NCBI RefSeq assembly: GCF_015864665.1
Contig: NZ_JADYWU010000003.1
Location: forward strand, 189,399-253,398
DNA length: 64,000 nt
Direction of reading: 5' to 3'
DNA from: Salinibacterium sp. SWN167
GTDB taxonomy: Bacteria; Actinomycetota; Actinomycetes; Actinomycetales; Microbacteriaceae
The notes below the pieces were generated by a model. That model was not told the origin of the DNA. It ran no database searches and saw only the letters and a program-made list of their open reading frames with translations. Below are positions 1 through 64,000 of the stretch, piece after piece. Made by a program: the position numbers and the translations under genes. Positions within the stretch are counted from its first letter, which is position 1, and every line of letters starts with the position of its first letter.

Positions 1-142
1 ATGCCCAGTCGCCATGATCGCGGTTGCGCGGACGCTCCAGCACCAGATCGTTCACAGTCAGGCCCAGATCGGGCGTGCCGCGGTCAGCCGCAATGCGGGA
101 GACGACAGAGAGCAAGGTGGCAGAAAGGTCAGCAGGATTCAC
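1..142 (-). CDS. argS: arginyl-tRNA synthetase, N-terminal part (cut by window edge)
   Basis: The complement of this stretch reads from a GTG at 142 as 47 codons with no stop to the window edge. The peptide begins VNPADLSATLLSVV and contains VLERPRNRDHGDWA, which matches the N-terminal domain of class I arginyl-tRNA synthetases (the RPRNRDHGDWA motif lies in the tRNA D-loop-recognising domain). An in-frame TAA two codons upstream of the GTG limits the start to this codon. The enzyme charges tRNA-Arg in the cytoplasm. Only the first part is present, so the catalytic HIGH and KMSK motifs are outside the window. It diverges from the lipoprotein gene at 242. Confidence 0.8.
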   Translation of the reverse strand, partial: MNPADLSATLLSVVSRIAADRGTPDLGLTVNDLVLERPRNRDHGDWA

Positions 143-241
143 CTCTTAAGAGTACTGGGTGACGACTGCGGATCTGGCGCAGTTCGCGACAATGCCGGGT
201 CACTGCACTTCGTCAGCGCTGCGGGTCAGCAGAATGGAACT

Positions 242-862
242 ATGGCTTCTCGACTTCGCATTATTCCTGCAGTGATCGCACTGAGCGCATCCGTTCTTCT
301 CTTGAGCGCATGTGTTCCGACCGAATCAGTGCCGAGCGCCTCCCTCACCAGTACCGTGCCGTCGAGCACCGCAACGCCAACCGCTACATCGACGAGTGGC
401 TCAGACCCCACAAGCGCCCCAACGACCCCGGTTGAACCAACTTCGGCACCCGCTCCTGAAGCCACCCCTGTAGACATTGCCTGCTCAGCGCTCATCACGC
501 CCCAGGAAATGTACGACTTCAACCCCAACTATGTGTTGCTGAGCAACTTCACCCCCGCCGCCGGGTCAACCGCAGCAGCGGCAGTTGGTTCGCAGGGCAC
601 CGCCTGCCGCTGGGAGAACGGAACCAGCGGAACCACTATCGATGTCTCAGTCGCGCAACCAACCCCCAGCGCGATCAGTACACTCAAGGCAAACGCTGGC
701 GCAAGCACCGATAGCTACGCTGGCTACTTTTCATCCCAAGGCGGCACAGGAACAGCTCAAGTCTTCACCGGCCCGTATTGGGTGACCATCAGCTCGCCGC
801 TGTTCTCGCGTGCCAGCAATGCGACCGCCCTGGTTGCGGATGTCACTGCCGCACTGAAGTAA
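242..862 (+). CDS. putative secreted lipoprotein, DUF-type
   Basis: The 206-residue protein starts at ATG 242, which places a hydrophobic signal peptide (residues 5-21) and a lipobox LLSAC with the lipidated Cys at residue 24 exactly at the N terminus. The frame stays open further upstream, but those codons would put an unrelated sequence before the signal and run into the argS start region. Residues 25-75 are very rich in Ser, Thr and Pro, as in cell-wall-spanning linkers. The C-terminal domain (about 75-206) has two cysteines and no motif I recognise; it resembles small DUF3558-like actinobacterial lipoproteins, but that is a weak impression. Function unknown; it is expected to be anchored on the outer face of the membrane. 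Confidence 0.7.
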   Translation: MASRLRIIPAVIALSASVLLLSACVPTESVPSASLTSTVPSSTATPTATSTSGSDPTSAPTTPVEPTSAPAPEATPVDIACSALITPQEMYDFNPNYVLLSNFTPAAGSTAAAAVGSQGTACRWENGTSGTTIDVSVAQPTPSAISTLKANAGASTDSYAGYFSSQGGTGTAQVFTGPYWVTISSPLFSRASNATALVADVTAALK

Positions 863-932
863 CACCCGCCGGTTCGCCGCACAACGCTCGGCGGCGGCGC
901 GGGCAGTTGTTGCACCCACAAGGCACGGACAG

Positions 933-1727
933 TTAGGGAAGCTGCACCGGCGACCGATGATCGTCGGCGGGCAGCGTATCTGCCGTCACCGTGATCGAAA
1001 GATTCTGCAAGAACAAATCAGCCCAGTGATTGGTGAGGAAGGCCGTATCGGCTGCATCCCGGCCCGCAGCGATGCGCACAAGAGACTGACGCGGAGCAAG
1101 CCCGGTGGAATCAACGATCCACCACGCGCCGTCGACATACGCCTCGGCTACGGCATGGAAGTCCATGGGGCTCAGCCCGGGCGCGTACACCGAGGTATAC
1201 CGCGCCGGCACATCTTTGGCACGCAGCATCGAAATCGTGAGGTGCGCGTAGTCCCGGCAAACACCCTGGCGCGCCAACATCGAATGGGCTGCCCCATCGG
1301 TCGCCAATGAGATACCTGGCGTGTACCGCATATTCGCGCCGACCCAATCACGCACTGCCTGAAGCAACTCGTGACCGGTCTGGCTCGGGAACAACGAACG
1401 AGCGCTCGGAAGCAGAACATCGGACTCGCAATAGCGACTCGGTCGCAAAAACTCGATCAGGTCGATCTCGTTGACCGGCGCAGGTTCGGGAGTTTCCTCC
1501 ACGGTCGCGGCGTAGTCCACGACGAGACGCCCCGGGCCAGCAGTGAGCGAATGCAGTCGGGTTCCGCGCGCATCGACCAACTCTGTTGGCTGCTGGGGCT
1601 CACCATCCAACACAAAATCGATGGACTCGGATGCCTTAGGCCAGTAAGCGGAGACCGCAATACTGAAGACCATTTCGGTGCGACCCCGAAGGTCGAGTTC
1701 TTGGTGGGATGACACAGTGCGCAGCAT
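933..1727 (-). CDS. transglutaminase-like domain protein
   Basis: A 264-residue protein with an N-terminal beta-rich region (about 1-110) and a C-terminal transglutaminase-like core. The papain-type catalytic triad is visible as Cys157 in GVCRDYAH, His191 in DFHAVAEAYVDG and Asp206 in WWIVDST. The length and arrangement fit bacterial transglutaminase-like (cysteine protease fold) proteins related to those beside circularly permuted ATP-grasp genes, although no such partners lie here. No signal peptide is apparent, so it is probably cytoplasmic. Members of this fold act as proteases or amidases as well as transglutaminases, so the substrate cannot be named. It is a monocistronic gene pointing away from the tRNA downstream. 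Confidence 0.8.
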   Translation of the reverse strand: MLRTVSSHQELDLRGRTEMVFSIAVSAYWPKASESIDFVLDGEPQQPTELVDARGTRLHSLTAGPGRLVVDYAATVEETPEPAPVNEIDLIEFLRPSRYCESDVLLPSARSLFPSQTGHELLQAVRDWVGANMRYTPGISLATDGAAHSMLARQGVCRDYAHLTISMLRAKDVPARYTSVYAPGLSPMDFHAVAEAYVDGAWWIVDSTGLAPRQSLVRIAAGRDAADTAFLTNHWADLFLQNLSITVTADTLPADDHRSPVQLP

Positions 1728-1814
1728 CCTCCGATACTGTCACGAGAAGCTGAACTGGTCATCCCCACAGCGTGCTAATAGTGGGCGGCAATTGCTTGCT
1801 AAGATGGAGCCCTT

Positions 1815-1887
1815 GCCTTCGTAGCTCAGGGGATAGAGCGCCGGTTTCCGGTACCGTAGGTCGGGGGTTCGATTCCCTCCGGGGGCA
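1815..1887 (+). tRNA. tRNA-Arg (anticodon CCG)
   Basis: A 73-nt cloverleaf can be folded by hand: acceptor arm GCCTTCG with CGGGGGC (two G-U pairs), D arm AGCTC/GAGC, anticodon loop TTCCGGT with anticodon CCG, variable loop AGGTC, T arm GGGGG-TTCGATT-CCCTC and discriminator A. CCG decodes the CGG arginine codon. No CCA is encoded. The anticodon stem CCGGT/ACCGT leaves a C-T mismatch at position 27-43. A TAAGAT at 1800-1805 is a plausible -10 box ending ten bases before the mature 5' end. Confidence 0.93.
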
Positions 1888-1904
1888 CTGTTATCAGCTC
1901 AACG

Positions 1905-1921
1905 CCGCACACTTTGTGCGG
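1905..1921 (+). terminator. possible terminator hairpin after tRNA-Arg
   Basis: CCGCAC and GTGCGG form a six-pair stem around the loop ACTTT, followed by a moderately T-rich stretch. It sits 18 bases after the tRNA and before the convergent arsR stop, so it could end transcription of both. The T tract is weak, so the call is tentative. Confidence 0.45.
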
Positions 1922-1945
1922 CTGTTCTGCTTTCTCGCGCGGGAG

Positions 1946-2314
1946 CTAATTCGCGACGACACAGCAGGCCTCAGCGCCAGCATCGGTGCTCGTCGCGACA
2001 GACGCGAGCATCTTGACAGGCTCGGCGAAGGCTTCGCAGCAGAGTTCGTACACGTTGGAGCGACCGCGAGGCGTCACCGTGACGAGACCGTTCTCGCGCA
2101 GCGGCGCCAAGTGGTGGCTCACGAGCGTTTGGCTCAGGCCGGTGGCATCCGTCAGTTCGCGCACCGTGTGGGCGCGTTCGGTGAGGAGCAGCACGAGCTG
2201 CAGCCGGTTGGGATCGCCGAGGGCGCGCAGGAGCGGCGCCAGGCTCTGGGCCCGCTCGGCCGTTGCCGACCAGGTGGGCTTCTGAATCATCAGAAGATCG
2301 ACACGTTCGCTCAT
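1946..2314 (-). CDS. ArsR-family metalloregulator
   Basis: A 122-residue winged-helix repressor. The core ALGDPNRLQLVLLL followed by a helix-turn-helix TGLSQTLVSHHLAPLRENGLV (about 59-79) is typical of ArsR/SmtB. Cysteine pairs Cys92-Cys93 (ELCCEAF) and Cys117-Cys118 (EACCVV) could bind As(III), Sb(III) or a soft metal; their positions differ from the classic alpha3 ELCVCD site of ArsR and look like a C-terminal type. A strong ribosome site (AAGGTGAGG) supports ATG 2314. The gene diverges from the flavoprotein at 2411, with a palindromic site between them, so it probably represses that gene and itself. No ArsB, Acr3 or ArsC is seen nearby. Confidence 0.88.
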   Translation of the reverse strand: MSERVDLLMIQKPTWSATAERAQSLAPLLRALGDPNRLQLVLLLTERAHTVRELTDATGLSQTLVSHHLAPLRENGLVTVTPRGRSNVYELCCEAFAEPVKMLASVATSTDAGAEACCVVAN

Positions 2315-2344
2315 ACCCTCACCTTACCTGATTTCTTTGTTATC

Positions 2345-2360
2345 AACAGTAAGTACTGTT
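2345..2360. promoter_or_regulatory. candidate ArsR operator
   Basis: AACAGTA-AG-TACTGTT is a perfect seven-base inverted repeat with a two-base spacer. It lies in the 96-base gap between the divergent arsR (2314) and flavoprotein (2411) genes. Short perfect dyads with a central spacer are usual for ArsR/SmtB dimers, so this is the likely binding site for autoregulation and control of the flavoprotein. Binding is inferred from position and symmetry only. Confidence 0.65.
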
Positions 2361-2410
2361 ATTGTGAGTGAGCGCTAGTAACGCTATGACGAACATCATC
2401 AAGGAGAGCA

Positions 2411-3694
2411 ATGACCATCGCACCTTCCCCCTCCAGCCCGCTCCCCGTCGTGGTCATCGGAGCCGGCCCGATTGGGCTCGCTGCTGCCGCCAACCTCGCT
2501 CAGCGAGGTATCGATGCCGTAGTGCTCGAAGCCGGCGACCATGCCGGTGCGGCCATTAGCGCATGGGGGCACGTCTCCCTCTTCTCCTCGTGGAAATACA
2601 ACATCGACCCCAGCGGGCGTGCACTTCTCGAAAAAACGGACTGGGTCTCCCCCGACGCCGAAACCCTGCCCACCGGCGCCGAACTCGTGCGGGACTACCT
2701 AATTCCGCTCGCTGCTACCGCCGAGTTGGCACCGCTCATCCGCTACAACAGCCGCGTGATCGGGATGTCGCGCCAGAGCATTGACTCAACCAAGACGGTT
2801 GGCCGCGAGCGCCGGCCGCTCCTGGTGCGCATTGATTCCCCCAATGGCGTGTACGACATCCTCGCCTCGGCCATCATTGATGCCTCGGGAACCTGGGGCC
2901 ACAACAACCCCATCGGTGCCTCCGGGCTGCCGGCAACAGGCGAGACCGACAGCGCTTCTTGGCTTACCGGCCCGCTTCCCGATGTTCTCGGCACCGATCG
3001 GGCTCGCTTCGCTGGCAAGCACACCCTCGTAATTGGCATGGGGCACTCCGCTGCCAATACGCTGCTTGCTCTCGCCGAACTGCGCGAGACTGACCCCGGT
3101 ACAGAAATCACGTGGGCAATTCGCAGCCGCTCGGCCCGTCGACTCTATGGTGGCGGCAGCGCCGATGAACTACCGGGCCGCGGCGCCCTCGGCAGCAATC
3201 TCAAGGATGCCGTCGAATCCGGAGCGATCACTCTTCTGACTGATTTCACCGTCACCGAGCTCACTCCACAGCCCGATGGCCGCCTCACCGTCACGAGCCA
3301 TAATCCCGATGGCGAGCAATCAGTGACAGTGGATGCTCTCGCCGCCGCCACCGGCTTCCGCCCCGATCTGGCGATCCTGAGGGAACTGCACCTTAGCCTC
3401 GACCCAGTGCTCGAAGCTCCCGTGACGCTGGCGCCCCTCATCGATCCGAATGTGCACAGCTGCGGCACCGTGGAGCCGCACGGAGCGAGCGTGCTCGCGC
3501 ATCCCGAAAAGAACGTCTATATCGTCGGCATGAAGAGCTACGGTCGCGCGCCCACCTTCCTCATGGCCACCGGCTATGAACAAGTTCGTTCCGTCGTCGC
3601 AGCCATTGCGGGCGACGTGGCGAGTGCCGGCCGCGTGAACCTGATGCTGCCCGAGACGGGCGTCTGTTGCTCGACCACTAGCGGCGGTTGCTAA
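2411..3694 (+). CDS. FAD/NAD(P)-binding monooxygenase-like flavoprotein (ArsO-like)
   Basis: A 427-residue flavoprotein. The first dinucleotide fold VIGAGPIGLAAAANL is at residues 14-28, and a second GxGxxA motif (VIGMGHSAANTLLAL) near residue 205 suggests NAD(P)H binding. The C-terminal half carries an ATGFRPD motif typical of flavin-containing and Trx-reductase-like monooxygenases. The protein ends in a cysteine-rich tail (Cys419, Cys420, Cys427). Linkage to a divergent ArsR regulator suggests oxidation or reduction of arsenicals or another thiophilic compound, as proposed for ArsO-type proteins in ars operons. The substrate is inferred from context only. AAGGAG at 2400-2405 supports ATG 2411. 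It is convergent with the pentapeptide gene, whose stop is only six bases away. Confidence 0.75.
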   Translation: MTIAPSPSSPLPVVVIGAGPIGLAAAANLAQRGIDAVVLEAGDHAGAAISAWGHVSLFSSWKYNIDPSGRALLEKTDWVSPDAETLPTGAELVRDYLIPLAATAELAPLIRYNSRVIGMSRQSIDSTKTVGRERRPLLVRIDSPNGVYDILASAIIDASGTWGHNNPIGASGLPATGETDSASWLTGPLPDVLGTDRARFAGKHTLVIGMGHSAANTLLALAELRETDPGTEITWAIRSRSARRLYGGGSADELPGRGALGSNLKDAVESGAITLLTDFTVTELTPQPDGRLTVTSHNPDGEQSVTVDALAAATGFRPDLAILRELHLSLDPVLEAPVTLAPLIDPNVHSCGTVEPHGASVLAHPEKNVYIVGMKSYGRAPTFLMATGYEQVRSVVAAIAGDVASAGRVNLMLPETGVCCSTTSGGC

Positions 3695-3700
3695 GCCGAC

Positions 3701-4363
3701 TTAGTCTTCGAGCACGATCCCGAGGTGCGCGGCGAGGGCCGGTGCGAGTTCTGCCAGTTGGTAAGAGTTAATCGTCGCGCCCTTGAGATGTTCGACCCCC
3801 GTGACGTGGCGCAATTCGAGCGACCGCAAGTCGACGTTAGTGAGCTTGGCGCGGGTGAGGTCGAGAGTGTTCACCTGCGTGTTCGTGAACGCGACACGGT
3901 TTGCCGTAGCGCCGCCGAGGTCGAGCTCGTCGATCAGACAGTCATCGAATAACACATCTTGCAGGTGGGCGCCGCGCAGATTGAGGTATCCGATGCGGCA
4001 GTGCACGAAACGGATCGATCTCCACGTTGACTCATAGAATTCCGCCGACCCCAGCCGGGAGCCCTCGATACTCACGTCACGAAGATTAGAACGTGGGGCC
4101 GAGAAAATGGCGGCGTTCAGTTTTTCGAATCGCGTCTCCACGAAAGTGGCTGCTCGAAAGTTTGCCTCATTGGCTTCGAGCTCGATCAGTTCGCACTCCG
4201 TGAACGAAATCCCTGAAAGGTCATCTTCGCTGACATCGGATGCCGTGAACCGTTGCCCGTCATAGCTTTCGTGGGCGCGCAGCAACGTCGCTTCTCCATC
4301 GACGAGATTCTCCAGGCGAAGCGTATCGATGAGCGGAGCTGCCGTCACTGCTTTCTTCGCCAT
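3701..4363 (-). CDS. pentapeptide-repeat-like protein
   Basis: A 220-residue protein made largely of degenerate pentapeptide repeats of the A(D/N)LXX kind, for example the stretches around LSGISFTECELIEL, LNLRGAHLQDVLFDD and LDLTRAKLTNVDLRS. These fold into a right-handed quadrilateral beta-helix. ATG 4363 is chosen over the in-frame ATG at 4423 because it has AGAAGGAG close upstream. Some pentapeptide proteins protect DNA gyrase from quinolones (Qnr, MfpA), but most have unknown roles, and the degenerate repeats and non-MfpA length do not allow a gyrase claim. It diverges from the rhodanese at 4450. Confidence 0.75.
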   Translation of the reverse strand: MAKKAVTAAPLIDTLRLENLVDGEATLLRAHESYDGQRFTASDVSEDDLSGISFTECELIELEANEANFRAATFVETRFEKLNAAIFSAPRSNLRDVSIEGSRLGSAEFYESTWRSIRFVHCRIGYLNLRGAHLQDVLFDDCLIDELDLGGATANRVAFTNTQVNTLDLTRAKLTNVDLRSLELRHVTGVEHLKGATINSYQLAELAPALAAHLGIVLED

Positions 4364-4449
4364 ATAGCGGGGTGCTCCTTCTTCTAATGGGTTCTGCGTC
4401 GAACCGAAACTACCCCACCGCACCGACGCTGCGCCGCTAGCCTGAACTC

Positions 4450-4890
4450 ATGACGCCTCCCGCTACCGCCGCAGACCGAGTTGCCCACTTTTCGAGCAAG
4501 CTCGACTGTGAAACTGATCCCTCGGATGTCGGGGCGGCGCTCGAGGCCAATGACCGCTTCGTGCTCATCGACTCGCGCGGCGACGCTGCGTGGGACCAGG
4601 GTCACGCGGTAGGTGCCGTGCATATGCCGACCGCCACCATCAGCGCTCGCGCCGACGCCGAGATCCCCCACGACATGCCTGTCGTCGTCTACTGCTGGGG
4701 CCCCGGCTGCAACGGTGGCACGAAAGCCGCGCTGGAGTTCGCGAAGCTCGGCTACGAAGTGCGCGAAATGATCGGCGGTTTCGAGTACTGGGCGCGCGAA
4801 GGCTTCCCCGTAGAGAGCAGTACCGGCCCCGTCATCCGCGAAAAGGATCCGCTCACCGCCCCCGTAGCGGCGATCTCCTGCGACTGCTAA
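4450..4890 (+). CDS. rhodanese-like domain protein
   Basis: A single-domain rhodanese of 146 residues. It has the VLIDSR start of the fold (Asp41), the GHAVGAVHMP loop, and an active-site loop that begins with Cys82 (VVYCWGPGCNGG), followed by a typical C-terminal GGFEYWAREGFPVE. Cys82 should carry the persulfide; a second Cys87 in the loop is less common. Two more cysteines end the protein (SCDC). Rhodaneses move sulfane sulfur to cyanide, thiols or biosynthetic partners in the cytoplasm; the partner here is unknown. A monocistronic gene. Confidence 0.85.
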   Translation: MTPPATAADRVAHFSSKLDCETDPSDVGAALEANDRFVLIDSRGDAAWDQGHAVGAVHMPTATISARADAEIPHDMPVVVYCWGPGCNGGTKAALEFAKLGYEVREMIGGFEYWAREGFPVESSTGPVIREKDPLTAPVAAISCDC

Positions 4891-4921
4891 CCGCGAGATG
4901 ATCCGGCCACGCGATACGCCG

Positions 4922-6358
4922 TTACCGCGCGTCGCTCGCGTGCAACTCCAAGAATTCGTAGAGCTCGCGATCATCCACTCCCGGGAAGGTTCCCGAGGGC
5001 AGCGGCGAGAGAATGTGGGCGTGAAGTTTGGCGCTCGACCACGCGTTACCTGACCAGCGATCGCGCAACTCGTCTTCGGGTTTGCGACAGCAGCTCTCAT
5101 CGGGGCACGTTGACGACTTGCGAACGTCGGTCGCGCGGCCGCGGAACCATTTCGAGTGCGCGAAGGGCACCCCGATGGTGATGGAGAACTCTTCGGCATC
5201 CGTCGTTCCCGTTTGGGTTGACTCGAAGAAGCTGCCCTCTGGGGTGTCGGTGTATTGGTAGAACTCTGTCGTGCGGTTGGTGCGCGTGAACGCTGTTCGC
5301 GCGCTCCAATTGCGGCACACAAACTGGCCCTCCGCTGAACCGGTGACGTCAACGGGCAGCCGCAGACCATCATTTTCGTAAGCCTTGTAGACAGCCCCAT
5401 CGTCGCCGACGCGCAAGAAGTGCGTTTCGAGATCGAGGTGCGAGGTTGCCAAGTTGGTGAAGCGCAGCGCTGCTGCTTCATGGGTGACGCCGAAGGCGTC
5501 CCGGAAGTCTTCAACAGCGATATTGCGATTCGTCTTGGCTTCACCCAAGAATGCAACGGACTGCTTGAGGGGCATGAGCACTGCCGCCGCAAAGTAGTTA
5601 ATTTCGAGACGCTGGTGCAAGAACTCGGCGTAACTGGTGGGTTCGGTGTGCCCAAGAACGCGGTGCGCCATCGCTTGAAGCGCCATGGAGCGCAAGCCGT
5701 GACCGCCAGGAATAGATGCCGGAGGCAAGTAGATGCGTCCGTGCTTGAGGTCAGTAACCGAGCGTGCTGAATGCGGCAGGTCGTGCACATGCACGAGCTC
5801 GAAGCCGAGCGATTCTGCCATCAGGCTCACGGCCCGGTGAGTCAGGGCGCCCGAGGTGTGGTTTCCGGCAATCGTCAACTTTTCGGCTTCTTTTTCAAGC
5901 TCGGGCAAGTAGTTGTCGAGGGCACGCATGCGGATCCGCAGCTCGGTGTTGGCACGACGGGCCTCTTCAGGCGTGGCAATTGCTTTGCGCGACCGCGTCG
6001 AAAGTTCGTGGTGGAGGCCAACGATGGCTTCAAGCGTCTCATCGGGAATGCCCTTTGATGGGCGAATCTTGGGCAACCCCAGCGAGGCGTAGATAGTGCT
6101 GCGTTGCAAGCGATCCAGCTCGATTTCGAGGGCAGCGCGCTTGGTAGGCGGCGACTCCTCCAAGAGATCAGCCAGTTGGATGTCCGTGGCGGCCGCAATG
6201 GCCGACAGAAGAGTGAGTCGGGGTTCTCGTCGCCCGTTCTCCATCAGCGAGAGCTGGCTACCAGCCACACCGACCTTGTCTCCCAACTGATCGAGGGTCA
6301 TGCCGGCGGTCGTGCGGAAATGTCGGATGCGTTGCCCGAGAGTCACAAGATCATTCAC
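4922..6358 (-). CDS. RamB/PrpR-like XRE-family regulator with ScfR domain
   Basis: A 478-residue regulator. An N-terminal XRE helix-turn-helix (about 7-62, LGQRIRHFR to LADLLEE) is followed by an ImmA/IrrE-like segment (about 170-310, with a degenerate QAMAHRVLGH) and a C-terminal short-chain-fatty-acyl regulator domain. Cys348, Cys418, Cys423 and Cys424 match the type of cluster that binds [4Fe-4S] in mycobacterial PrpR. RamB in corynebacteria controls acetate and related carbon metabolism. Here the gene diverges from the PEP carboxykinase gene, which fits a role in switching to gluconeogenic carbon sources. The small-molecule ligand, probably an acyl-CoA, is inferred. ATG 6358 is the natural start. 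Confidence 0.82.
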   Translation of the reverse strand: MNDLVTLGQRIRHFRTTAGMTLDQLGDKVGVAGSQLSLMENGRREPRLTLLSAIAAATDIQLADLLEESPPTKRAALEIELDRLQRSTIYASLGLPKIRPSKGIPDETLEAIVGLHHELSTRSRKAIATPEEARRANTELRIRMRALDNYLPELEKEAEKLTIAGNHTSGALTHRAVSLMAESLGFELVHVHDLPHSARSVTDLKHGRIYLPPASIPGGHGLRSMALQAMAHRVLGHTEPTSYAEFLHQRLEINYFAAAVLMPLKQSVAFLGEAKTNRNIAVEDFRDAFGVTHEAAALRFTNLATSHLDLETHFLRVGDDGAVYKAYENDGLRLPVDVTGSAEGQFVCRNWSARTAFTRTNRTTEFYQYTDTPEGSFFESTQTGTTDAEEFSITIGVPFAHSKWFRGRATDVRKSSTCPDESCCRKPEDELRDRWSGNAWSSAKLHAHILSPLPSGTFPGVDDRELYEFLELHASDAR

Positions 6359-6374
6359 ACGTTCACTATAACTA

Positions 6375-6390
6375 AAGAATAATGATTCTT
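6375..6390. promoter_or_regulatory. candidate operator between the RamB-like gene and pckG
   Basis: AAGAAT-AATG-ATTCTT is a perfect six-base inverted repeat 17 bases upstream of the regulator start and about 95 bases upstream of pckG. Its position fits autoregulation and possibly control of pckG. It does not match the published corynebacterial RamB motif exactly; a partial match, CACTTTTGC on the minus strand near 6417-6425, is also present. Confidence 0.4.
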
Positions 6391-6483
6391 ACCACTCGAT
6401 TCGCCAACGTGGGGAGCAAAAGTGCGTCATCATCGAATAACAATAGTTTTTTCAGCACTACAACTCTTCAGCGGAAGGTAGAA

Positions 6484-8313
6484 ATGAGCATCGCCGAGAT
6501 GACAAGAACGCACTTCTCCGCACCCGACGGAACAAACCAGAGTGTTATGACGTGGGTGGAACAGATCGCCGCCCTCACACAGCCCGACGATATTGTCTGG
6601 TGCAACGGCAGCGCAGAGGAAGCAGACGAGCTCGCGACCGAAATGGTTGCTGCCGGAACGCTCACCCGCCTCAACGACGAGTACCGTCCCCACAGCTACC
6701 TCGCCCGCAGCGATCCGAGCGATGTCGCCCGCGTCGAAGCGCGAACCTTCATTTGCTCTGCCGAAGAAGCAGATGCTGGCCCCTCGAATAACTGGGCACA
6801 GCCTGCAGAAATGCGCAACACGCTTGACGGCCTCTTCGCCGGCAGCATGCGCGGTCGTCGGATGTACGTTGTTCCGTTCTCGATGGGACCGCTCGGTTCC
6901 CCACTCGCCAAGATCGGCGTGCAGGTAACGGACTCCCCCTACGTCGTCATGAGCATGGGCATCATGACGCGAATGGGAACCGCCGTGCTCAATGCCATCG
7001 ACGACTCCACTGAATGGGTGCGCGCCATCCATAGTGTCGGAGCACCACTGGCTGCCGGAGACACCGATGTGCCGTGGCCCTGCAACCAGACCAAATACAT
7101 CAGCCACTTCCCCGAGACTCGCGAAATCTGGTCGTTCGGTTCCGCGTACGGCGGCAACGCGATTCTCGCGAAAAAGTCATTCGCACTGCGCATCGCTTCG
7201 GTAATCGCTCGCGAAGAGGGCTGGCTCGCTGAGCACATGCTGCTCCTCAAGCTCACCAACCCCCGCGGTCGTGTGTTCCACATCGCGGCAGCATTTCCCA
7301 GCGCCTGTGGCAAGACCAACCTGGCCATGCTCAAGCCGACCATCCCCGGTTGGAAGGCCGAGACGATTGGCGACGACATCGCGTGGCTCGGCAAGGGAGC
7401 TGACGGCCGCCTGCGCGCCATCAACCCTGAAGCCGGCTTCTTTGGAGTGGCACCGGGCACCGGCTACGCCACCAACGAAACCGCGATGGACACCATCTGG
7501 GGCAACACCGTTTTCACCAACGTTGGCCTGAAAGATAACGGCGACGTGTGGTGGGAAGGCATGAGCGATGAAGTGCCCGAGCACCTTATCGATTGGCAGG
7601 GTAACGACTGGACGCCAGAATCTGGCACCCCGTCGGCTCACCCGAACTCACGTTTTACTGTGGCAGCAGCACAATGTCCCAGCATCGCAGATGACTGGGA
7701 ATCGCCACAGGGCGTCGTTATCGACGCCATAATCTTCGGCGGTCGCCGCGCGACCAACGTGCCGCTAGTGGTGGAGGCACGAGATTGGGAGCATGGCGTC
7801 TACCTGGGCGCCACTATCTCATCTGAGCGGACGGCGGCTGCCGAAGGCACCATTGGCGAACTACGGAGAGATCCGTTCGCCATGATGCCGTTCTGTGGAT
7901 ACAACATGGCAGACCATTGGGCCCACTGGCTCTCGGTCGGCCAGGATCTCCGCGGATCCGGCACGGTGCCGCGCATTTTCCAAGTCAACTGGTTCCGCAA
8001 AGGTGCCGACGGCTCCTTCTTGTGGCCAGGATTTGGCGAAAACTCGCGCGTGCTCGAATGGATTCTCAACCGTGTTGACGGCACGGTTGCCGCCCGCGAA
8101 AGCGCCCTCGGGTTGATGCCGCGTGAAGGCGATCTCAACATCGATGGTCTTGAACTCGCCGATGACACCATGGAACAGCTTTTTGCGATCGATAACGACT
8201 CGTGGATGGCCGAAGCCGAAGCCACCGAAGAGTTCTTTGCCACCTTCGACGGCCGGGTTCCTGCCGCCGTTTCTCGCCAACTTGAGCACCTGAAAACGCG
8301 TCTCCAGAGCTAA
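6484..8313 (+). CDS. pckG: phosphoenolpyruvate carboxykinase (GTP)
   Basis: A 609-residue cytoplasmic enzyme that converts oxaloacetate and GTP to phosphoenolpyruvate, GDP and CO2, the first committed step of gluconeogenesis from TCA intermediates. The GTP-class signatures are present: FPSACGKTN (Cys275, Lys277, P-loop and mobile cysteine), GDDIAWL (kinase-2), and [12 protein letters not shown]. The length fits the 600-620 residues of the family. ATG 6484 has a good Shine-Dalgarno (GGAAGG) seven bases upstream; the open frame further upstream is an intergenic extension. It faces away from a RamB/PrpR-like regulator, as expected for carbon-source control. Confidence 0.96.
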
Positions 8314-8417
8314 CCAACGAAACCGCCTCGCCGTTCGTCTTTACTAGTGTGACCACAATTGCACTAACTATTGGCCATTCCTCGGCCACAATAGAGACGA
8401 CGGCGAGGAGGGGCTCA

Positions 8418-8957
8418 GTGACTGAGACCGAAAACACCCCTGCCCGCTGGGAAGACGTAGTTACGCAACTCGTCGAAGAGCGCGGCGAAGCACTCGCGCG
8501 CTACGCGTACCTGATTTCGGGAAACCGCGACGACGCCTCCGACCTCGTGCACGATGCCCTCGTGAAAACATTCGGTCGCCTGCGCAACGGATTTGGCATC
8601 GCCAGCGCCGAAGCCTATGTGCGTCGAGCGATTCTGAACACCTACCTTGACCGCGGTCGAAAGATCAGCCGCTGGCGCAAGATTGCCCACCTCACGGTAG
8701 AGCCCGACATCCATGAATCTGCGGATGCCGACACTGAGGCTCGCTTAGATTTGCAGTCTCAGCTGATGAAGTTGCGCCCCCGCGAGCGCGCCTGCATCGT
8801 GCTGCGTTACTACGAAGACCTCAAGGTGGACGACATCGCTGCGACGCTGGATATCAGCTCAGGCGCTGTGAAACGCTACTTGAGCGATGCCCTCGGCCGC
8901 ATGGCTGTAAGCCTTGATCGCGATGCTACCGACACCGTAGGGGGTCACCGTGGTTGA
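8418..8957 (+). CDS. sigma-70 family (SigE/ECF-type) RNA polymerase sigma factor
   Basis: A 179-residue group 4 sigma factor. Region 2 runs from about LARYAYLISGNRDDASDLVHDALVKTF with the YLDRGRKISR part of region 2.4. Region 4 is RPRERACIVLRYYEDLKVDDIAATLDIS followed by GAVKRYLSDALGRM. GTG 8418 is chosen because GGCGAGGAGGGG lies just upstream; the more distal start lacks a site. The stop overlaps the next gene by eight bases, so the two are translationally coupled. The regulon and signal are unknown. It belongs to the SigE-like class common in actinobacteria rather than to the RsrA-controlled class found at 54403. Confidence 0.88.
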   Translation: MTETENTPARWEDVVTQLVEERGEALARYAYLISGNRDDASDLVHDALVKTFGRLRNGFGIASAEAYVRRAILNTYLDRGRKISRWRKIAHLTVEPDIHESADADTEARLDLQSQLMKLRPRERACIVLRYYEDLKVDDIAATLDISSGAVKRYLSDALGRMAVSLDRDATDTVGGHRG

Positions 8958-9687
8958 TGAAAACGAGCTTCGAGCGCACCTGACGTCGAGCGAACCGCCA
9001 GCCATGGCCATCGATACGGCCGCTGTTATTTCACGCAGTAAGTCGCGTCGTCGGCCGCGCCAGTGGGCAGTGGGCGTGGTGAGCGCACTCGCGGTGAGTT
9101 CACTGATCTTTACGGGAGCCAGCATTATTCCGCTGTTCTCAAGCAGTGATACCGCGGTGAGTATGTTGGCGGACGATTCTGCTCCGGAGTCGGCCGCGGA
9201 TTCGTCTGACGCAGGAGCAGCGCAGGCCGCTCCCGATGATTCCCGCGCTTTTGGCCTGTGTGGTGAGACGATTCCGGTGGAGTCTGCGTCGCCCTTCGGC
9301 TTGACGCTCGAACTCGAACTACCGGCAGCAGTCGTGGCGTCGGGCAGCGCCTTCGGAACGGTACGCCTGACCAACGACTCGGATGCCCCTGTGCAGGGAA
9401 CAACCGCGTCGGTGCCTGACGTGAATCTCCTCGACGATTCCATCGTGATTTCCCACAGCCCCGATGCGCAGATTCTCTCGGTCATGCCGGTGAATTTGCA
9501 GCCTGGCCAAAGCATCGAGTTCTCCGTGGCTATCGCCATCTACGACTGCACCACCATCGACACGGGCGGAATGGTTGCCCCTGGCACGTATGCGATCAGC
9601 AGCACACTCGCGTTCGTTCCCACCGACCCTGCCGACGGCGCCGCCGCTGAGGTGCGCAGCGAACAGATGCCGATCGTTCTGCAATAA
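8950..9687 (+). CDS. single-pass membrane protein coupled to the sigma factor
   Basis: A 245-residue protein with a basic cytoplasmic N terminus (SRSKSRRRPR at about 29-38), one transmembrane segment (about 40-64) and an extracytoplasmic domain with two cysteines, preceded by an acidic Ala/Ser-rich linker. The gene overlaps the sigma-factor gene and starts at GTG 8950. That layout is typical of a sigma/anti-sigma pair, but no zinc-binding anti-sigma motif or asiatic domain is visible and the cytoplasmic part is only about 40 residues. It may be an atypical anti-sigma or an effector of the same pathway. The outer domain resembles a small beta-sandwich, by impression only. Confidence 0.65.
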   Translation: MVDENELRAHLTSSEPPAMAIDTAAVISRSKSRRRPRQWAVGVVSALAVSSLIFTGASIIPLFSSSDTAVSMLADDSAPESAADSSDAGAAQAAPDDSRAFGLCGETIPVESASPFGLTLELELPAAVVASGSAFGTVRLTNDSDAPVQGTTASVPDVNLLDDSIVISHSPDAQILSVMPVNLQPGQSIEFSVAIAIYDCTTIDTGGMVAPGTYAISSTLAFVPTDPADGAAAEVRSEQMPIVLQ

Positions 9688-9744
9688 CCCAAGGTTCCTG
9701 TCGTTAGACTCGCCGTGACACTTTTGTCGACGAAGGAGCATCCC

Positions 9745-11775
9745 GTGAAGGCACGATTGGGCACCGTTTTCGCCCTCGCTGCGGCACTAGCCTTGCTAAC
9801 CGCAAGCCCTGCCCTGGCCGATGACCCAGTGAGCCTCGATGGTGCCTATGTCATCGACTCCGCTGGGGTGCTTGCGGGCGATAGCGGCGACGTTACCGAC
9901 GCGCTGGATTCGTTGTATGACCGGGCCGGCATCCAACTCTTTGTTGTCTATGTCGACGAGTTCACTAACCCCTCCGCTCCCATCGATTGGGCGGATGCCA
10001 CGGCAGAAGCTAATGGGCTCGGTGACGATGATCTTCTGCTCGCGGTTGCCGTCTCGCAGCGCCAGTACGCGCTGTCGGTTGCCGTCGATGCTCCCGTCAC
10101 CGATGCCCAGTTGGATGCAGCGGAAGCCGCCATTGAGTCGCAACTGCGCGACGATAACTGGGGACAGGCTGCGATCGCTGGCGCAGATTCGCTCGCGGGC
10201 GATAGTGCTGCGGGCACTGGCACAGGCACAGATTCCAGCTCGACCGAGTCATCGGGTAGCGGCATCTCGGTGTTGCCGATTGTGGGCGGCGCGGCTGTGG
10301 TTGGTGTTGGTGCTTACGTGTTTTACCGTGTTCGCCGCCGCGGCAGCACAGGTGCAACTGCGGGCGCCCCCGTCGAGAGCGTGTCGCAAGAGGAACTCGA
10401 CCGCCGGGCCGGAAGTGCGCTTGTCGAGCTAGATGACTCGCTCAAGACCAGCGAGCAAGAGCTCGGTTTTGCTGAGGCCCAGTTTGGCGCGGCGGCCACG
10501 ACTAACTTCGCAGCATCACTGAAAGAGGCGAGCGATGCGGTGGCGCAGGCGTTCCGCCTCCGTCAGGAACTGGATGATAGTGAGCCTGAGACTGCTGAGC
10601 AGAAGCGGGCGATGACAATTGAGATCATCGAGCTGTGTGAGCGGGCAGATGATTTGCTTGATGCTCAAGCGGCCGCATTCGATGAGCTGCGCAAGCTCGA
10701 AACGAATGCGCCCGCAGCCCTCGCCGAAACGTCCACGCTGATCGCGAAGGCGTCGGAACGATTGCCCGCAACCGAGAGCGCGCTCGAAGTGCTCCGAGGT
10801 CGCTATGCGCCGGTTGCTATCGAAGCCGTGACTGACAATGGTGAACGCGCTCGCGCCTTGCTCGCCTCGGCCGTTGCCGATTCCACCGCCGCCAGCGCTG
10901 CCATCGAGGCGCAGAAACCGAGCGAGGCCGCCGTCGGTGTTCGCACCGCTCAAGCGGAACTAGGCCAGGCCATCCAACTCATGGATGCCGTCGATTCCCT
11001 TTCGACAGAACTCCAGTCTGCCGAGACCCAGCTTTCTGCCACGATCACTGACACCACCGGCGATATTGCTGCTGCTCGCGCGCTGCCTACTGATGCCACT
11101 GCCGGAGCGTTGCAGCCGGCGATCGCGGCTGCTGAAGCGGCTCTCGCGACGGCGCAGTCCGCGACGGATAACCCGGTGGCGAGCCTCAGCACTCTGGGTG
11201 ACGCCAACGCTGCACTCGAGACAGTCTTCGTCGGCGTGCGCGATCAGCAGGCTGCCTTCGCCCACGCCGCGACACAGCTGTCGGCGGCTTTGGCTGCAGC
11301 GCAGTCCCGCATTACGACCACAGCGCAGTTCATCACCACCCGCCGTGGCGGTGTGGGGGCGACGGCGCGAACGAGAATCAGCGAAGCAGACCGTCAGTTC
11401 AAGCAGGCGTTGGCTTTGCAGACATCCGATCCCGTGACGGCGTTGACGCATGCGCGCCAGGCTGACCAGTTGGCGGCAAGTGCCTATGACCTCGCCCAGC
11501 GTGAGGTGTCGCAATTCTCGACGGGCAGCAGTTCCGGTTCGGGAATGCTTGGCGGTCTGGGTGGCGCGGTTGGCGGCAGCGGCGGCGACGTCTTGGGCGG
11601 CATCATCGGTGGTTTGATCGGTGGCAGCCTCGGATCGCGGTCGTCACGCCCGTCCAGCGGCGGTTCGTGGGGCGGGGGCTCTCGCTCGGGCGGATTCTCG
11701 GGTGGCGGCGGTAGACGTTCCAGTGGAAGTTCTGGACGCGGTGGTGGCGGTCGCAGTCGCGGCGGTAGATTCTAA
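9745..11775 (+). CDS. TPM-domain (YgcG family) membrane protein with coiled coil and Gly-rich tail
   Basis: A 676-residue protein. GTG 9745 is selected because GAAGGAG precedes it and the signal peptide (about 4-24, ending near ASPALA) then begins at the start. A TPM domain (about 27-150, with YVIDSAGVL and the LAVAVSQRQYALSV core) lies outside the membrane. A transmembrane segment (about 175-198) and a long cytoplasmic Ala/Glu/Gln-rich coiled coil (about 220-600) follow, then a Gly/Ser/Arg-rich tail (GGG repeats to the end). TPM proteins are linked to envelope maintenance, and neighbouring pspA fits this. The enzymatic activity of the TPM domain is debated. Confidence 0.85.
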   Translation: MKARLGTVFALAAALALLTASPALADDPVSLDGAYVIDSAGVLAGDSGDVTDALDSLYDRAGIQLFVVYVDEFTNPSAPIDWADATAEANGLGDDDLLLAVAVSQRQYALSVAVDAPVTDAQLDAAEAAIESQLRDDNWGQAAIAGADSLAGDSAAGTGTGTDSSSTESSGSGISVLPIVGGAAVVGVGAYVFYRVRRRGSTGATAGAPVESVSQEELDRRAGSALVELDDSLKTSEQELGFAEAQFGAAATTNFAASLKEASDAVAQAFRLRQELDDSEPETAEQKRAMTIEIIELCERADDLLDAQAAAFDELRKLETNAPAALAETSTLIAKASERLPATESALEVLRGRYAPVAIEAVTDNGERARALLASAVADSTAASAAIEAQKPSEAAVGVRTAQAELGQAIQLMDAVDSLSTELQSAETQLSATITDTTGDIAAARALPTDATAGALQPAIAAAEAALATAQSATDNPVASLSTLGDANAALETVFVGVRDQQAAFAHAATQLSAALAAAQSRITTTAQFITTRRGGVGATARTRISEADRQFKQALALQTSDPVTALTHARQADQLAASAYDLAQREVSQFSTGSSSGSGMLGGLGGAVGGSGGDVLGGIIGGLIGGSLGSRSSRPSSGGSWGGGSRSGGFSGGGGRRSSGSSGRGGGGRSRGGRF

Positions 11776-11812
11776 GTACGGTTTCTTCGAAAACTCACGA
11801 AAGGCACTTCGC

Positions 11813-12550
11813 ATGGCAAAGCAGTCGATTCTCGGTCGTATTTCACAAATGGTGAAGGCGAACATCAATTCCATCCTCGATCAGGCTGAGGACCCGCAGC
11901 TTATGCTCGACCAGCTGGTTCGTGACTACACCAATTCCATTGCGGATGCGGAGAGCGCTGTCGCTCAGACCATCGGCAACTTGCGCCTCATGGAGCAGGA
12001 CCACGCCGAAGACCGCGAGGCTGCATCAGATTGGGGCCGTAAGGCTCTTGCCGCCAGCGTCAAGGGAGACGAACTTCGCGCCGCCGGCAATGCCGCTGAT
12101 GCCGACAAGTTCGACAACCTCGCCAAGATCGCTATCGGGCGTCAGGTTTCTGCCGAGAACGAAGCTCGCGCTGCTGCCCCCACGATCGCCGCACAGACGC
12201 AGGTCGTTGACCAGCTCAAGAGCGGCCTCGACGGAATGCGCGCCAAGCTGAGCGAACTCACGTCGAAGCGCGATGAACTCGTTGCCCGCTCGAAGACGGT
12301 TGAGGCCCAGTCGCAGGTGCACGATGCTCTCAAGTCAATCGACCTCCTCGACCCCACCAGTGACCTCGGTCGTTTCGAAGACAAGATCCGTCGCGAAGAA
12401 GCCAAGGTTCTCGGTCAGCAGGAGCTCGCCGCATCCAGCCTCGATGCTCAGTTCGAAGGTCTCGAAGACCTCGGCAAGGTCACCGAAGTCGAAGCACGAC
12501 TCGCTGCTCTCAAGGCTGGTGGCGCTCAGGCACTCACCGCCGGCGAATAG
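11813..12550 (+). CDS. pspA: PspA/IM30 family envelope-stress protein
   Basis: A 245-residue, almost fully alpha-helical protein starting MAKQSILGRISQMVKANIN, the amphipathic N-terminal helix that binds membranes in PspA/Vipp1 proteins. The DQAEDPQLMLDQLVRDY motif confirms the family, and long Ala/Glu/Lys-rich coiled coils cover the rest. ESCRT-III-like assemblies of this family protect or remodel the inner membrane. ATG 11813 lies 37 bases after the TPM gene and has GAAAGG upstream; an open frame reaches back into the TPM gene but is out of phase with it and non-specific. Probably co-transcribed with the TPM gene. Confidence 0.92.
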   Translation: MAKQSILGRISQMVKANINSILDQAEDPQLMLDQLVRDYTNSIADAESAVAQTIGNLRLMEQDHAEDREAASDWGRKALAASVKGDELRAAGNAADADKFDNLAKIAIGRQVSAENEARAAAPTIAAQTQVVDQLKSGLDGMRAKLSELTSKRDELVARSKTVEAQSQVHDALKSIDLLDPTSDLGRFEDKIRREEAKVLGQQELAASSLDAQFEGLEDLGKVTEVEARLAALKAGGAQALTAGE

Positions 12551-12574
12551 TTCGCCAGCACGAAAGTTCACACC

Positions 12575-13438
12575 ATGGCACTCACTTATGTTGTCGTGCC
12601 CCAGTGGCAGGGTTCGGGTTCTTCTCGAGCCATGCAGCTGGTCGACGGAGCCGAGTCGATTCGGGGAGATCTTCCCTCCGCAGCGACTCGCTCCGTCGAT
12701 GTCCCGCTTGAGGCGGGCGACCACCAGGGCACGGGTATCCACCGCTACAGTTCCCTGTTGCTCGTGCGTGACCGCACCCGCAACGCTCTCGCTGCCGACG
12801 ACACACCCCACCTCACGATTGGTGGTGACTGTGGCGTTGAACTCGCCGCAATCGAGCATGTGAGTGCGCAGCAACCGGCCGTGGTGTGGTTTGACGCGCA
12901 CCCCGACCTGCACACTGCGGCCTCCAGCCCGTCTGGCGCGTTCACCGGCATGGTGTTGCGCACCCTGCTGGGTGATGGGCCGGCTGAACTCGTTCCCGAG
13001 CATCCGGTGCGCGCTGATCGGGTCATTCTCGCCGGAGTGCGCTCAATCGACACGGCCGAAGACGAATACATCACACAGTCCGACATCCGGATGCTGGGCC
13101 CTGCCACCTTTTCAACGGAAGCGTTGCTCGAGGCCATCACCGCAACCGGCGCCGAGAGCGTCTACCTGCACATCGACCTCGACGTGCTCGATCCTGCCGC
13201 GCTGGCTGGGCTCGGCTCCCCCGTGCCGTTCGGGCTCGAAGCATCCGCGCTCACCGAGGCCATTCGCGCGGTGCTCGCGAAGTTCCCGCTTGCAGGAGCG
13301 GGCATCACCGAGTTTGCTCCGTCATCCGCCGCCCATGCCGTGGATGATCTGCCGACCATTTTGCGATTGATTGGCGCCCTCAGCAGCGCCAACACTCATT
13401 CGCGTGGTTCTTCAGACACCTCGACAGAAACCGAGTAG
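12575..13438 (+). CDS. arginase/agmatinase-fold hydrolase with GGDC variant
   Basis: A 287-residue ureohydrolase-fold protein. Metal-ligand motifs are present as DAHPDLH (Asp107, His109, Asp111) and HIDLDVLDP (Asp201, Asp203), but the first ligand motif GGDHS is replaced by GGDCG, with Cys86 in the His position. Arginases, agmatinases and formimidoylglutamases hydrolyse guanidino or formimino groups using a di-manganese centre. The substitution and lack of pathway neighbours mean the substrate cannot be assigned. It starts 24 bases after pspA, so it may be in the same transcript. Its 3' end overlaps the convergent DUF4333 gene by 43 bases. Confidence 0.8.
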   Translation: MALTYVVVPQWQGSGSSRAMQLVDGAESIRGDLPSAATRSVDVPLEAGDHQGTGIHRYSSLLLVRDRTRNALAADDTPHLTIGGDCGVELAAIEHVSAQQPAVVWFDAHPDLHTAASSPSGAFTGMVLRTLLGDGPAELVPEHPVRADRVILAGVRSIDTAEDEYITQSDIRMLGPATFSTEALLEAITATGAESVYLHIDLDVLDPAALAGLGSPVPFGLEASALTEAIRAVLAKFPLAGAGITEFAPSSAAHAVDDLPTILRLIGALSSANTHSRGSSDTSTETE

Positions 13439-13713
13439 TTCGCGCCGTCGACATCACTGAGGGTGACACGGCTGTCGAAGTCTTCACCGAGCGTGGTGTC
13501 GGTGAGAACGCAATCGAGCTTCGTGCCGTTCTTGAGCGGGATGCTGTCGTCACCGCAGTCCATTTCGGGCAGTTCTCCCGTGGATTGTTCGAGCGCGCCT
13601 GCTGCCGTGGCAGCGATCTCACTCGCGGGGACTTCTACCGGAGGCTCGCTCGAGCAGCCGGCGATGAGCGCCGTCGACGCGAGAGTAAGTACGAGGATTG
13701 CGGAACGCAACAC
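13396..13713 (-). CDS. DUF4333-type lipoprotein
   Basis: A 105-residue lipoprotein with signal peptide (about 2-16) and lipobox LIAGC. The mature domain carries CGDDSIPLKNGTKLDCVLTD, in which the two cysteines, spaced like those of DUF4333 proteins, probably form a disulfide. GTG 13713 has GGAGG upstream. The role is unknown; many actinobacterial genomes carry several such small secreted proteins. The 3' 43 bases overlap the convergent arginase-fold gene. Confidence 0.75.
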   Translation of the reverse strand: MLRSAILVLTLASTALIAGCSSEPPVEVPASEIAATAAGALEQSTGELPEMDCGDDSIPLKNGTKLDCVLTDTTLGEDFDSRVTLSDVDGANYSVSVEVSEEPRE

Positions 13714-13797
13714 AGGAGCCTCCGAAAAGTTGGTGTGGGTATGAGCTTATCGCCAGCATCCGGCGACAGAACAGTCGGTGAGTCGTAGTCTGAAGAC

Positions 13798-14598
13798 ATG
13801 ACTGACGCCAACACCAGCACGCCCAAAATCACTGTGGAGCGAGACGGTCACGTCTTGCTCATCGGACTTAATCGCACCGACAAGCGCAATGCCGCCGACA
13901 TGGAGATGTTGCAGCAGCTGGCGCTTGCGTACGGCGAGCTTGAGCGCGACCCCGAGCTGCGGGCGGGTTTCGTTTTTGCTCACGGCGACCACTTCACTGG
14001 CGGCCTCGACCTTGCCGACATCGGCCCCCGCATTGGTGCGGACGGACTCGACATGGTGCCCGAGGGCGGCATCAACCCGTGGCAGGTTTCGGGCGAAAAG
14101 CTCTCGAAGCCTGTCGTGATTGCGGTGCAGGGCACGTGCCTCACGCTCGGCATTGAGCTGCTGCTGGCGAGCGACATTGCGGTTGCCGCCGACTCGACCG
14201 TCTTCGGCCAGGTCGAAGTCTCCCGCGGCATCCTCCCCTTTGGTGGTGCCACCATTCGCTTCCCACGCCAAGTGGGCTGGTCGAACGCGATGCGCTGGAT
14301 TCTCACCGGCGACAGCTTCGATGCGGCCGAAGCCCACCGCATCGGGATGGTGCAAGAAGTTGTGCCCCACGGCGAGCAGTACGCCCGTGGCCTTGAACTG
14401 GCTCACCGCGTTGCGGCCCAGGCTCCGCTCGCGGTGCAAGCTGCGCTGGCCAATGCGAACCTTGCGATTCGCGAGGGCGATGCAGCGGCCGAGGCTGGCC
14501 TCCAGCCCGCCCTCGTAGCGGTCGCTCAGAGTAAAGATGCCAGAATTGGCATGGAAGCGTTTATGACGCGCACTACTGCCGAGTTCATCGGCCAGTAG
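13798..14598 (+). CDS. enoyl-CoA hydratase/isomerase (crotonase) family protein
   Basis: A 266-residue crotonase. The family pattern is visible: LNRTDKRNAADMEML near the N terminus, the oxyanion-loop region FTGGLDLADIG (about 66-76), and the AVQGTCLTLGIELLLASDIAVAA helix region with GQVEVSRGILPFGGAT. The catalytic Glu pair of true hydratases is not obvious, since the first is replaced in the CLTLGIELLL segment. The reaction (hydratase, isomerase or hydrolase) is therefore open. No other beta-oxidation genes are adjacent. The 5' ribosome site is modest (GAAGA). Confidence 0.85.
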   Translation: MTDANTSTPKITVERDGHVLLIGLNRTDKRNAADMEMLQQLALAYGELERDPELRAGFVFAHGDHFTGGLDLADIGPRIGADGLDMVPEGGINPWQVSGEKLSKPVVIAVQGTCLTLGIELLLASDIAVAADSTVFGQVEVSRGILPFGGATIRFPRQVGWSNAMRWILTGDSFDAAEAHRIGMVQEVVPHGEQYARGLELAHRVAAQAPLAVQAALANANLAIREGDAAAEAGLQPALVAVAQSKDARIGMEAFMTRTTAEFIGQ

Positions 14599-14656
14599 GA
14601 CCGCCGGCACAACCAATACCGGCCACACGCGCACCACCACCGCGAAGGAGTTCGAA

Positions 14657-16069
14657 ATGACCGAGAACAACTGGGATGTCATCGTCATCGGAGCCGGAGC
14701 GGTTGGTGAAAACATTGCAGATCGCGCCGTTCAGGGCGGGCTTAGCGTCGTACTGATCGAGAGCGAACTTGTGGGCGGTGAGTGCTCGTACTGGGCCTGT
14801 ATGCCGTCGAAGGCTCTTATCCGCAGCGGTCTCGCTCTGCGTGCTGTCGAGAAGCTACCGGGCGCCGCCGAAGCCGTCACAGGTGGCATCAACGTCGAAG
14901 CGCTCCTCGCTCGCCGCAACAGCTTCACCAGCAATTGGGATGACGCTGGTCAAGTGAAGTGGGTGAAGAAAGCGGGAATCGGGCTCGAGCGTGGTCACGC
15001 TCGCCTCGAAGGAGAGAAGAAGGTCACCGTCACGGCTGACGACGGAACTGTGAAGACCTTGACTGCCAATCATGCGGTCGTCGTCGCGACCGGCTCCGAT
15101 CCGAAGCTTCCCAACATTCCCGGACTGATCGACGCCAAGCCATGGACCCCGCGTGAAGCGACCTCGGTGAAAGTTGTTCCCGAATCGTTCGCCATCATTG
15201 GCGGCGGCGTTGTGGGCGTCGAGATGGCCACTGCCTACCGTGACCTCGGTGCCGAAGTCACTCTGTTTGCCCGCAGCGGACTCCTCCACGGACAAGAAGA
15301 ATTCGCCGGCGAAATGGTAGCGAAGGCACTCAAGGAGCGCGGCGTCACGATCGTTGCGGCCTCCCCCACGAGCGTGGAACGCACCGCTGACGGCGTCGTG
15401 ATCACTACCGACGATGCCACTTTTACGGCATCCGAAGTTCTCATTGCTACTGGTCGCGCCGCGCGCACGAACGACATTGGGCTTGAGACCGTTGGCCTCG
15501 AGCCGGGTGACTGGATCCGGGTTGATGACACCATGCTCGTACCCGACACTGACTGGCTCTACGCCGTGGGTGACGTCAACCACCGCGCGCTGCTCACCCA
15601 TCAGGGCAAGTACCAAGCGCGAGCGGCCGGTGACGTGATTGCCGCCCGTGCCAAGGGCGAGACCGTGGATGACGCCCCCTGGGGTGCGCACGTTGCGACG
15701 GCCGACCACGGCGCTGTTCCGCAAGTCACGTTTAGCGACCCTGAGGTCGCTTCGGTCGGGGTCATGTCGCACGATGCCGAGAAGCAGGGCATTGACGCCC
15801 AGGTCGTCGACTACAACATCGGGTGGGTTGCCGGCGCGAGCCTGCAGGCCGACTGCTACGAAGGTCACGCGCGCCTCGTCATTGACCGCGAGCGTCAGGT
15901 CATTATCGGCGCGACCTTTGTGGGTCAGGATGTTGCGGAGTTGCTGCACTCGGCCACCATCGCCATCGTGGGCGAGGTTCCGATCGCGCGCCTGTGGCAC
16001 GCGGTTCCCTCGTACCCCACGATCAGCGAGGTGTGGCTGCGCCTGCTTGAAACGATCGGGCGTCCGTGA
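14657..16069 (+). CDS. pyridine nucleotide-disulfide oxidoreductase (Lpd/MerA-like)
   Basis: A 470-residue class I disulfide oxidoreductase. It has FAD motif VIGAGAVGENIADRA (9-23), redox-active Cys43-x4-Cys48 in GGECSYWACMPSK, a second GxGxxG (IIGGGVVGVEMATAY), the ATGRAAR segment, and GDVNHRALLTHQGKYQA. The C-terminal dimerisation motif reads LWHAVPSYPTISEVW instead of the HxHPT-E of dihydrolipoamide dehydrogenase. It therefore belongs to the actinobacterial group often annotated as mercuric reductase or Lpd paralogue, and a true pyruvate or 2-oxoglutarate complex E3 role is less likely. AAGGAG at 14644-14649 fixes ATG 14657. It overlaps the next gene by four bases. Confidence 0.85.
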   Translation: MTENNWDVIVIGAGAVGENIADRAVQGGLSVVLIESELVGGECSYWACMPSKALIRSGLALRAVEKLPGAAEAVTGGINVEALLARRNSFTSNWDDAGQVKWVKKAGIGLERGHARLEGEKKVTVTADDGTVKTLTANHAVVVATGSDPKLPNIPGLIDAKPWTPREATSVKVVPESFAIIGGGVVGVEMATAYRDLGAEVTLFARSGLLHGQEEFAGEMVAKALKERGVTIVAASPTSVERTADGVVITTDDATFTASEVLIATGRAARTNDIGLETVGLEPGDWIRVDDTMLVPDTDWLYAVGDVNHRALLTHQGKYQARAAGDVIAARAKGETVDDAPWGAHVATADHGAVPQVTFSDPEVASVGVMSHDAEKQGIDAQVVDYNIGWVAGASLQADCYEGHARLVIDRERQVIIGATFVGQDVAELLHSATIAIVGEVPIARLWHAVPSYPTISEVWLRLLETIGRP

Positions 16070-16533
16070 GCCGAGCACTAACGCTGGGCACGCGGCTTGG
16101 GCACGCGCTGGCGCGCGCCGAACACAGTCCGCGGGCTCAGCGAGTGCTGCTGCACCCAGTGGTCACGCGACCCGGCTACTGGTTTGCTACGGCATCCGGC
16201 CTGCTGTGGGGTGGCGTACTGAGTGGGCTGCGGGTGCGCTCTCAGGGCGGCGTTATCGTTGCCGAGCACGTGCCTCGCTGGGCCTTTGGTCGTGGCGGCA
16301 CCACGATCGGCGCCGTGTATCTGACCTGCGACAACGCGAGCGATAACGTGTTGGAGCATGAGGCTGTTCACCGCGAGCAGTGGCGAAAGTACGGGTTGTG
16401 GTTTATCCCGCTGTATCTTCTGGCCGGGCAGAATCCACTAACGAATCGCTTCGAGGTTGAGGCGGGGCTTGAGCTCGGTGGCTATGTGCGCGCGAAGTCT
16501 TCGCGTGCGCCGGAAGGCAGCACGAAGAATTAG
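16066..16533 (+). CDS. small HExxH-containing protein of unknown function
   Basis: A 155-residue protein starting at GTG 16066, which overlaps the oxidoreductase stop in a GTGA. It has a hydrophobic segment at about 38-55 and the sequence LEHEAVHREQW with His98, Glu99 and His102, followed by an aromatic hydrophobic stretch and FEVEAGLE (Glu130). That layout matches a gluzincin-like HExxH plus downstream Glu, so it could be a minimal zinc peptidase or a catalytically dead relative. I do not recognise a named family. Coupling to the oxidoreductase is by position only. Confidence 0.6.
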   Translation: MSRALTLGTRLGHALARAEHSPRAQRVLLHPVVTRPGYWFATASGLLWGGVLSGLRVRSQGGVIVAEHVPRWAFGRGGTTIGAVYLTCDNASDNVLEHEAVHREQWRKYGLWFIPLYLLAGQNPLTNRFEVEAGLELGGYVRAKSSRAPEGSTKN

Positions 16534-16554
16534 CGGACGGATGCTGGGCGCGAG

Positions 16555-16908
16555 CTAGTTCGAGCTGAGCAGGCGTGCGGGACCCTGATGGGCAACCCAC
16601 GCGTAGACGGTGCTCTCACCGAAGGCGCTGACGGGGAGCATTTCGCTGAGCCACGCGTCGACCGAACGGGAAACGCTTTGGCCGCGCTCGCGCAGCAACC
16701 AGCACACGCTGAAACGGCCAGGAGCCGACAGCGGCTGGATGTCATCAGCCGAGTCGACCTCGATGAATACTTGGCCTCGTGACCGGGCCGGCAATGTCGC
16801 CAGAATCATCGAGATTGCGTCGATCGAGGTCTCGTCTCCCGCGAGCAAAACGCGGTCAGCCGACTGGGGATTCCAGGCGATCTGCGGGGTGAAAAGTTCG
16901 GGAAACAT
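16555..16908 (-). CDS. siderophore-interacting protein, C-terminal domain only
   Basis: A 117-residue protein matching only the C-terminal NAD(P)H-binding half of siderophore-interacting flavin reductases: VLLAGDETSIDAISMILATLP, then QVFIEVDSADDIQPL and the VYAWVAHQG segment. The N-terminal FAD-binding domain present in the full protein at 60473 is absent. ATG 16908 starts just before MFPELF and lies ten bases after an IdeR-type box; an earlier in-frame ATG at 16926 falls inside that box. Stand-alone SIP domains may reduce ferric siderophores with a partner. The gene might be a remnant, but its frame is intact. Confidence 0.75.
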   Translation of the reverse strand: MFPELFTPQIAWNPQSADRVLLAGDETSIDAISMILATLPARSRGQVFIEVDSADDIQPLSAPGRFSVCWLLRERGQSVSRSVDAWLSEMLPVSAFGESTVYAWVAHQGPARLLSSN

Positions 16909-16918
16909 TGATCCCAGT

Positions 16919-16937
16919 ATAGGCATGCCTTACCTAA
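16919..16937 (-). promoter_or_regulatory. IdeR/DtxR iron box
   Basis: Read on the minus strand the 19-mer is TTAGGTAAGGCATGCCTAT, which agrees with the IdeR/DtxR consensus TTAGGTTAGGCTAACCTAA at 14 of 19 positions with the dyad intact. It lies ten bases upstream of the SIP-domain start, so it should mediate repression under iron-replete conditions. Confidence 0.7.
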
Positions 16938-17050
16938 ATTACGAAGCCCTCTCGGCTGACTCTAAGTCTCAAATTCGGCCCGTGAACAGCACGACCGCGA
17001 TTATGAGAATTCATCTTGTTCATCGGGGGTTCAGAAGGTACGCTGGCCCT

Positions 17051-17299
17051 GTGAAGCGAGCAACAATCGGAGGATTTGTAGTTCTGGGAATCAGCCTTGC
17101 GCTCTATCTTGGAGTCCTCGCCTCGACGTCTATCGCGCTCGCTCAACGCTCTGAGTGGAGCAGCACCGCATCCGAGTGGGTATCGACAATTTGGTGGTGG
17201 TCGATCTGGCTGATGGGTGTCAGCGCCATTCTTATCGCGATTCTGATCGCTGCGCAGATTGTGTGGGCGTACCTGCCCAAGGCATCTTCTCGCCGCTAG
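17051..17299 (+). CDS. small two-helix membrane protein
   Basis: An 82-residue hydrophobic protein from GTG 17051 (VKRATIGGFVVLG), with transmembrane segments at about 7-28 and 48-72, a Trp-rich linker between them and a basic tail. An in-frame ATG at 17003 would add 16 residues with a basic stretch, and the region upstream of the GTG has AGAAGG thirteen bases away, so the start is uncertain. The frame is open far upstream without looking coding there. Function unknown. Confidence 0.5.
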   Translation: MKRATIGGFVVLGISLALYLGVLASTSIALAQRSEWSSTASEWVSTIWWWSIWLMGVSAILIAILIAAQIVWAYLPKASSRR

Positions 17300-17485
17300 G
17301 GCGCCCGCTCGGCTCGAACCCTGCTTTCGCGAGCCTGATCGGAAGAAATACTAACTACACTTGCGCGGATTATGTACCTGCGCGCCAGACGACGTTGGGG
17401 CCGAAAACGCGCGCGGTTAAGCCCCCGATGCCGCCGGATGATGCAAATTCCAATGACGTCACCGTAGTGGCACCCTTCTGCGGGT
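17300..17485. other. non-coding stretch before the transposase remnant
   Basis: No convincing reading frame, repeat or hairpin was found in this 186-base stretch. It lies between the small membrane protein and the decayed transposase and may be leftover insertion-element or flanking sequence. Confidence 0.3.
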
Positions 17486-18180
17486 GTGAGCCCTGCTCAG
17501 ATTATTCGACTCAGGCGAGATGGAATCTTCAAGAATTCGACCATTTCCGCGCACTCTCCGTTCACGGCCATCATGAGGAATACCTCGATTGCTGCTGCGT
17601 GGATGTCACCGTGGTGCGTGTGGATCTCTCGCTTGAACGTGTCGATCGCTTGTGAAGGTTCTCTTACTCGGAGTTGCGCGGTTACCTGCAGAAAGTACGG
17701 CGTCTATGGGAGATGGAAAACGCATGCGCTGTTACGACGACGGGGATGGGTGATCGGCCGCGATCAGACCGAACGACTCATGCGCCCCTCCGGCGTCCGC
17801 GGGGTGAGACGCTCCAGACGAGGTTTCACGACACGAGCAGGCTCTGCGATAGATCAACCGAAGGATTCTCGTGCGTCGAGAGTTCACCGCGTCAAGCCCA
17901 CGCCGACTGTGGGGGCTGCGGTGACCTCCGTCGCGACGTGGCGTGGGTTCGCGTGGGCTACATTCATCACCGATGTGTTCTCGAGGAGAATTATTGGCTG
18001 GAATGTCGAGTCAATGCTGCGCGCAGAGAGCCTGCCCCTGCAGTGATTGAACATGGCGGCGCGGTCAGCCGAAAGGACAAGCCGCTCGGAACTGGACCCA
18101 GGCCAGATCACTTCGACATTGCGGAGCCGCACCCACTACATGGCCCCTCGGCTGATCTGATCGCGGCGCTCGCCGCCTAG
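17486..18180 (+). pseudogene. decayed IS3-family transposase (orfB)
   Basis: Fragments of an IS3-type integrase-core transposase are recognisable in more than one frame. VYGRWKTHALLRRRGWVIGRD followed by ERLMRPSGVRGVRRSRRGF corresponds to the GVYGxRKVWRxL and RLMRxxGLRG(V)RRG segments, and VATWRGFAWATFITDVFSRRIIGW to the core YVATWxGFxYxAFVxDxFSRxIVGW. The first catalytic Asp (in the ADITY part) has been lost, and later core motifs (HSDxGSQY, the E) are not readable. Frame changes occur around 17650 and 18046. No inverted repeats were identified at the ends. It lies next to the left end of the sulfatase cluster. Confidence 0.75.
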
Positions 18181-18209
18181 AGCAGACCCGATCACGCCGA
18201 ATCGCACGT

Positions 18210-19730
18210 CTAGGCTTGCGCGGTGGTCGTGGGCCCGAAGTGGGCGAATGCGGTAACAATGTACGAGTTGATGATGTCGTCTTCATGCTCTTTGGCAAAC
18301 CGCCATAGCCGCTCATAAAGGTCCCGCACGGTTGTTCGTAGGTGCGCCGGGATACGCGCACTCGGGGCTGCTCCGAGTGATCGGCCGGGAGTAGGGGCGA
18401 GAAGGTTTGTCATCTCGTCAGGATCGGCGACGCGATCATAGAGCTCATCATCATCGAACATGTTGTACACAAGTTTCCAGTTGTCTGTCATCACGATGCG
18501 CTGGATACCGTACGCTTCATTTCCGTTCGATTGGAAGACAAGTTCATTGCGGGGCAAGTTCAGCGCTTGTCCGCGCAGTGCGGCAGACAATGAGAAACCC
18601 GAGGGTCGGGTACGGCTGGTGACGCCGCATTCCTCTAGCAGGGTGGGCCCAAGATCGACGAGGCTGACGGGGACATCACAGGTGGTGCCGGCGGCGCGCG
18701 TCGAAATATTCGCCCCGCCGATCACCAAGGGCACGTTGTACGCCGCGTCGAAGGAGGGAAGCCCCTTTGCCCACAACCCGTGCTCGCCGGTGTAGTCGCC
18801 GTGGTCGGACACATACAGCACGAGAGTATTTTCTAGCTCACCTGATGCCTCAAGTTCGTCAAGAAGTCGCCCAAACAAGTAGTCCTCGTACGAGCAAAAC
18901 GCAAGATAGTGCCGCAGGGACTCTCGGTGTTCTTCGAGCGAGAGCTGGTCGAACGGGTCGCGTGTTCGACGATAGAGCGCGGGCTTATCGATCAACGGAT
19001 CCAAGAAGCTCGCTGGCAGGGTGATTTCTTCAGGGTCGTACATGTCGAGGAATCGTTGCGGTGGTGTGTACGGGTCGTGGGGACCCAATGTTCCGACGTA
19101 CAGCATCCACGGCCGCTCACCGTCGGCTCTCTCCGCAATGAACGACACGGCCTGATCTGTCACGGCGTCGTCTCGGAAGGGGGCTTCATCAACGCCGTAC
19201 TGCACGTATTGGGGCCACCCCGGTCTGATGATCTCCCCCGGCATTCGCTCGCTCGCGTCTGAAGACGCGAGCGAGTTCTTCAGCTCTGCCCACTCAGCAT
19301 TTCTTGCGGTGGTGTGTTCACTTTCTTTGCTCGACGCGGCAGCCGGCATCGGCGGGTGCAAGAACAATTCATCCCAGCCGAAGACTTCGGGCGACTGCGA
19401 ATTACTTACGTGCCATTTTCCAGAGAAACCGAGCTGATAGCCCGCTTCAGCGAAGTCCTGAGACCAGAAAGCGACTTGTTCCCGCGGTCCTCTTGAGAGG
19501 GCATTCGAAACGTTCACGTTGTTCCACACGCCGTGTTCGGACGGATATCGGCTTGTGAAGAAACTCGCTCGCGACGGGCAACAGTGCGGCGAAGGCGCAT
19601 ACGCGCGGGTAAAAGTCACGCCAGTGTTTCGAAACTTGTCGATTCGCGGAGTGATCGCTCGTACAGGGTGCGCCGGGTCGATGGTTGAACCACGCTGCTG
19701 ATCCGTCATGAAAACAAGAACGTTGGTCAC
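18210..19730 (-). CDS. sulfatase (formylglycine-dependent)
   Basis: A 506-residue family S1 sulfatase. The maturation motif C-x-P-S-R is seen as Cys50-Cys51-Pro-Ser-Arg, so Cys50 is expected to become formylglycine. Metal ligands include Asp10-Gln11 (MTDQQ) and the VSDHGDYTGEHG stretch; FSGKWH supplies Lys/His of the sulfate pocket. No signal peptide is present after GTG 19730, which is preferred because AAGGGG lies just upstream and the frame before it is low-complexity, so it is probably cytoplasmic. It is the last gene of a lacI-sulfatase-GH36-sulfatase operon and should remove sulfate esters from imported oligosaccharide. A maturase (FGE) is not in the window. Confidence 0.9.
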   Translation of the reverse strand: MTNVLVFMTDQQRGSTIDPAHPVRAITPRIDKFRNTGVTFTRAYAPSPHCCPSRASFFTSRYPSEHGVWNNVNVSNALSRGPREQVAFWSQDFAEAGYQLGFSGKWHVSNSQSPEVFGWDELFLHPPMPAAASSKESEHTTARNAEWAELKNSLASSDASERMPGEIIRPGWPQYVQYGVDEAPFRDDAVTDQAVSFIAERADGERPWMLYVGTLGPHDPYTPPQRFLDMYDPEEITLPASFLDPLIDKPALYRRTRDPFDQLSLEEHRESLRHYLAFCSYEDYLFGRLLDELEASGELENTLVLYVSDHGDYTGEHGLWAKGLPSFDAAYNVPLVIGGANISTRAAGTTCDVPVSLVDLGPTLLEECGVTSRTRPSGFSLSAALRGQALNLPRNELVFQSNGNEAYGIQRIVMTDNWKLVYNMFDDDELYDRVADPDEMTNLLAPTPGRSLGAAPSARIPAHLRTTVRDLYERLWRFAKEHEDDIINSYIVTAFAHFGPTTTAQA

Positions 19731-19759
19731 AGTTTCCCCTTCATCTGGACTCGATACGT

Positions 19760-21934
19760 CTACGTGACGCGCTGGAACTCGATGATCACCGCTTGCTGAG
19801 GATCGAGCGACGGCAGGGGTAGACCTAACACCGTCAGAGCGTTCCCATCGAGAATGAGTGGGTCTGATTCGCCGGCGAGCATCCACGCGGGGTGGGTGAA
19901 CGACTGACTCATTGGCGCTCCCACATCGAATCGCACGCGAACCTGATACTGGCGATCGGGGTCAAGCCCGGGAATGGGAACGCGCCCATACTGCCCCAGA
20001 GAAGACGTTCGCACTTGCGCGAGCTCAAACAGTGCATGAGAGCCGTCGTGCGCGACGACGCCATGGAGTACCGCGGCATCGTCGGCGAGGTCCGCATTTA
20101 CCGCAACACCGCTATGGATTAACGAACGCATTTCTTTGTAGAGATCGGCCCAGGTGCGGAAGATATCGATTTCGGGCTGCGCGAACTTTGTCAGGTTGCT
20201 TTCGATTCCAGAATGCGCAAACAACGCGGTGGTCATTCGGAACGATTGCTCGGTGGTTCGCTTAGTTGTGTGGGCGCGGGGCTCACCGATATGCGCCCCC
20301 ATAAGCTCGGGCGGGATCAAGAGTGTCGTCCATTGCTGAATCACCTGGCGCTCAACGGGATCATTGCAGTCCGAACCCCACACGCGATCTGTCCGTTCGA
20401 GAATGCCGAGATCGATGCGGCCGCCGCCGCCGGCGCACGACTCAATCTCTAGCCGAGGGTGACGCCGCCTCAGTTCATCCATCAGGGCGTAAGCCGCGAG
20501 GGTCTGGTCTCGGGTCCCCGCACGGTCGCCGTCAGATGTTTGACGGGAGGCTTCGACGAGATCGCGGTTGTGGTCCCACTTGATGTAGTCAATCGCGTGC
20601 TCGGCGATAAGCGCATCCATGAATCCGAGGATGTACTCCCACGCATCGTGGTTAGCCAGATTGAGCACGTGTTGTGAACGCGCAGGTAAGCCGACTCCTG
20701 ACGCTGGTGCGAGCACCCAATCGGGATGCGCACGTGCGGTGTCTGAGTCGAGGTTGACCATTTCAGGTTCGAACCAGAGCCCGAACTGCATGTTGTGCTT
20801 GCGCACGTGCGCGACGAGCTGGCCAAAGCCTTGGGGCCACGTGAGTGGATCGATCCACCAGTCGCCCAATCCCGCGGTGTCATCGTGACGCGCGTGAAAC
20901 CAGCCATCATCGAGCACGAATCGTTCCACGCCTACCTCGGCAGCGCGGTCGATCAGCTGCGTCAGGGTCTCGTAGTCGTGATCGAAGTACACGGCTTCCC
21001 ACGAGTTGAGCGTGAGCGGTCGCGGAGAAGTTGGGTGGTGAGGACGAGCGCGCAGGTGCGCATGAAACCGCGACCGGATGCCATCGAGGCCGTTACCCGA
21101 CCACACGAACATGATGGTCGACGTCGCGTAGGTCTCGCCAGGGTGCAGCCGCACTTCTCCGGTGCGGAGGAGTTCCGCTCCACCTAGAGAGGTGGTCAAG
21201 GCGCCGGCGCCTTCCGGGAGTCGTTCGACGTGCCATGTTGAGTCGCCACTCCAGGCAATGTGCATCGACCATACTTCGCCGGTGCGGTGGCTAAAGCCGG
21301 GTGTCCCCGCACTCATGACGTACGGGCTGTCGGATCCGGTCTTTCCTCGACGCGTCTCGCGAGCATGGATGCCATCCGCCAATTGTTGGCGTTGTGGAGA
21401 TCGTTCTCGAATCCACTTGCCGCTGAAATCAAGGATCTCCGTCGCCCGAGAGGGCAAAGGGAGACTCAAAGACAGTCGCTCAACGCTCAAGACGCTGCCA
21501 GCGATTGAGGTGACTGAGGCTTGCGCCGAGATTACGCCCTGCATGCTCAGGGCGTACGTTGCGACAACCCGCACCCCGTTCTCTTCGTCGGAAAGCGTGA
21601 ACGCAACGGAGTCGCCCTCGGGGCTCGCGCTGATCTGCGTCGTGCTGAAGCGGCAGGTTAACTGGTAACCATCGCGCGATACCGCAATACCGGGACGCCC
21701 GAGCCAGCCGGTCTGCTCGCTGGGGAGAATTCCGAACACGCGTGGCACGTCGGGCGCGGCGTTGAGCTGAGCGGGAACGGCGGTGAGTGCAAGCATGCGT
21801 CGAGCTTCGTCATCGAGATGGCCAAGATCCGCTCCCCAGTGAATCACCGCGGGAACGGCGCCGGTCGCATCGAATATGAGGCTGGCACCTCCCCCGCGCA
21901 GCACGACGACTCCCGATTCGTTCAACGCGCTCAC
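19760..21934 (-). CDS. GH36 alpha-galactosidase
   Basis: A 724-residue GH36 glycosidase with an N-terminal beta-supersandwich (about 1-305), TIM barrel (about 306-640) and C-terminal beta domain. Hallmarks are LNSWEAVYFD (about 309-318), LDDGWF, GLWFEPEMVN, the nucleophile Asp454 in YIKWDHNRD, and the acid/base Asp522 in WGSDCND. Length fits bacterial GH36 (about 720-740). No signal peptide is seen, so it acts on imported alpha-galactosides in the cytoplasm. GTG 21934 overlaps the upstream sulfatase stop (GTGA). Lying between two sulfatases, it probably needs or follows desulfation of its substrate. Confidence 0.93.
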   Translation of the reverse strand: MSALNESGVVVLRGGGASLIFDATGAVPAVIHWGADLGHLDDEARRMLALTAVPAQLNAAPDVPRVFGILPSEQTGWLGRPGIAVSRDGYQLTCRFSTTQISASPEGDSVAFTLSDEENGVRVVATYALSMQGVISAQASVTSIAGSVLSVERLSLSLPLPSRATEILDFSGKWIRERSPQRQQLADGIHARETRRGKTGSDSPYVMSAGTPGFSHRTGEVWSMHIAWSGDSTWHVERLPEGAGALTTSLGGAELLRTGEVRLHPGETYATSTIMFVWSGNGLDGIRSRFHAHLRARPHHPTSPRPLTLNSWEAVYFDHDYETLTQLIDRAAEVGVERFVLDDGWFHARHDDTAGLGDWWIDPLTWPQGFGQLVAHVRKHNMQFGLWFEPEMVNLDSDTARAHPDWVLAPASGVGLPARSQHVLNLANHDAWEYILGFMDALIAEHAIDYIKWDHNRDLVEASRQTSDGDRAGTRDQTLAAYALMDELRRRHPRLEIESCAGGGGRIDLGILERTDRVWGSDCNDPVERQVIQQWTTLLIPPELMGAHIGEPRAHTTKRTTEQSFRMTTALFAHSGIESNLTKFAQPEIDIFRTWADLYKEMRSLIHSGVAVNADLADDAAVLHGVVAHDGSHALFELAQVRTSSLGQYGRVPIPGLDPDRQYQVRVRFDVGAPMSQSFTHPAWMLAGESDPLILDGNALTVLGLPLPSLDPQQAVIIEFQRVT

Positions 21935-23436
21935 GCGACAGCGATTCGTGCGTAGCGGCTTACCTCGCGCGTGAGCTCTGCGTTCATGAACTTGCCCAGC
22001 AGTTCAGCGCGAAGTTCACTGTGCTCTGCTTCGTCGAAGAGGTTGTGGGTCTCGCCAGGATCAGAGTGTAGATCGAACATTTCTCCATAGTTTTCATCTC
22101 GGTAGATCGTGAGCTTGTATCGATCGTCGATATAGGTGCGGATGTGCACACGCGTGGGTTGGTGGCGGTTTTCGACCAAGACATGGTCACGCGCGTGTTC
22201 TTGCTCGGCTTTCCACACGGGCAGTTGGTTGACTCCCTGCATCGAAAGGGGAATCGGCAGGTTCGCGGCCGCCAACATGGTGGGAGTGAGGTCGACGAGA
22301 CTTTGCAGTGCTGTTGAGTGCGAGCCTGCGGGGATGCGCCCGGGGAACCGCGCCATCATCGGAACTCTCAGAAGATCCTCGTAGTGGAACGCTCCCTTGG
22401 CGATCAAGCCATGCTGACCCAGGAAGTGACCATGATCCGTCGTGAAGATGACAAGGGTGTCCTCCGTGAGGCCAAGCGCGTCAAGTCGGTCGAGCAGGGT
22501 GCCAACTGCGTCATCGATGAACGACATCATGCCGTAGTAGATCGCGATGTTGCGGCGGAGCTCGTCGTCGTCGATGAGATGGCTGCCAAACCCATGATTC
22601 TCGTACGGCGTCTCTTGCCACGGCGAGTAGTCGGGTGCCTCTTCTTGAGTGAGCCGGTGCCACACCGGCATGCGATCAAGTTCGCCCGGAGCGAGCGAGC
22701 CGGGTGTCACGTCGGCCGGATCGTACATAGAGGCCCAGGGCTCGGGAACAACGTACGGCGGGTGGGGGTCTTGGAAGCTGGCCCAAAGGAAGAACGGCGA
22801 GTCACTCTCTGCCGCCATATCGAGAGCGTGAGCGCTGCGTTCCCGGACAAAGTTTGTGTAGTGATATTCCTCAGGTAGATCCCATGAATGTCTGCGGGGA
22901 TTGGATCCGTCGTCGTTCTGAAAGTAGTCGCGCCAGTTCGTGAGTCCCTTGTCTTGCATCCAGAGGGCGTAATGCTGCCCGGCCCATCGTTCATCAGCAT
23001 GATTTCGCGCCAGCTCAATGTGGTCGAACCCGTAATAGGGTCCGGTGAAGGAGCGCCAAAAATCGAGATCTCTCAGGGTGGGCATGGCTTCGAGCGATGT
23101 CTGATCAGGCTGGGATGCCAGCGGCTGGAAATGGGCCTTACCAATCAGTGTCGTGGAGTAGCCTGCGGCACCAAGAATCTCACCAACGGTCTGTTTGTCC
23201 TCGTCCAGTTTGGTACCGATGGTCCAGCAACCGTGGAGTGACGGATACTGACCCGTGATGATCGACGATCGTGACGGCGAGCAGAGCGGGTTCGGGCAGT
23301 ATGCGCGATCAAGCACAACGCCGGCTTCCCCCAACCGGTCGAGGTTCGGGGTCTTGAGTAATGGAGTCCTGCTACCAAGGGCGTCGAAGTGTTGCTGATC
23401 GGTCGTAATGAGCAAGATGTTGGGATTTTTAGACAT
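21931..23436 (-). CDS. sulfatase (formylglycine-dependent)
   Basis: A 501-residue family S1 sulfatase with formylglycine motif Cys52-Ser-Pro-Ser-Arg in NPLCSPSRSS, metal-binding Asp13 (TTDQQ), LIGKAHF for the sulfate pocket, and FTTDHGHFLGQHG for the second metal-ligand group. The start at ATG 23436 is chosen over an earlier TTG at 23451. No signal peptide is evident. It is not a close copy of the neighbouring sulfatase, so the two probably act on different sulfate positions or linkages. It follows lacI by 38 bases and is overlapped by the GH36 start. Confidence 0.9.
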   Translation of the reverse strand: MSKNPNILLITTDQQHFDALGSRTPLLKTPNLDRLGEAGVVLDRAYCPNPLCSPSRSSIITGQYPSLHGCWTIGTKLDEDKQTVGEILGAAGYSTTLIGKAHFQPLASQPDQTSLEAMPTLRDLDFWRSFTGPYYGFDHIELARNHADERWAGQHYALWMQDKGLTNWRDYFQNDDGSNPRRHSWDLPEEYHYTNFVRERSAHALDMAAESDSPFFLWASFQDPHPPYVVPEPWASMYDPADVTPGSLAPGELDRMPVWHRLTQEEAPDYSPWQETPYENHGFGSHLIDDDELRRNIAIYYGMMSFIDDAVGTLLDRLDALGLTEDTLVIFTTDHGHFLGQHGLIAKGAFHYEDLLRVPMMARFPGRIPAGSHSTALQSLVDLTPTMLAAANLPIPLSMQGVNQLPVWKAEQEHARDHVLVENRHQPTRVHIRTYIDDRYKLTIYRDENYGEMFDLHSDPGETHNLFDEAEHSELRAELLGKFMNAELTREVSRYARIAVA

Positions 23437-23474
23437 CAGAAGTCCGTTCAAATATCGTCAGAGAGCGTGGCGCG

Positions 23475-24509
23475 TCATTGCGCGACGCTAGGAGGGCACC
23501 CGCAAGACGCACGTCGCACGAGGGTGGTGCTGAACATGCGAGATTCAGCAGGTTCTGAAAGACGCAGTCGAACAATGGCTTCGACGGCGGCGTCTGCCAT
23601 CTCATCGATGGGCTGTTGCATTGCGGTCAATGCGGGCCAGGTGTATTCAGACTCAGGGGAGGCATCGAACGAGACGATCGCGAGTTCATCGGGCATCCGC
23701 ACTCCCGCTTCGTGAGCGGCCCGGATAACTCCGGTTGCTTGCACGTCGGATGCGACGAAAACCGCTGAGGGCGCTGCGGCGCTTTCGACGAGCGCCCGCC
23801 CAGCTTCGAGCCCCCCGGCACGCGAGAAATCTGCACGGAAGATGGGTCCCCGTCGAAGCCCCGCATCAGCAAGCGCATCCATCCACCCCACTTCTCTCGA
23901 ATGCGCGATCCCTGCCATCTCTGGGCCCACAACGAGGCCGATCCGAGTGTGGCCGTGCTCAATCAGGTGTTTCACCCCTTCGCGGGCTCCAGCGCGGTGA
24001 TCGACGGTAAACGCGAGACCGCCGGGCGTACCGATATTGCACCCGAACTCTACAAACGGTGTCTTCGTTGCACCGAGCGTGGTTGCGCTTTGGTCCGCGA
24101 CGGTGCTCAACATGATGATGCCGTCAACTTGTCGCGACGTGAAGCTGTGCATCAGTTGCGCTTCGCGCTCGCGGCTTGAGTGTGAGTGCGCGACAAGCAG
24201 GTCGAAGCCGTGAGCGACGGCGGCCGTCTCTACGGCGACCGCGAGTTCAGCGAAGTAGAGGTTGGTGGCGTCAGGAATAACCATGCCGAGGAGTTGGGTC
24301 GCACCAGTTTTGAGACTTCGCGCAGCGGCGTTAGGCCGATACCCGAGTGCTGCCGCTGCTTCGAGTACGCGTTTACGCGTCGCGGGCGCCACTGACTGTG
24401 GCCCGGCGTTCGTCACGTAGCTCACGACAGCTGTGCTGACGCCAGCCAGTTTCGCCACATCCGCGCGGGTGGCGCGGCCCGGGGCAGCTTGTGTGCTCGC
24501 CGTGCTCAT
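23475..24509 (-). CDS. LacI-family transcriptional regulator
   Basis: A 344-residue LacI/GalR repressor. The N-terminal helix-turn-helix and hinge (TRADVAKLAGVSTAVVSYVTN to YRPNAAARSLKTG, about 14-67) precede a periplasmic-binding-protein-like effector domain with typical FDASPESEYTWPALTAMQQP near the C terminus. It is first in the leftward operon with two sulfatases and GH36, and diverges from the ABC importer at 24702, so it most likely represses both, with the inducer being the imported sugar. ATG 24509 has AGGAACC-like sequence upstream. The inducer identity is inference. Confidence 0.9.
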   Translation of the reverse strand: MSTASTQAAPGRATRADVAKLAGVSTAVVSYVTNAGPQSVAPATRKRVLEAAAALGYRPNAAARSLKTGATQLLGMVIPDATNLYFAELAVAVETAAVAHGFDLLVAHSHSSREREAQLMHSFTSRQVDGIIMLSTVADQSATTLGATKTPFVEFGCNIGTPGGLAFTVDHRAGAREGVKHLIEHGHTRIGLVVGPEMAGIAHSREVGWMDALADAGLRRGPIFRADFSRAGGLEAGRALVESAAAPSAVFVASDVQATGVIRAAHEAGVRMPDELAIVSFDASPESEYTWPALTAMQQPIDEMADAAVEAIVRLRLSEPAESRMFSTTLVRRASCGCPPSVAQ

Positions 24510-24569
24510 GAGGTTCCTGTCTCAATCGGCAGCCGTAGTGACTGCGTTGTCATTTCTACCAAAGTATGG

Positions 24570-24659
24570 ACTAGCTAGTTACTCCAGTCAAATGTGGAAA
24601 AACGTGGAAAGTCCAGCATGAAAGAGACTCTTGCCAACGAAAAGTTACTCGTGTAACGT
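24570..24659. promoter_or_regulatory. promoter and operator candidates between lacI and the ABC importer
   Basis: For the rightward operon, TTGCCA (24631-24636) and TAACGT (24654-24659) are spaced by 17 bases. GTTAC-TCGT-GTAAC (24644-24657) is a perfect inverted repeat that covers the spacer and -10. Upstream, ACTAGCTAGT (24570-24579) is a ten-base palindrome. The octamer AGTTACTC occurs twice, at 24577-24584 and 24643-24650, 66 bases apart, about six helical turns. The repeat pair and dyads fit a LacI-type protein binding two sites, possibly with looping. Confidence 0.55.
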
Positions 24660-24701
24660 CAGGGCACAGCAGACTTGCACCTCGATTGCAAAGGAAAGAC
24701 A

Positions 24702-25952
24702 ATGAAGTCAATAAAGGCAATTTCGGCTGTTGCGCTCGTCGCAACCCTTACTCTCGCCGGATGCTCATCCGGAGCCAATGGCGGCGACGCTGGCGGCGAC
24801 GTCACGATCGAATTCCAGACGGGATTCGCAGTCGATGACGGCGAGATGACGCTGATGAAAGAGCTTGTCTCTGAGTTTGAGGCCAGCAACCAGGGCGTCA
24901 CGATCGACCTGATCGCGGCTGGTACCGACTACGAGTCGGATATGAAGGTTCGCCTGGCTGCGGGCACAGCGCCAGACATCTGGAACACGCACGGCTGGTC
25001 GCTGCTGCGATACAGCGAATTTCTTCTGCCCTTGGAAGATCAGCCTTGGGCGGACGACGTCATTGACTCGCTTGACGAGACGATGCGCAACGACGCGGGC
25101 GAAATTTTCGCTCTGCCCACCAACATCGACATCTCAGGCTTGATTTACAACGCAGATGTTCTTGAAGCGGCCGGAGTCGACCCGTACGGGATCGAATCCT
25201 GGGATGACTTCGACGACGCAGCTGATGCGGTCAACTCCGATACGGTTTCGCCGATCTATCAGGGAGGCAAGCCGCTCGCGGGAGCGCTAGCTGACCGTGT
25301 CGTCAGCGGAACGTTCGATGACGATGATCTCGCCGAGATGCTGGATGGCTCCTTCGTGACGCCGGCTTACGAAGAGATGCTTGATCTGGTGCAGGACTGG
25401 GGCGACTCGGGGTATTTCAACCCGGATTACTCCTCAGCCAGCCGCGACGACATGGCGAAGGCACTGGCTCAGGGCCAGGCCGCATTCATGTACGGGCCCT
25501 CGCTACTGTTCGATAACGCGTGGAGCTTCAACCCCGATGCCAACCTCGGGTTCATGCCAATCCCCACCACTACAGGAGCACCTCGCTACCTCGTGGGTGG
25601 CGAACGCACGGCGTTCGGCATCTCGAATAAGACCGAGAACCCAGACGAGGCGAAGGCCTTCATCGCCTTCCTCGCGGAGAACGACACGGCGCTCGCCGCA
25701 GCATCCACTTCACCTCCCGGGCTTACGACGGCGACTATGGAGCTGGGAAAGTTGCAGCCGAGCTTCGAAAAGTGGATGACTGAAGAAGAAGTGCCTGTGC
25801 TGCCCTACTTCGACCGCGTGTACCTTCCTAACGGTTCGTGGGAATCCATGCAGGTCACTACCGACGTCGTGATTACCGGACAGGGCACACCTGCGCAGGC
25901 GACTGAGCAAATGAAGTCCACTTACGACAGCCTCCGGGGCCAGTCCGAGTAG
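24702..25952 (+). CDS. ABC transporter sugar-binding lipoprotein
   Basis: A 416-residue extracellular solute-binding protein of the CUT1 type. Signal peptide and lipobox (about 5-21, LTLAGC) anchor it outside the membrane. Family features include the ALPTNIDISGLIYNADVLEAAGV and GPSLLFDNAWSF stretches. ATG 24702 has AAAGGAAAG just upstream. First gene of a three-gene importer operon with two permeases. Given the divergent alpha-galactosidase and sulfatases, the ligand is probably a sulfated or plain alpha-galactoside. Confidence 0.92.
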   Translation: MKSIKAISAVALVATLTLAGCSSGANGGDAGGDVTIEFQTGFAVDDGEMTLMKELVSEFEASNQGVTIDLIAAGTDYESDMKVRLAAGTAPDIWNTHGWSLLRYSEFLLPLEDQPWADDVIDSLDETMRNDAGEIFALPTNIDISGLIYNADVLEAAGVDPYGIESWDDFDDAADAVNSDTVSPIYQGGKPLAGALADRVVSGTFDDDDLAEMLDGSFVTPAYEEMLDLVQDWGDSGYFNPDYSSASRDDMAKALAQGQAAFMYGPSLLFDNAWSFNPDANLGFMPIPTTTGAPRYLVGGERTAFGISNKTENPDEAKAFIAFLAENDTALAAASTSPPGLTTATMELGKLQPSFEKWMTEEEVPVLPYFDRVYLPNGSWESMQVTTDVVITGQGTPAQATEQMKSTYDSLRGQSE

Positions 25953-26034
25953 GACGCCTAAAATCCCCGGGTGGGTTGCACAGATACTGCCCACCCGGGG
26001 CACCATCCCCTCGTCGACAAAGGAGCCGACTCTC

Positions 26035-26949
26035 ATGACTACTGCACCGCTCAAGCCGTCGCGCGGCCTGCGCCGTAGCGCCACCCGTGGCGGTGGCTAC
26101 GTCAACCTGCTGTATCTGCCTGCACTCGTGCTGTTCGCAGTTTTTATGATCTACCCGCTCATTAGCGGCATCGGCTTAGCATTCACGAACTGGAACGGGT
26201 ATAGCGAAGCGCGCAGCTTCGTCGGATTCGACAACTTTGCGCGGCTATTCTCCGATCCCGTCTTTGCGACAGCGGTGCGCAACACCTTCATATTCGGCAT
26301 CGGTTGCACGATTATTCAACAAGTCTTCGGGCTGGGGCTGGCCATCGCATTGGATAAGCCGTTGCGTGGACGTTCGACCGTGCGTGCAATCGTGTATCTG
26401 CCCGTGCTCGTCTCGCCGATCATCATGGGCACGATGTACTACCTCCTCCTGCAATACAACGACGGCGCGTTCAACGACGTCGTGGTCGCGTTCGGTGGTG
26501 AGCGTATGGCGTGGTTGGCTGACTCTTCAATGGCGATCGCGATCATCGTCGCCGTCAATAGCCTCCAGTTCATGGGCATCTCAATGATCATTTACCTGGC
26601 CGGATTGCAATCAATCCCTGAAATGTATTACGACGCCGCGAGCCTCGATGGAGCGACGACCTGGCAACAGTTCCGATACGTCACTGTTCCCCTACTGCAA
26701 CCGGCATTTGCGACCAGTATTGTGCTCAACCTCATCGGTGGCTTGAAACTGTTCGACGTCATCAAAATCTTGACGAACGGCGGCCCGGGATATTCGACCC
26801 AGTCGGTCTCCACACTGATTAGCACGACCTACTTCGACAGCCAAAGCGCTGGCTATGCGTCGGCGATGGGAGTTGCACTCTTTGCGATCATCATCGTGAT
26901 CACGATCATTATGAATAAGGTCCTCGGTAGCCGGAAGGTGGAGGCATAG
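26035..26949 (+). CDS. sugar ABC transporter permease (MalF type)
   Basis: A 304-residue inner-membrane permease with about six transmembrane segments and the EAA loop DAASLDGATTWQQFRYVTVPLLQP (about 200-224) that contacts the ATPase. AAAGGAGCC supports ATG 26035. It follows the binding-protein gene by 82 bases and is four bases before the second permease. No ATP-binding subunit is encoded here. CUT1 importers often share a multitask ATPase (MsmK/UgpC) encoded elsewhere. Confidence 0.92.
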   Translation: MTTAPLKPSRGLRRSATRGGGYVNLLYLPALVLFAVFMIYPLISGIGLAFTNWNGYSEARSFVGFDNFARLFSDPVFATAVRNTFIFGIGCTIIQQVFGLGLAIALDKPLRGRSTVRAIVYLPVLVSPIIMGTMYYLLLQYNDGAFNDVVVAFGGERMAWLADSSMAIAIIVAVNSLQFMGISMIIYLAGLQSIPEMYYDAASLDGATTWQQFRYVTVPLLQPAFATSIVLNLIGGLKLFDVIKILTNGGPGYSTQSVSTLISTTYFDSQSAGYASAMGVALFAIIIVITIIMNKVLGSRKVEA

Positions 26950-26952
26950 ATC

Positions 26953-27768
26953 ATGTCCAGACTCTCGAAAGTACTTATCGGAATCGGGCTAGCCGTCGTC
27001 TGTTTCGTGCAGCTACTGCCGTTCTACGTGGCGTTGACGACCTCGCTGAAACCGAAGACTGACTTATCGTCCCAGCTCGCGCTGCCGGGCGAAATCTTCT
27101 TCGGAAACTTTGCCAGCGCGTTGGATGATGGCAATATTCTGCGGGCGATCGTGAACAGCATCATTGTCACGGCAGTCTCGACATTCTTCGTGTGCGTGCT
27201 GGGTGCGCTCGCTGCGTACCCTTTGGCACGCAGAGGCACGTGGGTGAACAAGGTGATCATGCTCGTCATTTTGAGCATGATCATGGTGCCACCGCTCAGC
27301 ATTTTGGTGCCGTTGTACACAATGCTGAGCAAGATGGGTGGAGTCAACACCTATTGGGGCATCATCTTGGTGATGATTGCGACGCACCTCTCATTGAGCG
27401 TCTTTCTGTACGCTGCTTTCCTTCGCACTATTCCTAGTTCTTTGGAAGAAGCGGCCAAACTCGATGGCGCCAACCTCCTGCAGACTCTGTTTTACATCGT
27501 GTTCCCGCTGCTGAAGCCGGTGACAGCGACGGTCATCATTCTCACGGGAATCGCCACGTGGAATGAATACGCTTTGTCATCGTTCATTTTGACCAAACCC
27601 GACGTGCAGACGATCGCACCCGCGATTGCCTCGTTCTTCTCGTTGCAATCCAGCAATCTAGGGGCAGCAGCGGCCGCCGCGCTACTCGCGCTTGCACCGG
27701 TCTTGATTGCTTACCTGTTCCTGCAGCAATACTTCATGAAGGGCATGGTTGCTGGCGCAGAAAAGTAG
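26953..27768 (+). CDS. sugar ABC transporter permease (MalG type)
   Basis: A 271-residue permease with about six transmembrane segments, the usual N-terminal VALTTSLKPKTDL, and the EAA loop EEAAKLDGANLLQTLFYIVFPLLKP (about 167-191). A GGTGGAGG site overlapping the end of the first permease gene supports ATG 26953. It forms the membrane channel with the MalF-type partner. The last gene of the importer operon; no clear terminator was found after it. Confidence 0.92.
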   Translation: MSRLSKVLIGIGLAVVCFVQLLPFYVALTTSLKPKTDLSSQLALPGEIFFGNFASALDDGNILRAIVNSIIVTAVSTFFVCVLGALAAYPLARRGTWVNKVIMLVILSMIMVPPLSILVPLYTMLSKMGGVNTYWGIILVMIATHLSLSVFLYAAFLRTIPSSLEEAAKLDGANLLQTLFYIVFPLLKPVTATVIILTGIATWNEYALSSFILTKPDVQTIAPAIASFFSLQSSNLGAAAAAALLALAPVLIAYLFLQQYFMKGMVAGAEK

Positions 27769-27893
27769 ACCACGGTACCGAGCGGTGTGTCCTGTGTGCC
27801 AACGCAGGGCGCGCCGCTTTGTGCGTATGAGGCAATGACCCCTTCTCGAAAGCTATGGCGCACTGTGGGCAGAGCGTTCACGCAAAAGCGGTT

Positions 27894-29354
27894 CTAGAAA
27901 TTAGGCATGTCGGTGCCCGGGCGAGCAGCCTCGGTGCGGACCTCGCCAAACGCCGCCGGATGCCGCGAGCCCCACTGGAAGCGCCGCTCGAGTTGCGCGC
28001 CAATCGCGAGCAGCACATCCTCGCGACCGGGGCGGCCAATGAGCTGCACGCCCATCGGCAGCCCTTCCGCGGTTTCGTGCACGGGGAGGCTGATCGCGGG
28101 CAGGCCGGAGACGTTGACGAAGCTCGTCCACGGTGTGTACTGCACTTGCTTCGCAAAGTTCTCGAAGGCATCCTCGGCAAAAAACCAGCCGAGCGGGCGC
28201 GGTGTCATCGCCATCGCCGGGGTCAGCACAGCGTCGTAGGTCGAGAACTGGCGGATGACGCTGCGCTCGAACCGAGACAGCGTCGCGATGGCGACGCCAA
28301 CGTCGCGCGCGCTCATCCGGCGTCCGCTGTCGATGAGCCATTTCGTGAGCGGTTCCACGAGCTCGAGCTGTTCGCCATCGAGCGGGATTCCGGCGGCTGA
28401 AGCTTGCCACAGCACCGTGAAGGCTTCGGCGTATTCGGGTGACGGGTCGAGCGCGAAGTCTTCGCTGCCGTGGCCGAGCTGGTCGAGCGCGGTGCGAGCG
28501 AGGGTCAGAGCATCCTTAGCCTCCGGCGAAACAGAAATCTCGTAGGTGTCATCCCACGGCGAGGTCGTCATGACGCCGATGGTGAAGGTGCCCTCGCCCC
28601 GGATGGCCGCGTTGAGGAAGGCGCCGCCGTCCCACGTTGGCGGGCCAACCGAGAATGGCGAGGGGCCGGCGATTCCATCGAGGAGGAGCGCAGCATCCGC
28701 CACGGTGCGAGCCAGCGGCCCGGTCACCGGAAGCTGGCCGAGACTGCCGAAACCGCTGCCCGCGGGCACGCGACCGCGCGAAGGCTTGAGGCCGACGAGA
28801 CCGGTGGCTGCGGCGGGGATACGAATCGAGCCACCACCGTCCGAGCCCGGAGCGAACGGCAAGAGCCCCGCCGAGACGGCGACGGCCGCTCCCCCGCTGC
28901 TGCCGCCGGAGCCCAATGAGGTGTCCCAGGGGTTCACGGCCGGGGCATCCGAGAGTGGTTCGGTGTAGGCAGGCAGACCGAATTCGGGGGTCGCCGTTTT
29001 GCCGAGGCTGATCGCGCCGGCGGCATCGAGAACGTCGGTGATCTCATCCGACACCTCGGGCACGAAGTCGGCGAAGGCGCGGGATCCATAGGCGGTGCGC
29101 ACTCCGGCGCGGGCCCACAAGTCTTTTTCGCCCGAGGGTAGGCCCCAGAGGGCGGCGGCGCGGGAGCCAGAGGCCTCGAGCTCCGCAGCACGCTGGCGCG
29201 CAGCATCCGGAGTCACGACCGTGAAGGCGCCCAACTCGGGGTTGAGGCGTTCGATGCGATCGAGGTAGCACTCCACGAGTTCGCTGGGCTTCAGCTCGCC
29301 CGCTCGCACGAGATGAAGCTGCTCAAGGGCGGTGAGGCGATGAAGTTCTGACAC
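27894..29354 (-). CDS. amidase-signature family hydrolase
   Basis: A 486-residue amidase. The Ser-cisSer-Lys triad is seen as Lys77 (SGEKDLW), Ser152 (GSGGSSGG) and Ser176 (GSDGGGSIRIP). The length is typical. Such enzymes hydrolyse small amides, such as indoleacetamide, or fatty amides in the cytoplasm; the GatA role is unlikely because gatB and gatC are not near. GTG 29354 is the apparent start. It diverges from the GntR/ABC operon. Confidence 0.85.
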   Translation of the reverse strand: MSELHRLTALEQLHLVRAGELKPSELVECYLDRIERLNPELGAFTVVTPDAARQRAAELEASGSRAAALWGLPSGEKDLWARAGVRTAYGSRAFADFVPEVSDEITDVLDAAGAISLGKTATPEFGLPAYTEPLSDAPAVNPWDTSLGSGGSSGGAAVAVSAGLLPFAPGSDGGGSIRIPAAATGLVGLKPSRGRVPAGSGFGSLGQLPVTGPLARTVADAALLLDGIAGPSPFSVGPPTWDGGAFLNAAIRGEGTFTIGVMTTSPWDDTYEISVSPEAKDALTLARTALDQLGHGSEDFALDPSPEYAEAFTVLWQASAAGIPLDGEQLELVEPLTKWLIDSGRRMSARDVGVAIATLSRFERSVIRQFSTYDAVLTPAMAMTPRPLGWFFAEDAFENFAKQVQYTPWTSFVNVSGLPAISLPVHETAEGLPMGVQLIGRPGREDVLLAIGAQLERRFQWGSRHPAAFGEVRTEAARPGTDMPNF

Positions 29355-29372
29355 GGATTCAGCCTAAGGGGG

Positions 29373-29427
29373 TTGACAACGACCCGCCATGCTGGTTGGT
29401 TAGTTACATCACCAACTAACCAACTAG
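29373..29427 (+). promoter_or_regulatory. promoter and GntR operator palindrome
   Basis: CTGGTTGGTTAGTT (29392-29405) and AACTAACCAACTAG (29414-29427) form 14-base inverted arms that differ at one position, around an eight-base spacer. A TTGACA at 29373-29378 is a perfect -35 hexamer, which would put the -10 inside the left arm. This is the expected binding site of the YtrA-type GntR protein encoded just downstream, giving negative autoregulation. Confidence 0.7.
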
Positions 29428-29511
29428 CCGCCGCACTGTTGCTGCTTCACCGCAGCACCGCAACACCGCGGCACCGCTAGACCACAACCCGCACCCAGAA
29501 AGGAGGCTCAC

Positions 29512-29871
29512 ATGGATGACTCCCGCCCCATTTTCGCGCAGGTCGCCGAGAACATTGAGAACGACATCATCTCCGGCGCCCTGCCCGAAGAAGGCCAGGC
29601 TCCCTCGATCAACGAGTTCGCAGCCTTCTATCGCATCAACCCCGCGACCGCCCTCAAAGGCGTGAACGTGCTCGTCGATGCCGGAATTCTCTACAAGAAA
29701 CGAGGAATCGGAATGTTCGTCGCCACCGGCGCTCAAGAACAACTCAAAGGTGCTCGCCGCGACAGCTTCAGCAGCGAGTACGTTCGCCCTCTCTTGGCCG
29801 AAGCAGAAAAGCTCGGCATCGACTCCGCCCAACTCACCCAGATGATCGCCAAGGAGGCGAATAACTCATGA
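29512..29871 (+). CDS. GntR-family regulator, YtrA type
   Basis: A 119-residue regulator with the short YtrA architecture: a winged helix (about 8-75, IFAQVAENIENDIISG to GIGMFVATGA) and a small helical C-terminal dimerisation part with no ligand domain. The strong site GAAAGGAGG precedes ATG 29512. The stop overlaps the ABC ATPase start (ATGA). YtrA-type regulators usually control their own ABC operon and often respond to cell-envelope-targeting compounds. Confidence 0.9.
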   Translation: MDDSRPIFAQVAENIENDIISGALPEEGQAPSINEFAAFYRINPATALKGVNVLVDAGILYKKRGIGMFVATGAQEQLKGARRDSFSSEYVRPLLAEAEKLGIDSAQLTQMIAKEANNS

Positions 29872-30758
29872 CCTCCACCATCGAGGTAACTAACCTCAGC
29901 AAGCACTTCGGCAAAGTGAACGCCGTCAACGACGTGAGCTTCACGGTCGCCGAGAACAAGATCTACGGCCTACTCGGTCGCAACGGTGCCGGCAAGACCA
30001 CGCTCATGCAGTTGCTCACCGGCCAAGAATTCGCCTCGAGCGGCACCATCTCCCTCTTCGGGCAACCTCCGGTCGAGAACGCCAAGGTTCTGCAGAACAC
30101 CTGCTTCATCAAAGAGAGCCAGCGCTATCCCGAAGACTTCCGCCCCAAAGATGTCTTCAAGACCGCACCCTGGTTCTTCGCCAACTGGGACCAAGAATTC
30201 GCCGATCGTCTGATCGCCGACTTCCGCCTCCCCCTCGACCGCCGCATCAAGAAGCTCTCACGCGGCCAACTTTCCTCCATCGGCGTCATCGTGGGTCTCG
30301 CCTCACGCGCACCGCTCACCTTCTTCGATGAGCCCTACCTGGGGCTGGATGCCGTAGCCCGCCAAATCTTCTACGATCGCCTTCTCGAGGACTACGCCAA
30401 CCACCCGCGCACCGTGATCCTCTCCACTCATCTCATCGACGAGGTCAGCAACCTGCTCGAACACGTTCTCGTGATCGACGAAGGCAAACTCCTCATCAAC
30501 GAGGATGCCGAAACTCTCCGCAACCGCGCCACGAACGTTGTCGGCATGAAGACCGCCGTCGAGGCGTTCATCGGCAACCGCGAAGTGTTGCACCGCGACG
30601 GCATCGGCGGGCTCAGCTCGGTAACCGTTGCCGGGCTCAGCGAGAGCGAGCGCCGCGACGCACACGCTGCCGGGCTGGAACTGTCACCGGTGTCGTTGCA
30701 GCAGCTCATCATCCAACTCACCCGCACCGAGACCAAGGAATTCGAGGCCAGCGCATGA
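29868..30758 (+). CDS. ABC transporter ATP-binding protein
   Basis: A 296-residue ATPase with Walker A GRNGAGKTT (37-45), signature LSRGQLSS, Walker B PLTFFDEP and the H-loop LSTHLIDE. The C-terminal extension (about 215-296) is typical of drug or lantibiotic exporters of the BcrA/YtrB kind. Overlaps the regulator upstream and the permease downstream by four bases each, so the three subunits are made as one operon. The substrate is unknown. Confidence 0.9.
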   Translation: MTSTIEVTNLSKHFGKVNAVNDVSFTVAENKIYGLLGRNGAGKTTLMQLLTGQEFASSGTISLFGQPPVENAKVLQNTCFIKESQRYPEDFRPKDVFKTAPWFFANWDQEFADRLIADFRLPLDRRIKKLSRGQLSSIGVIVGLASRAPLTFFDEPYLGLDAVARQIFYDRLLEDYANHPRTVILSTHLIDEVSNLLEHVLVIDEGKLLINEDAETLRNRATNVVGMKTAVEAFIGNREVLHRDGIGGLSSVTVAGLSESERRDAHAAGLELSPVSLQQLIIQLTRTETKEFEASA

Positions 30759-31522
30759 CCACCACAACGGCTCTCGCCCAACCGGCAAGCCCCCTGAAGC
30801 GCATTACCAACGTAGCCAAACTGCATTTCGCCAACCCCTGGACGACCCTTGGGCTGCCGTGGATCATTCTCGGCGTGATCTTTGTGGGGATGCTGACCGT
30901 CTGGTGGCTGATCTATTCCGCCATTGATGAGTCCGCCCGAGAATCAGCCCTCGAAGGAACGCAGTTCTCCGGCTCAAGCTTTTTCATCTACATCTACATG
31001 ATGGTCGTGGCGATCCAAGCGATCAGCATCACATTCCCGTTTGCTCTCGGCTACGGCGTTACGCGCCGCGACTACTACCTCGGAAGCGCGCTCGCTTTCG
31101 TGGCGCTAGCCGTGATCTATACCGCAGGACTCACGATAATTTCGGTCGCGGAAACGATGACAGGCGGCTGGGGAATGGGCGTCACGATTTTCGCGCCCGT
31201 CTACTTCGGAGCGGGCATTGTGGAACGCATCTTCGTGCAATTCGTCGCGTTCTTGTTCTTCCTGTTCTTCGGCTCAGCCATTGCCGCTGTCTGGGTACGC
31301 TGGAAGGCCACCGGCGTGACGATGTTCTTCATCGTCGTCGCGGCGTTGCTCGTCGGCTTGATTGCGCTAGCAACCTTCACGGATTCGTGGGTCGCAATCG
31401 GGGCCACCTTGGTCGATCTCGGGGTCACTGGCGTCGCGGCCTGGAGCCTCGTGCTCACCGCGATCAGCGGTGTGGCTGGGTTCACGTTGCTACGGCGCGC
31501 AACTCCGCGCAACGCGGCCTAG
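30755..31522 (+). CDS. ABC transporter membrane protein of the GntR operon
   Basis: A 255-residue protein with about six transmembrane segments (for example about 34-57, 79-99, 113-133, 148-175, 183-203 and 218-238). It overlaps the ATPase by ATGA. No sequence motif names the substrate. With the GntR and the ATPase it forms an exporter-like module resembling YtrABC or bacitracin-type exporters. A strong hairpin follows the gene. Confidence 0.8.
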   Translation: MTTTTALAQPASPLKRITNVAKLHFANPWTTLGLPWIILGVIFVGMLTVWWLIYSAIDESARESALEGTQFSGSSFFIYIYMMVVAIQAISITFPFALGYGVTRRDYYLGSALAFVALAVIYTAGLTIISVAETMTGGWGMGVTIFAPVYFGAGIVERIFVQFVAFLFFLFFGSAIAAVWVRWKATGVTMFFIVVAALLVGLIALATFTDSWVAIGATLVDLGVTGVAAWSLVLTAISGVAGFTLLRRATPRNAA

Positions 31523-31587
31523 CTCGTAACGCGGCCTAACCCGTACGCGGCAGCCAACGCGCTGACCCTCACCACCCATCAGAACGG

Positions 31588-31627
31588 CGGATGCCCGGCT
31601 CTCCCCTCGGGGGAGGCCGGGCATCCG
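31588..31627. terminator. bidirectional terminator hairpin
   Basis: CGGATGCCCGGC at 31588-31599 pairs with GCCGGGCATCCG at 31616-31627, with an inner CTCCCC/GGGGAG stem. A T-containing stretch follows on the plus strand (GTTTGT). It stands between the convergent ABC operon and GNAT gene and could serve both. Confidence 0.75.
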
Positions 31628-31656
31628 TTCGTTTGTACGGGGTTCGTGACTCCGCG

Positions 31657-32163
31657 CTACGCGTCGATCGACTTCTGCATCAGATACGTGCCGACCCAGC
31701 GGTCGAACTTGAAGCCGACGCGCGTGAGATGCCCGATGGATTCGAAGCCCAGCTTCTTATGAAGGTGAATGGAGGCGTCGGCTCCGTCATCCGAAATCAC
31801 GGCGATGATCTCGCGGATGCCGGACTGGCGCCCGCGTTCAATAAGTTCGTTCAGCAGCGCACCGCCCACGCCCTGCCCGGTAGCAGCCGGTGAGAGGTAA
31901 ATCGAGCCTTCCACTGTTCGCTTGTAGGCGGCCTTGGGGCGCCACGGGAACATGGCGGCGTAGCCGAGCACGCGATCCTCGTCGTCGACCGCGACAATGA
32001 ACGGCAGCCCCGACTCTTCCACGGCGACCCGCTTAGCGGTCATGATCTCGGGAGTGACCTCAACAATGTCGAAAGTGACGACGGTCGTGCTCACGTAGTG
32101 GCCATAGATTTCGGCGAGCGCCGCATCGTCCGCTGCGATGGCGTCTCTAAAGTGGTGTGCCAT
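31657..32163 (-). CDS. GNAT N-acetyltransferase, phosphinothricin-acetyltransferase-like
   Basis: A 168-residue acetyltransferase of the PAT/Bar/MddA subgroup. The start (FRDAIAADDAALAEIYGHYV), AMFPWRPKAAYKRTVEGSIYL and acetyl-CoA motif ATGQGVGGALLNELI are typical, as is the GFESIGHLTRVGFKFDRW ending. Members acetylate phosphinothricin, methionine sulfone or sulfoximine, or related amines. Real resistance activity cannot be inferred. AGGAGCAGCC supports ATG 32163. Confidence 0.88.
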   Translation of the reverse strand: MAHHFRDAIAADDAALAEIYGHYVSTTVVTFDIVEVTPEIMTAKRVAVEESGLPFIVAVDDEDRVLGYAAMFPWRPKAAYKRTVEGSIYLSPAATGQGVGGALLNELIERGRQSGIREIIAVISDDGADASIHLHKKLGFESIGHLTRVGFKFDRWVGTYLMQKSIDA

Positions 32164-32254
32164 GGCTGCTCCTGAGGTGTCGTGACAAAAATGCGATTAG
32201 CGAAGGCTGCACGTGGTGACGCTTGCCCGTGTCGCGGGTATCGCGACTCCTATT

Positions 32255-32935
32255 TTAGAGGTCGAGTGAGCGGTCAACGCGCCAGTCAATAGGGGCAGCC
32301 CCTTGCACTTCAAGCGCCGCATTCACCCGACTAAACGGCTTCGAACCGAAGAACCCGCGGCGCGCAGACAGCGGGCTCGGGTGAGCACTCACGATCACCG
32401 GCGTATCCCCCAGCAGTGGCGCGACGGCTGCCGCCTCCTTACCCCACAGCACAGCAACAAGAGGTTGCGGCCTCGCCGCGAGCGCCCGAATCGCGGCCGC
32501 CGTGATCTCTTCCCAACCGTGACGACGGTGGGAGCCCGTCACCCCGGCCTGCACTGTCAGCACCCTGTTGAGCAACAGAACGCCCTGACTCTGCCACGCA
32601 CTCAGGTCGGCGTGCGCAGCGGGCGGGATGCCGAGGTCGTCGTGCAGTTCCTTGTAGATGTTGCTGAGGCTCCGCGGCAGCGGTCGCACCGCCCGGTCGG
32701 CCGAGAACGCGAGCCCTACGGCGTGCCCCGGCGTCGGATACGGGTCCTGGCCGACAACGAGCACGCGCACCTGATCGTAGGGTGCTTCGAAGGCCCGGAG
32801 TACGGCATCCGGTTCCGGGAGCCAGGGTCGCCCGGCTGCGCTCTCGGCATCAAGAAACGCGCCAACCGCCTCCAGCTGACCCTCTAACGGGTGTAATTCA
32901 CGAGCCCACCCGGGGTCGACACTGCTCAAGTCCAT
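32255..32935 (-). CDS. ung: uracil-DNA glycosylase (family 1)
   Basis: A 226-residue enzyme that removes uracil from DNA to start base excision repair. Motifs present: [17 protein letters not shown] (Asp64 water-activating), [13 protein letters not shown], and [21 protein letters not shown] containing the catalytic His. The length matches the family. The start at ATG 32935 is only 44 bases from the divergent MFS gene, so their promoters overlap. Confidence 0.95.
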
Positions 32936-32979
32936 GTCACTACGCTAATGCGCGGCCTGTCTACCGATAGCATCCGTTC

Positions 32980-34458
32980 ATGTCATTCCTGCGCGGAAAA
33001 TCCGGGGCCATCACGATGGGCCTCATCGGCTACCTCTTCTTTGTCGAGCTGGTGAGCGGAATCATTCAGGGGTACTACATCCCCCTGATCCCCGACATCG
33101 TCGATCACCTCGGCATCCGCGATGCTGACTTCAACTGGTTCGAGGCCGCCCAGCTGCTGTTGAGCGCCATTGTGGTTCCCATTCTCGCGAAACTCGGCGA
33201 CATGCACGGCCACAAGCGCATCCTGTTGATCTCGACCGTTCTGACCGCCGGCGCAACCTGGTGGCTGGCGTTCACGGGTGACTTCACGAGCTTCTTGATT
33301 GCGTGGGCGCTGCAGGGGTTCTACGTCGTCTGGCTCCCGCTCGAAGTCGCACTGATCTTTGACCGCGGCCGCGTCACCGGTATGGGCGCATCCCAGACCC
33401 GCCGCGCTGCGGGCTTCCTCGTTGTTGCCCTCGAAGCGGGCGCCATCATGGGCGCGCTCGGTGGCGGCCGTATCTTCAAACTCTTCGGCGAAAATGTGCA
33501 GCAGACGCTCATGATCCCCGCCATCGCCGTCACCATCGTCTTCTTCGTCATCCTCTTCGGCGTGCCCGAATCGAAACCACTGCCCGGCCGCACCCTCGAC
33601 TTCTGGGGCTTCGTGCTCCTCACTATCGGCCTATTGCTCATCACTTCGGGCCTCACGTTCTTACGCATCAACGGCCCCGGCGCGTGGTGGGTCTACCTCG
33701 TCATGCTCGCCGGTGTCGCGACCTTTATCCCGTGGGGTCGCTACGAGCTACGCCAGAAAGACCCCGCGATCGATCTTCGGATGCTGCGCGACCCGAGCAT
33801 GTGGCCCATCCAGCTCACGGCGGGCCTCGTCGGTATCAGTTTGCTCGGCGCCCAGGCTCCGCTTGCGACCTTCGCCGGCACCGACCCGATCAACGGCTAC
33901 GGCCTCGGGATGGAATCGGATGAGATTTCGTACATCATCGGCGCGTATCTCGTCTCGATGATCGTGGGTGCCCTGCTGTTCCCGATCCTCTCCAAGTGGA
34001 AGAGCCCTCGCGTGGCGCTCATCGTCGCCACGTTCTTGGTGGCGGCCGGTTACCTGATGTTCTTGCCCTTCCACATGACGGTGCTGAGTGTGTTCCTCAA
34101 CATGAGCATTGCGGGTCTCGGCTCGGGTGCGCTCGTCGGCGCCCTCCCCGCTGCCGCCGCCGCCGCTGCTCCGCGCGGCCAGACCGGCATCGCGACCGCC
34201 CTCACCAACACGACCAAAACCATTGGCGGATCGTTCGCCTCCGCAATCTTCGCCATCGTGCTGCTGGCCGGGGCGGCATCCGCCGTCACCGAAACGGCCT
34301 CCAGTCTGTTCGGCTACCTGACGGTCTTCACAATCTGTGGTGCGGGCGCCCTCGTCGCGGCGGTGCTGTTGTTCTTGGTGCCGAAACTCGCGTTCGCGGA
34401 TGTCGTGGACGACATCGGCGAGCTCGAAGCGAGCGAAGAGACTACCGTCGCCGACTAG
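32980..34458 (+). CDS. MFS transporter, DHA2-like (14-TM)
   Basis: A 492-residue major-facilitator protein with about 13-14 predicted transmembrane segments. The loop-2 motif appears as LAKLGDMHGHKRILL (about 69-83), and the second-half sequence LPAAAAAAAPRGQTGIATALTNTTKTIGGSFASA is like DHA2 exporters. The C terminus is acidic and cytoplasmic. The substrate is unknown; drug or metabolite efflux is the usual role. ATG 32980 has no obvious Shine-Dalgarno and could be leaderless. Its stop overlaps that of the convergent SDR gene by four bases. Confidence 0.85.
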   Translation: MSFLRGKSGAITMGLIGYLFFVELVSGIIQGYYIPLIPDIVDHLGIRDADFNWFEAAQLLLSAIVVPILAKLGDMHGHKRILLISTVLTAGATWWLAFTGDFTSFLIAWALQGFYVVWLPLEVALIFDRGRVTGMGASQTRRAAGFLVVALEAGAIMGALGGGRIFKLFGENVQQTLMIPAIAVTIVFFVILFGVPESKPLPGRTLDFWGFVLLTIGLLLITSGLTFLRINGPGAWWVYLVMLAGVATFIPWGRYELRQKDPAIDLRMLRDPSMWPIQLTAGLVGISLLGAQAPLATFAGTDPINGYGLGMESDEISYIIGAYLVSMIVGALLFPILSKWKSPRVALIVATFLVAAGYLMFLPFHMTVLSVFLNMSIAGLGSGALVGALPAAAAAAAPRGQTGIATALTNTTKTIGGSFASAIFAIVLLAGAASAVTETASSLFGYLTVFTICGAGALVAAVLLFLVPKLAFADVVDDIGELEASEETTVAD

Positions 34459-35228
34459 CGCGGCTTGAGCTCGCCTCTGATCATCTTGTGCGGCGCGGCC
34501 TGAGCCACGGGCTTGATCGTAATGAGGTCAAGGTTGACGAACGGCGGAAGTTCAAGGGCGTGCACAATCGTTTCGGCGATGTCGTCGGCGACGAGCGGAT
34601 CGGGCACATTCTCGTACACGGTGTCGGCTTTGGCCGCATCGCCGCCAAAACGAACGAGCGCGAACTCTTCGGTCTTCACCATGCCGGGAGCGACCTCGAT
34701 AACACGAATCGGCTCCCCCGCGAGCTCTAACCGCAGCACTGCGGTGAGCGCATGCTGGGCAAACTTCGCGGCGTTGTAGCCGCTACCGCCCTCATAGGGC
34801 ACCGTTGCTGCGATCGACGTGATCATGAGGATGCTGGCCGTATCGCCCTCCGCGATTCCTTCGCGCAACAGCGGCAACAGCGCACTGGTCACTCGCTTCG
34901 TTCCCACAACATTCACGTCGAACATGCGGATCCAGTCATCCGCGTCGCTGTCTTCAACACTGGCGACGCCGAGCGCACCACCCGCGTTGTTAACGAGAGC
35001 GTGGATGGGGCCGAGCTCACGCAAGAAGGCCGCGAGCGCGTCGACGTCATCCTGTTTGGTGACATCGGCAACGAACGTGTCAACGCCCGTATCTGCTGCG
35101 AGCGCCGCGAGCCGTTCCTCACGTCGCGCAACAGCAACGACTTGCCAGCCGTGCTTCACGAAACGGCGAGCAGTCGCTTCGCCAATGCCTGAACTTGCGC
35201 CGGTAACTACTACTCGCTTGATCGCCAT
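34455..35228 (-). CDS. classical short-chain dehydrogenase/reductase
   Basis: A 257-residue SDR with cofactor motif TGASSGIGEA (9-18), NNAGG, catalytic Ser of ITSIAAT and the YNAAK active site. The AVARREERL region with basic residues suggests NADP(H). Similar to YdfG-type oxidoreductases of 3-hydroxy acids. The substrate is unknown. Its start is at ATG 35228 with no strong ribosome site. Confidence 0.85.
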   Translation of the reverse strand: MAIKRVVVTGASSGIGEATARRFVKHGWQVVAVARREERLAALAADTGVDTFVADVTKQDDVDALAAFLRELGPIHALVNNAGGALGVASVEDSDADDWIRMFDVNVVGTKRVTSALLPLLREGIAEGDTASILMITSIAATVPYEGGSGYNAAKFAQHALTAVLRLELAGEPIRVIEVAPGMVKTEEFALVRFGGDAAKADTVYENVPDPLVADDIAETIVHALELPPFVNLDLITIKPVAQAAPHKMIRGELKPR

Positions 35229-35297
35229 GCTTTAAAAGTAGTGGCTCCGGCCAGCACCCAGCCACCGGATGCTGATCTGGCGCACGGAACAGCGGCG

Positions 35298-36290
35298 CTA
35301 GCGCTCGTTCGCTACAAGATATTCGGCTGCTGCCAGAATGGCATCCGTCGACGAAATGTAGGTGAAGCCCAAGTCACGCGGGGCGTCCGAGCCGTCAACG
35401 TCAAGGTTGCGTTGAATGGAACCGGCAAGAGCCCGCACTGCGGGGTTGAACGGCGCCACAACTTTCACCAGCCAGTTGGGCAATTGCCGAGTCGTGATCC
35501 TGCGCTCGGGATAGACATTCTTGAGTACCGTGCTCGCTTCAGCAATCATCATCGCGCCCGCATTCGCCGGATACCGTTTTCCGATTGCCACAGGGGCATC
35601 AATCGCAGCGACGTGCATGCGCGCAACGTCACGGACATCCACGATGGGCAGATTCGACTTCGGGTAAGCCGGGTCAACGCCCCCGAGGAAGCGCTCTACG
35701 TACGCCAAAGAAGTCGCGTAGTGCTCGTCCATGGGCGGTCCAAACACAGCGCCCGGGTTGATCGTGGTGAGCTGCATTTCAGGATGCTCGGCCACGAACT
35801 GCCATGCAGCTCGCTCTGCCAAGGTTTTGGATGCTTCATAAGCGGTGGTGTCGGGATGCGTCGGGTCGGTCCAATTCGCGAGCGTCGAGACATCCATTCG
35901 CGGCTTGGTGGAATCTTTATAGATTGCGGCGCAACTGGAGGTGAGGATGACGCGGCGCACTCCCGCGGCCTGTGCCGCCGCCAGTGCGCGCCGAGTGCCC
36001 TCGACAGCGGGACGAATGAGTTCCTGAGGATCTTTGGGCTCATCCACCGGGAAAGGTGACGCGGTGTGAAGAAGCACGTCTACCCCGGCCATCGCCTCGG
36101 CCCAGCCCTTGTCGGAGAGCAGGTCGAGGGAGACAAAGCTCAGGGCGGCACCGGGAAACAAAGCCTCGACTTGAGCCTGTCGCGTTCCGGAGCGCACGGC
36201 GGCTTTCACCGAGTAGTTACTCTCCAGCAATTCGCGAACAATGTGTTTGGCGATGAAGCCAGAGGCGCCGGTAACGAGCACGGTGGTCAT
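35298..36290 (-). CDS. extended SDR, dihydroflavonol-4-reductase-like
   Basis: A 330-residue extended short-chain dehydrogenase. TGASGFIAKHIV (7-18) is the NAD(P)-binding motif, and the YEASK active-site motif lies near residue 165, with ILTSSCAA for the Ser. The NPGAVFGPP and substrate-binding C-terminal half resemble the dihydroflavonol-4-reductase/cinnamoyl-CoA reductase group, where bacterial members reduce aldehydes or ketones of unknown origin. AGGAGACAA before ATG 36290 supports the start. Confidence 0.85.
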   Translation of the reverse strand: MTTVLVTGASGFIAKHIVRELLESNYSVKAAVRSGTRQAQVEALFPGAALSFVSLDLLSDKGWAEAMAGVDVLLHTASPFPVDEPKDPQELIRPAVEGTRRALAAAQAAGVRRVILTSSCAAIYKDSTKPRMDVSTLANWTDPTHPDTTAYEASKTLAERAAWQFVAEHPEMQLTTINPGAVFGPPMDEHYATSLAYVERFLGGVDPAYPKSNLPIVDVRDVARMHVAAIDAPVAIGKRYPANAGAMMIAEASTVLKNVYPERRITTRQLPNWLVKVVAPFNPAVRALAGSIQRNLDVDGSDAPRDLGFTYISSTDAILAAAEYLVANER

Positions 36291-36375
36291 TTGTCTCCTG
36301 AAAGGTTTTCTGCAGCGAACTGTCGGTTCAATCTAGTTCCCACAACCCGGGAAAAGGCACACGAAGCTCACGGCG

Positions 36376-37491
36376 ATGCCGATTACACTTCAACGAATGA
36401 CCGGAGCTTCTCTCACCACTTCGCCGCCTGCGCGCGCCCCCAAAGTGCGACTCCCCCACTGGGACAACGCGCGCTTTCTCGCCGTCACCCTCGTGGTGAT
36501 TGGCCACGGCATCCAGCGGCTCACGTACGACTCCAACAACGCCTTAGCGCTGTACCTCTTTATCTACGCGTTCCACATGCCCGCCTTCGCGATCATCAGT
36601 GGCTATTTCTCGAAGCCCGGACCGCCATCGGCGCTTCAGATGCGTCGGGTTCTTACCGACATTTTGCTGCCGTATTTCATCATGGAAGCCATCTGGTCAA
36701 TCGTGAAGTTCTTTACCGAGGGAACAACCGATCTGAACCCGTCGAAGCCCAGCTGGACGCTCTGGTTCCTTCTTGCTCTCGGCATCTTCCGCCTGGTGCT
36801 CCCGTACCTCGCACTATTGCGCTGGCCGCTGCTGTGGGCAATCATCGGCTCCGTCGGGGTCGGGTACTTCGACAACGTTGACAGCACCTTCTCGCTCTCT
36901 CGCGCCATCGGCATCCTGCCCTTCTTCGTGCTGGGGTGGAAACTCAATGAGTGGAAGCTCATGGAGCGCTGGAAGGTCGCCGAACGCTCGGTCGTGCTCA
37001 TTCGGGCACTCGCGGTCACGATCTTCTTCGGGTTGATGGCCGTCATCCTCAGCAACATCGAGCTGTGGCGCACCATCAACCTGCGCTTCTGGTTCTTTTA
37101 CGACGACTCCTATAAGGGCCTCGGTGAAGACCAGTGGTGGGCTGGCGCCGTGCGCCTCGGACTTATCGCCCTCGCCATCATTTTGAGTGCAGCATTCTTC
37201 GCTCTGGTTCCGCGCCGCCACACCTGGATCACAGATGCCGGCCAAGCCACCATGTACGTCTACCTCCTCCACAGCTTCATCCTCTATCCGCTTCGCGAAA
37301 GCGGGCTGCTGCTCGATGAACAGTCCTCGGCGATGTGGCTCGTGAGCATGGTGCTCGGCTCAATCGGTATCGCTCTCGTACTGTCGACTCCGTTGATCAA
37401 GAAGATTTTCCGGCCGATTATCGAGCCCAAACCGAACTGGGTTTTTGTGCCCGTGCCCAAAGAGACAGATCTGTCTACTAAAAAACGTTGA
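36376..37491 (+). CDS. acyltransferase-3 family membrane protein
   Basis: A 371-residue protein with about ten transmembrane segments. HWDNARFLAVTLVVIGHGI and FHMPAFAIISGYFSKPG are the signature N-terminal motifs of acyltransferase-3 and fucose-O-acetylase-like proteins. These move acyl groups to cell-envelope glycans or lipids. The start is ATG 36376 or 36397; both lack a strong ribosome site. No linked glycan genes identify the acceptor. Confidence 0.82.
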   Translation: MPITLQRMTGASLTTSPPARAPKVRLPHWDNARFLAVTLVVIGHGIQRLTYDSNNALALYLFIYAFHMPAFAIISGYFSKPGPPSALQMRRVLTDILLPYFIMEAIWSIVKFFTEGTTDLNPSKPSWTLWFLLALGIFRLVLPYLALLRWPLLWAIIGSVGVGYFDNVDSTFSLSRAIGILPFFVLGWKLNEWKLMERWKVAERSVVLIRALAVTIFFGLMAVILSNIELWRTINLRFWFFYDDSYKGLGEDQWWAGAVRLGLIALAIILSAAFFALVPRRHTWITDAGQATMYVYLLHSFILYPLRESGLLLDEQSSAMWLVSMVLGSIGIALVLSTPLIKKIFRPIIEPKPNWVFVPVPKETDLSTKKR

Positions 37492-37514
37492 GTTACGACA
37501 TATTTCACGAGTGA

Positions 37515-37543
37515 TTGACCGCCCCACGGGGCCTGCTTAGGCT
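37515..37543 (+). promoter_or_regulatory. predicted metY promoter
   Basis: TTGACC (37515-37520) and TAGGCT (37538-37543) are separated by 17 bases. The spacer contains GCCCC-AC-GGGGC, a perfect inverted repeat that could be an operator. The leader to GTG 37592 would be about 40 nt, too short for a SAM riboswitch. Confidence 0.5.
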
Positions 37544-37591
37544 CACAGTGTGGCGGACATCCCGATCCACCAACCGACCTAGGAGGCCGCC

Positions 37592-38911
37592 GTGAGCGAC
37601 TGGAACTTCGAAACCAAGCAGATCCACTCGGGCGCGCAGCCTGACCCCACGACTAACTCGCGGGCCACACCGATCTACAAGACGACCGCGTATGTCTTCA
37701 ACAACGCGGATCACGCCAAGAACCTCTTCGCGCTGGCCGAATTCGGAAACATCTACACCCGCATCCAGAACCCCACTCAGGATGTCGTCGAACAGCGCGT
37801 TGCCGCTCTCGAGGGCGGAACCGCAGCACTGTTGCTCGCTTCCGGCCAGTCGGCAACGACCTTCGCCGTGCTCAACATTGCACAGGCCGGCGACCACATC
37901 GTCTCGTCGTCGTCTGTCTACGGCGGAACCTACAACCTCTTCAAGTACACGCTCGCGAAGCTCGGCATCGAGACCACCTTCGTTGAGAATCAGGATGACG
38001 CTGCCGAGTGGGCTGCCGCTATCCGCCCCAACACCAAGCTCCTCTTCGCGGAGACCATCGGTAACCCGCGCATCAACGTTCTCGACATCGAGCTCGTTGC
38101 CGATGTGGCCCACGCTGCGGGTGTTCCCCTCATCGTCGACAACACCATCGCAACTCCGTACCTGATTCGTCCGTTCGAGCACGGCGCCGACATCATCGTT
38201 CATTCCGCCACCAAGTTCTTGGGCGGTCACGGCACGGTTCTGGGTGGAGTCATCGTCGATGGCGGCAAGTTCGAGTGGTCGAAGAACGTTGACAAGTTCC
38301 CCGGTCTCACCGAGCCTGACCCGTCGTACCACGGCGCCAGCTACACCGGCGTTCTTGGCGATGGCATCGCGTACATCATCAAGGCTCGCGTTCAGTTGCT
38401 GCGCGACCTTGGTTCGGCCATCTCCCCCGACAGCGCTTTCTCGCTCATCCAGGGCATCGAAACGCTCAGCCTGCGCATTGAGCGTCACGTGCAGAACGCT
38501 CAAGCAATCGCCGAATGGCTCGACAGCCACGACGATGTTGACACGGTCTACTACGCCGGACTCCCCTCGAGCCCGTGGTACGCGAACGCCAACAAATACG
38601 CGCCCAAGGGTGTCGGTGGAGTTCTCTCCTTCGAACTCAAGGGTGGAGTGGATGCTGGCCGCTCGTTCGTGAACAGCGTCGAACTCTTCAGCCACGTCGC
38701 CAACATCGGTGACGTGCGCAGCCTCATCATTCACCCCGCATCGACGACCCACTCGCAGCTCTCCCCCGAGCAGCAGTTGACCGCCGGAGTCACACCAGGA
38801 CTGGTGCGTCTCTCGGTGGGCCTCGAGAACATCGAGGACATCAAGGCCGACCTGCAAACCGGTTTCGATGCCGCCCGCGCGACAGCCGCAGAGGCTCGCG
38901 CCCGCGTCTAA
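37592..38911 (+). CDS. metY: O-acetylhomoserine sulfhydrylase
   Basis: A 439-residue PLP enzyme that makes homocysteine from O-acetylhomoserine and sulfide. The Schiff-base Lys208 lies in HSATKFLGGHG, with IVDNTIATPY before it. The sequence start ETKQIHSGAQPDPTTNSRATPIYKT is typical of MetY rather than MetB or MetZ. GGAGG sits before GTG 37592. With metX downstream, it provides the direct sulfhydrylation route to methionine. A strong hairpin separates the two genes. Confidence 0.96.
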   Translation: MSDWNFETKQIHSGAQPDPTTNSRATPIYKTTAYVFNNADHAKNLFALAEFGNIYTRIQNPTQDVVEQRVAALEGGTAALLLASGQSATTFAVLNIAQAGDHIVSSSSVYGGTYNLFKYTLAKLGIETTFVENQDDAAEWAAAIRPNTKLLFAETIGNPRINVLDIELVADVAHAAGVPLIVDNTIATPYLIRPFEHGADIIVHSATKFLGGHGTVLGGVIVDGGKFEWSKNVDKFPGLTEPDPSYHGASYTGVLGDGIAYIIKARVQLLRDLGSAISPDSAFSLIQGIETLSLRIERHVQNAQAIAEWLDSHDDVDTVYYAGLPSSPWYANANKYAPKGVGGVLSFELKGGVDAGRSFVNSVELFSHVANIGDVRSLIIHPASTTHSQLSPEQQLTAGVTPGLVRLSVGLENIEDIKADLQTGFDAARATAAEARARV

Positions 38912-38927
38912 GACTGCTGGCTTCACC

Positions 38928-38963
38928 AGTGGCGGCAGTGCTCTTCGGAGTGCTGCCGCCACT
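38928..38963 (+). terminator. hairpin between metY and metX
   Basis: A 16-pair stem (AGTGGCGGCAGTGCTC with its near-perfect complement, two G-U pairs) capped by a TTCG tetraloop begins 16 bases after metY. It has little T tract after it (GCCTCGTT). It probably ends or attenuates metY transcription, or stabilises the 3' end, so metX may depend on its own promoter. Confidence 0.65.
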
Positions 38964-39043
38964 GCCTCGTTAACGCGGTCGGCAGCCACCAGCTTCGTAA
39001 TAATTTCGTGCCACACAGAATAGTTCGCGATACTTAAGGCGAC

Positions 39044-40249
39044 ATGGACTGGCAGACACCTGAAGACACTGTTCCTTCGGCATTCATCACTGACGCAAAC
39101 GTGCGTTCACTCCTCGGCAAGCCCCCGGCGACGGGCGCGTGGCGCGAGGGCGATCCGGTAGGTCAACGCCAGTTCGTCACCATCACCGATCTCGCTTTAG
39201 AGTTCAGCCGCCGCCTTCCCTCAGCGCGTATCGCTTACGAAACTCACGGCACTCTCAACGACGACGCGTCGAACGCGATTCTCGTCGCCCACGCCCTCAC
39301 CGGTGATAGCCACATTGTCGGCAACCCCGGAAACGGGCACGCCACTGCCGGATGGTGGAACGATCTTGTCGGCCCAGGCAAAGCCATCGATACAGACCGC
39401 TGGTTCGTCGTCTCTCCCAATATCTTGGGTGGCTGTCAGGGCAGCACCGGTCCGGCATCTCACGCGCCCGACGGAGCCGAGTTCGGCGCCCGCTTTCCCT
39501 TCATCACGATCCGCGATCAGGTAGCCGCGCAGGTCGCCCTGAGCGACGCCCTCGGTATCGACAAGTGGGCCGCGGTGATCGGCGGCTCGATGGGGGGCAT
39601 GCATGCTCTGGAATGGGCGGTCGCGCATCCTGATCGCGTCGAGAAGGTAGCCGTTTTGGCCGCACCGCCTGTCTCCACAGCCGACCAGATCGCTCATAAC
39701 TCGGTTCAGGTCGAGTCGTTGCGCACCGATCCTGCCTTCGCTGATGGTGCGTACTACGACGCCGCCGATGGCGATGGACCCCACCGCGGGCTCGCTCTCG
39801 CACGTCGCCTCGCACTGCTCAACTACCGCTCTTCCGACGAGCTCAATGAACGCTTCGCCCGCACGTGGCAAAGCGAAGTGAGCCCGTGGGGCAAGGGCGG
39901 CCGCTATGCCGTCGAAAGCTACCTCGACTTTCACGGCAACAAATTTGCGCGCCGCTTTGATGCCAACAGCTACGTCACTCTCGTCGAAGCAATGAGCTCC
40001 CACGACATTGCCCGCGGTCGCGGCACCGTCGCTCAAGCACTGGCGCGCGCCACGATGCCCGCGCTCGTGCTGGGCATCGACAGCGATCGACTCTTCCCCG
40101 TGTCCGGCCAAGAGATCATTGCCGAGCACCTGCCTGGCAACATCGACGGCGCGCTGCCGCACGTCATCCATTCCCCATTCGGCCACGACGGTTTCTTGAT
40201 TGAGGATGCGCTCGTGAGCGCCCAGTTGGAACGCTTACTCGCTCTCTAA
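39044..40249 (+). CDS. metX: homoserine O-acetyltransferase
   Basis: A 401-residue alpha/beta-hydrolase-fold enzyme that acetylates homoserine with acetyl-CoA. The catalytic triad is Ser182 (GGSMGG), Asp348 (GIDSDRLFP) and His381 (FGHDGF). The length fits MetX. AAGGCGAC precedes ATG 39044. Its product is the substrate of MetY upstream. Confidence 0.96.
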   Translation: MDWQTPEDTVPSAFITDANVRSLLGKPPATGAWREGDPVGQRQFVTITDLALEFSRRLPSARIAYETHGTLNDDASNAILVAHALTGDSHIVGNPGNGHATAGWWNDLVGPGKAIDTDRWFVVSPNILGGCQGSTGPASHAPDGAEFGARFPFITIRDQVAAQVALSDALGIDKWAAVIGGSMGGMHALEWAVAHPDRVEKVAVLAAPPVSTADQIAHNSVQVESLRTDPAFADGAYYDAADGDGPHRGLALARRLALLNYRSSDELNERFARTWQSEVSPWGKGGRYAVESYLDFHGNKFARRFDANSYVTLVEAMSSHDIARGRGTVAQALARATMPALVLGIDSDRLFPVSGQEIIAEHLPGNIDGALPHVIHSPFGHDGFLIEDALVSAQLERLLAL

Positions 40250-40347
40250 ATTTGCTGAGAATCGTCCGACACCGAGCGTGTTGGGCGAAAAAATGTCGCT
40301 TTCTCATGACAATCGGCGGTGCGTCACCCCCGAGAGAGGTACGAAAT

Positions 40348-41529
40348 GTGCAAACATTGCCACAAATGGACCTCACTACGAAAGAACGAGATCGCCTACT
40401 TCAGCGCACTGCGCGAGTAGCGAGTCTTAGTTTTCTGATCGTTTCGGTCGTATGCCTCAGCATCCCGGGGGCAGTGTCGACAACGACGCTGCTGCTGTGC
40501 CTCCCGCTCTATGCGGTCATGGCCGTGTTGCAGTTCCAAACGGGAAACAGCCGCTCGATCGGCTGGGTCATTCCCTCGTTCGTGGTGGGCATCATCGCAA
40601 TCCTTCTTATCGCGGGCACACCGGGTGGGCCGAGCCAAGCAGGGCTTTCTGCCGTGGCCCAACTCTCGTCAGCATCCCTCGCCTGTCTTGCCATCGTTTT
40701 GACGACCACGCTGCTGCGCCGCATCGTATTGCTCCTCAGTTTTCTCGCCGTAGCGAGCGTCACCATTATTTCGCTCGCACCGTTCCAACCGCCCGTGCGC
40801 ACTCTCGCCCTCGCGATCTTCGGCTGGATCCTTGCCGCCCTCATCGGCTTCTGGATTAGCTCGGGCGTTCCACAAGCCGTACGCCGCATCGCGAGCATTG
40901 GTCGTGCCCACCGCGCAGAACGCCAAGCCAGCGAGACCGAAGCCCAGCGTCGTCAGGGTGCTCGCCTGCTTCACGACACAGTTCTGGCCACTCTCACACT
41001 GCTCGCCCACTCCGGTGTCGGCGTTTCAGCAGAGGCCATGCGCCAGCAGGCCGGCGACGATGCTCGACTTTTGCGTCAACTTCGCCTCGGTGCCACCCCC
41101 ACGCCGCAAGCATCCGGCGACTACAACCTGAGCGCCCCCGTAAGCGAGACAGTGCTCGGCACAACGCTCGAATCAGTCAAGCAACGTTTCGGCCGCATGG
41201 GACTCGAAGTCAGCTGGCATGGCACCGGCCAGGTTTTGCTCCCCAGCGACGTTCTCGACGCCTTCCTGCTCGCCCTCGCTGAATGCCTCGAAAACGTTCG
41301 CCGCCACTCCGGCGTCACCGAAGCTCACGTCACGATCACCGAAGACAACACGACCGTTCGAGCCATGATCACCGACTCCGGTGTCGGCTTCATCCTCGAC
41401 GATGTTGATTCGGCGAGCCTCGGCTTCAAAGAGTCCGTTGTCGCACGCTTGAAAGAAGTCGGCGGACAAGCTCGACTGTTCTCCACCCCCGGCTCCGGAA
41501 CCACCGTTGTCTTGGAGGTTCCCCGATGA
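40348..41529 (+). CDS. sensor histidine kinase
   Basis: A 393-residue membrane kinase starting at GTG 40348, supported by AGAGAGG eight bases upstream; the open frame before it runs back into the metX end. About five or six transmembrane segments cover residues 25-170. The phosphoacceptor is probably His209 in ARLLHDTVLATLTLLA, followed by a HATPase domain with N-box CLENVRRHSG (Asn316), G1 DSGVGF and G2 GSGTTV. No extracytoplasmic sensor domain is present, so the signal is likely membrane-associated. The gene overlaps the next by ATGA and is in an operon with the response regulator at 42818. Confidence 0.88.
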   Translation: MQTLPQMDLTTKERDRLLQRTARVASLSFLIVSVVCLSIPGAVSTTTLLLCLPLYAVMAVLQFQTGNSRSIGWVIPSFVVGIIAILLIAGTPGGPSQAGLSAVAQLSSASLACLAIVLTTTLLRRIVLLLSFLAVASVTIISLAPFQPPVRTLALAIFGWILAALIGFWISSGVPQAVRRIASIGRAHRAERQASETEAQRRQGARLLHDTVLATLTLLAHSGVGVSAEAMRQQAGDDARLLRQLRLGATPTPQASGDYNLSAPVSETVLGTTLESVKQRFGRMGLEVSWHGTGQVLLPSDVLDAFLLALAECLENVRRHSGVTEAHVTITEDNTTVRAMITDSGVGFILDDVDSASLGFKESVVARLKEVGGQARLFSTPGSGTTVVLEVPR

Positions 41530-42779
41530 CCTACGCTCCCCCCGAAGAAAACACTCTCGGCGTCATCGTCGGCGGCAAACCACGCCATGCCAAGAGCGCC
41601 GCTGTCCGGCGCCTCGCGGGCGACGACACTCCCCGACTCATCGGACTCGGCACCGGCTTCGTCGGCATCGGAGCGGCCATTCTCGTGAGCCTTCGCGCAA
41701 TCTACGGCCTCGTGTGGCTCGTCATCCAATGGGACATCTACCCCAATCCTGTTGCGGCAGCCATTGCGTGGGTGCTCCTGATCGTCATCATCATCGGCAC
41801 CATCACGTTAGTGCAGCTCACTAGCGGACAACTTCCGCTCTGGATGTTCGTTCTCTTCCTTGTTGGCCTCGCCGCCGTCATGGCGCTCGACATCTTCGCC
41901 ATCTGGGATCTACACAACATCGGCGGCCACGCGACCTCCGCGGTTGCGGCCGGAATGGCGTTACTTCTTGTGCTGACGGTTCGCCCGAGCGCCGACATCA
42001 TCATCGCTGTCTCTGCGGTCGGCGCAGGATTAGCCGCCGCCATCGTGGTGAACGTGCCCCTGACTGAAGACAATATTGCTCCGCAGATCACCACCGTGGC
42101 GTTCGCCGTGCTCCCCACCGTGATTGGTCTCTCCCTCATCGTCAACTTCCGCCAACTCGTGCAGGTCGAGCTCGACCGCGTGCTCGTTCAGAGCACCCTC
42201 ACCGCACCACGTTTTGCCGTCGGCATGATGGCATCCGAAGAACTTGCCCGCCTCGACCTCGCCGCAGAAAAGCTGCTCGACTCGGTGGCAAACGGTTCGA
42301 CCAAGCTGCCTCTGCAACCCAAAATTGCCTCGACGGCGGCATCCCTCGCCACCGAATTGCGACTGCACCTCATTGAGGGCCGCCGCGAAACCTGGCTCTA
42401 TCATGCGATCACCGAGTCTGACCTGCTCGGCAAATCGGTAACACTTACCGACAAGGGAAGCCTTGCCGGTTTGCTCGACCCCACCCAGCGCGACGGCTTG
42501 CTCTCGACTGCGTGGCTCTTTGTGACTGACACCACCAAACGCGGGGCCAAAAACTCCGTCCACATCACGATCGCGCCATCAACTACCGTTTTGGCATCTG
42601 GTTTCGAAGACAAAGTGGCAGTCGGAATCTCGATCACCTCGACCGGAGTGGCACGAAATCGTGTTGACGCTTCCACGTGGGAAGCGGTCGCGAAGGTCGG
42701 AACGTATACCGACTCCATAGAGAACTCCAGCCTGCGCCTCGACATTGAATGCCTTGTCGAAAACCCCGCTGACCAATAA
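41526..42779 (+). CDS. membrane protein of two-component operon, no kinase motifs
   Basis: A 417-residue protein with about six transmembrane segments (about 36-215) and a cytoplasmic C-terminal half (about 220-417). The order of helices followed by an alpha/beta region (PRFAVGMMASEELARL, then GLLSTAWLFVTDTTKRG and VAVGISITSTG) recalls a histidine kinase core, but no H-box, N-box or glycine-rich ATP-binding motifs are seen. It may be a degenerate kinase that modulates the true kinase. ATGA overlap with the kinase and 38-base spacing to the regulator indicate one operon. The function is inferred from structure and context only. Confidence 0.65.
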   Translation: MTYAPPEENTLGVIVGGKPRHAKSAAVRRLAGDDTPRLIGLGTGFVGIGAAILVSLRAIYGLVWLVIQWDIYPNPVAAAIAWVLLIVIIIGTITLVQLTSGQLPLWMFVLFLVGLAAVMALDIFAIWDLHNIGGHATSAVAAGMALLLVLTVRPSADIIIAVSAVGAGLAAAIVVNVPLTEDNIAPQITTVAFAVLPTVIGLSLIVNFRQLVQVELDRVLVQSTLTAPRFAVGMMASEELARLDLAAEKLLDSVANGSTKLPLQPKIASTAASLATELRLHLIEGRRETWLYHAITESDLLGKSVTLTDKGSLAGLLDPTQRDGLLSTAWLFVTDTTKRGAKNSVHITIAPSTTVLASGFEDKVAVGISITSTGVARNRVDASTWEAVAKVGTYTDSIENSSLRLDIECLVENPADQ

Positions 42780-42817
42780 TTTTCGTAAGATAAGACGAAC
42801 GACCAGAGGAACTAATC

Positions 42818-43489
42818 GTGACTGAACCAACAAAGCGCATCCGGCTCGCACTCGTTGACGACCACCGAATGTTGCTCGGTGCGCTCACCGAGTGGATTCG
42901 TCAGGCCGCAGCCGACATCGACATGGTTGTCGCCGTGCCAACGTGGCCCGAACTCACAATCCACCCAGAGTTCCCTGTCGACGTTGTGCTGCTCGACCTT
43001 GACCTCAAAGACAACATCCCGGTCTCGCTCAAGATCAACACTCTCAAGTCCATGAACGTTCGCGTCGTCCTGATGAGCACCTATTCCGAGCCCAACGTGG
43101 TTCGCGAAGCTCTCGCCGCCGGCGCCCTCGGCTACCTCGTCAAGAGCGAAGACGCTGACATGATTGTGGAAGCAATTCGGGCAGCATCCAAGGGCGAATC
43201 GTTCATTTCGGCCGAGCTCGACTTGGCGATCAACGCCGACGAAATCGGTGGAGCCCCCAAGCTGAGTGCTCAAGAACGTCGCGTCATGGCGCTCTACGGC
43301 GGCGGCGAGCCCGTCAAGTCGGTCGCCTACCAACTCAGCATCTCTGAAGAGACCGCCAAGAGCTACCTCAAGCGCATTCGCGAGAAGTACCGCGTCGCGG
43401 GCTTCGATGTCGGCACCAAGGTAGCGCTGCGCAAGCGTGCTCTCGAAGACGGCATCCTCATCGAGACCGACACGATGCACCACCTTTAA
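42818..43489 (+). CDS. response regulator, NarL/FixJ type
   Basis: A 223-residue two-domain regulator. The receiver has acidic Asp14-Asp15, phosphoacceptor Asp60 (VVLLDLDL), Ser/Thr MST and Lys109 (YLVKSED). The C-terminal LuxR-type HTH (about 145-215) includes LSAQERRVMALYGGGEPVKSVA and ETAKSYLKRIREKYRVAG. GTG 42818 has AGAGGAAC upstream. It presumably acts with the kinase at 40348. The target genes are unknown. A hairpin terminator follows. Confidence 0.92.
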   Translation: MTEPTKRIRLALVDDHRMLLGALTEWIRQAAADIDMVVAVPTWPELTIHPEFPVDVVLLDLDLKDNIPVSLKINTLKSMNVRVVLMSTYSEPNVVREALAAGALGYLVKSEDADMIVEAIRAASKGESFISAELDLAINADEIGGAPKLSAQERRVMALYGGGEPVKSVAYQLSISEETAKSYLKRIREKYRVAGFDVGTKVALRKRALEDGILIETDTMHHL

Positions 43490-43516
43490 GCCTTACCGCG
43501 CCGTTCTGGTCGCAAC

Positions 43517-43563
43517 AACAAACCGCACTGACTCCGCTTCACGCGGATCCAGCGCGGTTTGTT
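43517..43563 (+). terminator. terminator after the two-component operon
   Basis: AACAAACCGC (43517-43526) is perfectly complementary to GCGGTTTGTT (43554-43563), with a second stem CCGC/GCGG inside. A short T-containing run follows. It lies between the response regulator and the convergent thiamine-binding gene. Confidence 0.65.
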
Positions 43564-43606
43564 CGTTAAGAGCAGGTGCCGTCATCCGACGGCACGCCGA
43601 CGACCG

Positions 43607-43918
43607 TTAGCTGTCGGCGCGAAGGAGTGCTTCTTCGAGACGCTCGAGCTTGCCGGTCATCTCACCGGTGCGACCGGGGCGGATGTCGGCCTTCAGCACG
43701 AGCGAGACCCGCGAACCAAATTGCCCGACAGCTTCTGTCGCGGCTTTCACCACCGCAAAAACCTCGTCCCAGTCCCCCTCAATCGTCGTAAACATCGAGT
43801 CAGTCTGGTTCGGTAGCCCTGATTCGCGCACCACTTTTACAGCGGCAGCGACGGCATCGTGGACTGAATCGGTTCCGTCGGAACCACCACTGGGTGCGAT
43901 TGAGAATGCGACGATCAT
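43607..43918 (-). CDS. MTH1187/YkoF-family thiamine-binding protein
   Basis: A 103-residue protein beginning MIVAFSIAPSGGSDGTDSV, with TIEGDWDEVFAVVKAA and RVSLVLKADIRPGRTGEM, matching the MTH1187 thiamine-binding family, a ferredoxin-like fold that binds thiamine or hydroxymethylpyrimidine. AAAGGAG before ATG 43918 supports the start. It overlaps the stop of the upstream glycosyltransferase (ATGA), so it is the last gene of a five-gene leftward run. Confidence 0.85.
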   Translation of the reverse strand: MIVAFSIAPSGGSDGTDSVHDAVAAAVKVVRESGLPNQTDSMFTTIEGDWDEVFAVVKAATEAVGQFGSRVSLVLKADIRPGRTGEMTGKLERLEEALLRADS

Positions 43919-45213
43919 ACTGACTCCTTTGCCGAGGGGCGTTCGAGGGATGGGCTGAATGGGGTTGAGAAGAACGGCTGCGGCGTCTGTTCCCCGCTCG
44001 CAGACGAGCGAGAACCGAGCCGTACGAGCTGCACGATCGCCCACACCAGAAGGGCGAGAAGGAGCACGTTTCGCACGGTCAGGATGGCGACCATGATGGG
44101 GTTGGCAGCCAAAAGCTGGTCATAAAAGTACGGATACACCAGTTGGGTAAGGGCGGCAATGACGAGGGCGAGCGCCGCGGGCAGCCGGAACCGAAGCGAC
44201 CCCTCGGCGCGCGCGATGAGCAGCCCAAGAACGATCGGTACCGCGAGCCAGCCAACAAACTGAGGCGAGCCGACCTTATTGACCACGATGAGCGCGGTCA
44301 CGAGGGCGAGACTCAACATCGAAAGAACGCCCAGAGTTGAGGAGCCCGCGCGCGTTGCTCTCACGCCCAGCACAGCAATAACAAGAATGACCACTCCCAG
44401 CAGCGGTGTCATGAGGGCCGCCGCGAGTTGCACTCCGGCTCCGGTCACTTGAAAAGTGAGAATCGAGGCGTCGTAGTAGATAAAAGTGTCGGGCACGCCC
44501 GCCACAGCCTGCCAAAGCCAGAACCCGGCAATCGGAGACTCAATTTGAATGCCGCGGCCTGTCTGCTCACTCACAAAGCTGAACACGTTCATCCCTGAGC
44601 CTGCCAGCAGTGCGAATACGACCACGGTGGCTGTTGTTCCCGCTGCGGCAATCGCGATAGCCCAACGATGACGCAACGTGATGAACGCCGCGAGCAGGAG
44701 CGCTGCAGGCCACACCTTGATCCAGGTGGCACACGCCAACACGATGCCTGCCGCTCGGGGGTGCCTGCTCAGCAGCCGCACTCCGACAAGCGCGACCGCC
44801 ACCGTCACCGCGTCAATGCGACCGAGCGCAATCGGTCCGAGGGCCAGCAAGAAGATCAGCCACCACCATCCGATAATCACTCCCGCGCGGGAGCGACCCC
44901 AACGGGTGAGAAACCCCAGCGCGACGAGGTTGAGGAGCATGACGAGCGCCAGCCACGTCGCCCCGATGTGGCCGATACCGAAGGTGACTGACGCGAGAAT
45001 CGGCACGATCGCGAGTAGCGGATACACCCACGGCATATCGACGCCCACCACGATGCCTGAGACATAGGCCTGCTGCGCCCAGCCTGCGTACACAATAGTG
45101 ACATCCCCAAAGGGGTTTCCGGGGCCCTGAAGGTTGAGCAAGCCCAGCAGGAGGTGCACCGCGATAAAGAGAAGCCAGAGCGCGAAGGCACTGACCGTGT
45201 GGCGGTTCAGCAC
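43915..45213 (-). CDS. GT87-like polyprenol-phosphate mannosyltransferase
   Basis: A 432-residue integral membrane protein from GTG 45213, with about ten to twelve transmembrane segments. GNPFGDVTIVYAGWAQQA near the N terminus, with an acidic residue in the first outer loop, and ACATWIKVWPAALL fit GT-C (GT87, DUF2029) mannosyltransferases that use polyprenol-linked mannose for lipomannan or arabinomannan-type glycolipids. The exact acceptor is unknown. It overlaps nnrD by seven bases and the thiamine-binding gene by four. Confidence 0.75.
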   Translation of the reverse strand: MLNRHTVSAFALWLLFIAVHLLLGLLNLQGPGNPFGDVTIVYAGWAQQAYVSGIVVGVDMPWVYPLLAIVPILASVTFGIGHIGATWLALVMLLNLVALGFLTRWGRSRAGVIIGWWWLIFLLALGPIALGRIDAVTVAVALVGVRLLSRHPRAAGIVLACATWIKVWPAALLLAAFITLRHRWAIAIAAAGTTATVVVFALLAGSGMNVFSFVSEQTGRGIQIESPIAGFWLWQAVAGVPDTFIYYDASILTFQVTGAGVQLAAALMTPLLGVVILVIAVLGVRATRAGSSTLGVLSMLSLALVTALIVVNKVGSPQFVGWLAVPIVLGLLIARAEGSLRFRLPAALALVIAALTQLVYPYFYDQLLAANPIMVAILTVRNVLLLALLVWAIVQLVRLGSRSSASGEQTPQPFFSTPFSPSLERPSAKESV

Positions 45214-46061
45214 GCTGGCGCGGGAGCAGGCGCACTGTCGCCAGCGACCGCGACAAGCTCCGCGACGATGTGAGGCACGTGAGCACACAGGTCAAGGATG
45301 GTGAGTGGTCCCCCGGCACTGGCGAGCTGCGCCGCACGACCATGAATGTACGACGCGGTAGCACCGAGCCCCACGAGCTGTGCCGGATCAGCAAGCACCG
45401 CGTCACTGTGCGTTGCGACCAGTGCCCCGAGGATGCCGCCGAGGGCGTCTCCAGCGCCAGCGGTAGCCAACCAGGCTGGTGCTGCCGCCACCGCGACCGT
45501 CGTTACTCCGTCGGTGATGTACGTCGTGTGCCCCTTGAGCAGCACGGTGCAGCCGAGTCGGGTGGCAGCGGATTCCGCCCAGTCCCGGGGTGCCGCAGCG
45601 ATCTCGTCGACAGGCTCGTCAAGCAGCCGGGAAAGTTCACGATAGTGCGGGGTGATTACGGTTGGGGTGCTCACGCGGCGAACCACGTCAAGGGCTCCCC
45701 CGTCGAGCACGAGGGGAACGTTCTGGCTCAGGGCGGCAGTGATGTGTTTTTCGGACACGGGCTCGCGATTGGCATAGTCCATGCCCGAGCCAATGAGCCA
45801 GGCCTGCACGCGACCGTCAGCCATCACCGCTTCGGGGCGACGCTGGAGGATCAGGTTTTCGGCACGCTCAGCACCGAGGTAGCGGATCATCCCGACGCCG
45901 GTTCGAGCAGCGGCTTCAACACCGATAACGGCGGCTCCCGGATACTGCGCCGACCCTGTAATCAGCCCAAGCACCCCGCGGGAATACTTGTCATCGGAGT
46001 CCTGGGGCAGAGCGATGTGACGTGCCGCCTCAGCAGCACCCCACATCGACTCAGTATCCAT
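45207..46061 (-). CDS. nnrD: ADP-dependent NAD(P)H-hydrate dehydratase
   Basis: A 284-residue ribokinase-like enzyme that repairs damaged NAD(P)HX. YSRGVLGLITGSAQYPGAAVIGVEAAARTGVGMIRY and the TAGAGDALGGILGAL motif are typical of the dehydratase domain, while the NnrE epimerase domain often fused to it is absent. ATG 46061 is preferred over the TTG at 46070. A gap of 27 bases separates it from the upstream CNNM gene. The epimerase must be encoded elsewhere. Confidence 0.9.
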   Translation of the reverse strand: MDTESMWGAAEAARHIALPQDSDDKYSRGVLGLITGSAQYPGAAVIGVEAAARTGVGMIRYLGAERAENLILQRRPEAVMADGRVQAWLIGSGMDYANREPVSEKHITAALSQNVPLVLDGGALDVVRRVSTPTVITPHYRELSRLLDEPVDEIAAAPRDWAESAATRLGCTVLLKGHTTYITDGVTTVAVAAAPAWLATAGAGDALGGILGALVATHSDAVLADPAQLVGLGATASYIHGRAAQLASAGGPLTILDLCAHVPHIVAELVAVAGDSAPAPAPAC

Positions 46062-46088
46062 GGATGTCAACGATAGTTGAGAACGCTG

Positions 46089-47123
46089 TTAGCGACGCCG
46101 GGTGGCGTCTTGAACTTCGCCCACGAGCACTTCGATGATGTCTTCGAGGAACAGCACACCGGTAGTTTCACCGGTCGCGTCGAAGCTGCGAGCAACGTGC
46201 ACTCCTGAACGACGCATTGTCGCCAGCGCATCTTCAAGGTCGGTCTCGCAGTACATCGAGATGAGCTGACGAATCCGCTTGGGCGGCACCGGCTCCGAGA
46301 ATTCGCTCTCGTCGAGGTCAATGACGTCCTTCAAATGCAAATACCCCGTGGGCTCTCCCGCGTCATTGAGCAGGATGTAGCGCGAGAATCCGCGCTGAGC
46401 GACCGCCTTTTCGAGATCGGCAGGGGTAGCGTCCTCGGGCAACGTGACGAGCCCCGACATCGGGATAGCGACATCGCGAACCTTTTTGGAGGTGAACTCG
46501 AACGCGCCGGTGAGGGTGCCACCGGCATCCATCAGCACACCTTCTCGTTTCGATTGCGCCACAATCGTGGCCACTTCGTCGAGCGTGAAGACACTGTTCG
46601 CTTCGTTCTTAGGCACGACATTGAAGAGTCGCAGGATGCCATTCGCTGTCGCGTTGAGGGCAACGATGATCGGGCGGAAGACTGTCGCGATGAACACGAG
46701 CGGCGGCGCCAGAATCAGCACCGCACGATCAGGAATCGAGAACGACAGGTTCTTCGGCACCATTTCGCCGAGCACAACGTGCAAGAACGACACGATGATC
46801 AGCGCAAGAATAAACGCGATCGTGCTGATCAGTTCTTCGCTGAGGCCAGTCAGCGCCAACGGCACCTCAAGCAAGTGGTGAATGGCCGGTTCTGACACAT
46901 TCAGAATCAGCAGCGAACACACTGTGATGCCCAATTGGCACGCCGCGAGCATAAGCGTTGCGTGTTCCATCGCCCATAGCGCGGTCTTTGCCGAGCGTGA
47001 ACCGGATGCCGCAAGCGGCTCAATCTGTGAGCGTCGTGCCGAAATGACGGCAAACTCTGCCCCGACGAAGAAGGCGTTGATGATCAGTAGAACGAAAAGC
47101 CAGATGATTCCCCAGACATCCAT
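46089..47123 (-). CDS. CNNM/CBS-domain membrane protein (HlyC/CorC family)
   Basis: A 344-residue protein with a DUF21/CNNM membrane domain (about 1-190, including NAFFVGAEFAVISARRSQIE and HVVLGEMVPKNLSF) and two CBS domains (about 210-340). No C-terminal transporter-associated CorC domain is present, unlike the partner. ATG 47123 overlaps the stop of the upstream gene (TAATG). CNNM proteins transport or regulate Mg2+ (or Na+), with CBS domains sensing ATP. Confidence 0.9.
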   Translation of the reverse strand: MDVWGIIWLFVLLIINAFFVGAEFAVISARRSQIEPLAASGSRSAKTALWAMEHATLMLAACQLGITVCSLLILNVSEPAIHHLLEVPLALTGLSEELISTIAFILALIIVSFLHVVLGEMVPKNLSFSIPDRAVLILAPPLVFIATVFRPIIVALNATANGILRLFNVVPKNEANSVFTLDEVATIVAQSKREGVLMDAGGTLTGAFEFTSKKVRDVAIPMSGLVTLPEDATPADLEKAVAQRGFSRYILLNDAGEPTGYLHLKDVIDLDESEFSEPVPPKRIRQLISMYCETDLEDALATMRRSGVHVARSFDATGETTGVLFLEDIIEVLVGEVQDATRRR

Positions 47124-48445
47124 TAGCGCACCACCTCAGCATCGCTCGTGGTGTCAATGGGATCGGGGGTAAACCTCACGCGGTCGATGCGTCGACCTTC
47201 CAGTCGTTCAATGCGGAACACTCCGCCAGCGGCGGTAATGGTGTCGCCGGTGCGCGGCACTCGGCCGAGTTCGCTCATGAGCCAACCTGCGACCGTTTCG
47301 TAAGGGCCCTCTTCGGGGACCTCAACGCCGGTGCGCTCGAGAAGCTCATCGGGGCGCAGAATTGCGGGGAAGGTGAACCAGTCACGCGAGCGCACCACAT
47401 CTGCTTTCGAACGGTCGTGCTCGTCGGACACTTCGCCGACGAGTTCTTCCACGAGGTCTTCGAGCGTGGCGACTCCGGCAGTTCCGCCGTATTCGTCAAC
47501 GACAACAGCCATTTGGTAGCCACGTCCGCGAAGTTCGGCGAGGAGGGCATCCAGTCGCATCGTTTCTGGCACCCGAAGCGCTTCGGTTTGCAGTGCAGAA
47601 ACGGGCACGTCGGCACGCTTCTTGTGCGGCACCGCAACAGCCTGCTTGATGTGCACAAAGCCCACGACATCGTCGATGCTGTCGTCGATTACGGGGAAGC
47701 GAGAGAAGCCGGTGCGCTTAGCGAGGTCAATGACGTCTTGCGCACTGTCGGTGCGGTCGATGCTGTCGACCCGCGGCCTAGGCGTCATCACGTCTTGCGC
47801 CGTGTGATCGGCAAAGGCGAGGGTGCGCGCGAGCAGGGTGGCCGTGTCCGCTTCGAGGCTGCCTTGGCTAGCCGAACGGCGAACGAGCGACGTTAGCTCC
47901 TCTGCCGTGCGTGCGCCCGAAAGTTCTTCTTTCGGTTCGATTCCCACAGAGCGGAGGATCGCATTTGCCGTGTTGTTGAGCAGGCTCACAGCAGGCTTGA
48001 ACACCGTCGTAAAAAGAACTTGGAACGGCACAACGAATTTTGCGGTGGCGCGTGGCAACGCGAGAGCGAAGTTCTTGGGAACCAGCTCGCCCACAATCAT
48101 GGAGAGCAGCGTGGCAAACGTGATGGCCAGCACGCTAGCGAGCACGACCACGACGCCGTCAGGCAGCACTTCACCGAGCGGAATCGATAGCCAAATGCTG
48201 AATGCAGGTTCGAGGGTGTAACCCGCGAGAAGAGTCGTGAGGGTGATGCCCAGTTGCGCGCTCGAAAGATGAGTCGAGGTGTGCTTGAGCGCCGCGATTA
48301 TGGGGGCAAGTCGCTTTTCGCCACGCTCTTGTCGTGACTCAAGATCGGAGCGATCGAGGTTGACGAGAGCAAATTCAGAGGCGACGAAGAAGCCAGTGCC
48401 GACAGTCAGCACGAGGCCAGCGGCGAGGAGAAGCCATTCATTCAT
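47123..48445 (-). CDS. CNNM/CBS-domain membrane protein with CorC_HlyC domain
   Basis: A 440-residue CNNM protein: DUF21 membrane domain (about 1-200, GTGFFVASEFALVNLDRSDLE, SMIVGELVPKNFAL), a CBS pair (about 215-340, ending VVDEYGGTAGVATLEDLVEE) and the C-terminal CorC/HlyC domain (about 350-430). GGAGGTGAAC precedes ATG 48445. With its shorter paralogue it may form a heterodimer in the membrane for divalent-cation handling. It is the first gene of the leftward run after guaB1. Confidence 0.92.
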   Translation of the reverse strand: MNEWLLLAAGLVLTVGTGFFVASEFALVNLDRSDLESRQERGEKRLAPIIAALKHTSTHLSSAQLGITLTTLLAGYTLEPAFSIWLSIPLGEVLPDGVVVVLASVLAITFATLLSMIVGELVPKNFALALPRATAKFVVPFQVLFTTVFKPAVSLLNNTANAILRSVGIEPKEELSGARTAEELTSLVRRSASQGSLEADTATLLARTLAFADHTAQDVMTPRPRVDSIDRTDSAQDVIDLAKRTGFSRFPVIDDSIDDVVGFVHIKQAVAVPHKKRADVPVSALQTEALRVPETMRLDALLAELRGRGYQMAVVVDEYGGTAGVATLEDLVEELVGEVSDEHDRSKADVVRSRDWFTFPAILRPDELLERTGVEVPEEGPYETVAGWLMSELGRVPRTGDTITAAGGVFRIERLEGRRIDRVRFTPDPIDTTSDAEVVR

Positions 48446-48559
48446 GACAGTTCACCTCCAGCCGCGGAGGTAGGTAGAGAACGGGCGAGAAACAGGTGAT
48501 GGTCGCACGGAGAAGGGCCCCGGCGACAACTAGAGGGAGGGTCGTCCATTATGGGCTCG

Positions 48560-48565
48560 ATTATA
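48560..48565 (-). promoter_or_regulatory. -10 box upstream of the CNNM operon
   Basis: The minus strand contains a perfect TATAAT at 48565-48560, about 115 bases upstream of the CNNM start; a matching -35 is weak. The leader would be about 110 nt and holds no riboswitch fold that I can recognise. Confidence 0.4.
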
Positions 48566-48594
48566 GGACAGATTCCTCAGTAACCACCGATGTA

Positions 48595-50031
48595 CTACCA
48601 GCTCACGGGCAGCGCCTTTCCCTCTTCGTACCCGGCAGCGGACTGGATTCCCACCAACGCCCGCTCGCGGAACTCCCTCAGAGTGGCCGCGCCAGCATAG
48701 GTGCACGAGCTGCGCACCCCCGAGGTGATCATGTCCACGAGGTCGTCGATAGACGGTCGAGCCGGGTCAAGATAAATCTTGGAGCCTGAAATTCCCTCGG
48801 CGAAGAGTTCCTTGCGAGCGAGATCATAGGCATCAAGGCCACCAAAACGGGCCCGCACTGCCTTGGTTGACGCCATCCCCCAGCTGGTTTTGTAGAGCGC
48901 ACCGGCATCATCGTGACGCAGTTCGCCAGGGGCTTCGATCGTGCCGGCAAACCACGAACCGATCATGACGGATGTCGCCCCAGCGGCGAGCGCGAGCGCA
49001 ACGTCGCGCGGGTAGCGCACCCCGCCGTCAGCCCACACGTGGGCGCCGAGTTCGCGCGCGGTTGCCGCCGTCTCGAGCACTGCGGAGAACTGCGGACGAC
49101 CGACCGCGGTCATCATGCGCGTGGTGCACATGGCGCCGGGGCCAACCCCGACCTTGATGATGGTTGCTCCTGCTTCGACAAGGTCACGTACAGCGGCGCT
49201 CGTCACTACGTTGCCTGCAACCAGCGGTACGCCGAGGTCAAGGGCGGCGACGGTTTCGATAGCCCGCACCATGCCTTCTTGGTGTCCGTGTGCGGTGTCG
49301 AGAACGAGAGCGCACGCGCCGGCGACGACGAGAGCACGAGCGCGGGCACCAACATCACCGTTAATTCCGAGGGCTGCGGCGACCGCGAGTTTACCGTCGC
49401 CGTCGAGGGCTGGAGTGTAGAGCGTGGAACGGAGCGCGCTGGTCTTACTGGTCGTTCCTGCGACCGTAGTGCCCTCAACGACCGGGGCGAAGCCGAGGCC
49501 CCGCTCGACGAGAAGGTCGAAGAGTTCGCGAGCGCTGCCGAACTCCGTGCGGTCAATCGCGTGGGCGTCGGCGCGGGCGATGTCGCCCAGAGCGGCACCG
49601 GGCATCGCCGTGGCCAGTTGTTCGGCATCCACCACACCAACGAGTTCGCCGTCGTTCTGGAGAACAACCCCGTGGCCGGGCAGCGGAGGCACCAGCAGCA
49701 GCGCTTTCTCTACTGTGTCGTTCGGGCTCAAAAAGACGGCGGAGTCGAGATCGACGGGTTGGTTTCGAACCCACGCGAGAGCCTCAGCCATGTCGTCGTC
49801 GCTGAGATCTTGCGGGAGCACGCCGAGTCCTCCGCGTCGCGCCAGACTGGCGGCCAGGCGAGGGCCGGTCACCGAGTTCATGTTGGATGCCACGAGCGGA
49901 ATGGTTGCGGGCGTTCCATCACCGGGCGCCAGCGAGACGGCCATCCGGCTGCCTACCGAGGAGTGGCTAGGCACCAAAAACACGTCGGAATAGGTCAAGT
50001 CGTGCGTGGGCGTGGTCTCGTAGAAATCCAT
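48595..50031 (-). CDS. guaB1: GuaB1-type IMP dehydrogenase family protein (GMP reductase)
   Basis: A 478-residue IMPDH/GMPR-fold protein, starting at ATG 50031 (MDFYETTPTHDLTYSDVFLVP), with CBS-like regulatory part at about 90-200 and barrel motifs SNMNSVTG, GPGAMCTTRMMTAVGRPQ (catalytic Cys) and ADGGVRYPRDVALALAAGA. This subgroup, called GuaB1 in actinobacteria, was shown in mycobacteria to be a CBS-regulated GMP reductase rather than an IMP dehydrogenase. It should convert GMP to IMP with NADPH. It diverges from kgd and sits upstream of the CNNM run. Confidence 0.9.
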   Translation of the reverse strand: MDFYETTPTHDLTYSDVFLVPSHSSVGSRMAVSLAPGDGTPATIPLVASNMNSVTGPRLAASLARRGGLGVLPQDLSDDDMAEALAWVRNQPVDLDSAVFLSPNDTVEKALLLVPPLPGHGVVLQNDGELVGVVDAEQLATAMPGAALGDIARADAHAIDRTEFGSARELFDLLVERGLGFAPVVEGTTVAGTTSKTSALRSTLYTPALDGDGKLAVAAALGINGDVGARARALVVAGACALVLDTAHGHQEGMVRAIETVAALDLGVPLVAGNVVTSAAVRDLVEAGATIIKVGVGPGAMCTTRMMTAVGRPQFSAVLETAATARELGAHVWADGGVRYPRDVALALAAGATSVMIGSWFAGTIEAPGELRHDDAGALYKTSWGMASTKAVRARFGGLDAYDLARKELFAEGISGSKIYLDPARPSIDDLVDMITSGVRSSCTYAGAATLREFRERALVGIQSAAGYEEGKALPVSW

Positions 50032-50153
50032 AGTGACGAGCCTAATTGTCACTAGAGGAAAACAATCTGCAGAAAAGTCAGGAAAATAAGGGAGATCGCC
50101 GCCTCACGGCCAGCAGACGCACAACAAAGCGATTAACATTGTCAGGGATGTCT

Positions 50154-50178
50154 GGCGCGCAGACCGCGCGCCGTTTTT
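50154..50178 (+). terminator. terminator-like hairpin in the kgd leader
   Basis: GGCGCGC (50154-50160) and GCGCGCC (50166-50172) form a perfect seven-pair GC stem around AGACC, followed directly by GTTTTT. It points toward kgd and ends 33 bases before its GTG start. A TAACAT at 50134-50139 could be a -10 box. An attenuator, or a 5' stabilising hairpin, are both possible. A palindrome GTGATCAC (50179-50186) follows at once. Confidence 0.55.
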
Positions 50179-50211
50179 GTGATCACCAGAACTGAAAGTA
50201 GGCGGTTTGAC

Positions 50212-53200
50212 GTGTCAGGCCAAGTAACCGGAACCGCAGCGGACGGAGACTCCTCGGGCGACTTCGGGGCCAACGAATGGTTGGTCGACGAGATGTACGA
50301 AAAGTACCTCGAAGACAAAAATCTAGTAGCGGAATCCTGGTGGCCCTTCTTGGAGAGCTATACGCCATCGGCAGACTTGACTCCCTCAAGTGCCGTTCCC
50401 ACGTCGACAACTCCGGATGCTCCGGCCGCAGCCCCGGCGACGACGCCGGCTGCACCGCAGTCCACCGCCGCAGCAACTCCTGCAGCTCCCGCCGCTCCCG
50501 CCGCTCCCGCGGCCCCCGCTGCAGCCTCTCCCGCCGCCGAGGCCAAGCCCTTCGTCGACGAGGCTAACCCCAGCACGGGCAGCCAGCCCATCGCTCGCAC
50601 TACGTCGATTGAGCCGAAGCCCCAGCCGATCCCGGCTGAAGCGCCGTCGACGACTCCGATTGAAACGCTCAAGGCTGAGGCCGCCGCTAAGCCCAAAACG
50701 GAGAACGTTGTTGCTCCCCTCCGTGGCGCTGCGAAGGCACTCGCGTCGAACATGGACTCAAGCCTCACGGTCCCTACCGCTACGAGTGTTCGCACGATCC
50801 CGGCGAAGCTCATGATTGACAACCGCATTGTCATCAACAACCACCTCAAGCGTGCTCGCGGTGGCAAGGTGTCGTTCACGCACCTCATCGCGTGGGCCAT
50901 TATCGAGACTCTCAAAGAGTTCCCCAGCCAGAACGTTTTTTACGACGAGCCAAATGGTAAGCCGTCTGTTGTTACTCCGGCGCACATCAACCTCGGCATC
51001 GCGATCGACATGCCGAAGCCTGATGGCACGCGCGCGCTCGTTGTTCCCGGCATCAAGAACGCCGAGACGATGGGCTTCGCCGAGTTCCTCGCCGCCTACG
51101 AAGATGTTGTGTCTCGCGCCCGCGCGAACAAGTTGACCGGGCCCGACTACATGGGCAACACGATTTCGCTCACCAACCCTGGCGGAATCGGCACCGAGCA
51201 TTCCGTTCCCCGCCTCATGCGCGGTTCGGGAACGATCGTCGGCGCCGGAGCGCTTGAATACCCGGCCGAGTTCCAGGGTGCGAGCCTTCGCACTCTCACG
51301 GAGTTGGGTATCGGCAAGACGGTTACCCTCACGAGCACCTATGACCACCGCGTCATTCAGGGTGCCGGCTCGGGTGAGTTCCTCAAGAAGATCCACGAGC
51401 GACTCATCGGTGCCAACAACTTCTACGAAGACATCTTCGCGGCGTTGCGCATCCCTTACGACCCCATTCACTGGGCCAACGACATCAACGTCGACCTCGC
51501 CGACAACATCAACAAGACGTCGCGCGTTCAGGAACTGATTAACTCGTTCCGCGTTCGTGGTCACCTCATGGCTGACACCGACCCGCTCGAGTACCGTCAG
51601 CGTTCACACCCCGACCTCGACATTTCGAGCCACGGCCTTACCTTCTGGGATCTCGACCGTGAGTTTGTCACTGGCGGTTTCGGCGGCAAGCGTCAAGCCC
51701 TGCTGCGCGAGATTCTTGGCACACTGCGTGATGCCTACTGCCGCACCGTTGGCATTGAGTACATGCACATTCAGAACCCGGAGCAGCGCCGCTGGATCCA
51801 GGATCACGTCGAGAAGCCCTACAGCAAGCCCGGCCACGACGAGCAGATGCGCATCCTTGGCAAGCTCAACGAAGCCGAAGCCTTTGAGACCTTCCTGCAG
51901 ACCAAGTACGTCGGCCAGAAGCGCTTCAGCCTTGAGGGTGGAGAGTCGACGATTGCGCTGCTGGATGCCGTCATCCAGAAAGCCGCCGAGGCCAATCTTG
52001 AAGAGGTTGCCATCGGTATGGCCCACCGTGGCCGCCTGAGCGTGCTCACGAACATCGCCGGAAAGACCTACGGTCAAATCTTCCGCGAGTTCGAGGGAAC
52101 CCAAGACCCGCGCACCGTTCAGGGTTCGGGTGACGTGAAGTACCACCTCGGCACCGAGGGCACCTTCACTGCTGCCGATGGTCGCCAGATTCCTGTCTAC
52201 CTTGCCGCTAACCCTTCACACCTTGAAGCGGTAGATGGCGTGCTTGAGGGAATCGTTCGCGCTAAGCAAGACCGTCGCCCCATTGGTTCCTACGCCGTTC
52301 TGCCCGTCATGGTTCACGGAGACGCGGCGATGGCCGGTCAGGGAATCGTTGTTGAGATCTTGCAGATGTCGCAGCTGCGTGCATACCGCACGGGTGGCAC
52401 CATCCACGTGAACATCAACAACCAGGTTGGTTTCACGACGCCGCCGAGCGAGGGCCGCACGTCGCAGTACTCGACAGATGTTGCCAAGACGGTCCAGGCA
52501 CCGATCTTCCACGTGAACGGTGACGACCCCGAAGCTGTTGTTCGCGTTGCCGAGCTCGCCTTCGCTTACCGCCAGAAGTTCCACCGCGATGTTGTGATCG
52601 ACCTCATCTGCTACCGCCGCCGTGGCCACAACGAGGGTGACGACCCCTCGATGACGCAGCCGCTCATGTACAACTTGATCGAAGCGAAGCGTTCCGTTCG
52701 AACCCTCTACACCGAGGGTCTCGTTGGTCGTGGCGACATCACTCAGGAAGAGTACGAAGCCAGCCACCAGGACTTCCAAGACCGCCTCGAGCGCGCTTTT
52801 GCCGAAACGCACGCCGCTCAGACCGGTTCGATGCCGATCCTCACCAAAGATGGCAACGGAGTTTCTGACCTCGAGCGTCCCGGCTCGCAGCGCGACGATG
52901 CGATCGGGGAGCCCATCACGACGGGTATCGACGAGAGTGTTGTTCAGCTCATTGGTGATGCGCACGCTAACCCACCGGCAAACTTCACCGTGCACAAGAA
53001 GTTGCAGGCCCTGCTGAAGAAGCGCACCGACATGAGCCGCAAGGGCGGCATCGACTGGGCTTTCGCCGAGTTGCTCGCTATCGGTTCTGTGCTTCTCGAA
53101 GGCACCCCGGTGCGTATGGCCGGTCAGGATGCTCGCCGCGGCACGTTTGTTCAGCGTCACGCTGTGCTCCACGACCGCGAAAACGGTCAAGAGTGGTTGC

Positions 53201-54075
53201 CGCTGCAAAACCTTTCCGAGAACCAGTCACGCTTCTGGATCTACGATTCGCTGCTCAGCGAGTACGCCGCTCTCGGCTTCGAGTACGGCTACTCGGTCGA
53301 GCGTGCCGACGCTCTCGTCATGTGGGAAGCCCAGTTCGGTGACTTCGCCAACGGCGCTCAGATCGTCGTAGACGAGTTCATTTCGAGCGCCGAGCAGAAG
53401 TGGGCGCAACGTTCAAGCGTCGTCATGCTGCTGCCACACGGCTATGAGGGCCAGGGCCCCGATCACTCCTCCGCCCGCATCGAGCGCTACTTGCAGATGT
53501 GTGCCGAGAACAACATGATCGTGGCTCGCCCGTCGACGCCGGCATCGTATTTCCACTTGCTGCGCCGCCAGGCCTACTCGCGTCCGCGCCGTCCGCTGAT
53601 CGTGTTCACCCCCAAGGCGATGCTTCGCCTGCGCGGTGCCACCAGTGATGTTGCCGACTTCACGAGTGGTCGCTTCGAGCCCGTTCTCGACGATGTTCGT
53701 CTCGACGACAAGTCGGCCGTCACTCGCGTCATCGTGACGTCGGGCAAGACCTACTACGACATCGTTGCCGAACTCGACAAGCGCGAGATCAAGCACATTG
53801 CCGTGGTGCGCATGGAGCAGTTCTACCCGCTCCCCGTTGCTGACATGAATGTGGTTCTCAGCCAGTACCCGAACGCAGACATCGTGTGGACTCAGGATGA
53901 GCCCGAGAACCAGGGTGCTTGGCCGTTCATTAGCTTGGAACTGCAGCGCCACGTTGAGTCGCGCGAGATCAAGCTCGCCTCGCGTCCGGCATCCGCCTCA
54001 CCGGCGACCGGTTCGTCGAAGCGCAGCGCGCTTGAGCAGGCCGAACTGATCGACCACGCGATTACCCAGCCGTAA
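50212..54075 (+). CDS. kgd: multifunctional 2-oxoglutarate decarboxylase/dehydrogenase E1-E2 (Kgd/OdhA)
   Basis: A 1287-residue actinobacterial fusion. An N-terminal OdhA tail (SSGDFGANEWLVDEMYEKYLED) is followed by an Ala/Pro-rich linker (about 65-125). The E2 acyltransferase core (about 160-420) has catalytic His379 in YDHRVIQGAGSGEF. The E1 thiamine-diphosphate domain (about 430-1287) has GDAAMAGQG near 704 and NINNQVGFTT. There is no lipoyl domain; such enzymes use the lipoyl domain of the pyruvate-complex E2. It supplies the TCA step from 2-oxoglutarate to succinyl-CoA. GTG 50212 is preferred over an upstream GTG at 50179. Its regulator OdhI/GarA is not in the window. Confidence 0.96.
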   Translation: MSGQVTGTAADGDSSGDFGANEWLVDEMYEKYLEDKNLVAESWWPFLESYTPSADLTPSSAVPTSTTPDAPAAAPATTPAAPQSTAAATPAAPAAPAAPAAPAAASPAAEAKPFVDEANPSTGSQPIARTTSIEPKPQPIPAEAPSTTPIETLKAEAAAKPKTENVVAPLRGAAKALASNMDSSLTVPTATSVRTIPAKLMIDNRIVINNHLKRARGGKVSFTHLIAWAIIETLKEFPSQNVFYDEPNGKPSVVTPAHINLGIAIDMPKPDGTRALVVPGIKNAETMGFAEFLAAYEDVVSRARANKLTGPDYMGNTISLTNPGGIGTEHSVPRLMRGSGTIVGAGALEYPAEFQGASLRTLTELGIGKTVTLTSTYDHRVIQGAGSGEFLKKIHERLIGANNFYEDIFAALRIPYDPIHWANDINVDLADNINKTSRVQELINSFRVRGHLMADTDPLEYRQRSHPDLDISSHGLTFWDLDREFVTGGFGGKRQALLREILGTLRDAYCRTVGIEYMHIQNPEQRRWIQDHVEKPYSKPGHDEQMRILGKLNEAEAFETFLQTKYVGQKRFSLEGGESTIALLDAVIQKAAEANLEEVAIGMAHRGRLSVLTNIAGKTYGQIFREFEGTQDPRTVQGSGDVKYHLGTEGTFTAADGRQIPVYLAANPSHLEAVDGVLEGIVRAKQDRRPIGSYAVLPVMVHGDAAMAGQGIVVEILQMSQLRAYRTGGTIHVNINNQVGFTTPPSEGRTSQYSTDVAKTVQAPIFHVNGDDPEAVVRVAELAFAYRQKFHRDVVIDLICYRRRGHNEGDDPSMTQPLMYNLIEAKRSVRTLYTEGLVGRGDITQEEYEASHQDFQDRLERAFAETHAAQTGSMPILTKDGNGVSDLERPGSQRDDAIGEPITTGIDESVVQLIGDAHANPPANFTVHKKLQALLKKRTDMSRKGGIDWAFAELLAIGSVLLEGTPVRMAGQDARRGTFVQRHAVLHDRENGQEWLPLQNLSENQSRFWIYDSLLSEYAALGFEYGYSVERADALVMWEAQFGDFANGAQIVVDEFISSAEQKWAQRSSVVMLLPHGYEGQGPDHSSARIERYLQMCAENNMIVARPSTPASYFHLLRRQAYSRPRRPLIVFTPKAMLRLRGATSDVADFTSGRFEPVLDDVRLDDKSAVTRVIVTSGKTYYDIVAELDKREIKHIAVVRMEQFYPLPVADMNVVLSQYPNADIVWTQDEPENQGAWPFISLELQRHVESREIKLASRPASASPATGSSKRSALEQAELIDHAITQP

Positions 54076-54093
54076 CCGCACCCGCGTTAATAA

Positions 54094-54131
54094 CAAAAGC
54101 GGGCATCCTCTTCGGAGGATGCCCGCTTTTG
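54094..54131 (+). terminator. Rho-independent terminator after kgd
   Basis: A perfect stem, CAAAAGCGGGCATCCTC pairing with GAGGATGCCCGCTTTTG, closed by a TTCG tetraloop, stands 19 bases after kgd. The TTTT in the 3' arm and AAAA in the 5' arm make it usable from both directions, so it may also stop the convergent sigH-rsrA transcript. Confidence 0.9.
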
Positions 54132-54175
54132 CGTTAGCAAGTGAGCAGCTGTAGGCGCTCAGCGCTAGAGAGTAT

Positions 54176-54406
54176 TTAGGCGCCCGCCAGCTTCGACAAG
54201 ATCGCGCTGCGCAGATCATCTGGTGCCGTCTCACGGCAGGCCTGCTTGACCTTGAGCTTCAACGCGAGTGCCACAAGGTGTTCGCTCGAGCAGGATTCGC
54301 AGTTGTCGAGATGGTTTGAGACATCCTGAAAGTCGGCCTCGTTGAGTTCGCGGTCGAGGTATTCCTCGAGTTCAGCTTTTGCTTTTTCACAACCGCAGTC
54401 GGTCAT
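54176..54406 (-). CDS. zinc-associated anti-sigma factor (RsrA/RshA type)
   Basis: A 76-residue redox anti-sigma factor. Cys6, His32, Cys36 and Cys39 in the pattern C-x25-H-x3-C-x2-C match the zinc and disulfide-forming residues of Streptomyces RsrA. Under disulfide stress, oxidation releases the sigma factor. It starts at ATG 54406 and overlaps the sigma gene stop by four bases (ATGA). Confidence 0.92.
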
Positions 54407-55089
54407 TTGGTGCTCCTTGATGCTGCTGGCGTGCCGGGGGTGCGGTCACGCGCGTAGTCGGCCAGTAGTTCGCGCAACATACGACGGCCACGGTGCAGTC
54501 GGCTCATTACGGTGCCTACGGGGGTTTTCATGATGTCGGCGATCTCCTGATAGGAGAAGCCCTCGACGTCGGCGAAGTAGACCGCGAGGCGGAAGTCTTC
54601 GGGAATCGACTGCAGGGCATCCTTCACCGCGCTGTCGGGCAGGTGATCAATCGCTTCAGCCTCAGCTGACCGGGTTGACACCGACTGGGTGACAGATTCT
54701 GCGCCACCCAATTGCCAGTCTTCGAGCTCATCAATCGTGCCCTGATAAGGATTGCGCTGGTTCTTGCGATAAATGTTGATGAAGGTGTTGGTCTGGATGC
54801 GGTACAACCAGGCCTTCAAATTGGTGCCCTGCTGGTATTGCCCGAATGCTTGGAACGCTTTTACAAAGGTCTCTTGAACGAGATCTGCAGCGTCGGTGGG
54901 ATTGCGGGTCATACGCATGGCAGCGCCAAAAAGCTGGTCCATAAAGGGCAGCGCTTGCTCTTCAAACTGTCGTCGCTTCTCGTCAGCGGCAGCATCGGTA
55001 GCGCTGGGCTCAACTCTGTCGGTAGTCATTAGCGACAATTCTAGTTCGCTGATGACGGCATCCTGCTGAGTGTTCAGTACTGCGGTCAT
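54403..55089 (-). CDS. sigH: ECF sigma factor for thiol-oxidative stress (SigH/SigR)
   Basis: A 228-residue ECF sigma factor with region 2 ([50 protein letters not shown]) and region 4 ([49 protein letters not shown]), all typical of SigR/SigH. ATG 55089 has GGAGGCG just upstream; an internal ATG at 55029 (MTTDRV) could yield a shorter form. It controls genes for disulfide stress. A GGAAT-N18-GTT promoter precedes it, so it autoregulates. Cotranscribed with its anti-sigma. Confidence 0.93.
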
Positions 55090-55133
55090 ACGGGCGCCTC
55101 CTCCGTGGGGTCTTAAACGCCGATACTCTTAGT

Positions 55134-55159
55134 AACTGATGTTCGTATCTAAGTATTCC
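55134..55159 (-). promoter_or_regulatory. SigH/SigR-type promoter of sigH
   Basis: On the minus strand GGAAT (55159-55155) is followed after 18 bases by GTT (55136-55134), a perfect match to the SigR/SigH consensus GGAAT-N18-GTT. The -10 is 44 bases from the sigH start. The -35 part lies inside the first codons of the divergent aroA, so the two genes share DNA here. Confidence 0.8.
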
Positions 55160-56545
55160 AACCCAGAATTCAGCCCGTATGACGACGAGACGGTGCCAGA
55201 CACCACGGTGCCCGGAAACTGGCCTGCGCCCACCGTTTCGCATGCCCTCGCAGCGTCGCTGAGTTTGCCGGGCAGCAAGAGTCTCACGAACCGCGAACTG
55301 GTCTTGGCTGCCCTCGCTGATGGCCCCTCTCGTTTGCACTCGCCCCTTCATTCGCGCGATAGCGCTCTCATGATTCAGGCTCTCCGCGCGCTCGGCGTGA
55401 GAATTGACGAGATCGCAACGGGGAACGCTTTTGGTCCCGACCTACAGATCACCCCGGGCGAGCTCGAAGGTGGCACCTCAATCGATTGCGGTCTCGCGGG
55501 AACGGTCATGCGTTTCTTGCCGCCCGTTGCGGCGCTCGCCCTCGGCCCGGTCGCTTTCGACGGCGACGAAGCAGCCCTTCGTCGTCCCATGCGCACCACG
55601 ATTGACTCACTGCGAGCGCTCGGCGTGGATGTGTCCGACGACGGTCGCGGAACCCTCCCCTTCAGCCTGTATGGCATGGGCACGGTTGCCGGCGGCGACG
55701 TCAGCATCGATGCTTCGGCATCCAGCCAATTCGTTTCTGGTCTTCTTCTCGCGGCAGCACGCTTCGAGAACGGACTCACGTTGCGTCACACCGGTGACAA
55801 GCTGCCGAGCATGCCGCACATTGAAATGACGGTGGCATGCCTTGCTGCACGTGGGGTCACGGTCGAGAGTCCGGAACCCGGGGTGTGGGTTGTTCCCGCT
55901 AGCCCCATCCGCGCGATCGACGTGGCGCTCGAGCCCGACCTCTCTAATGCAGCGCCGTTCTTGGCTGCCGCGATCGTGGCCGGCGGAACTGTCACGATTG
56001 AAGGCTGGCCAGAGTCAACCACTCAGGTCGGTGCTGACCTTGAGCAGCTACTTCCCCTTTTCGGGGCGACAGTCACTCGCAAAGATGGCGCGCTCACTGT
56101 CGATGGCGGCGTAGGCGTCGTGGGCGGCCAGCGCTACCCCGGAATTGAGCTCGACCTTTCTACCGGTGGTGAGCTCGCTCCCGCAATCGTGGCGATTGCA
56201 GCACTCGCGTCGTCCGCGAGCACAATCACGGGAATCGGTCACTTGCGCGGCCACGAAACCGACCGTCTCGCAGCCTTACGCACCGAGATCAACGCGCTCG
56301 GCGGAGCCGTCACCGAACTCGACGACGGTCTCCACATTGAGCCAGCCGAACTCCACGGTGGCGTGTGGCACAGCTACGAAGACCACCGGATGTCCACGGC
56401 TGGCGCCATCATTGGCCTTGCCATTGAAGGCGTGGAGATTGAGGGTATCGACGCCACCGCCAAGACGCTCCCCCAGTTCCCAGAACTGTGGCGCACGCTC
56501 GTCGGCGATGCTCCGCTGACCACTGACACTCTCGGATTGCTCTAA
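55139..56545 (+). CDS. aroA: 3-phosphoshikimate 1-carboxyvinyltransferase (EPSP synthase)
   Basis: A 468-residue shikimate-pathway enzyme joining PEP and shikimate-3-phosphate. Motifs include PGSKSLTNRELVLAALA (about 43-59), CGLAGTVMRFLPP (about 120-132), GDEAALRRPM and the SYEDHRMSTAGAI near the C terminus. The N-terminal 28 residues before NWPAP are longer than in E. coli AroA but common in this family; ATG 55139 is taken as start although its ribosome site is weak. In operon with rsgA and hisN downstream. Confidence 0.95.
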   Translation: MFVSKYSNPEFSPYDDETVPDTTVPGNWPAPTVSHALAASLSLPGSKSLTNRELVLAALADGPSRLHSPLHSRDSALMIQALRALGVRIDEIATGNAFGPDLQITPGELEGGTSIDCGLAGTVMRFLPPVAALALGPVAFDGDEAALRRPMRTTIDSLRALGVDVSDDGRGTLPFSLYGMGTVAGGDVSIDASASSQFVSGLLLAAARFENGLTLRHTGDKLPSMPHIEMTVACLAARGVTVESPEPGVWVVPASPIRAIDVALEPDLSNAAPFLAAAIVAGGTVTIEGWPESTTQVGADLEQLLPLFGATVTRKDGALTVDGGVGVVGGQRYPGIELDLSTGGELAPAIVAIAALASSASTITGIGHLRGHETDRLAALRTEINALGGAVTELDDGLHIEPAELHGGVWHSYEDHRMSTAGAIIGLAIEGVEIEGIDATAKTLPQFPELWRTLVGDAPLTTDTLGLL

Positions 56546-56547
56546 CG

Positions 56548-57609
56548 ATGAGTTGGCTCACGGGCGATGACGACGATGATGACCGCAAGTACAGCGAATA
56601 CGATGAGAGTTCGATTCGCATGCGGCCGAACCCCAAGGCGAATAAGCCACGGAGCAAGATTCGCCCCGACCACGCGGACGCCATCGAAGGACGCGTCTTT
56701 AGCGTCGATCGGGGCCGCTACGGCGTCTGGGTAGACGAGGGAACGCCAGACGAACGCCAAATCATCGCCGCTCGTGCCCGCGAACTCGGCCGCAACCAAC
56801 AGGGCAAAGTGTCGGTCGTTACGGGTGACTGGGTCGACCTCGTCGGCGATACGACCGGCACCGAAGGCACTCTCGCGCGCATCGTGCGCATCCGAGAGCG
56901 CGCCACACTGCTTCGCCGCAGCGCCGACGACACGGATGCCGTCGAACGCATCATTGTCGCCAACGCCGACCAGATGCTCATCGTTGTTGCCGCCGCCGAC
57001 CCGGAGCCGCGACCGAGACTCGTCGACCGCTATCTCGTGGCGGCCTTTGATGCGGGGATTGATCCCATCCTGTGCATCACCAAAACTGACCTGCAAGATC
57101 CGGCGCCGTTCTTGGAGAACTTTGCCGGTCTCGATCTGACAGTGATCGAGAGCCGTTCGGATGAGGTTCCCCTCGACGAGCTGCGTGCCCTTCTCGACGG
57201 CCACACTACGGTTGCGGTTGGCCACTCGGGAGTGGGCAAATCGACGCTCGTAAATGCTCTTGTGCCCGACGCTAATCGCGCGGTCGGCCATGTCAACGCA
57301 GTCACGGGGCGCGGGCGTCACACGTCGTCGTCAACCATTTCGTATCGCGTGGGCACCGGCTGGGTCGTCGATACTCCCGGAGTTCGATCTTTTGGCCTCG
57401 GTCACATCGACCCGAGCAAGATCTTGTCGTCGTTTACCGACTTGGCCGAGCTTGCCGAAGAGTGTCCGCGCGGCTGCACTCACTTGCCTGATGCCCCCGA
57501 CTGCGCGATCGCTGAAGCGGTCGCAGCCGGAGCGCTCGGCGAGGTCGGTAAGTTACGCCTCGACTCGTTCCAGCGGCTCATCACGACACTCGGTTCCGCT
57601 AGCGTGTAG
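56548..57609 (+). CDS. rsgA: ribosome small-subunit-dependent GTPase
   Basis: A 353-residue circularly permuted GTPase. OB-fold (about 46-110), G4 TKTD, G1 GHSGVGKST (about 228-236), G3 DTPG (in VVDTPGVRS) and zinc knuckle Cys-x4-Cys-x-His-x6-Cys in CPRGCTHLPDAPDC. It helps late 30S subunit maturation. ATG 56548 lies three bases after the aroA stop. The N terminus (about 1-35) is acidic and low complexity. Confidence 0.95.
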   Translation: MSWLTGDDDDDDRKYSEYDESSIRMRPNPKANKPRSKIRPDHADAIEGRVFSVDRGRYGVWVDEGTPDERQIIAARARELGRNQQGKVSVVTGDWVDLVGDTTGTEGTLARIVRIRERATLLRRSADDTDAVERIIVANADQMLIVVAAADPEPRPRLVDRYLVAAFDAGIDPILCITKTDLQDPAPFLENFAGLDLTVIESRSDEVPLDELRALLDGHTTVAVGHSGVGKSTLVNALVPDANRAVGHVNAVTGRGRHTSSSTISYRVGTGWVVDTPGVRSFGLGHIDPSKILSSFTDLAELAEECPRGCTHLPDAPDCAIAEAVAAGALGEVGKLRLDSFQRLITTLGSASV

Positions 57610-57611
57610 TC

Positions 57612-58403
57612 GTGACCGAATACACTCTCGCCGACGATCTTTCCCTCGCGCTCGCCCTTGCCGGCGATGCCGACCTCATCTCGCTCGACCGCTTCACCGC
57701 GCTCGATCTCGAAGTCACGACTAAGCCCGACCGCACGCCGGTCACGGATGCCGACAAAGCTGTTGAGCGCAGCATCCGTGCCGGAATTGCTGCTGCCCGT
57801 CCCGGAGACTCGATTCTCGGAGAAGAGTATGGCGAGGCCGGAGACTCGAACCGCCAGTGGATTATCGATCCCATCGATGGCACCTCAAACTTTTTGCGCG
57901 GCGTCCCCATCTGGGGAACACTTATCTCGCTCGTCATCGATGGTGTGCCCCAGGTTGGAGTGGTCAGTTCCCCCGCTCTTGGTAAGCGGTGGTGGGCGGC
58001 CACCGGTCACGGCGCTTTCGCTCAGGCCCGCGATGGCGAGCCTGAACAGATCTCAGTGAGCAAGGTGTCCTCGCTTGAGGCGGCATCCATCAGCTACAAC
58101 AGCCTGCCGGGCTGGGATGAAGCTGGTCGCCTCGATGCTGTCGTTGCGTTGACTCGTGCCACGTGGCGTTCGCGCGCGATCGGCGATATGTGGGCGTACA
58201 TGTTGCTCGCCGAAGGTGCGCTCGATGTCGTGGGCGAATTCGATTTGAAGCCCTACGATATGGCGGCTCTGATCCCCATTGTGTTGGAAGCCGGCGGTCG
58301 TTTCACTTCTGTTGAAGGCGTTCCCGGACCGTGGGAAGGTAACGCTCTGGCAACAAATGGCGTACTTCACGACGAAGTTCTAGGGTTTTTGGGCTCTCAT
58401 TAG
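57612..58403 (+). CDS. hisN: histidinol-phosphatase, inositol-monophosphatase fold
   Basis: A 263-residue IMPase-family phosphatase. Metal-binding GEEYG and DPIDGTSNF, plus the C-terminal DLKPYDMAALIPIVLEAGG region, are typical. The actinobacterial orthologue beside aroA and rsgA is HisN, dephosphorylating histidinol-phosphate. It could also act on inositol phosphates. GTG 57612 follows rsgA by two bases. Confidence 0.88.
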   Translation: MTEYTLADDLSLALALAGDADLISLDRFTALDLEVTTKPDRTPVTDADKAVERSIRAGIAAARPGDSILGEEYGEAGDSNRQWIIDPIDGTSNFLRGVPIWGTLISLVIDGVPQVGVVSSPALGKRWWAATGHGAFAQARDGEPEQISVSKVSSLEAASISYNSLPGWDEAGRLDAVVALTRATWRSRAIGDMWAYMLLAEGALDVVGEFDLKPYDMAALIPIVLEAGGRFTSVEGVPGPWEGNALATNGVLHDEVLGFLGSH

Positions 58404-58499
58404 CGTTTTTCCCGCTTCTTCGACCTGTGAATGTGCTGAATTTCACTAAGCTTGAGAAGAACGAAGCGTTATCACCTCAGACGAAAGAGACCCACTTCT

Positions 58500-59000
58500 A
58501 TGACGACAGATAACATCTGGCGCCGGACGCTCGCCATCGCCACCATTGCTGTTGCAGCTGTGGCGCTCAGTGGCTGCAGCATCATCGATCAAGTTACGAA
58601 CGAAATTTCGGATGCCGTCGACCCCGGAGCCGGCACCACTCAAGATATCTTCAGCCTCGTTATTGGTGACTGCGAAGTCGGCAACCAAGACGGCGGCGAA
58701 GTTTCCAGCACCAAGACCATCGACTGCGCCGAGCCGCACGATGCAGAGGTTTACGCGGCGTCCTACATGGCCGACGGTGATTTCCCCGGTGACTCCGCAA
58801 TTGAAGATCAGGCAACGGCTGACTGCTACGCAGAGTTCGGAACCTTCATCGGCGCAGAGTACGAAGACTCGGTCTACGACTTCTCCTGGTACTACCCCAC
58901 CGAGGGCAGCTGGTCAGAGGGCGACCGCGAGATCTTGTGTCTCGTCTACGACCCCTCCGGCGACCAGATCAGCGGTTCGCTTGCAGGTGCCGCAGAGTAA
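58500..59000 (+). CDS. septum-formation-like secreted lipoprotein
   Basis: A 166-residue lipoprotein from ATG 58500, with signal peptide (about 7-23) and lipobox ALSGC. The mature domain has GDCEVGN, then IDCAEPHDAEVYAA and DCYAEFGTFIG, and EILCLVYD, fitting the Septum_form (PF13845-like) pattern of paired cysteines with a PHxxEV motif. Function unknown. A strong hairpin follows. Confidence 0.78.
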   Translation: MTTDNIWRRTLAIATIAVAAVALSGCSIIDQVTNEISDAVDPGAGTTQDIFSLVIGDCEVGNQDGGEVSSTKTIDCAEPHDAEVYAASYMADGDFPGDSAIEDQATADCYAEFGTFIGAEYEDSVYDFSWYYPTEGSWSEGDREILCLVYDPSGDQISGSLAGAAE

Positions 59001-59010
59001 TTTTCTTTTC

Positions 59011-59049
59011 GGAACGGCTGGCGAAGACACGGTCTTTGCCAGCCGTTCC
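59011..59049 (+). terminator. terminator after the lipoprotein gene
   Basis: GGAACGGCTGGCGAAGAC pairs with GTCTTTGCCAGCCGTTCC (17 of 18 pairs) around a three-base loop. It begins ten bases after the stop codon, preceded by TTTTCTTTTC. It lacks a clear T tract on the plus-strand 3' side. Confidence 0.7.
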
Positions 59050-59144
59050 GGCGTTAACGGGAAGAACTGAGAGCATGGGGGCGTTGCATCCGGTATCCGG
59101 ATAAGAAACGCTGGAGCAAGTCGACACGAAAGCGGTAACGGACA

Positions 59145-60419
59145 ATGAAGATCGAATTCCCCGGCTCCAACGGCTCCATGCTGGCGGCCCGCCTCGACCT
59201 CCCCGAAGGCACCCCTTCCGCCTACGCGCTCTTCGCTCACTGCTTCACGTGTTCGAAGGACTCATTCGCTGCCTCACGCATTTCGAAAGCACTCGTTGAC
59301 TACGGCATCGCCGTCTTGCGCTTCGACTTCACTGGCTTGGGCGGCTCCGACGGTGATTTTTCTAACACTAACTTCAGCTCAAACATCGATGATGTTGTGG
59401 CCGCCACTGAATATCTCGGCACCAACTACCGCGCCCCCACGATCCTCATTGGACACTCCCTGGGCGGAGCCGCCGTGCTCGCGGCAGCCCATCGCGTGCC
59501 CTCGACGCGTGCTGTCGTCACGCTCGGCAGTCCCAGCGATCCTGCCCACATCACGAATCTGTTCGCCCACGCGAGCGAGGAAATTGTGACTGCGGGAGAA
59601 GCAATGGTTCAGCTGGGCGGCCGCGAGTTCCGCATCCGCAAACAACTCCTCGATGACATTGCCGCACAGCCGCAGTCGGTTCGACTGCGTGATCTGGATG
59701 CCGCACTTTTGGTCATGCACTCCCCCATCGATCAGACCGTGGGCATCGACAACGCGCGGGAGATCTTCGAAACAGCGAAGCACCCCAAGTCGTTCGTGGC
59801 GCTCGATGGTGCGGATCATCTCCTGAGCAATCGTGATGATGCTGCTTTCGCGGCCAGCATGATCGCGGCCTGGTCGGCTCGCTATGCTTTCGACCACACC
59901 GCAGCCCCAGAACAGCGGGCGAGCAGTGCTGGACCGAAGACTCCTCCGGTCGTCGCCCACCCGAGCGCCTCGATCACCGCCGATGGCAGCTCGGTGATCG
60001 TCACCGAGAGCGGCCCTGCGCGCTACGAACAGCGCGTCTTTGCTTCGGGTCACGAGCTCATCTCTGATGAGCCTGCACCGCTGAGCGAAAATCATGGCCC
60101 AGCGCCCTATGACCTTGTCTTGGCCGGGCTCGGAAGCTGCACTTCCATCACCATCAGGATGTACGCCGACCGCAAAAAGATGCCGTTGAAGTCGGTCAGC
60201 GTTCGGCTGAGTCGCGAGCGTATCGACGCGGCCGCGTGCGAGCACTGCACCTCGACCGAAGGAATGGTCGAGCATTTCACACGCGAGCTCACGTTCGAGG
60301 GCGACCTCACTGCCGAGCAACGTGCTTCGCTTCTCGTCATTGCCGATAAGTGCCCCGTGCATCGCTCGCTCGAGGGCGAAATCTCCATCACGACGACAGA
60401 AACCGCGCCGTCGCTCTAG
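59145..60419 (+). CDS. alpha/beta-hydrolase and OsmC domain fusion
   Basis: A 424-residue two-domain protein. Residues 1-255 form an alpha/beta hydrolase with Ser105 (GHSLGG) and His225 (GADHLL) near a proper Asp195. Residues 280-420 form an OsmC-type peroxidase domain with redox Cys332 (GLGSCTS) and Cys403 (DKCPVHR). Fusions of this kind occur across bacteria and probably hydrolyse or detoxify acyl or peroxide compounds; the substrate is unknown. ATG 59145 follows the hairpin by 95 bases. Confidence 0.88.
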   Translation: MKIEFPGSNGSMLAARLDLPEGTPSAYALFAHCFTCSKDSFAASRISKALVDYGIAVLRFDFTGLGGSDGDFSNTNFSSNIDDVVAATEYLGTNYRAPTILIGHSLGGAAVLAAAHRVPSTRAVVTLGSPSDPAHITNLFAHASEEIVTAGEAMVQLGGREFRIRKQLLDDIAAQPQSVRLRDLDAALLVMHSPIDQTVGIDNAREIFETAKHPKSFVALDGADHLLSNRDDAAFAASMIAAWSARYAFDHTAAPEQRASSAGPKTPPVVAHPSASITADGSSVIVTESGPARYEQRVFASGHELISDEPAPLSENHGPAPYDLVLAGLGSCTSITIRMYADRKKMPLKSVSVRLSRERIDAAACEHCTSTEGMVEHFTRELTFEGDLTAEQRASLLVIADKCPVHRSLEGEISITTTETAPSL

Positions 60420-60447
60420 CTCTCCCCGCTCGCGAGGGTTACAGTAG

Positions 60448-60466
60448 TTAGGTAAGCCTAACTTTT
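60448..60466 (+). promoter_or_regulatory. IdeR/DtxR iron box
   Basis: TTAGGTAAGCCTAACTTTT agrees with the IdeR/DtxR consensus TTAGGTTAGGCTAACCTAA at about 14 of 19 positions, with the inner dyad TTAGG-TAAG-CCTAA preserved. It lies six bases before the SIP start at 60473, as expected for iron repression. Confidence 0.75.
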
Positions 60467-60472
60467 ACGGAA

Positions 60473-61330
60473 ATGAGCTGGCGCCCGCGCCCATCGCCTA
60501 TGACAATTGAACGTGACTCCGTCAAGCATCCCCTCGTCATCCGCCACCTGACGGTGAGCGCCGTCAGCCACCCGGCGCCGTCGATTGCGCGCATTACCCT
60601 CAGCGGTGATGAACTCGCCGGATTTGTCAGCAGTGGCCCCACCGACCACGTCAAAGTATTCTTTCCCGATCCCGCAACCGGCGTGCTCACCGCACCCACG
60701 ATGACCGCCGATGGAATCAAGAAGCCCAAGGGCGAAGGCAAGGTTATCTCGCGTGACTACACCCCGCTCGGTTTCCGCAGCGATGCTGGTCGTCACGAGC
60801 TCGACATCGACTTCGTCGTCCACGGAGACGAGGGGCCCGCCTCCGCCTGGGCCGGAAAAGCCGCCGCTGGCGACAGCCTCGTGATCGCCGGTCCGCGGGG
60901 ATCACGACTGCTGCCCGTTGGCGCAACCCACGTCATCCTGATCGTGGACGAAACGGCGTTCCCGGCAGCCTCGCGCTGGATCGACATGCTCCCCACCTCG
61001 GTAAACATCACCGCCCTGTTCGACGTCGCCGACGAAAGCCTTGAGAGCTACTTCAGCGACGAGCTAAAGGCGCGCATGGATGCCGAGTGGTTCTATCGCC
61101 GTGACGGTCTTGGGCAGCTGGAAGCCGCGCTACGCGCGCTCGGTGAGATCGGTGAATCCACCTTCGTGTTCCTCGCCGGCGAAGCCACCACCCTTGTTCC
61201 GCTTCGGCGCTACCTGCGCCGCGAGCTTGGCCTCCCCAAGCAGCAAGTAACAGCCGACGGTTACTGGCGCCGTGGAGTGACAAACGCTGACCACCACGAG
61301 CCGATCGATCCCTCAGACCCGGAGGACTAA
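60473..61330 (+). CDS. siderophore-interacting protein (ferric-siderophore reductase)
   Basis: A 285-residue flavin reductase of the SIP family (ViuB-like). FAD-binding part (about 20-140, with SRDYTPLGFR and the DIDFVVHGDEGPASAWAGKAAAGD segment) and the SIP NAD(P)H part (about 145-285, ILIVDETAFPAASRW, FLAGEATTLVPLRRYL, GYWRRG). It releases iron from imported siderophores. ATG 60473 or 60500 could be the start; the first is nearer to the iron box. Its lone-domain relative sits at 16555. Confidence 0.92.
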   Translation: MSWRPRPSPMTIERDSVKHPLVIRHLTVSAVSHPAPSIARITLSGDELAGFVSSGPTDHVKVFFPDPATGVLTAPTMTADGIKKPKGEGKVISRDYTPLGFRSDAGRHELDIDFVVHGDEGPASAWAGKAAAGDSLVIAGPRGSRLLPVGATHVILIVDETAFPAASRWIDMLPTSVNITALFDVADESLESYFSDELKARMDAEWFYRRDGLGQLEAALRALGEIGESTFVFLAGEATTLVPLRRYLRRELGLPKQQVTADGYWRRGVTNADHHEPIDPSDPED

Positions 61331-61467
61331 ACCGTCTCAACGAGCGTGCGTTTCGCAGCGCTGAGTGGTGGAACGCCCGCTCGACTGAGCACCAGTCCGG
61401 CGCGAGATTGACGGGTCTGCGAGGCAGGCTCAAGTGTATGCTGAGGGCACAAGTGAACAGCCGTCAT

Positions 61468-61662
61468 TCCGCTGCGGGAGAGTCCTTCCGATCGTTGGTT
61501 GGCGCCGTAGGAGCAAACCCTCTCCGGGAATCTCTCAGGCCCCAGTACCGCAGTGGATAGGCAACTCTGAAAAGCAGTCGGCCCTGTCCGACTCGCCGAC
61601 GGGGCAACGCAACGCCACAAGCGTGCGGAAACTCTCAGGCCCGATACAGAGCGGAGAGGACT
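61468..61662 (+). ncRNA. tandem glycine riboswitch
   Basis: Two glycine aptamers can be read one after the other. The first runs from about 61468 to 61577 (GCGGGAGAG near 61474, CTCTCAGG near 61532, CTGAAAAGCAG at the end). The second runs from about 61578 to 61662 (GGGGCAACGC, then ACTCTCAGGCCC near 61631 and GAGAGGAC). Repeated CTCTCAGG cores and GA-rich P1 strands are the signature of the gcvT-type riboswitch. It precedes sdaA and may activate serine deaminase expression when glycine, and hence serine, is high. Confidence 0.88.
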
Positions 61663-61707
61663 CGACGACACCCGTACGACGCTGTGCGGTGAAGAAACGG
61701 AGTCACC

Positions 61708-63162
61708 GTGGCCATTCGCAATCTGACCCCCCGAACTGAAGTACCAACGCCCTCGCTCGAAGAGGTGCCCCTCAGCAGCTTCGATCTGTTCACGGTCGGC
61801 ATCGGCCCCTCCAGTTCACACACGGTCGGCCCCATGCGCGCGGCTGCGTCCTTCGCCGCTGATCTTTCCGACCACGGGATGCTCGACGCTGTCGACACTC
61901 TCAGCGTTCGCCTCTACGGTTCTCTCGCCGCAACCGGTGCTGGCCACGGCACGATGAGCGCGGTACTCATTGGCTTGGAGGGCAAGCTCCCCGACCAGGT
62001 TCTCCCCGCAGAGATGGAACAGATTCTGGCCCGCATCGAAGAATCTGGGCTGCTGCGCTTGGGCGCGAGTCACGATCTGCCGTTCCGCGAGTCCGACATC
62101 GCCCTGCACCCGCTCACCGTGCTCGACGGGCATCCGAACGGCATGCGCTTTGCGGCATACGATGCGGATGGCACCGCAATTCTCGAGGCAACCTACTTCT
62201 CGATCGGTGGCGGTTTCATCTATCGGGAGGGCGACAACCGTGATGGCAGCTCCTCTAGCGGCCCAGCCGCTGTGGCAGACCCGCTGCCGTTCCGCACTGC
62301 AGCGCAATTGCTCGCGCACTGTCGCGCCGAAGGGCTCAGCTTCAGCGGCGTGATGTTGCGCAACGAGTTGGCGCGCCGCCCCGAGTCTGAGGTGGTTGCT
62401 GGGCTCCTGCACATCCGCGATGTCATGGACGAGTGCAAGAACAACAGCCTCGAACGCACCGGTAACCTGCCCGGCAATTTGAAGGTGCGGCGTCGGGCTC
62501 CCGAGTGGCACCGACGCCTACGCGAAGAAGACCCCAACCGCGATCCGAACTTTTGGCAGGAATGGGTCAACCTCGTTGCCCTAGCCGTCAACGAAGAAAA
62601 TGCCTCAGGTGGCCGGGTCGTCACCGCCCCCACCAACGGTGCTGCTGGCATCATCCCGGCCGTGCTGTTCTACGCGACCCACTACGCACCAGGTATGAAA
62701 GACGCCGACCAAGCGACGAAGGATGACGCTACCGTGCGCTTCTTGCTGGCCAGCGCGGCCGTGGGCGTGCTCTACAAGCGCATGGCTTCCATCTCGGGCG
62801 CCGAGGTCGGATGTCAGGGCGAGGTTGGCTCGGCCTCCTCCATGGCGGCTGCGGGGCTCGCTGAAATTCTCGGTGGAACTCCCGCGCAGGTCGAGAATGC
62901 GGCCGAGATTGCGATGGAACACAACCTCGGACTCACGTGCGATCCTATTGGTGGACTCGTGCAAATCCCGTGCATTGAGCGCAACGCGATTGCTGCCTCG
63001 AAGGCGATCAACGCTGCGAAGATGGCGTTGTGGGGTGATGGCGAGCACCGCGTCTCGCTCGATGAGGTCATTATCACGATGGCCGAGACCGGCAAGGATA
63101 TGAGTTCGCGCTACAAAGAGACGTCGATGGGCGGTCTCGCCGTCAACGTCGTCGAGTGCTAG
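61708..63162 (+). CDS. sdaA: L-serine ammonia-lyase, iron-sulfur dependent
   Basis: A 484-residue single-chain serine dehydratase, with beta domain at about 20-160 ([22 protein letters not shown]) and alpha domain at about 180-484 carrying [20 protein letters not shown] and [17 protein letters not shown], whose cysteines hold the [4Fe-4S] cluster. It converts serine to pyruvate and ammonia. GTG 61708 has GGAG upstream. Control by the upstream glycine riboswitch links it to glycine/serine balance. Confidence 0.95.
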
Positions 63163-63192
63163 CGCGCGCGTATCGCAACGACAGCGCGCTAG
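63159..63192. terminator. hairpin at convergent stops of sdaA and the reductase
   Basis: CTAGCGCGC (63159-63167) and GCGCGCTAG (63184-63192) form a nine-pair perfect stem that includes both stop codons. There is no T tract, so termination activity is uncertain. Confidence 0.5.
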
Positions 63193-63938
63193 CGAGCGGC
63201 GCGGAGGTAGCGCAGCAGTAGCGTTCCATCGGGCGCGGACAGCGCGTGCGCGAGCGACATGTTTTGCGGTGTCGCATCCGCCGCGTCCACAATACGTCGC
63301 GCCGAGCCGCCTTCAAGCCGCGGGCTCACGGTGAGGCAAAGCTCGTCGACAACGCCTTGGGCAATCATGGTTGCGAAGAGTGTTGGACCGCCCTCGCTGT
63401 GCTGCTGAACTAGCCCGCGCTCCGCCAAAAGGTGTTTCATCTCGACGGTGTCTACGGCAGCATCCCCCGCAATGATCACGTCAGCAACCTCTTCGATTCG
63501 CTTACGACTCTCCGCGGGTGCGCTCTCGGTGGTCACCACGAGGGGGCGCGTCGCATAGCTGCCTAGGTCTCCCGGTTCCAGCCGCAGGGATGCCGTCACA
63601 ATCGCAAACGGTGGCTGAGCAGCGAGTCCTTGCGAAGTCCGCCACTCCGCAGATTCCGCGTCGAGAGCGAGGTTGCGGTAACCCTCTTGCCGCACTGTTC
63701 CTGCGCCAACGACGATGACATCCGCAAGTCGACGGAGCAGCCCGAAAACACGACCGTCTGAGTCCGTGCCAAGGCCACCCGATACTCCCTCGTGGGTAGC
63801 AGCACCATCGATGCTCGACACAAAGTTCGCGCGCAACCACGGCACCGATCGATCAGCTACCGCGTAGCTCGCCAGCAGTTGCTCGTCGGTCAGAGGAGCG
63901 CCTGCGCTCAGGGAATGGATCTCAGATGCGTCGGCCAC
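63189..63938 (-). CDS. RibD C-terminal-domain (pyrimidine reductase) family protein
   Basis: A 249-residue RibD_C/DHFR-like reductase. Features are LRANFVSSIDGAAT, GRVFGLLRRLADVIVVGAGTVRQEGY and EGGPTLFATMIAQGVVDELCLTVSPRL. It could be a stand-alone pyrimidine reductase for riboflavin synthesis, but without the deaminase domain and rib genes nearby this is not certain. GTG 63938 has AAAGGTAGG upstream, which covers the end of the partial gene to its right. Confidence 0.85.
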   Translation of the reverse strand: MADASEIHSLSAGAPLTDEQLLASYAVADRSVPWLRANFVSSIDGAATHEGVSGGLGTDSDGRVFGLLRRLADVIVVGAGTVRQEGYRNLALDAESAEWRTSQGLAAQPPFAIVTASLRLEPGDLGSYATRPLVVTTESAPAESRKRIEEVADVIIAGDAAVDTVEMKHLLAERGLVQQHSEGGPTLFATMIAQGVVDELCLTVSPRLEGGSARRIVDAADATPQNMSLAHALSAPDGTLLLRYLRAAR

Positions 63939-63943
63939 AGTGC

Positions 63944-64000
63944 CTACCTTTCGTTGATGTCGGACATGTTGTGCTTCAGCAGCGCGGGCTCGCGGAGCCC
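63944..64000 (-). CDS. unidentified gene, C-terminal 18 codons only
   Basis: The minus strand keeps an open frame from the window edge to TAG at 63946-63944, encoding a tail that ends LLKHNMSDINER. It ends five bases before the reductase start, which would fit an operon. Too short to identify; it may be chance. Confidence 0.35.
   Translation of the reverse strand, partial: GLREPALLKHNMSDINER

Follow-up and report, generated by a model that had tools for sequence, protein, structure and literature searches.

A putative membrane pseudo-histidine kinase encoded between a sensor kinase and a response regulator in Microbacteriaceae

The window analysed here, a stretch of 64,000 nucleotides from Salinibacterium sp. 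SWN167, raises the question of what a membrane protein built like a sensor kinase, and lacking the catalytic motifs of one, might be doing between the genes for a histidine kinase and a response regulator. The preliminary description had placed the three genes in one operon, and their positions, all on the same strand, were reproduced in our analysis:

40348-41529, + strand: HK, sensor histidine kinase, 393 aa, GTG start
41526-42779, + strand: MID, pseudo-histidine kinase (putative), 417 aa
42818-43489, + strand: RR, NarL/LuxR-type response regulator with receiver and HTH domains, 223 aa, GTG start
41526-41529, + strand: HK/MID stop/start overlap of 4 bp (ATGA)

The ATGA overlap suggests that translation of HK and MID is coupled. 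A promoter/terminator scan gave no promoter-like sites, and four terminator-like sites versus 2.9 expected. The domains of RR are represented by matches to Pfam Response_reg (3.6e-11) and GerE (3e-9), while the nearest named record for MID is its counterpart from Salinibacterium sp. NG253 (99% identity). In 32/77 loci with enough flanking sequence a second regulator gene, RR1, precedes HK; nothing in the window genome matches RR1 better than RR does (40% identity), which places it outside the system here, and it was therefore discarded as a fourth component.

The first gene is predicted to encode an active-looking sensor histidine kinase. HK matches Pfam HATPase_c (E 1.8e-7) and combines about six predicted membrane helices with a DHp domain containing H209-D210 (HDTVLA) and an intact CA domain, so that the H-box His, the N-box Asn, the G1 and G2 boxes and the CA fold are all present; residues H209, D210, N316, D343, G345 and G347 are kept in 83/83 HKs. 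The predicted HK model (m4685b92d28a8) has a pLDDT of 82.9, and its CA domain, which served as control for MID, aligned with DesK at Z 16.0 (2.5 A over 118 aa, VIA-align). There was no match between HK and Pfam HisKA_3 at E up to 1, and the top named family was NCBIfam NF047322 (MacS-family sensor kinase; E 2.6e-22), where the score of 79.5 bits is far under the curated cut-off of 300 bits and by that rule HK is not a member of the MacS family.

Linkage of the three genes and related sets

HK, MID and RR are adjacent in 108 of the 110 loci that were fetched first (L001 being the window itself), and in the two exceptions (L045 and L035) the contig breaks off within the set. These loci are partly redundant, with 66/109 left at 85% identity, and the junction between HK and MID is a 4-bp overlap in 101/109. 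Among 299 Microbacteriaceae genomes, searched with cut-offs of E up to 1e-20 for HK and up to 1e-50 for RR and with at most 6-9 candidates scored per genome, MID was found in 206, HK in 206 and RR in 207. Comparison of the lists by eye showed the positive genomes to be identical save for one (G113), a 77%-complete genome in which RR alone was found, at the start of a contig. A lack of conserved linkage had been named as an outcome that would speak against the preliminary reading; the linkage is conserved, both by the adjacency in the fetched loci and by co-occurrence in the genomes.

The association between HK and MID extends to 38 further, more distant loci, in all of which an HK match adjoins MID (38/38, with L129 and L148 representing one place and HK of L127 either cut or in two frames). 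Two of these, L122 and L125, are short and lack RR, and in L147 RR is on the other strand. A divergent second set in one genome (G007) has kept the 4-bp HK-MID overlap while RR is transcribed in the opposite direction, so the link between HK and MID looks tighter than that of either with RR. The distances of HK and MID co-vary (r 0.96 over 141 pairs), although shared species history alone raises r. Both the linkage and the co-divergence fit a functional partner and a mere operon mate alike.

In an order-wide search the profile of this MID, which we call a-type, matched 10/297 genomes, all of them Microbacteriaceae. The window genome encodes three more sets of kinase, MID and regulator, named b (L169), c (L170) and d (L171), and hence four kinase-MID pairs in total. 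Gene order is HK-MID-RR in set b and RR-HK-MID in sets c and d, and the HK/MID overlap is again 4 bp in sets b and c. The MIDs of sets b, c and d matched no kinase family in Pfam, and profile comparisons of b with a (probability 97.9%, E 3.1e-13), b with c/d (97.2%, E 2.9e-11) and c/d with a (95.7%, E 8.5e-9) point to a single superfamily comprising all four types.

Matches to the b-type MID (E up to 0.001) were found in 139/249 Microbacteriaceae genomes, the weaker of which may represent other MID types, and the best 30 b-type loci are all HK-MID-RR sets. The c-type MID was found in 66/258 genomes of the order from 12 families, including Microbacteriaceae; HK is directly upstream of MID in all of the best 30 c-type loci, which come from five families; in 21/30 the fetched sequence takes in part of an RR at its margin, and in the other 9 it contains none. 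HK also adjoins MID in two profile-found genomes from another family of the class. A phylum-wide search, in which at most 8 candidates were scored per genome, found MID in at least 5/256 genomes; its negatives are weak, as few candidates were scored and it missed a genome (G299) with a weak match in the c-type search of the order.

Predicted fold and ancestry of the middle protein

An AlphaFold model of MID (m63ab11be1851; 46-sequence alignment, pLDDT 76.7, pTM 0.49) is of moderate quality, with pLDDT <50 at residues 222-236, and was divided as follows:

MID residues ~43-208: membrane domain of six helices (AlphaFold model)
MID residues ~209-297: pseudo-DHp helical hairpin (AlphaFold model)
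MID residues ~299-412: CA-like alpha/beta domain without ATP lid (AlphaFold model)

Strands at residues 305-309, 344-349, 363-373, 393-399 and 402-412 and helices at 319-334 and 382-391 make up the CA-like domain of MID, and their order is that of the corresponding elements in the HK model (287-292, 300-321, 325-332, 336-343, 355-370, 374-380 and 384-392). When the MID model was compared with the PDB using Foldseek, ranks 1-13 were twelve histidine kinases and one phytochrome A (E 0.011-0.16), with no match at E 0.001. With VIA-align, 47 of 50 rows were kinases, phytochromes or ChpT-type phosphotransferases (Z 8.0-9.6), covering mostly MID residues 289-413, for example HprS (Z 9.6, 2.9 A, 109 aa), DesK (Z 8.8, 2.7 A, 103 aa) and ChpT (Z 8.4, 2.9 A, 106 aa). 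These Z scores are little higher than the stated background of 7-8, and well below the 16.0 of the HK control, whereas the top two rows (Z 10.3 and 9.9) are non-kinases matched to the membrane helices only. The RetS-GacS co-complex (7n0e) is also among the VIA-align matches of MID. Despite the middling scores, the predicted structure of MID alone has a histidine-kinase fold, with DHp and GHKL/CA parts, and the unrelated fold which had been named as the outcome that would speak against a pseudokinase did not appear.

The preliminary description had noted the layout of a membrane kinase without H-box or ATP-binding motifs, and this holds throughout 84 MID relatives (non-redundant at 80% identity, after six loci were dropped whose MID was broken, cut or a paralogue). 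The DxGxG motif is absent from all of them (0/84), as it is from the b-type MIDs (0/30), and GxG[TSG] occurs in 1/84. No conserved His column was found among the 84 at MID residues 209-258, with scattered histidines in 10/84. Aligning the superprofiles described below by eye places the N-box Glu at L331, the N-box Asn at D335 and the G1 Asp at S372 of MID, and none of the 84 relatives has Glu, Asn or Asp, respectively, in these columns. With these boxes missing, we could rule out that MID is an intact but divergent kinase. Conservation is strong elsewhere: W290, L291, A294, D309, R322 and W330 are identical in 84/84, as is a D244-xxx-E248 pair in the pseudo-DHp of the a-type MIDs, and two histidines, H293 (81/84) and H281 (71/84), are located in the long second helix (265-297) of the model. 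Divergence is faster in the membrane domain than in the cytoplasmic core, and the C-terminal CA-like part is weakly conserved.

Family searches did not identify MID as a kinase: there was no Pfam or NCBIfam family for MID at E up to 1, scans of MIDs returned no kinase or GHKL family, and searches with MID profiles against PDB sequences gave no histidine-kinase match. Comparison of HK with a-type MID profiles only also showed no cytoplasmic similarity, and homology between the two became visible only in superprofiles that combine the a-type with its b-, c- and d-type relatives (144 sequences for MID, 145 for HK). MID then matched the HK superprofile with a probability of 96.6% (E 5.6e-10, 253 columns), with no loss of register between membrane helix 3 and the G1 box. 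The full-length score is 81.8, whereas the best of 60 block-shuffles reached 37.9 and the reversed profile 40.8, but the reversed full MID profile still reached a probability of 51%, and the pooled cytoplasmic part alone reached 33-35%, which together indicate that the full-length signal is partly one of membrane-helix composition. The cytoplasmic part nevertheless scored 31.4, against 18.2 for the best of 60 shuffles and 16.9 for the reversed profile.

From these profile comparisons and the models there is good support for MID having arisen as a paralogue of the adjacent sensor kinase and diverged from it, and an unrelated membrane protein is ruled out by the fold and the profile homology. 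The earlier suggestion of a dedicated pseudokinase is therefore well supported by the fold, the conserved linkage and the profile homology to kinases.

The phosphatase position and possible roles of MID

In HisKA_3-type kinases a DxxxQ/H motif beside the phospho-accepting His serves phosphatase action, and the accounts of NarX in the same sources state that its phosphatase activity needs DxxxQ and is abolished by replacement of the catalytic residue, with Ala in one study (PMC3510030, PMC11502775). The a-type HKs have Ala at this position (H+5) in 83/83, and there was no Gln or His at H+5 in any of 143 partnered kinases (83 a-, 30 b- and 30 c-type), all of which have Ala, Ser, Asn, Thr or Gly. 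The b-type kinases do have His (26) or Gln (3) one position further on, at H+6, in 29/30, and this residue may do the usual phosphatase job. By comparison, six kinases of the window genome that match HisKA_3 have Gln or His at H+5 in 6/6; each has an RR, and there was no MID-like frame within the fetched 3.2 kb around them, while the same search does recover the MIDs of sets a, b and c. This contrast falls between kinase clades and so represents few independent events, and the HisKA_3 model with which the six kinases were picked may itself favour Gln or His.

The reading that we consider probable is that MID acts as a putative obligatory, non-catalytic partner which gates HK. MID would sit beside HK in the membrane, with contacts via the membrane helices and/or the DHp domains, in a heterodimer or a dimer of dimers, and the two would jointly sense a membrane or extracytoplasmic signal, the conformation of MID setting the on or off state of HK. 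HK alone would autophosphorylate and pass the phosphate to RR, which would then control transcription. Switching off is the least certain step: as the partnered kinases have neither Gln nor His at the DxxxQ/H position, it may rely on MID or on hydrolysis by RR itself. A broader version, which we put forward tentatively and regard as the less likely outcome, is that of a large actinobacterial class of split sensors, so far undescribed, in which a kinase without the phosphatase residue and a co-inherited membrane pseudokinase form an obligate heteromer, with gating by MID and perhaps with the pseudokinase supplying the switching-off too. The His/Gln at H+6 of the b-type kinases makes this version somewhat less likely.

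The missing Gln/His in the 143 partnered kinases also bears on a rather unlikely alternative, namely that MID acts through its pseudo-DHp on RR or RR~P, either as a phospho-sensor like DivL or as the phosphatase which HK has lost. It would give a role to the invariant D244/E248 pair, and there is a precedent in the kinase fold of DivL, which is described as binding DivK~P (PMC4211667). The D/E pair is however not retained in the b- and c-type MIDs, where the columns are T/R or variable, and there is no such residue throughout the superfamily. The pair is unsupported as a general phosphatase pair beyond the a-type, and we therefore make no claim of MID as a phosphatase. We also know of no phosphatase residue in which Glu replaces Gln, and the b-type kinases may have retained the activity through their H+6 His/Gln.

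The pattern of divergence would also suit a MID which is mainly a membrane receptor or scaffold, with the cytoplasmic domain a vestige that anchors it to the kinase: the membrane domain changes faster, as that of a receptor might, and the CA-like C-terminal part is poorly conserved. We consider this improbable, as the six residues identical in 84/84 relatives (W290 to W330) are beyond the need of a vestige. The resemblance of a CA-like fold without ATP boxes to ChpT, together with the well-kept H293 and H281, could be taken to indicate a phosphotransfer protein like ChpT or Spo0B with its histidine elsewhere, but both histidines are in the second helix of the model, the first DHp helix has no His column in the 84 relatives and none of the columns that are invariant, or almost so, in the c/d-type alignment is a His. 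A phosphotransferase is accordingly very improbable, and it was rejected because DHp helix 1 offers no histidine for the transfer.

Comparison with known signalling systems

By fold and profile homology, the MID superfamily, which has no Pfam or NCBIfam name, consists of decayed kinases encoded beside kinases whose own phosphatase position is unusual. If HK and MID are physically paired, nature would offer repeated instances in which to study what a sensor gains from a pseudokinase, and names could be given to many so far unnamed genes for membrane proteins next to kinases in Actinobacteria. No title or abstract describing the kinase-MID pair, or pseudokinases of Microbacteriaceae, was found among the open-access papers searched, nor did these searches turn up a family of membrane pseudokinases that is present in several copies, inherited together with kinases and tied to them.

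The usual view of two-component sensors is one of homodimers in which a single protein has both kinase and phosphatase activity. The Pseudomonas RetS protein, a kinase-like membrane protein, controls GacS by direct binding, but has other domains and is not known to be encoded in one operon with GacS. The EsrISR and LiaFSR systems combine an accessory membrane protein, a kinase and a LuxR-type regulator in one operon, but their accessory proteins are not known to be decayed kinases. Pseudo-histidine kinases are already known singly. In Caulobacter, DivL is described as steering CckA signalling without kinase activity, and shares with MID a kinase architecture from which the phospho-accepting His is absent; by that account DivL has retained the N, G1, F and G2 boxes as well as PAS domains (PMC4211667), whereas MID is without these boxes and, unlike DivL, has six predicted membrane helices and is encoded next to its kinase in the same operon. 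An actinobacterial parallel to HK and MID comes from ChrS and HrrS of Corynebacterium glutamicum, where an evolved inactive ChrS is reported to promote HrrS signalling and the native proteins to heterodimerise in two-hybrid assays, with no interaction for the truncated inactive ChrS itself in the assays described there (PMC9491836). The inactive ChrS is a laboratory-evolved form with a truncated CA domain according to the same source (PMC9491836), whereas the inactivity predicted for MID is natural and family-wide.

Genes preceding the kinase

The gene for homoserine O-acetyltransferase (metX) lies 5' of the set formed by the sensor histidine kinase (HK), the membrane-bound pseudo-histidine kinase (MID) and the NarL/LuxR-type response regulator (RR) in all loci with enough flank (77/77), and is a stable neighbour of the set, with no evident functional link.

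Window 39044-40249: metX, 5' of HK-MID-RR

In 32 of these 77 loci, i.e. the two below and 30 others, metX and HK are separated by the gene for an RR paralogue (RR1), another regulator of the LuxR type. Its top match in the genome of the window is RR itself (40%).

L017:4064-4735: RR1, between metX and HK
L030:4085-4747: RR1, between metX and HK

Several relatives have a lipoprotein-like gene of approximately 283 aa 5' of HK, possibly an extra sensing part; three examples follow, and further loci also contain it. The 98 bp metX-HK gap of the window lacks this gene.

L005:3722-4573: lipoprotein-like gene, before HK
L010:3827-4675: lipoprotein-like gene, before HK
L038:3721-4569: lipoprotein-like gene, before HK

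Split MID frames and additional sets

In two genomes from different genera, the MID reading frame is broken near residue 180, through either a frameshift or an assembly error.

L156 (G260:C1:758500-763000): split MID
L157 (genome G009): split MID

Genome G007 has a second, divergent set, in which RR is transcribed in the opposite direction, and the window's own genome contains three more kinase-MID-regulator sets (L169, L170 and L171).

L154:4840-8031: second set of G007, RR on the opposite strand to HK-MID
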